11,690 bases of DNA from JBFLXN01 sp040755715 [NCBI: Candidatus Edwardsbacteria bacterium]. GTDB taxonomy: Bacteria; Edwardsbacteria; AC1; JBFLXN01. The stretch spans positions 1 through 11,690 of the forward strand of contig JBFLXN010000077.1 of the NCBI GenBank assembly GCA_040755715.1, in the 5' to 3' direction. This document shows positions 1 through 11,690 of this stretch, piece after piece (positions within the stretch are counted from its first letter, which is position 1; the number at the start of each line of letters is the position of its first letter). The notes below the pieces were generated by a model. The model searched no databases, was not told where the DNA came from, and was given only the letters and a program-made list of their open reading frames with translations. A program made the position numbers and the translations under genes.

Positions 1-108
1 GCTTGGGTCAGACAACGTAATCGTCAGAAAGCAACCGTTTCCTGGCAGTTTACAAAGAACATTGCTCGTAAGAAACTTAACAGGTTCTATTACAATATCA
101 AAAATTAG
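1..108 (+). CDS. IS630-like transposase, C-terminal fragment (5' end outside window)
   Basis: An open frame enters from the left edge and ends at TAG 106-108, giving 35 residues. They include the pattern W-x-x-x-R-N-R-x-x-A-T-V-S-W-Q-F-T, then I-A-R-K-K-L-N-R-F-Y. This resembles the usual end of IS630/Tc1-mariner-type DDE transposases, where a 'VNWQFTxxDARxKLxxLY' block closes the protein. Only the tail is visible, so the catalytic DDE residues cannot be checked and the copy may be intact or decayed. It is the only gene body on the plus strand and converges on atpK, with about 210 bases of repeat-rich DNA between them. I could not identify the terminal inverted repeat of the element with confidence. 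The assignment is by remembered family pattern. Confidence 0.6.
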   Translation, partial: AWVRQRNRQKATVSWQFTKNIARKKLNRFYYNIKN

Positions 109-148
109 TGTCACAGACCACTAGTTTTTCCTGAAAAAACCTCTGAAA

Positions 149-292
149 CCACAGATTACACAGAATAACACAGAAAAATAGAAATTCATAGAAATTTTGG
201 GAAACCTGTGGAAATTTATTGCTTTTTACTACAAGTTTCTATCAATTTCAATAAATTTCTATTAGTTTCCATATTTCTGTGGTAATCTGTGG
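149..292. repeat. Long imperfect palindrome of iterated words, downstream of atpK
   Basis: The outer arms are a perfect 11-bp inverted repeat: CCACAGATTAC at 149-159 against GTAATCTGTGG at 282-292. In the left arm CACAGA recurs at 150, 159 and 169, then ATAGAAATT recurs at 178 and 188. The right arm carries the reverse complements TCTGTG (276, 286) and AATTTCTAT-like words. The word period is about 9-10 bases on both sides. It fills the gap between the transposase fragment and atpK. Function is unknown. It could be a dispersed intergenic repeat or fold as a large hairpin at the end of the atpK transcript. Confidence 0.75.
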
Positions 293-299
293 CTAATGC

Positions 300-333
300 A
301 TTTTTCACCAATAACTATTCTATTTCACCAATA
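300..333. repeat. 20-base-period direct repeat overlapping the atpK stop
   Basis: TTTCACCAATA occurs at 303-313 and again at 323-333. The second copy lies inside the last codons of atpK (stop TAG at 320-322 on the minus strand), so the end of the protein is encoded by repeat DNA. The segment 300-318 also matches 11565-11583 (reverse strand) at 18 of 19 bases. Confidence 0.6.
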
Positions 334-664
334 CCAGAATCAAAATAGCAATGACGAAACCGAGTATAATCATAGTTTCTGGCAAAGCTTCCAATACAAT
401 CATTATTCCACTGGTTTCAGGCTTTTCAGCAATAGCTCCAGCAGCGGCTGAGCCAATCCTTGCCTGGGCAATTGCTGTAGCCAAGGCAGAAAGTCCCACA
501 GCTAAAGCTGCTCCAATCGCCTTTGCCCAAGGGAGAGCACTTTCGCCTTCTTTTGGAGCAGGCACCGCTCCAGTTTCCTCTTCATGAGTCTGAGCAAATA
601 GTAGAGGAGTAAAAAAGACTATCAGTAGAAAGACGGCTAAAAGAAGTAAGATTGGTTTTCTCAA
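320..664 (-). CDS. atpK: V/A-type ATP synthase subunit K (proteolipid c-ring subunit)
   Basis: This is the membrane rotor subunit of the V/A-type ATPase and carries the ion through the Vo/Ao sector. An N-terminal hydrophobic segment ending near F-A-Q looks like a cleavable signal peptide. An acidic, proline-containing linker follows, then a single two-helix hairpin. The loop between the helices is A-R-I-G-S-A-A-A-G-A-I-A-E-K-P-E. The second helix holds A-L-P-E-T, whose Glu is the expected ion-binding carboxylate. This layout is close to the Thermus-type proteolipid as I remember it. A Gln in helix 1 and the E-T pair are polar ligands, but they do not settle Na+ versus H+. Start: a GTG at 671-673 overlaps the SD core, so I prefer TTG at 662-664, eight bases after AGGAGG (114 residues). 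The gene follows atpI by about 70 bases in the same operon. Confidence 0.93.
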   Translation of the reverse strand: MRKPILLLLAVFLLIVFFTPLLFAQTHEEETGAVPAPKEGESALPWAKAIGAALAVGLSALATAIAQARIGSAAAGAIAEKPETSGIMIVLEALPETMIILGFVIAILILVLVK

Positions 665-672
665 TTTATTCA

Positions 673-678
673 CCTCCT
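673..678 (-). promoter_or_regulatory. atpK ribosome binding site that decides the start
   Basis: A perfect AGGAGG on the minus strand overlaps the possible GTG start at 671-673 and lies eight bases before TTG 662-664. Normal SD spacing therefore favours the TTG codon as the true start. Confidence 0.7.
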
Positions 679-735
679 TGTACTATAAATTGCACTGATA
701 ATTTCGACGATGTCGGGAATAACAGAATTTGTTAG

Positions 736-2697
736 TTATAGTTGGTCTATTTTTCTAAGTGGTTTATAAGGTTTTCCTGTCTGCTCATAAAATCTAAATT
801 TGGTAAAGAATTCTACATAGTGAAGACGAGCTGGTTGGACCACCGGGCTGATAATCCCTAAGAGAAAAAAGAGGAGATGACAGATGCTTGCTACTAATAT
901 TCCTCCTATCAAGGCAATAACATTTCCCCCCCCTGCAATTTGGTTGCCCAAAAGGTTGGCTACATAAGCTAAATACACGGCAGATAGTCCAATAGCAAAA
1001 AGACGAGCATAAGATAGAATATTTCCTACAGCAGAAAAAATTTCAATCGGACCGATGACGCCTTCAATAATTCCTAAGCCAATGAGTCCTATCACAAATA
1101 AACTACTGCCAACAATTTTTATCGCCGCCGGAAGGAGATTAGCTAAAGAAAATACAGCAGAAAACAGACCAATTAAACTAAAAATAAAGCAGAGGTAACT
1201 AACAATATGCTTTTTTTCTTGATGTTGCCAAGCGTTAATTAATCCAATAATAAATCCAAGAAAAACATGAACTATCCCGAATCCCAAAGCTACTGCCAAA
1301 GTCAGCAATATTTTAGCATCAGTGGTCATTCTATTAAGTAAAAGTGGATGAATAATTTGCAAGTGTTCGCCGAGGTCACCTAAGAACTCACCAAAAATAA
1401 TTCCAAAAAAGATTGTCCAGAGGGCGCATAAAAGGCAAATTCCGGAGACTGGCTTATTACTTTCTTTACTCTTGAATAACCAGCCAATGAATGTGCCAAT
1501 CAAAGAAAGTTTTGCTTTGCCTAATACTGGTAAAGAAAACAAGATAAGCATCAAGCCGTAGCCGATATCTCCAATAATGAAGCCGAAAAACATAGGGAAG
1601 AAAAGGGCAAAATATGGGGTGGGGTCTATTGTGCCATATTTCGGTGGCTGGAAAATCTGCAAAAATAATTCAAATGGCTTCCATAATTTTTTATTTTCTA
1701 AAAGCACTGGAATTCTTTTGGCTTCGTGTTCATCAAATGGAAGTTCTTCAATCACAATTTCTTCACCAAATTTTTCCTTGAGAGCAAGTTTTAAATCTGA
1801 CAATTTCTTGGTGGGCGCCCAGCCACAAACCAGAGAAGACAATTTTGTTTCGGAAAGTTCTGAAAGTGCTTTTAATCTTGCAAGCTGGTTGAGGAAAAAA
1901 TTTCTAACATTTTTTAAGTAGCCTCTATAATTTTGGGCTAATGCTTTGATTTCTTCATTTGAGTTTTTGATTTCTTCTGGCAATTCATTTTTTCTCTTTT
2001 GTAAGATTCTGACCGCTTCTTCTATTGGCAAATTCGCTACCTTAGCCGGAAGAGGCAGTTCATTCACTCCAGCTCTGGTGAAGAAATTTCGCACCTTTTC
2101 CGCATCTCGTCGATGGAAAGTAGCCAATACTCCTAACTTTTCCTCATCTACTTGACGAGTAACAAATTCAATTCTCCCCTCAGTCAATTTATGCAATTCA
2201 CTTTTTAATAGCTCAAAAGTAATCGGTGTTTTCTTTTTAATTATGAAGCCGAAGGTAGCCAGATTCTTTGAACTTTCTATCTGTGCCACTAAGGGGGCTA
2301 AAACTCGTACCGCTCCTTCATAAGCCAGAATTAGCTCTAATTCTTCTTCTTTTTCAATTCGCTCTTTAGTTAATCTTCGTAAGGGAATTTCTACTACATC
2401 AATTTCTTTTGAAATTTCCTCCAAAGACTTTTCTTGCAATTCAGATTCTTTGCTCTCTATTTTGGGCGGAAGAACTGAAGGCAAGAGTTCAAGCAGTCCA
2501 TCTATTCTTCCCAGTAATTTCTCAATGGCAGTCAGAAGAGTTGACTCTTCTGAGGTGGGTTTTACCTCAGCAAGTTTCTTACCCTTTTCTTGTAATTTAT
2601 CCAAATGTAAAAGTCCCAACCTTTGGATTTCGGTCAAAAGTTCTTTTAGCCTTTTTTTGGGACCAAAAATGGCTACCCGACTCATTTCTGCAATCAT
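736..2697 (-). CDS. atpI: V/A-type ATP synthase subunit I (a-subunit, stator)
   Basis: Subunit I is the membrane stator of the V/A-ATPase. It forms the ion half-channels against the K ring and anchors the peripheral stalks. The 653 residues match the family's usual size. Residues 1 to about 350 form the cytosolic arm, with helical and charged segments around 30-135 and 230-310. The membrane domain starts at the P-T-P-Y-F-A-L-F-F-P-M-F-F-G motif (359-372), and seven or eight hydrophobic helices run to about 620. The conserved S-Y-A-R-L motif places the putative channel arginine at R565. Q-P-A-R-L-H-Y-V-E-F-F-T-K-F (621-634) is the family's typical C-terminal signature. ATG 2695-2697 is preceded by AGGTG at a 5-base gap. 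The gene lies between atpH and atpK, the order expected of bacterial V/A-ATPase operons. Confidence 0.96.
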   Translation of the reverse strand: MIAEMSRVAIFGPKKRLKELLTEIQRLGLLHLDKLQEKGKKLAEVKPTSEESTLLTAIEKLLGRIDGLLELLPSVLPPKIESKESELQEKSLEEISKEIDVVEIPLRRLTKERIEKEEELELILAYEGAVRVLAPLVAQIESSKNLATFGFIIKKKTPITFELLKSELHKLTEGRIEFVTRQVDEEKLGVLATFHRRDAEKVRNFFTRAGVNELPLPAKVANLPIEEAVRILQKRKNELPEEIKNSNEEIKALAQNYRGYLKNVRNFFLNQLARLKALSELSETKLSSLVCGWAPTKKLSDLKLALKEKFGEEIVIEELPFDEHEAKRIPVLLENKKLWKPFELFLQIFQPPKYGTIDPTPYFALFFPMFFGFIIGDIGYGLMLILFSLPVLGKAKLSLIGTFIGWLFKSKESNKPVSGICLLCALWTIFFGIIFGEFLGDLGEHLQIIHPLLLNRMTTDAKILLTLAVALGFGIVHVFLGFIIGLINAWQHQEKKHIVSYLCFIFSLIGLFSAVFSLANLLPAAIKIVGSSLFVIGLIGLGIIEGVIGPIEIFSAVGNILSYARLFAIGLSAVYLAYVANLLGNQIAGGGNVIALIGGILVASICHLLFFLLGIISPVVQPARLHYVEFFTKFRFYEQTGKPYKPLRKIDQL

Positions 2698-2721
2698 CGC
2701 TACACCTATTTCAGTTTACCC

Positions 2722-2775
2722 GGTTTGTTAAGTTTACTCAGTTTATTGAGTTTAACCCAATAAACCAAATAAACC
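2722..2775. repeat. Iterated-word dyad between atpH and atpI
   Basis: The words GTTTA/TAAAC and TTTATTG/CAATAAA recur through this short gap. A perfect 7-bp inverted repeat pairs TTTATTG (2742-2748) with CAATAAA (2758-2764). An outer pair is GGTTT (2722-2726) and AAACC (2771-2775). The atpH stop (2776-2778) directly abuts it, and the atpI ribosome binding site (2703-2707) lies just beyond. In the mRNA it could form a hairpin between the two cistrons, which might adjust relative expression. That role is inference. Confidence 0.6.
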
Positions 2776-3102
2776 TTAAGAGATCGGTGGTAACACGCTT
2801 TTTAGAATATGTATTATTGCCTCTTGTTTTTTTCCTTCAAAATTCTTTTTTATTTTCTTTTGTTCTTCTTCTGCTTTTCTAAGAGTTTCCTCTTCAATTG
2901 TTTTCTCCTCTTGCATTTCTTTTTCTCGATAGATTTTATCTAATTGTCTTACTTCGTTTTCTGTCTCTTGTAACATCCTTCGTGCTTCTTGTTCAGCCTC
3001 TTTGATTATTTGGTTTGCTTGAGCACTGGTCTGCTCTAACATTTTTCCCAGTTCGGCTTCTTTCTGGGTAATTAAGTCAAGCACAGATTTATTTGAAGTC
3101 AT
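2776..3102 (-). CDS. atpH: V/A-type ATP synthase peripheral-stalk subunit H
   Basis: This is a small, almost wholly helical, highly charged protein (108 residues from the ATG). Long E/K/Q-rich heptad stretches occupy about residues 8-95, including K-E-A-E-Q-E-A-R-R-M and R-K-A-E-E-E-Q-K-K-I. That is the expected form of the H (G-type) subunit, which pairs with subunit E as a coiled-coil peripheral stalk linking subunit I to the catalytic head. Sequence alone cannot separate H from other stalk proteins, but its place directly before atpI matches the usual order. Start choice: the frame extends to a TTG at 3133-3135, but that stretch is a G/C homopolymer repeat with no usable SD. I therefore chose ATG 3100-3102, which has a weak GAAAG at a 5-base gap. 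Subunit E is not seen in the window. Confidence 0.85.
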   Translation of the reverse strand: MTSNKSVLDLITQKEAELGKMLEQTSAQANQIIKEAEQEARRMLQETENEVRQLDKIYREKEMQEEKTIEEETLRKAEEEQKKIKKNFEGKKQEAIIHILKSVLPPIS

Positions 3103-3112
3103 AGTATCTTTC

Positions 3113-3150
3113 AAAGCCCCCCTTCTCCCCTTCAATAAAGGGGGGGGAAA
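3113..3150. repeat. C-run/G-run hairpin upstream of atpH
   Basis: Two C-rich runs (3116-3121 and 3127-3130, each followed by TT) face a run of eight G (3141-3148) across AATA. Either C-run can pair with the G-run, so alternative hairpins are possible. The element spans the leader just before the atpH start. It looks like a dispersed low-complexity repeat. A translational effect on atpH is possible but not shown. Confidence 0.6.
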
Positions 3151-3226
3151 TTTAGAGAAGATTATTTTTTGTTATTTGTCTCCCGGCTTGTCGAGATGAG
3201 TGCTTCATTAAAGAAACTATTATGCT

Positions 3227-3610
3227 TTAGACATAAAGGCTTTTAGAGAATTCTTCAATTACTTTTTTCATTTGGAGGCGAGCCATACCAAGATTTCCTA
3301 CACTCGGTTGAAGTCCCACCCCGATGTAATAATCCCTTCCGACTGTCTTAAGAATCATCATTATTTTTTCAGTAATAAAAATAATTTCTTGAACATCTCC
3401 AACATTAAGATTGTTAGCGGCTCGATTAGCCGTAGTAAGCATTGTAGCAAATTCAGCATCAGCCACCGTGGGGTCCAGGGTAGGGTCAATATTATAGATG
3501 GCGATGCCAATTCCATCAGTACCGGTTAAGGAAGCTGAAAGTGCTCCTGGGATATTTTCTACCATTTCCTTTAAGCGGTGTTCATAGACATCACTTGTTC
3601 CATCAGGCAT
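3227..3610 (-). CDS. Roadblock/LC7 domain protein (MglB-like)
   Basis: This 127-residue protein consists of a single Roadblock/LC7 fold. It begins with a helix (Y-E-H-R-L-K-E-M-V-E-N-I-P-G-A-L-S-A-S-L), then the strand T-D-G-I-G-I-A-I-Y. A long helix follows (F-A-T-M-L-T-T-A-N-R-A-A-N-N-L), with two strands around I-I-F-I-T-E-K-I-M-M-I-L-K-T-V. It ends with Y-Y-I-G-V-G-L and a closing helix. In bacteria such proteins act as dimers, often as partners or activators of Ras-like MglA GTPases, but no GTPase gene is visible here. ATG 3608-3610 has the strong SD GGAGGAG. This SD is built from the last codons of the J-domain/TPR gene, whose TGA lies 3 bases before the ATG. The two genes are therefore probably translationally coupled. 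The specific function is unknown. Confidence 0.8.
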   Translation of the reverse strand: MPDGTSDVYEHRLKEMVENIPGALSASLTGTDGIGIAIYNIDPTLDPTVADAEFATMLTTANRAANNLNVGDVQEIIFITEKIMMILKTVGRDYYIGVGLQPSVGNLGMARLQMKKVIEEFSKSLYV

Positions 3611-3613
3611 AAT

Positions 3614-4261
3614 TCACTCTCCTCCCAAAAAACGGCTAAAGAATCCTTTTTTCGCTCCAAGTATTTGAAGTTTTTCTTTAGCCTGACGATTCTGAGGGTC
3701 CCATTTCAAGGCTTCTTGAAATTGAATTTTGGCTTTGTCCAATGCTTTAGCCTTTTCATAAATCAGACCCAGTGTTAAGTAATGCTGTGGGTTAAACATT
3801 TCCAGTTTAATAGCCTGCTCACAGTATGTTTCTGCCTCTTTGTATTTACCAATCATTCCCAAGGCCAGTCCTAATCTATTGTAAAACATAGCCTTCTGAG
3901 GATTAAATTTTATGGCCGCTCTAAAATATTCAATTGCTCTTCTATATTCAGCCCGCTTAAGTGCTTCTATTCCGTGGCCATAACTGGTTTCAGCTTGATT
4001 CATCTGTAAGGTTTTTTCGGGTGCCAACGTTCCAGTTTTATCACGAAGGATGCAGTCGTATTCACTTCGTTTCTTCCTATCAATCAATGTATGATAGGCT
4101 TCGTTTATTTCGTCAAATTGAACATTGGTCAGTTGCTTCTGTCCTTCAGTCTGGTAGTCGGGGTGATATTTTTTGGCTAACTGGCGATAGGCGGTTTTAA
4201 TTTCTTGTTCAGTGGCAAATCGGTCAACGCCTAAAATGGCATAATAATCTTTTATTGACAT
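3614..4261 (-). CDS. DnaJ-domain protein with C-terminal TPR repeats
   Basis: Residues 4-70 form a J-domain (D-Y-Y-A-I-L-G-V, and the diagnostic H-P-D at 33-35 in K-K-Y-H-P-D-Y), which stimulates the ATPase of a DnaK-type Hsp70. Residues about 91-191 form three TPR units with typical A-x-x-x-F/Y-x-x-A-I-x-x-x-P spacing, a protein-binding scaffold. There are no zinc-finger (CxxCxGxG) or Gly/Phe regions, so it is not DnaJ itself but a specialised co-chaperone. The end is basic and then Gly-rich (F-S-R-F-L-G-G-E). The frame extends upstream to a TTG (4280-4282), but ATG 4259-4261 directly precedes the J-domain and has an AAGGA, although only 3 bases away, so I chose the ATG (215 residues). It overlaps functionally with the next gene through the shared SD. 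The client protein is unknown. Confidence 0.88.
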   Translation of the reverse strand: MSIKDYYAILGVDRFATEQEIKTAYRQLAKKYHPDYQTEGQKQLTNVQFDEINEAYHTLIDRKKRSEYDCILRDKTGTLAPEKTLQMNQAETSYGHGIEALKRAEYRRAIEYFRAAIKFNPQKAMFYNRLGLALGMIGKYKEAETYCEQAIKLEMFNPQHYLTLGLIYEKAKALDKAKIQFQEALKWDPQNRQAKEKLQILGAKKGFFSRFLGGE

Positions 4262-4273
4262 AATTCCTTCGTT

Positions 4274-4384
4274 AAATATCAAAAATACAAATCAAAATTC
4301 AAAACTTTCAAAACTTTTTGGAGTGCGATGATATGTAGTTTTGATTTTTGCATCTTTATTTTTGATTTTTAATTTTTGATATTT
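4274..4384. repeat. AT-rich iterated-word palindrome between tRNA-Leu and the J-domain gene
   Basis: The outer arms are a perfect 13-bp inverted repeat: AAATATCAAAAAT (4274-4286) and ATTTTTGATATTT (4372-4384). Within the left arm, words of the form CAAAAAT, CAAATC and CAAAATTC follow each other about every 7-8 bases. The right arm holds their reverse complements (TTTTGATTTTTG, TTTTTGATTTTTAA). The centre (about 4305-4336) is unrelated sequence. It occupies the whole leader between the tRNA 3' end and the J-domain gene. No clear promoter can be separated from the repeat. Confidence 0.75.
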
Positions 4385-4393
4385 GATTTTTTA

Positions 4394-4478
<85 letters not shown>

Positions 4479-4525
4479 AAGATAAGCCTCACTTCGTTCG
4501 GGCAAATCCCAAATCCAAAGCACAA

Positions 4526-4550
4526 AACCTGTTCCTGACAGGTTCAGGAA
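4526..4550 (-). other. Two mutually exclusive 7-bp hairpins in the tRNA-Leu leader
   Basis: AACCTGT (4526-4532) pairs perfectly with ACAGGTT (4538-4544). TTCCTGA (4532-4538) pairs perfectly with TCAGGAA (4544-4550). The two stems share bases, so only one can form at a time. The site lies between the predicted start of the tRNA-Leu transcript and the tRNA 5' end, and also just downstream of the rng stop. It might be a processing or stop signal, or only an iterated repeat. No U-run follows, so I do not call it a terminator. Confidence 0.5.
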
Positions 4551-4581
4551 TACGGGCTCTGATTTACAATTTGCAGTAAGA

Positions 4582-4611
4582 ATTATATCAAAATTCACTT
4601 TGTTTTGTCAA
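4582..4611 (-). promoter_or_regulatory. Consensus sigma70 promoter for tRNA-Leu
   Basis: On the minus strand TTGACA (4606-4611) and TATAAT (4582-4587) are separated by 18 bases, with both hexamers matching consensus fully. The -35 lies within the last codons of rng and the -10 just after its stop. Transcription would start near 4575, giving a leader of about 97 bases before tRNA-Leu. A strong independent promoter suits a stable RNA gene. Confidence 0.75.
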
Positions 4612-6166
4612 CTTCAAAATTTGTCTCAGCAAAATAGACATGAAATTCTTCAAGGCTTAAGGAATGGTCATCCTGAATTTCTATCTTCAATCGCCAATCT
4701 TTACAAAGTTGATTGACAAACTCTGAATTTTCTTCTCTTAAATAATTCCCTAAACTCGGATGAACTCTAATCTCCAATTCCTTTCCTTTCAATTGTGCAC
4801 CAAATTTCCCGAACCAGCGTTCTATTTGCATGGTCATAGTTAATTTTGAGAGAACTCGCCCTGTTCCCTGACAAAAAGGACAATCTTCGGAAAAGGCATG
4901 CCATAAGCTGGGGCGAACCCTCTTTCGGGTCATTTCTACAATTCCTAATGGACTTATTTCTAAAACTTTCGGTCTGGCGCGGTCGTCTTTCAACATATTT
5001 TTCAATTCAGTCATTACCTTATTTTTGTTTTCCTCTTTTTCCATATCAATAAAATCAATGACGATAATTCCACCAATATCTCGCAATCGCAACTGTCTGG
5101 CAATTTCTCGACAAGCCGTCAAATTTGTTTTTAATACTGTTTCTTCAGGGTTTCTTTTCCCGGTATAGCGTCCAGTGTTAACATCAATAGCTACCAAAGC
5201 TTCTGTCTGGTCAATAGTAATATACCCACCTTTTTTCAACCAAACCTTACGTCCCAATGCTTTTTCAATTTGTTCTTCAATCTCGTAGGCTTCAAAAAGC
5301 GGTATTTCTTCCTGATATAGAAGCACCCGTGAACGCATTTCTGGAAAGATTGTTTTCAAATAATCAAGAATCTCTTTATAAGTTTTTTTAGAGTCAACGA
5401 TAATGCTTTCCACCTTTTCATTTAAAATGTCACGCAACATTCCTATCGTTATTTCTACCTCACGATAGATTAGAGCTGGAGCAAAAGTTTTTTTAGCTTT
5501 CTTTCTGATTTGCCGCCAGTGCTGTAAGAGAATTTTTAGGTCATTACGGAAGTCTTTTTTTTCTTTGCCCTCAGCAGCAGTCCGAATGATAGCCCCAAAG
5601 CCACAAGGCATCATTTCTGAAACAGTTTTACGCAACCGACGACGTTCAGATTGATCTTCAATCTTGCGTGAAATACCGATTCTATTTTCTTGTGGAATCA
5701 AGACTAAATAGCGACCGGCTAAAGAGAGATAAGCGGTCACTCGAGGACCTTTATCTCCAATTGATTCCTTAGAAATCTGGACTAAAATTTCCTGTCCCTC
5801 TTTGAGCATATCTTCAATTGATTCGGCACGAAATTTGGGACGGCCCGACGACTCCGATGAGGAAGAGACAGAGTGTCGGATTCTGTCTGAGCTAAAAGTT
5901 TCTTGTCCTAATTCGGTCGTATCTTCAAAATCTTTAGGGTCATAGGTAGTATCATCAAAATGAAGAAAGGCGCTTTTTTCCTGACCAATATCAATAAAAG
6001 CAGCTTGAAGACCTGGCTTAATTGTTTCTACTCTTCCTTTATAAATATCTCCGACGATACGCTTTTGTTGAGCACGTTCTACCCAAAGTTCCACTAAACG
6101 CATATCTTCTAAGATAGCAATCCTGGTTTCATTTTCCGTGGAGTTAATGAGAATTTGAGTGGACAT
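4595..6166 (-). CDS. rng: Ribonuclease E/G family endoribonuclease
   Basis: This endoribonuclease cleaves single-stranded, A/U-rich RNA and takes part in rRNA, tRNA and mRNA processing. Residues about 35-150 form the S1 RNA-binding domain (G-D-I-Y-K-G-R-V, G-L-Q-A-A-F-I-D-I-G). It is interrupted at about 75-113 by an acidic and serine-rich insert containing S-V-S-S-S-S-E-S-S-G. The DNase I-like catalytic domain has D328 in V-A-I-D-V-N-T-G and D371 in I-V-I-D-F-I-D-M. These are 43 residues apart, as are D303 and D346 of E. coli RNase E. The zinc-link C-P-F-C (C429, C432) is present, followed by G-T-G-R-V. The 523-residue length and the lack of a long disordered tail fit RNase G better than full-length RNase E. 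ATG 6164-6166 has no SD and the leader is AT-rich repeat. It lies downstream of coaX by 92 bases. Confidence 0.95.
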   Translation of the reverse strand: MSTQILINSTENETRIAILEDMRLVELWVERAQQKRIVGDIYKGRVETIKPGLQAAFIDIGQEKSAFLHFDDTTYDPKDFEDTTELGQETFSSDRIRHSVSSSSESSGRPKFRAESIEDMLKEGQEILVQISKESIGDKGPRVTAYLSLAGRYLVLIPQENRIGISRKIEDQSERRRLRKTVSEMMPCGFGAIIRTAAEGKEKKDFRNDLKILLQHWRQIRKKAKKTFAPALIYREVEITIGMLRDILNEKVESIIVDSKKTYKEILDYLKTIFPEMRSRVLLYQEEIPLFEAYEIEEQIEKALGRKVWLKKGGYITIDQTEALVAIDVNTGRYTGKRNPEETVLKTNLTACREIARQLRLRDIGGIIVIDFIDMEKEENKNKVMTELKNMLKDDRARPKVLEISPLGIVEMTRKRVRPSLWHAFSEDCPFCQGTGRVLSKLTMTMQIERWFGKFGAQLKGKELEIRVHPSLGNYLREENSEFVNQLCKDWRLKIEIQDDHSLSLEEFHVYFAETNFEVDKTK

Positions 6167-6170
6167 AATT

Positions 6171-6293
6171 ATAAATCAAATATCAAATATAAAAATGATA
6201 AACCGAAATCAGAAGTTTTCGTTTAATTGCTCTCTTTCAAATTTTAAATTTTGATATGTCATTTTGATATTTGATTTTTAATATTTGATTTAT
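6171..6293. repeat. Iterated-word palindrome between coaX and rng, extending into coaX
   Basis: Outer arms ATAAATCAAATAT (6171-6183) and ATATTTGATTTAT (6281-6293) are a perfect 13-bp inverted repeat. Further copies of ATCAAATAT and TTGATATTTGAT lie inside each arm. The centre (about 6200-6240) is unrelated. The right arm lies within the last codons of coaX, whose stop is 6259-6261, and the left arm lies next to the rng start. It is of the same type as the element at 4274-4384 but with a slightly different word. Confidence 0.75.
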
Positions 6294-7050
6294 TTTTAAG
6301 GTGGATTCGGCGTAAACCTTCCAAAGTCAAGAAACGATCTACTTTTTCAATCGTCTCTGAATCATTCGCTACTAAATAAGCTAAGCCACCAGTGGCAATA
6401 ACCCTTGTCTCTTCACCTAATTCCTGCCAGATGCGTTTGACGATTCCATCAATTTGTCCGATTGTTCCTAAAATAATTCCAGTTCTAAGACTTTCTTCAG
6501 TATTAGTGCCGATGATTTTGGTTGGCGGTGACAGTTCTATCTGATAGAGTTTTGCCGCTCTTCTGAAAAGTTCTTGAGAGGCAGTTAGCAAACCCGGTGC
6601 AATCACTCCGCCAAGGTATTCAGCATTTTTTGAAATTACATCAAAAGTAGTGGCCGTGCCCAAATCTACAATAATCAAGGGGCCACCATATATTTCAAAT
6701 CCGGCTACGGCATTGGCAATTCGGTCAGCACCAACTTGAGTAGGATTGTCATACATTATTTTTAAGCCGGTCTTAAGATGAGCTCCTACGATTAGAGGTT
6801 TCTTCTGTAAATATTGGAAAACCATTCGCTCAAAGACTGAAGTTAAGCGAGGCACTACCGAAGATAAAACCACATCTTTGATCTTTCGCCAATTGATTTT
6901 TGCTTCAGCCAATAAATGTTTGACCAATAAGCCACATTCATCAATGCTCAGGTTTTCAGGAGTAGTAATGCGGAAATGATGAACGAGTTTTTCACGGGAG
7001 TATATTCCCAAAACAATATTGGTATTACCGAGATCAATTACCAGTAGCAT
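6259..7050 (-). CDS. coaX: Type III pantothenate kinase
   Basis: CoaX phosphorylates pantothenate with ATP, the first step of coenzyme A synthesis, and is feedback-insensitive in the known family. It has the ASKHA-type P-loop I-D-L-G-N-T-N (residues 5-11). G-A-D-R (107-110) holds the expected catalytic aspartate D109. D-L-G-T-A-T-T-F-D-V (129-138), G-G-V-I-A-P-G-L (147-154) and A-T-G-G-L-A (219-224) complete the set. The usual family ending L-T-L-E-G-L-R-R-I appears at 241-249. A tail of about ten Asn/Lys/Ile/Ser residues follows (S-N-I-K-N-Q-I-S-K). It is encoded by the AT-rich intergenic repeat and probably has no enzymatic role. ATG 7048-7050 lacks an SD. The gene follows nadC by 57 bases, with a weak terminator-like hairpin between. 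Confidence 0.96.
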   Translation of the reverse strand: MLLVIDLGNTNIVLGIYSREKLVHHFRITTPENLSIDECGLLVKHLLAEAKINWRKIKDVVLSSVVPRLTSVFERMVFQYLQKKPLIVGAHLKTGLKIMYDNPTQVGADRIANAVAGFEIYGGPLIIVDLGTATTFDVISKNAEYLGGVIAPGLLTASQELFRRAAKLYQIELSPPTKIIGTNTEESLRTGIILGTIGQIDGIVKRIWQELGEETRVIATGGLAYLVANDSETIEKVDRFLTLEGLRRIHLKNKSNIKNQISK

Positions 7051-7058
7051 TTTTAAGC

Positions 7059-7093
7059 AAAAAATTTATGAAACCGCGTCCATCTGCAGTTTC
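7059..7093 (-). terminator. Weak terminator-like hairpin after nadC
   Basis: On the minus strand GAAACTGC pairs with GCGGTTTC (one G-U pair) around an 8-base loop. ATAAATTTTTT follows, ending in six T. The stem has few G-C pairs and the T-run is offset by five bases, so termination may be partial. It lies between the nadC stop and the coaX start. Confidence 0.4.
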
Positions 7094-7107
7094 AGTATGA
7101 TTTGAAC

Positions 7108-7977
7108 TTAATTCCCTAACTGTTTTAACCGAAGGCTAAAATCTAAAGCCGGAGCAGAATGGGTCAACATTCCGATGGAAATATAGTCAACTCCGGTTTC
7201 GGCAATGGCTCGGATATTCTCCAAATTGATTTTGCCGGAAGCTTCAAGAAATGGTTTCTTTATTCCCTCTAAGGTGACATTTTGAACCATCTTCACGGCT
7301 TCTTTAATCATCTCTACACTCATATTGTCTAACATAAGGCAGTCCACTCCTGCTTGTAGTGCCTCTTGAACTTCCGAAAGATTTTTAGTTTCTATTTCAA
7401 TAAAAAGTTGTCCTGTATCTGCAGATTTGATTTTTTTTACCGTTTCAGAAATTCCGCCGGCAATTTCAATATGGTTGCTCTTAATTAAAATCATATCATC
7501 TAATCCAAAGCGGTGGTTTTCTCCACCGCCAGTTCTGACGGCCGCTTTTTCTAAAAGACGCAATCCCGGCGTCGTCTTGCGGGTATCTAAAATTTTTGCC
7601 TTTGTTCCTTCAATTATAGTTACAAATTTGGCGGTGAAAGTGGCGATACCGGAAAGCCTTTGTAAAAAATTCAAGGCTACTCGTTCCCCTTTGAGAATAC
7701 TTAGAGCTTTACCTTGAATAGACAAAACAACATCTCCATAACCTATTTTTGTTCCATCAGAAGACTGAGGTTGAAGAATGAGCGTTTTGTCAATTGTCTG
7801 AAAAGTAGCTATAGCCACCTGGAGTCCAGCTAAGATTCCCTCTTCTTTGGCCATAATAATGCCTAAAGCTCTGGCTTTAGAGGAGACAGTCAAATTACTG
7901 GTAATGTCACCTTTACCAATGTCTTCTCGCAAAGCTCGTCTTATAAGTGGTCTGATTTTCTCTATTTCAAGAGACAT
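7108..7977 (-). CDS. nadC: Nicotinate-nucleotide pyrophosphorylase (quinolinate phosphoribosyltransferase)
   Basis: NadC converts quinolinate and PRPP to nicotinate mononucleotide, CO2 and PPi in de novo NAD synthesis, and works in the cytosol as a dimer or hexamer. The 289 residues are family-typical. The N-terminal sandwich domain includes R-E-D-I-G-K-G-D-I-T-S. The interdomain helix is G-E-R-V-A-L-N-F-L-Q-R-L-S-G-I-A-T (97-113). The barrel carries D-T-R-K-T-T-P-G-L-R (131-140), G-G-G-E-N-H-R-F-G-L-D-D (150-161), I-K-S-N-H, E-A-S-G-K-I (245-250) and I-S-I-G-M-L-T-H-S-A-P. These are the substrate and phosphate ligands of the family. No nadA or nadB is in view. ATG 7975-7977 has no SD. The upstream promoter predicts transcription starting at or next to the ATG, so translation may be leaderless. 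Confidence 0.97.
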   Translation of the reverse strand: MSLEIEKIRPLIRRALREDIGKGDITSNLTVSSKARALGIIMAKEEGILAGLQVAIATFQTIDKTLILQPQSSDGTKIGYGDVVLSIQGKALSILKGERVALNFLQRLSGIATFTAKFVTIIEGTKAKILDTRKTTPGLRLLEKAAVRTGGGENHRFGLDDMILIKSNHIEIAGGISETVKKIKSADTGQLFIEIETKNLSEVQEALQAGVDCLMLDNMSVEMIKEAVKMVQNVTLEGIKKPFLEASGKINLENIRAIAETGVDYISIGMLTHSAPALDFSLRLKQLGN

Positions 7978-7990
7978 AACAATATGTTAT
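7976..7990. promoter_or_regulatory. Operator-like dyad over the nadC start
   Basis: ATAACA-ATA-TGTTAT is a perfect 6-bp inverted repeat with a 3-base centre. It covers the nadC start codon and the predicted -10 element. A repressor binding there would block transcription initiation. No regulator gene is nearby, so the regulator is unknown, and a short AT-rich dyad can occur by chance. Confidence 0.35.
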
Positions 7991-8013
7991 CATAGTTTCC
8001 GGAGCAAAGTCAA
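7984..8013 (-). promoter_or_regulatory. Putative nadC promoter giving a leaderless mRNA
   Basis: On the minus strand TTGACT (8008-8013) and TAACAT (7984-7989) lie 18 bases apart. A start about seven bases after the -10 falls on the A of the nadC ATG. This agrees with the absence of an SD before that ATG. The -10 is only a 4 of 6 match. Confidence 0.45.
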
Positions 8014-8188
8014 GGGAAAAAGGAAAGGGCGCTTCTTTTACTTCAAACAAAAATCACGAAAAGCAGAGATGGAAAACGGATAATCTTCAGAACAATAATT
8101 ACAGGGATAAAATCAATTAACTACCTTCAGGAAATAATAAGGTCAACGAACAAAAGAGGCACACAATGGCAAGAGTAAGACCAAACAT
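8014..8188. other. Intergenic stretch between nadC promoter and groEL terminator
   Basis: I see no credible gene, repeat or RNA in these 175 bases. A short plus-strand ATG frame beginning at 8166 has a modest AGAGG before it, but it runs through the groEL terminator and codes for only about 34 unremarkable residues, so I do not call it. Confidence 0.5.
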
Positions 8189-8223
8189 AAAAAAGCCGGG
8201 CCTTTCTTTCAGAAGACCCGGCT
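8189..8223 (-). terminator. Intrinsic terminator of the groES-groEL operon
   Basis: On the minus strand AGCCGGG pairs perfectly with CCCGGCT around a 16-base loop (itself partly pairable through TCTTC and GAAAG), and a run of T directly follows. It lies about 90 bases after the groEL stop. This is the clearest terminator in the window. Confidence 0.9.
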
Positions 8224-8314
8224 ATTACCACCTTGTCAAAATTAGTTTGTTTTACAATTCAGTTTTTTAATTTCTTAATTTTTGGTTTCCCCCAAAGGTT
8301 AGAACTTCACCAAC

Positions 8315-9955
<1,641 letters not shown>

Positions 9956-9973
9956 TTAATAATTAATAATTGT

Positions 9974-10133
9974 AACCACGAATTGAACGAATTACACGAA
10001 TTATTATTCCGTTTTCAGCCTGAGGCTGATTCGTCTCCCGCCGACCTGTCCGTTGAGTCAAGATGCGAAGCCAACGGTCAGGAAGGCGAGGCTCGCCTCT
10101 GGCAGCTGGCGGAAATTCGAGTAATTCGTGGTT
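9974..10133. repeat. Branched palindromic element between groES and groEL
   Basis: The outer arms AACCACGAATT (9974-9984) and AATTCGTGGTT (10123-10133) pair perfectly over 11 bp. ACGAATT recurs at 9978, 9987 and 9996, an exact 9-base period, and AATTCG recurs at 10114 and 10123, also 9 bases apart. Inside lies a GC-rich core with nested stems. CCGCC (10038-10042) pairs with GGCGG (10108-10112). CCTGTCCGTTG (10045-10055) pairs with CAACGGTCAGG (10072-10082) with one T-T mismatch. Two side hairpins are CAGCC/GGCTG (10016-10028) and AGGCGAG/CTCGCCT (10084-10098). The groESL mRNA contains it, so it could fold as a multi-branched RNA between the cistrons. Whether it is a mobile element or functional RNA is unknown. 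Confidence 0.8.
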
Positions 10134-10143
10134 GCATTTGCAA

Positions 10144-10437
10144 TTAGGTTTTTTCAATAATAGATAGAATGTCATCGGCATGCATAATCAGATAGTCCTC
10201 ATCATCTATCTTGACTTCTGTGCCGGAATATTTTCCGTAGAGAACTCGGTCTCCTGCCTTTACTTCCATAGCAATTCGTGTTCCATTGTCGGCAATTTTA
10301 CCCGGCCCAACAGCAATCACCTCTCCTTCTTGCGGTTTCTCTTTGGCGGTGTCGGGAATGATAATTCCCCCTTTTTTCTTTTCTTCGGGCTCCAACGGCT
10401 TTACTACTACCCGGTCACCTAAAGGTTTAATCTTCAT
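10144..10437 (-). CDS. groES: Co-chaperonin GroES (Hsp10)
   Basis: GroES is the heptameric lid of the GroEL chamber. The 97 residues are full length: [11 protein letters not shown], then the flexible mobile loop ([19 protein letters not shown]) whose G-G-I-I-I segment docks on Gro[27 protein letters not shown] and D-D-I-L-S-I-I follow. ATG 10435-10437 has an extended SD, AGGAGGGAGG, just upstream. It is the first gene of the groESL operon, under the promoter at 10570-10598. Its leader of about 125 bases carries a dyad repeat. Confidence 0.98.
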
Positions 10438-10449
10438 AAACCTCCCTCC

Positions 10450-10537
10450 TTATAGTTGATAATTGATGGTTAATAGTTGATGGTTGATAGTTTTTTTTGC
10501 TATAGACAACTATAGACTATAAACTATCAATTATAAA
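10450..10537. repeat. Iterated-word dyad in the groES leader
   Basis: TTGATAGTTT (10484-10493) and AAACTATCAA (10521-10530) form a perfect 10-bp inverted repeat around 27 bases, in which CTATAG occurs twice. The left side is a run of TAGTTGAT / ATTGATGG / TAGTTGATGG words with a period of about 7-8 bases. It lies between the predicted transcription start (about 10563) and the groES SD (10441-10450), so the transcript should carry a hairpin close to the ribosome site. A role in heat control is only speculation. Confidence 0.7.
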
Positions 10538-10569
10538 CCCTCTGCCATTTTCCGTAATTTCAACATATA

Positions 10570-10598
10570 ATTATAACAAATTTTTTCTAAAAATGCAA
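10570..10598 (-). promoter_or_regulatory. Sigma70-type promoter of groES-groEL
   Basis: On the minus strand TTGCAT (10593-10598) and TATAAT (10570-10575) are spaced by exactly 17 bases, so the -10 is perfect and the -35 a good match. The predicted start near 10563 gives a leader of about 125 bases to groES. No CIRCE inverted repeat and no obvious heat-shock sigma32-type promoter are seen nearby. Confidence 0.75.
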
Positions 10599-10756
10599 GA
10601 GGTAAATAAAGATTTTCACAAAAATTTGAACTTTTTGCTTAAAAATGAACCACTTATACTATTATATAACATAATGAAAAACAACGAGTTAAATAAAAAA
10701 GTTAAATAAAATGATTCATTCTGCGGTTTATACTCTAGGCATTATGTTTTTTTGCC
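10599..10756. other. AT-rich gap between the groES promoter and phoU
   Basis: This stretch holds no coding frame that I can support. GTTAAATAAAA occurs twice in tandem near 10688-10711, and GGCA/TGCC can pair weakly around 10738-10756. No convincing terminator for phoU is visible. Confidence 0.4.
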
Positions 10757-10788
10757 TTTAGCAAGGATTTAGCACATAGCGTTTAGCA
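10757..10788. repeat. Three direct TTTAGCA words across the phoU stop
   Basis: TTTAGCA occurs at 10757-10763, 10768-10774 and 10782-10788 (TGCTAAA on the phoU strand). The last copy supplies the final Cys codon and TAA stop of phoU. The spacing is 11 and 14 bases. It resembles the other word-iterated intergenic elements but has no visible inverted partner. Confidence 0.5.
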
Positions 10789-11454
10789 TTTCTTCTCTTC
10801 CGCGTGGTGTTTGATTACACGAGCTTCACTCATAAAGATGGCTTCTTCAGCAATATTGGTTGATAAATCAGCAATTCTTTCTAAGTTTCGCGCTACCAGA
10901 ATTAGCTCCATCGCCCGAGAGATTGTTTTTGGGTTTTCAATCATAAATGTTAGCAGTTCGCGAAACACTTGGTCTCTAAGATTATCAACCTCGTCATCTT
11001 GTTCACAGACCTGCTTTGCCTCTATTGCATCTCTCTTGACAAAACTTTCTATACTTTCGTGAAGCATCTTCATCGCCGCTTCTGCCATACGAGGAATGTC
11101 TATGAGAGGTTTAAGAAGAGGTTCCTGCATCAGAGACAGAGCGCACTCGGCTATATTTACGGCGTGGTCTCCCATTCTTTCCAAATCATTATTAATCTTA
11201 ATGGCACTGACAATAAATCGCAAATCCGAACCCACTGGTTGCCGGAGGGCCAAAAGAGTAACACAGCGCTCTTCTATTTCTATCTCATATTGATTGACCT
11301 TTTCATCTTCGGGAATGAGTTCTTTAGCTAATGACGCATTTCGTTCTTTTAATGCTTGCACTGATTTATGTGTCATTGCCTCTACAATACTAGCCATATC
11401 AATCAGGGCTTTTTTCAATTCTTTCAATTCCTGGTCAAAATGCCGCTCTTCCAT
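10783..11454 (-). CDS. phoU: PhoU family phosphate transport/signalling regulator
   Basis: PhoU negatively regulates phosphate uptake. In known systems it links the PstSCAB transporter to the PhoR/PhoB two-component system at the inner membrane face. The protein consists of two three-helix bundle repeats, each with the metal-cluster motif. N-N-D-L-E-R-M-G-D-H-A-V-N-I-A-E lies near 88-103 and A-R-N-L-E-R-I-A-D-L-S-T-N-I-A-E-E near 188-204. The frame extends to a TTG at 11467-11469. ATG 11452-11454 has AAAGGAG at a 5-base gap, and that SD would be inside the longer version, so I chose the ATG (223 residues). No pst, phoB or phoR gene is visible on its side of the window. A divergent gene begins past the right edge. 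The final K-K-C comes from a repeat word. Confidence 0.95.
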   Translation of the reverse strand: MEERHFDQELKELKKALIDMASIVEAMTHKSVQALKERNASLAKELIPEDEKVNQYEIEIEERCVTLLALRQPVGSDLRFIVSAIKINNDLERMGDHAVNIAECALSLMQEPLLKPLIDIPRMAEAAMKMLHESIESFVKRDAIEAKQVCEQDDEVDNLRDQVFRELLTFMIENPKTISRAMELILVARNLERIADLSTNIAEEAIFMSEARVIKHHAEEKKC

Positions 11455-11627
11455 TTTTTCTCCTTTCAAAGTTCATCAGTGTGGGTTCTGTAGTTTAAAC
11501 CACAAGATTTCCGTCTGAAACTGCAGTAATACGATGATATGGTGATATGGGAAATCTTTTATACATAGTTACTGGTGAAAAATTATTTATTCCAACAAAA
11601 AATAGTGATTTCCAGTCTGATTATTTC
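11455..11627. other. Divergent intergenic region upstream of phoU
   Basis: This must hold the phoU promoter, but I find no pair of hexamers that is convincing and no recognisable Pho box. GATGATATGGTGATATGG at 11533-11550 is a near-tandem 8-base repeat. 11565-11583 reads ATTTTTCACCAGTAACTAT on the minus strand, matching 300-318 at 18 of 19 bases. Confidence 0.5.
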
Positions 11628-11656
11628 TTGAGTATCCTCGGAAATTATGATATAAT
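11628..11656 (+). promoter_or_regulatory. Promoter for a plus-strand gene starting beyond the right edge
   Basis: TTGAGT (11628-11633) and TATAAT (11651-11656) are spaced by 17 bases. Transcription would start near 11663. An AGGAGG SD at 11678-11683 is followed by seven bases to the window end, so a start codon right after the edge is expected. The gene would be divergent from phoU. Confidence 0.7.
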
Positions 11657-11681
11657 TTAAATGTCAAAAAATTTCCGAGGA
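11635..11681. promoter_or_regulatory. Perfect 12-bp operator-like dyad bracketing the -10 and reaching the SD
   Basis: TCCTCGGAAATT (11635-11646) and AATTTCCGAGGA (11670-11681) are perfect inverted repeats with a 23-base centre. The left arm lies in the -35/-10 spacer, the -10 lies in the centre, and the right arm covers the start of the leader and most of the SD. Because the left arm is upstream of the predicted start, the transcript from this promoter would not contain both arms. This favours a DNA-binding operator over an RNA hairpin. Confidence 0.6.
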
Positions 11682-11690
11682 GGTTAAAGA

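Follow-up and report, generated by a model that had tools for sequence, protein, structure and literature searches.

Palindromes with iterated-word arms in the intergenic gaps of an Edwardsbacteria contig, and their likeness to small dispersed repeats

Genes, gaps and palindromes of the window

The window analysed here is a stretch of 11,690 nucleotides from a Candidatus Edwardsbacteria assembly (contig JBFLXN010000077.1). Its minus strand carries V-type ATPase genes, a DnaJ-TPR gene, a tRNA-Leu gene, the genes for RNase E/G, coaX, nadC, groEL (assigned from its sequence), groES and phoU, and a roadblock-like gene whose score is under the Pfam cut-off. From the tables of ORFs and tRNAs we derived 12 gaps and compared each of them with 400 dinucleotide-preserving shuffles by 2 scores, one for inverted repeats (arm pairing) and one for word period (lags 6-12). 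Gaps 108-319, 2698-2775, 4262-4393 and 9941-10143 exceeded all 400 shuffles on both scores. The groES leader (gap 10438-10782) exceeded them all on the period score; its inverted-repeat score over the full 345-nt gap was reached by 38 of 400 shuffles, and a 160-nt window placed on the element gave z = 6.3 for pairing. The weakest case was gap 6167-6300, with 17/400 shuffles reaching the inverted-repeat score and 4/400 the period score. By this test the word-iterated palindromes of the original prediction are real, and the "most gaps" that it assigned to them come down to 6 of 12, the remaining 6 not being of the word-palindrome kind against 400 shuffles. Forty coding segments, used as a control, gave no signal (mean z -0.13 and 0.21, maxima 2.10 and 2.23). 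A palindrome was also observed in gap 4479-4594 (1/400 shuffles; period 8/400), which is not counted among the word-palindrome gaps.

The 6 elements are described here in order, none being assigned to a strand. Element A (149-297) is located between the end of a plus-strand ORF (107) and an atpK-like gene, and has outer arms of CCACAGATTA and CACAGAATAA words and an inner palindrome of TAGAAATT words, with a period of 10. Its arms, 159-217 and 233-291, are 75% complementary, both scores were 0/400, and none of 200 shuffles folded as well as the segment 150-297. Visual examination indicated that the TAGAAATT palindrome is nested within CACAGA arms and that the words morph in going from outside inward. 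Element B (2711-2775; both scores 0/400) is made of GTTTATTGA words with a period of 9, contains tandem repeats, and takes up the larger part of the gap that separates the ATPase G-like gene from the subunit I gene; 4 of 200 shuffles folded at least as well.

Element C (4272-4390; both scores 0/400), between the DnaJ-TPR gene and tRNA-Leu, consists of TTTTGAT/ATCAAAA heptamers with inverted repeats I6, I9 and I12 and a tandem repeat of period 7 in 7.6 copies, and its fold (4262-4393) was equalled by none of 200 shuffles. Element D (6166-6298), the weakest of the 6 in the scores given above, has TTTGATA/ATCAAAT heptamers and inverted repeats I2 and I5, overlaps the 3' end of coaX (ORF stop at 6259), and was matched in folding by 1 of 200 shuffles. 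The expectation that the word differs from gap to gap does not hold for these 2 gaps, in which Tandem Repeats Finder reported the close heptamers TTTTGAT (4339-4391) and TTTGATA (6250-6289).

Element E (9968-10139; both scores 0/400) lies in the groEL-groES gap. Its outer arms, 9968-9993 and 10114-10139, carry ACGAATT words (CCACGAATTGAACGAATTACACGAATT) and are 81% complementary; as judged by eye they enclose a G+C-rich palindromic segment, and no shuffle of 200 folded as well as 9966-10141. Element F (10452-10540), in the groES leader, has TTGATAG/TTGATGG heptamers with a period of 7 (period score 0/400) and arms at 10455-10486 and 10507-10538 that are 81% complementary, and its fold was reached by 0/200 shuffles (z -6.9). 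For comparison, 3 gaps without the feature were equalled or exceeded in folding by 15, 38 and 49 of 200 shuffles.

The period is thus 7 in elements C, D and F and 9-10 in A, B and E, and element length in the class is roughly 60-170 nt. The coordinates are consistent with separate inverted-repeat and tandem-repeat searches, and a sliding detector recovered 4 of the 6 elements, missing 6166-6298 and 9968-10139. In our judgement the ORFs that overlap the elements look spurious.

Related elements, words and slots in other genomes

A detector for word-iterated inverted repeats was run on 43 loci (690,282 bases) from distant relatives obtained by protein search. It gave 4 matches, 3 of them convincing (L015, L018, L022) and the fourth, in L026 with period 12, doubtful; the shuffled loci gave no match. 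The convincing loci extend the architecture to other phyla. Searches with RNase G and GroEL reached distant relatives only, the best GroEL identity being 73% among the 22 genome matches listed. The word CCACAGATTACACAGA of the window was found 14 times in G009, the Thermodesulfovibrionia MAG that is the source of L018, and was absent from 17 further genomes included in that search. Sampling of 938,947 bases of G009 yielded 77 detector matches, 55 of them with period 7, or about 8 per 100 kb, a density that is not typical, since G009 was picked for carrying the window word; some of these matches are boxC-like or doubtful. Array words in G009 include AAAAATC, ACGAGTG, ACGCAGT, ACAGCGT and AATCTGTGT. 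The shuffled control covered the first 340,167 of these bases, where a slightly laxer threshold gave 32 matches vs 0 in shuffled DNA. In stretches of 85-99 kb each, densities per 100 kb were 6.1 for G029 and 4.7 for G268 (both sampled around Y1 genes), 2.3 for G013 and 0 for G002, and 40 further genomes gave 4 matches in 550 kb, at least 1 of them doubtful, with 5 of the 40 stretches masked. Words rich in G+C also occur in the same design.

We observed that some of the window words recur widely. The exact 16-mer CCACRRATTACACRRA, a joint pattern for the CACAGA and ACGAATT words, occurs in 16/295 genomes of G009's phylum (57 matches vs 5 for the backwards pattern), in 10/148 genomes of the phylum-level group of G024 (49 vs 0, with 32 in a single genome), and in 6/150 genomes of that of G012 (18 vs 1); a few lone matches that look coding by eye (L080, L093), and are probably due to chance, were kept in these counts. 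Recurrence is patchy and often multi-copy, and the 16-mer is absent from 3 of 4 genomes of G009's own family. The 2 RR positions of CCACRRATTACACRRA agree with each other in 104 of the 119 listed places. The RR variant agrees in 0.91 of within-genome pairs vs 0.41 of pairs between genomes, where 0.91 is averaged over the 11 genomes that have 3 or more places, within-genome copies are not independent, and G298 (0.47) and G184 (0.60) are exceptions.

Among viral-catalogue contigs, 2 18-mers were found in 30 and 26 stretches. The reversed control covered the first word and gave 1; the 26 stretches belong to the other 18-mer, which is of element E's word type. Several of the stretches share a contig or lie on contigs that are nearly identical to each other, and viral contigs may carry host DNA. 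Sharing of 14-mers with a 2.5-Mb pool was 46 for element A, 181 for C and 90 for D, as compared with maxima of 18, 40 and 42 in 20 shuffles, and it should be noted that the pool includes G009, by which selection element A is favoured; elements B, E and F showed no excess over the 20 shuffles. The suspicion that such words are known from other uncultured bacteria is therefore borne out for CACAGA and ACGAATT by the 16-mers and 18-mers and for the AT-rich heptamers of elements C and D by the 14-mers, which gave no such sign for TTTATTG or TTGATAG.

One nested unit occurs 8 times in G009, with an identity of at least 98% along as much as 105 nt. The 5 copies with upstream sequence share their starting base and differ in their flanks; several copies are at contig ends, as repeats are in assemblies, so that one copy may have been counted twice. 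Further copies have only a ATCCACAG...GTGGAT core in common, with unrelated flanks. At locus L101 of G298, which has 3 elements, one is absent from the orthologous gap of G325 (11 nt vs 166 nt), a comparison that concerns a single locus with a flanking gene 79% identical and a junction aligned by eye. The other L101 gap, also examined by eye across 9 genomes, has 4 different fillings or none: G298 has nested CACAGAG/CACAGATT words, G328 CACGAATT, G325 CGCGGATT and G188 a GGAATCC hairpin, while G326 has longer unrelated DNA and G327, G324, G278 and G239 are short and element-free. Inspection by eye showed no target-site duplication, either where the G298 and G325 gaps diverge or at the G009 copies. 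This direct evidence of movement, which comes from other organisms and mostly concerns CACAGA, CACGAATT and CACAGAG words, supports dispersal of word palindromes by copying in genomes other than that of the window.

Nesting of one palindrome within another was seen again at L101, where CACAGAG outer arms surround a CACAGATT palindrome in 2 elements and an AAGTGAG palindrome in the third (by eye). It is not always central, as L094 has a G+C hairpin within one arm, and the detector is biased towards central nesting. In G325, about 82 nt of one element is present in 2 copies, one on either side of a toxin-antitoxin pair identified by Pfam as DarT-Macro, an arrangement that recombination at the repeat might have produced. 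Finally, 2 viral-catalogue contigs, whose alignment of roughly 10 kb shows 98.1% identity, differ in the word array that fills one slot of a phage portal gene; the flanks of this slot are 96.3% identical across 600 nt and 90.7% across 140 nt. Two pieces of the slot in L283, one of 53 nt (98%) and one of 26 nt (100%), recur elsewhere in both contigs, and a second site of the same portal gene differs likewise between the two. A search for further relatives of this gene returned the same 2 contigs only.

Comparison with described repeat classes

We compared the word palindromes with several classes of small bacterial repeats. The boxC, or intrastrand-triplex motif (TM), repeats, a tandem-plus-inverted G+C word reported from more than 260 genomes, are similar in being intergenic, short and dispersed, and in having a word, CCCTCNCCC, that is both inverted and tandem; in the portions of PMC4666352 consulted boxC has one fixed, triplex-capable G+C word, whereas the window words are A+T-rich. 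The CCCTCNCCC of the boxC/TM pattern CCCTCNCCC...GGGNGAGGG...GGGNGAGGG is absent from the plus strand of the 6 elements, and CCCTC-type (boxC-like) elements are present in G009, G057 and G268. The REPs, REPINs and BIMEs associated with RAYT genes are likewise dispersed intergenic palindromes, mosaic and patchy among species (PMC3733652; for REPINs, PMC3116915). However, the passages of PMC3733652 that were consulted describe REPs of 20-40 bp with stems mostly of 6-9 bp and a GTAG or CGTC tag, and mention no word-iterated arms. None of the 6 elements has such a tag at its terminus; the only occurrences are internal, with one GTAG/CTAC in A (229), another in C (4335) and one CGTC in E (10032).

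The TAACTGA heptamers of Beggiatoaceae, Cyanobacteria and Bacteroidetes resemble the present elements as intergenic heptamer arrays, some interrupted by a related heptamer, that are patchy over phyla and for which horizontal spread was suggested. As described in PMC4679880, unlike here, TAACTGA is one word in direct orientation, mostly right before start codons, with 169 sets, one inverted. Elements C, D and F have the period of 7 but inverted arms, and so are not direct arrays of the TAACTGA or STRR type. In cyanobacteria, the short tandemly repeated repetitive (STRR) heptamers form intergenic direct arrays that are not known to have an inverted arm; the present elements are like them as intergenic heptamer tandem arrays and unlike them in the inverted arms.

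In general features the elements are MITE-like. The window elements have inverted ends, are under about 600 nt and lack coding capacity, and the wider class has MITE-like size and nesting, with dispersed copies and an empty site seen in other genomes; the differences are that the arms are word-iterated, that no target duplication was noticed by eye, and that an autonomous partner or parent transposon with the same ends was not found, as far as the Y1 loci inspected and the genome presence of IS110 go. Variable-word iterated palindromes were not found as a class in the titles and abstracts of open-licence PubMed Central papers, and the word letters used as a query there returned nothing beyond subjects unrelated by title. 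The feature is real and widespread and is best filed with small dispersed intergenic palindromes; the word palindromes have the look of small repeats that disperse, form a class little described so far, and are not purely made on the spot.

Origin of the word palindromes

The reading we prefer, at a probability of roughly 0.6, is that the 6 features belong to a heterogeneous, MITE-like class of palindromes with arms of iterated 7-10-nt words, which spread by copying and are altered internally in their arms. Existing elements would be copied between gaps and between genomes, the step for which the other genomes provide support. The arms would then gain or lose single word copies in place, presumably as the hairpin prompts slippage and fold-back template switching, and the elements would persist mainly in co-directional gaps, probably because they are tolerated in such places.

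If single copies are gained and lost, adjacent words should be most alike, and this is the pattern that was observed. In 87 arms from the 55 period-7 matches of G009, the match between words at distances 1, 2, 3 and 4 was 0.54, 0.49, 0.44 and 0.36, as against an off-period match of 0.29-0.34 in the same arms, and the decay persisted in 58 arms selected on lag 14 (0.58, 0.54, 0.48 and 0.40). Such a decay is the expectation of stepwise duplication of adjacent words, and independent mutation from one consensus would be flat. Because related elements contribute arms that depend on each other, p-values for the decay are optimistic.

The same decay could also be read as the trace of a process in which a polymerase, slipping and folding back where a small hairpin happens to exist, adds copies of a local word to both arms, with words differing because the seeds differ. 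The many distinct words within a single genome, the apparent morphing of the words of element A, and the closely related contigs with different arrays in one portal slot would all fit such local creation. Against it are the identical 16-18-mers in different phylum-level groups, the uniformity of the word variant within genomes, the dispersed near-identical units, and the recurrence of the L283 slot pieces elsewhere in the contig, and we regard it as unlikely. The original prediction left the choice between a local process and a set of related elements undecided; related elements are now the better supported, by the dispersed near-identical copies, the empty orthologous site and the dominance of one word variant in most multi-copy genomes. 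Local word-making does leave its trace inside the arms, but as the only origin it is insufficient, because identical 16-18-mers occur in different phyla.

A more ambitious proposal, to which we give a similarly small share of belief, is a single undescribed copying system that acts across phyla and phages. Here an enzyme would copy 7-10-nt words between arrays, add them stepwise, land on hairpins, and quickly rewrite slots both intergenic and coding; a landing preference for existing hairpins would give rise to nesting.

Less probable again, in our estimate, is that the copying of MITE-like palindromes is the work of Y1 tyrosine transposases (RAYT or TIRYT) that mobilise REP-like elements in trans. 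These enzymes were first suspected because one copy, at L083, adjoins a Y1-like reading frame (by eye). Within G009's phylum a Y1 gene is present in 15 of 16 word-bearing genomes vs 174 of 279 others (p = 0.007, phylogeny uncorrected), an association that argues against outright dismissal and leaves Y1 a doubtful candidate. However, 4 of 30 Y1 loci gave a match with a relaxed detector, and a clear word palindrome lies near the Y1 gene in only 1 of the 30 (L129); an abundance of Y1 genes did not go with more elements (1 match in 270 kb of Y1-rich genomes vs 3 in 280 kb without Y1), and G057, which is without Y1, still carries period-7 arrays. At 17 of the 30 loci there were other inverted repeats, 12 of them GGGGTCA-like (2 with a base off) and resembling the TIRtron motif GGGGWSAS as it appears in the part of PMC3733652 that was consulted. 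Little adjacency, no effect on density and different inverted repeats at many Y1 genes led us to reject RAYT/TIRYT as sole driver. Reverse transcriptases (6/16 word-bearing vs 100/279 genomes) and IS110 (3/16 vs 111/279) showed no excess and were set aside as associates.

It is very unlikely that the palindromes are functional RNA hairpins, that is, terminators or mRNA stabilisers under selection at the level of the transcript. Such a role would be in keeping with the location of all 6 elements in or at gaps, with their strong folds, and with their placement in G009, where simple ORF calls put 55 of the 77 matches in gaps, 17 overlapping an ORF call and 5 at stretch ends, and where 48 of the 55 gap elements lie between co-directional genes vs 365 of 495 gaps (p = 0.012). 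Divergent gaps of G009 hold 3 of the 55 elements (p = 0.058 when gaps are counted, 0.004 when bases are). Yet convergent gaps were not enriched (4/55 elements vs 65/495 gaps), and arm mismatches on the coding strand of G009 showed no preference for G-T over A-C (81 vs 88, p = 0.64), and thus no sign of a hairpin kept as RNA. The tRNA was the sole Rfam match in the window at the gathering threshold, and selection on transcripts would leave the shared words unexplained.

That AT-rich intergenic DNA merely looks repetitive by chance, for which the weak inverted repeat of element D (17/400) might speak, can be practically discarded, as the shuffle tests refute it for 5 of the 6 elements, whose gaps AT-rich shuffles did not equal (4 gaps at 0/400 on both scores, a fifth on period), and as the 32 G009 matches vs 0 and the G+C-rich words of the same design also stand against it.

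If the reading of copied, internally altered palindromes is correct, a visible part of the intergenic DNA in some uncultured bacteria would belong to one architectural class that annotation has missed, with words common to different phyla and to viral-catalogue DNA. The repeats would be ready homologies for gene exchange, as in the DarT-Macro case, and a source of in-frame protein linkers, as in the phage portal case. It would also raise the testable question of what copies a 7-nt word.

Other palindromes and the first reading frame of the window

A + strand reading frame at positions 1-107 of the window, ending at 107, resembles the C-terminus of IS630-family transposases; its 35 residues had no Pfam match. 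A CCCCCC...GGGGGG palindrome at 3116-3150 was similar by eye to a G-run palindrome near 4260 of L060, a locus of the Thermodesulfovibrionia genome G009, and did not exceed its dinucleotide-preserving shuffles when scored over the whole gap. A palindrome in the gap 4479-4594, which lies around CCTGTTCCTGACAGGTTCAGGAA and is not of the word-iterated type, had a score that was reached in 1/400 shuffles.

Word arrays on other contigs and within portal genes

On two contigs of genome G405, CCACGAATTACACGAA forms a higher-order tandem array, with four copies spaced by exactly 30 bases on C465, and three at the same exact spacing plus one farther along on C525. Among the matches listed, eleven of CCACAGATTACACAGATT fell on the single viral-catalogue contig IMGVR_UViG_3300037264_001851, spread over two possibly overlapping stretches (L256 and L259). 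Phage portal ORFs of two closely related viral contigs, L283 (12165-14678, - strand) and L284 (112-2616, + strand), carried in-frame word arrays with different words in the same slot and, at the C-terminus, an array of a shared type.

Repeats at transposase loci and around a toxin-antitoxin pair

At L302 (G325:C22), 1142-3248, about 82 nt of a CGCGGATT palindrome occurred in two direct copies, which enclosed a DarT-Macro toxin-antitoxin pair (PF14487, PF01661). Y1 transposase loci (L109, L114-L116, L119, L126-L128, L131-L134) had GGGGTCA-like inverted repeats, which resemble those of the TIRtrons described in PMC3733652.
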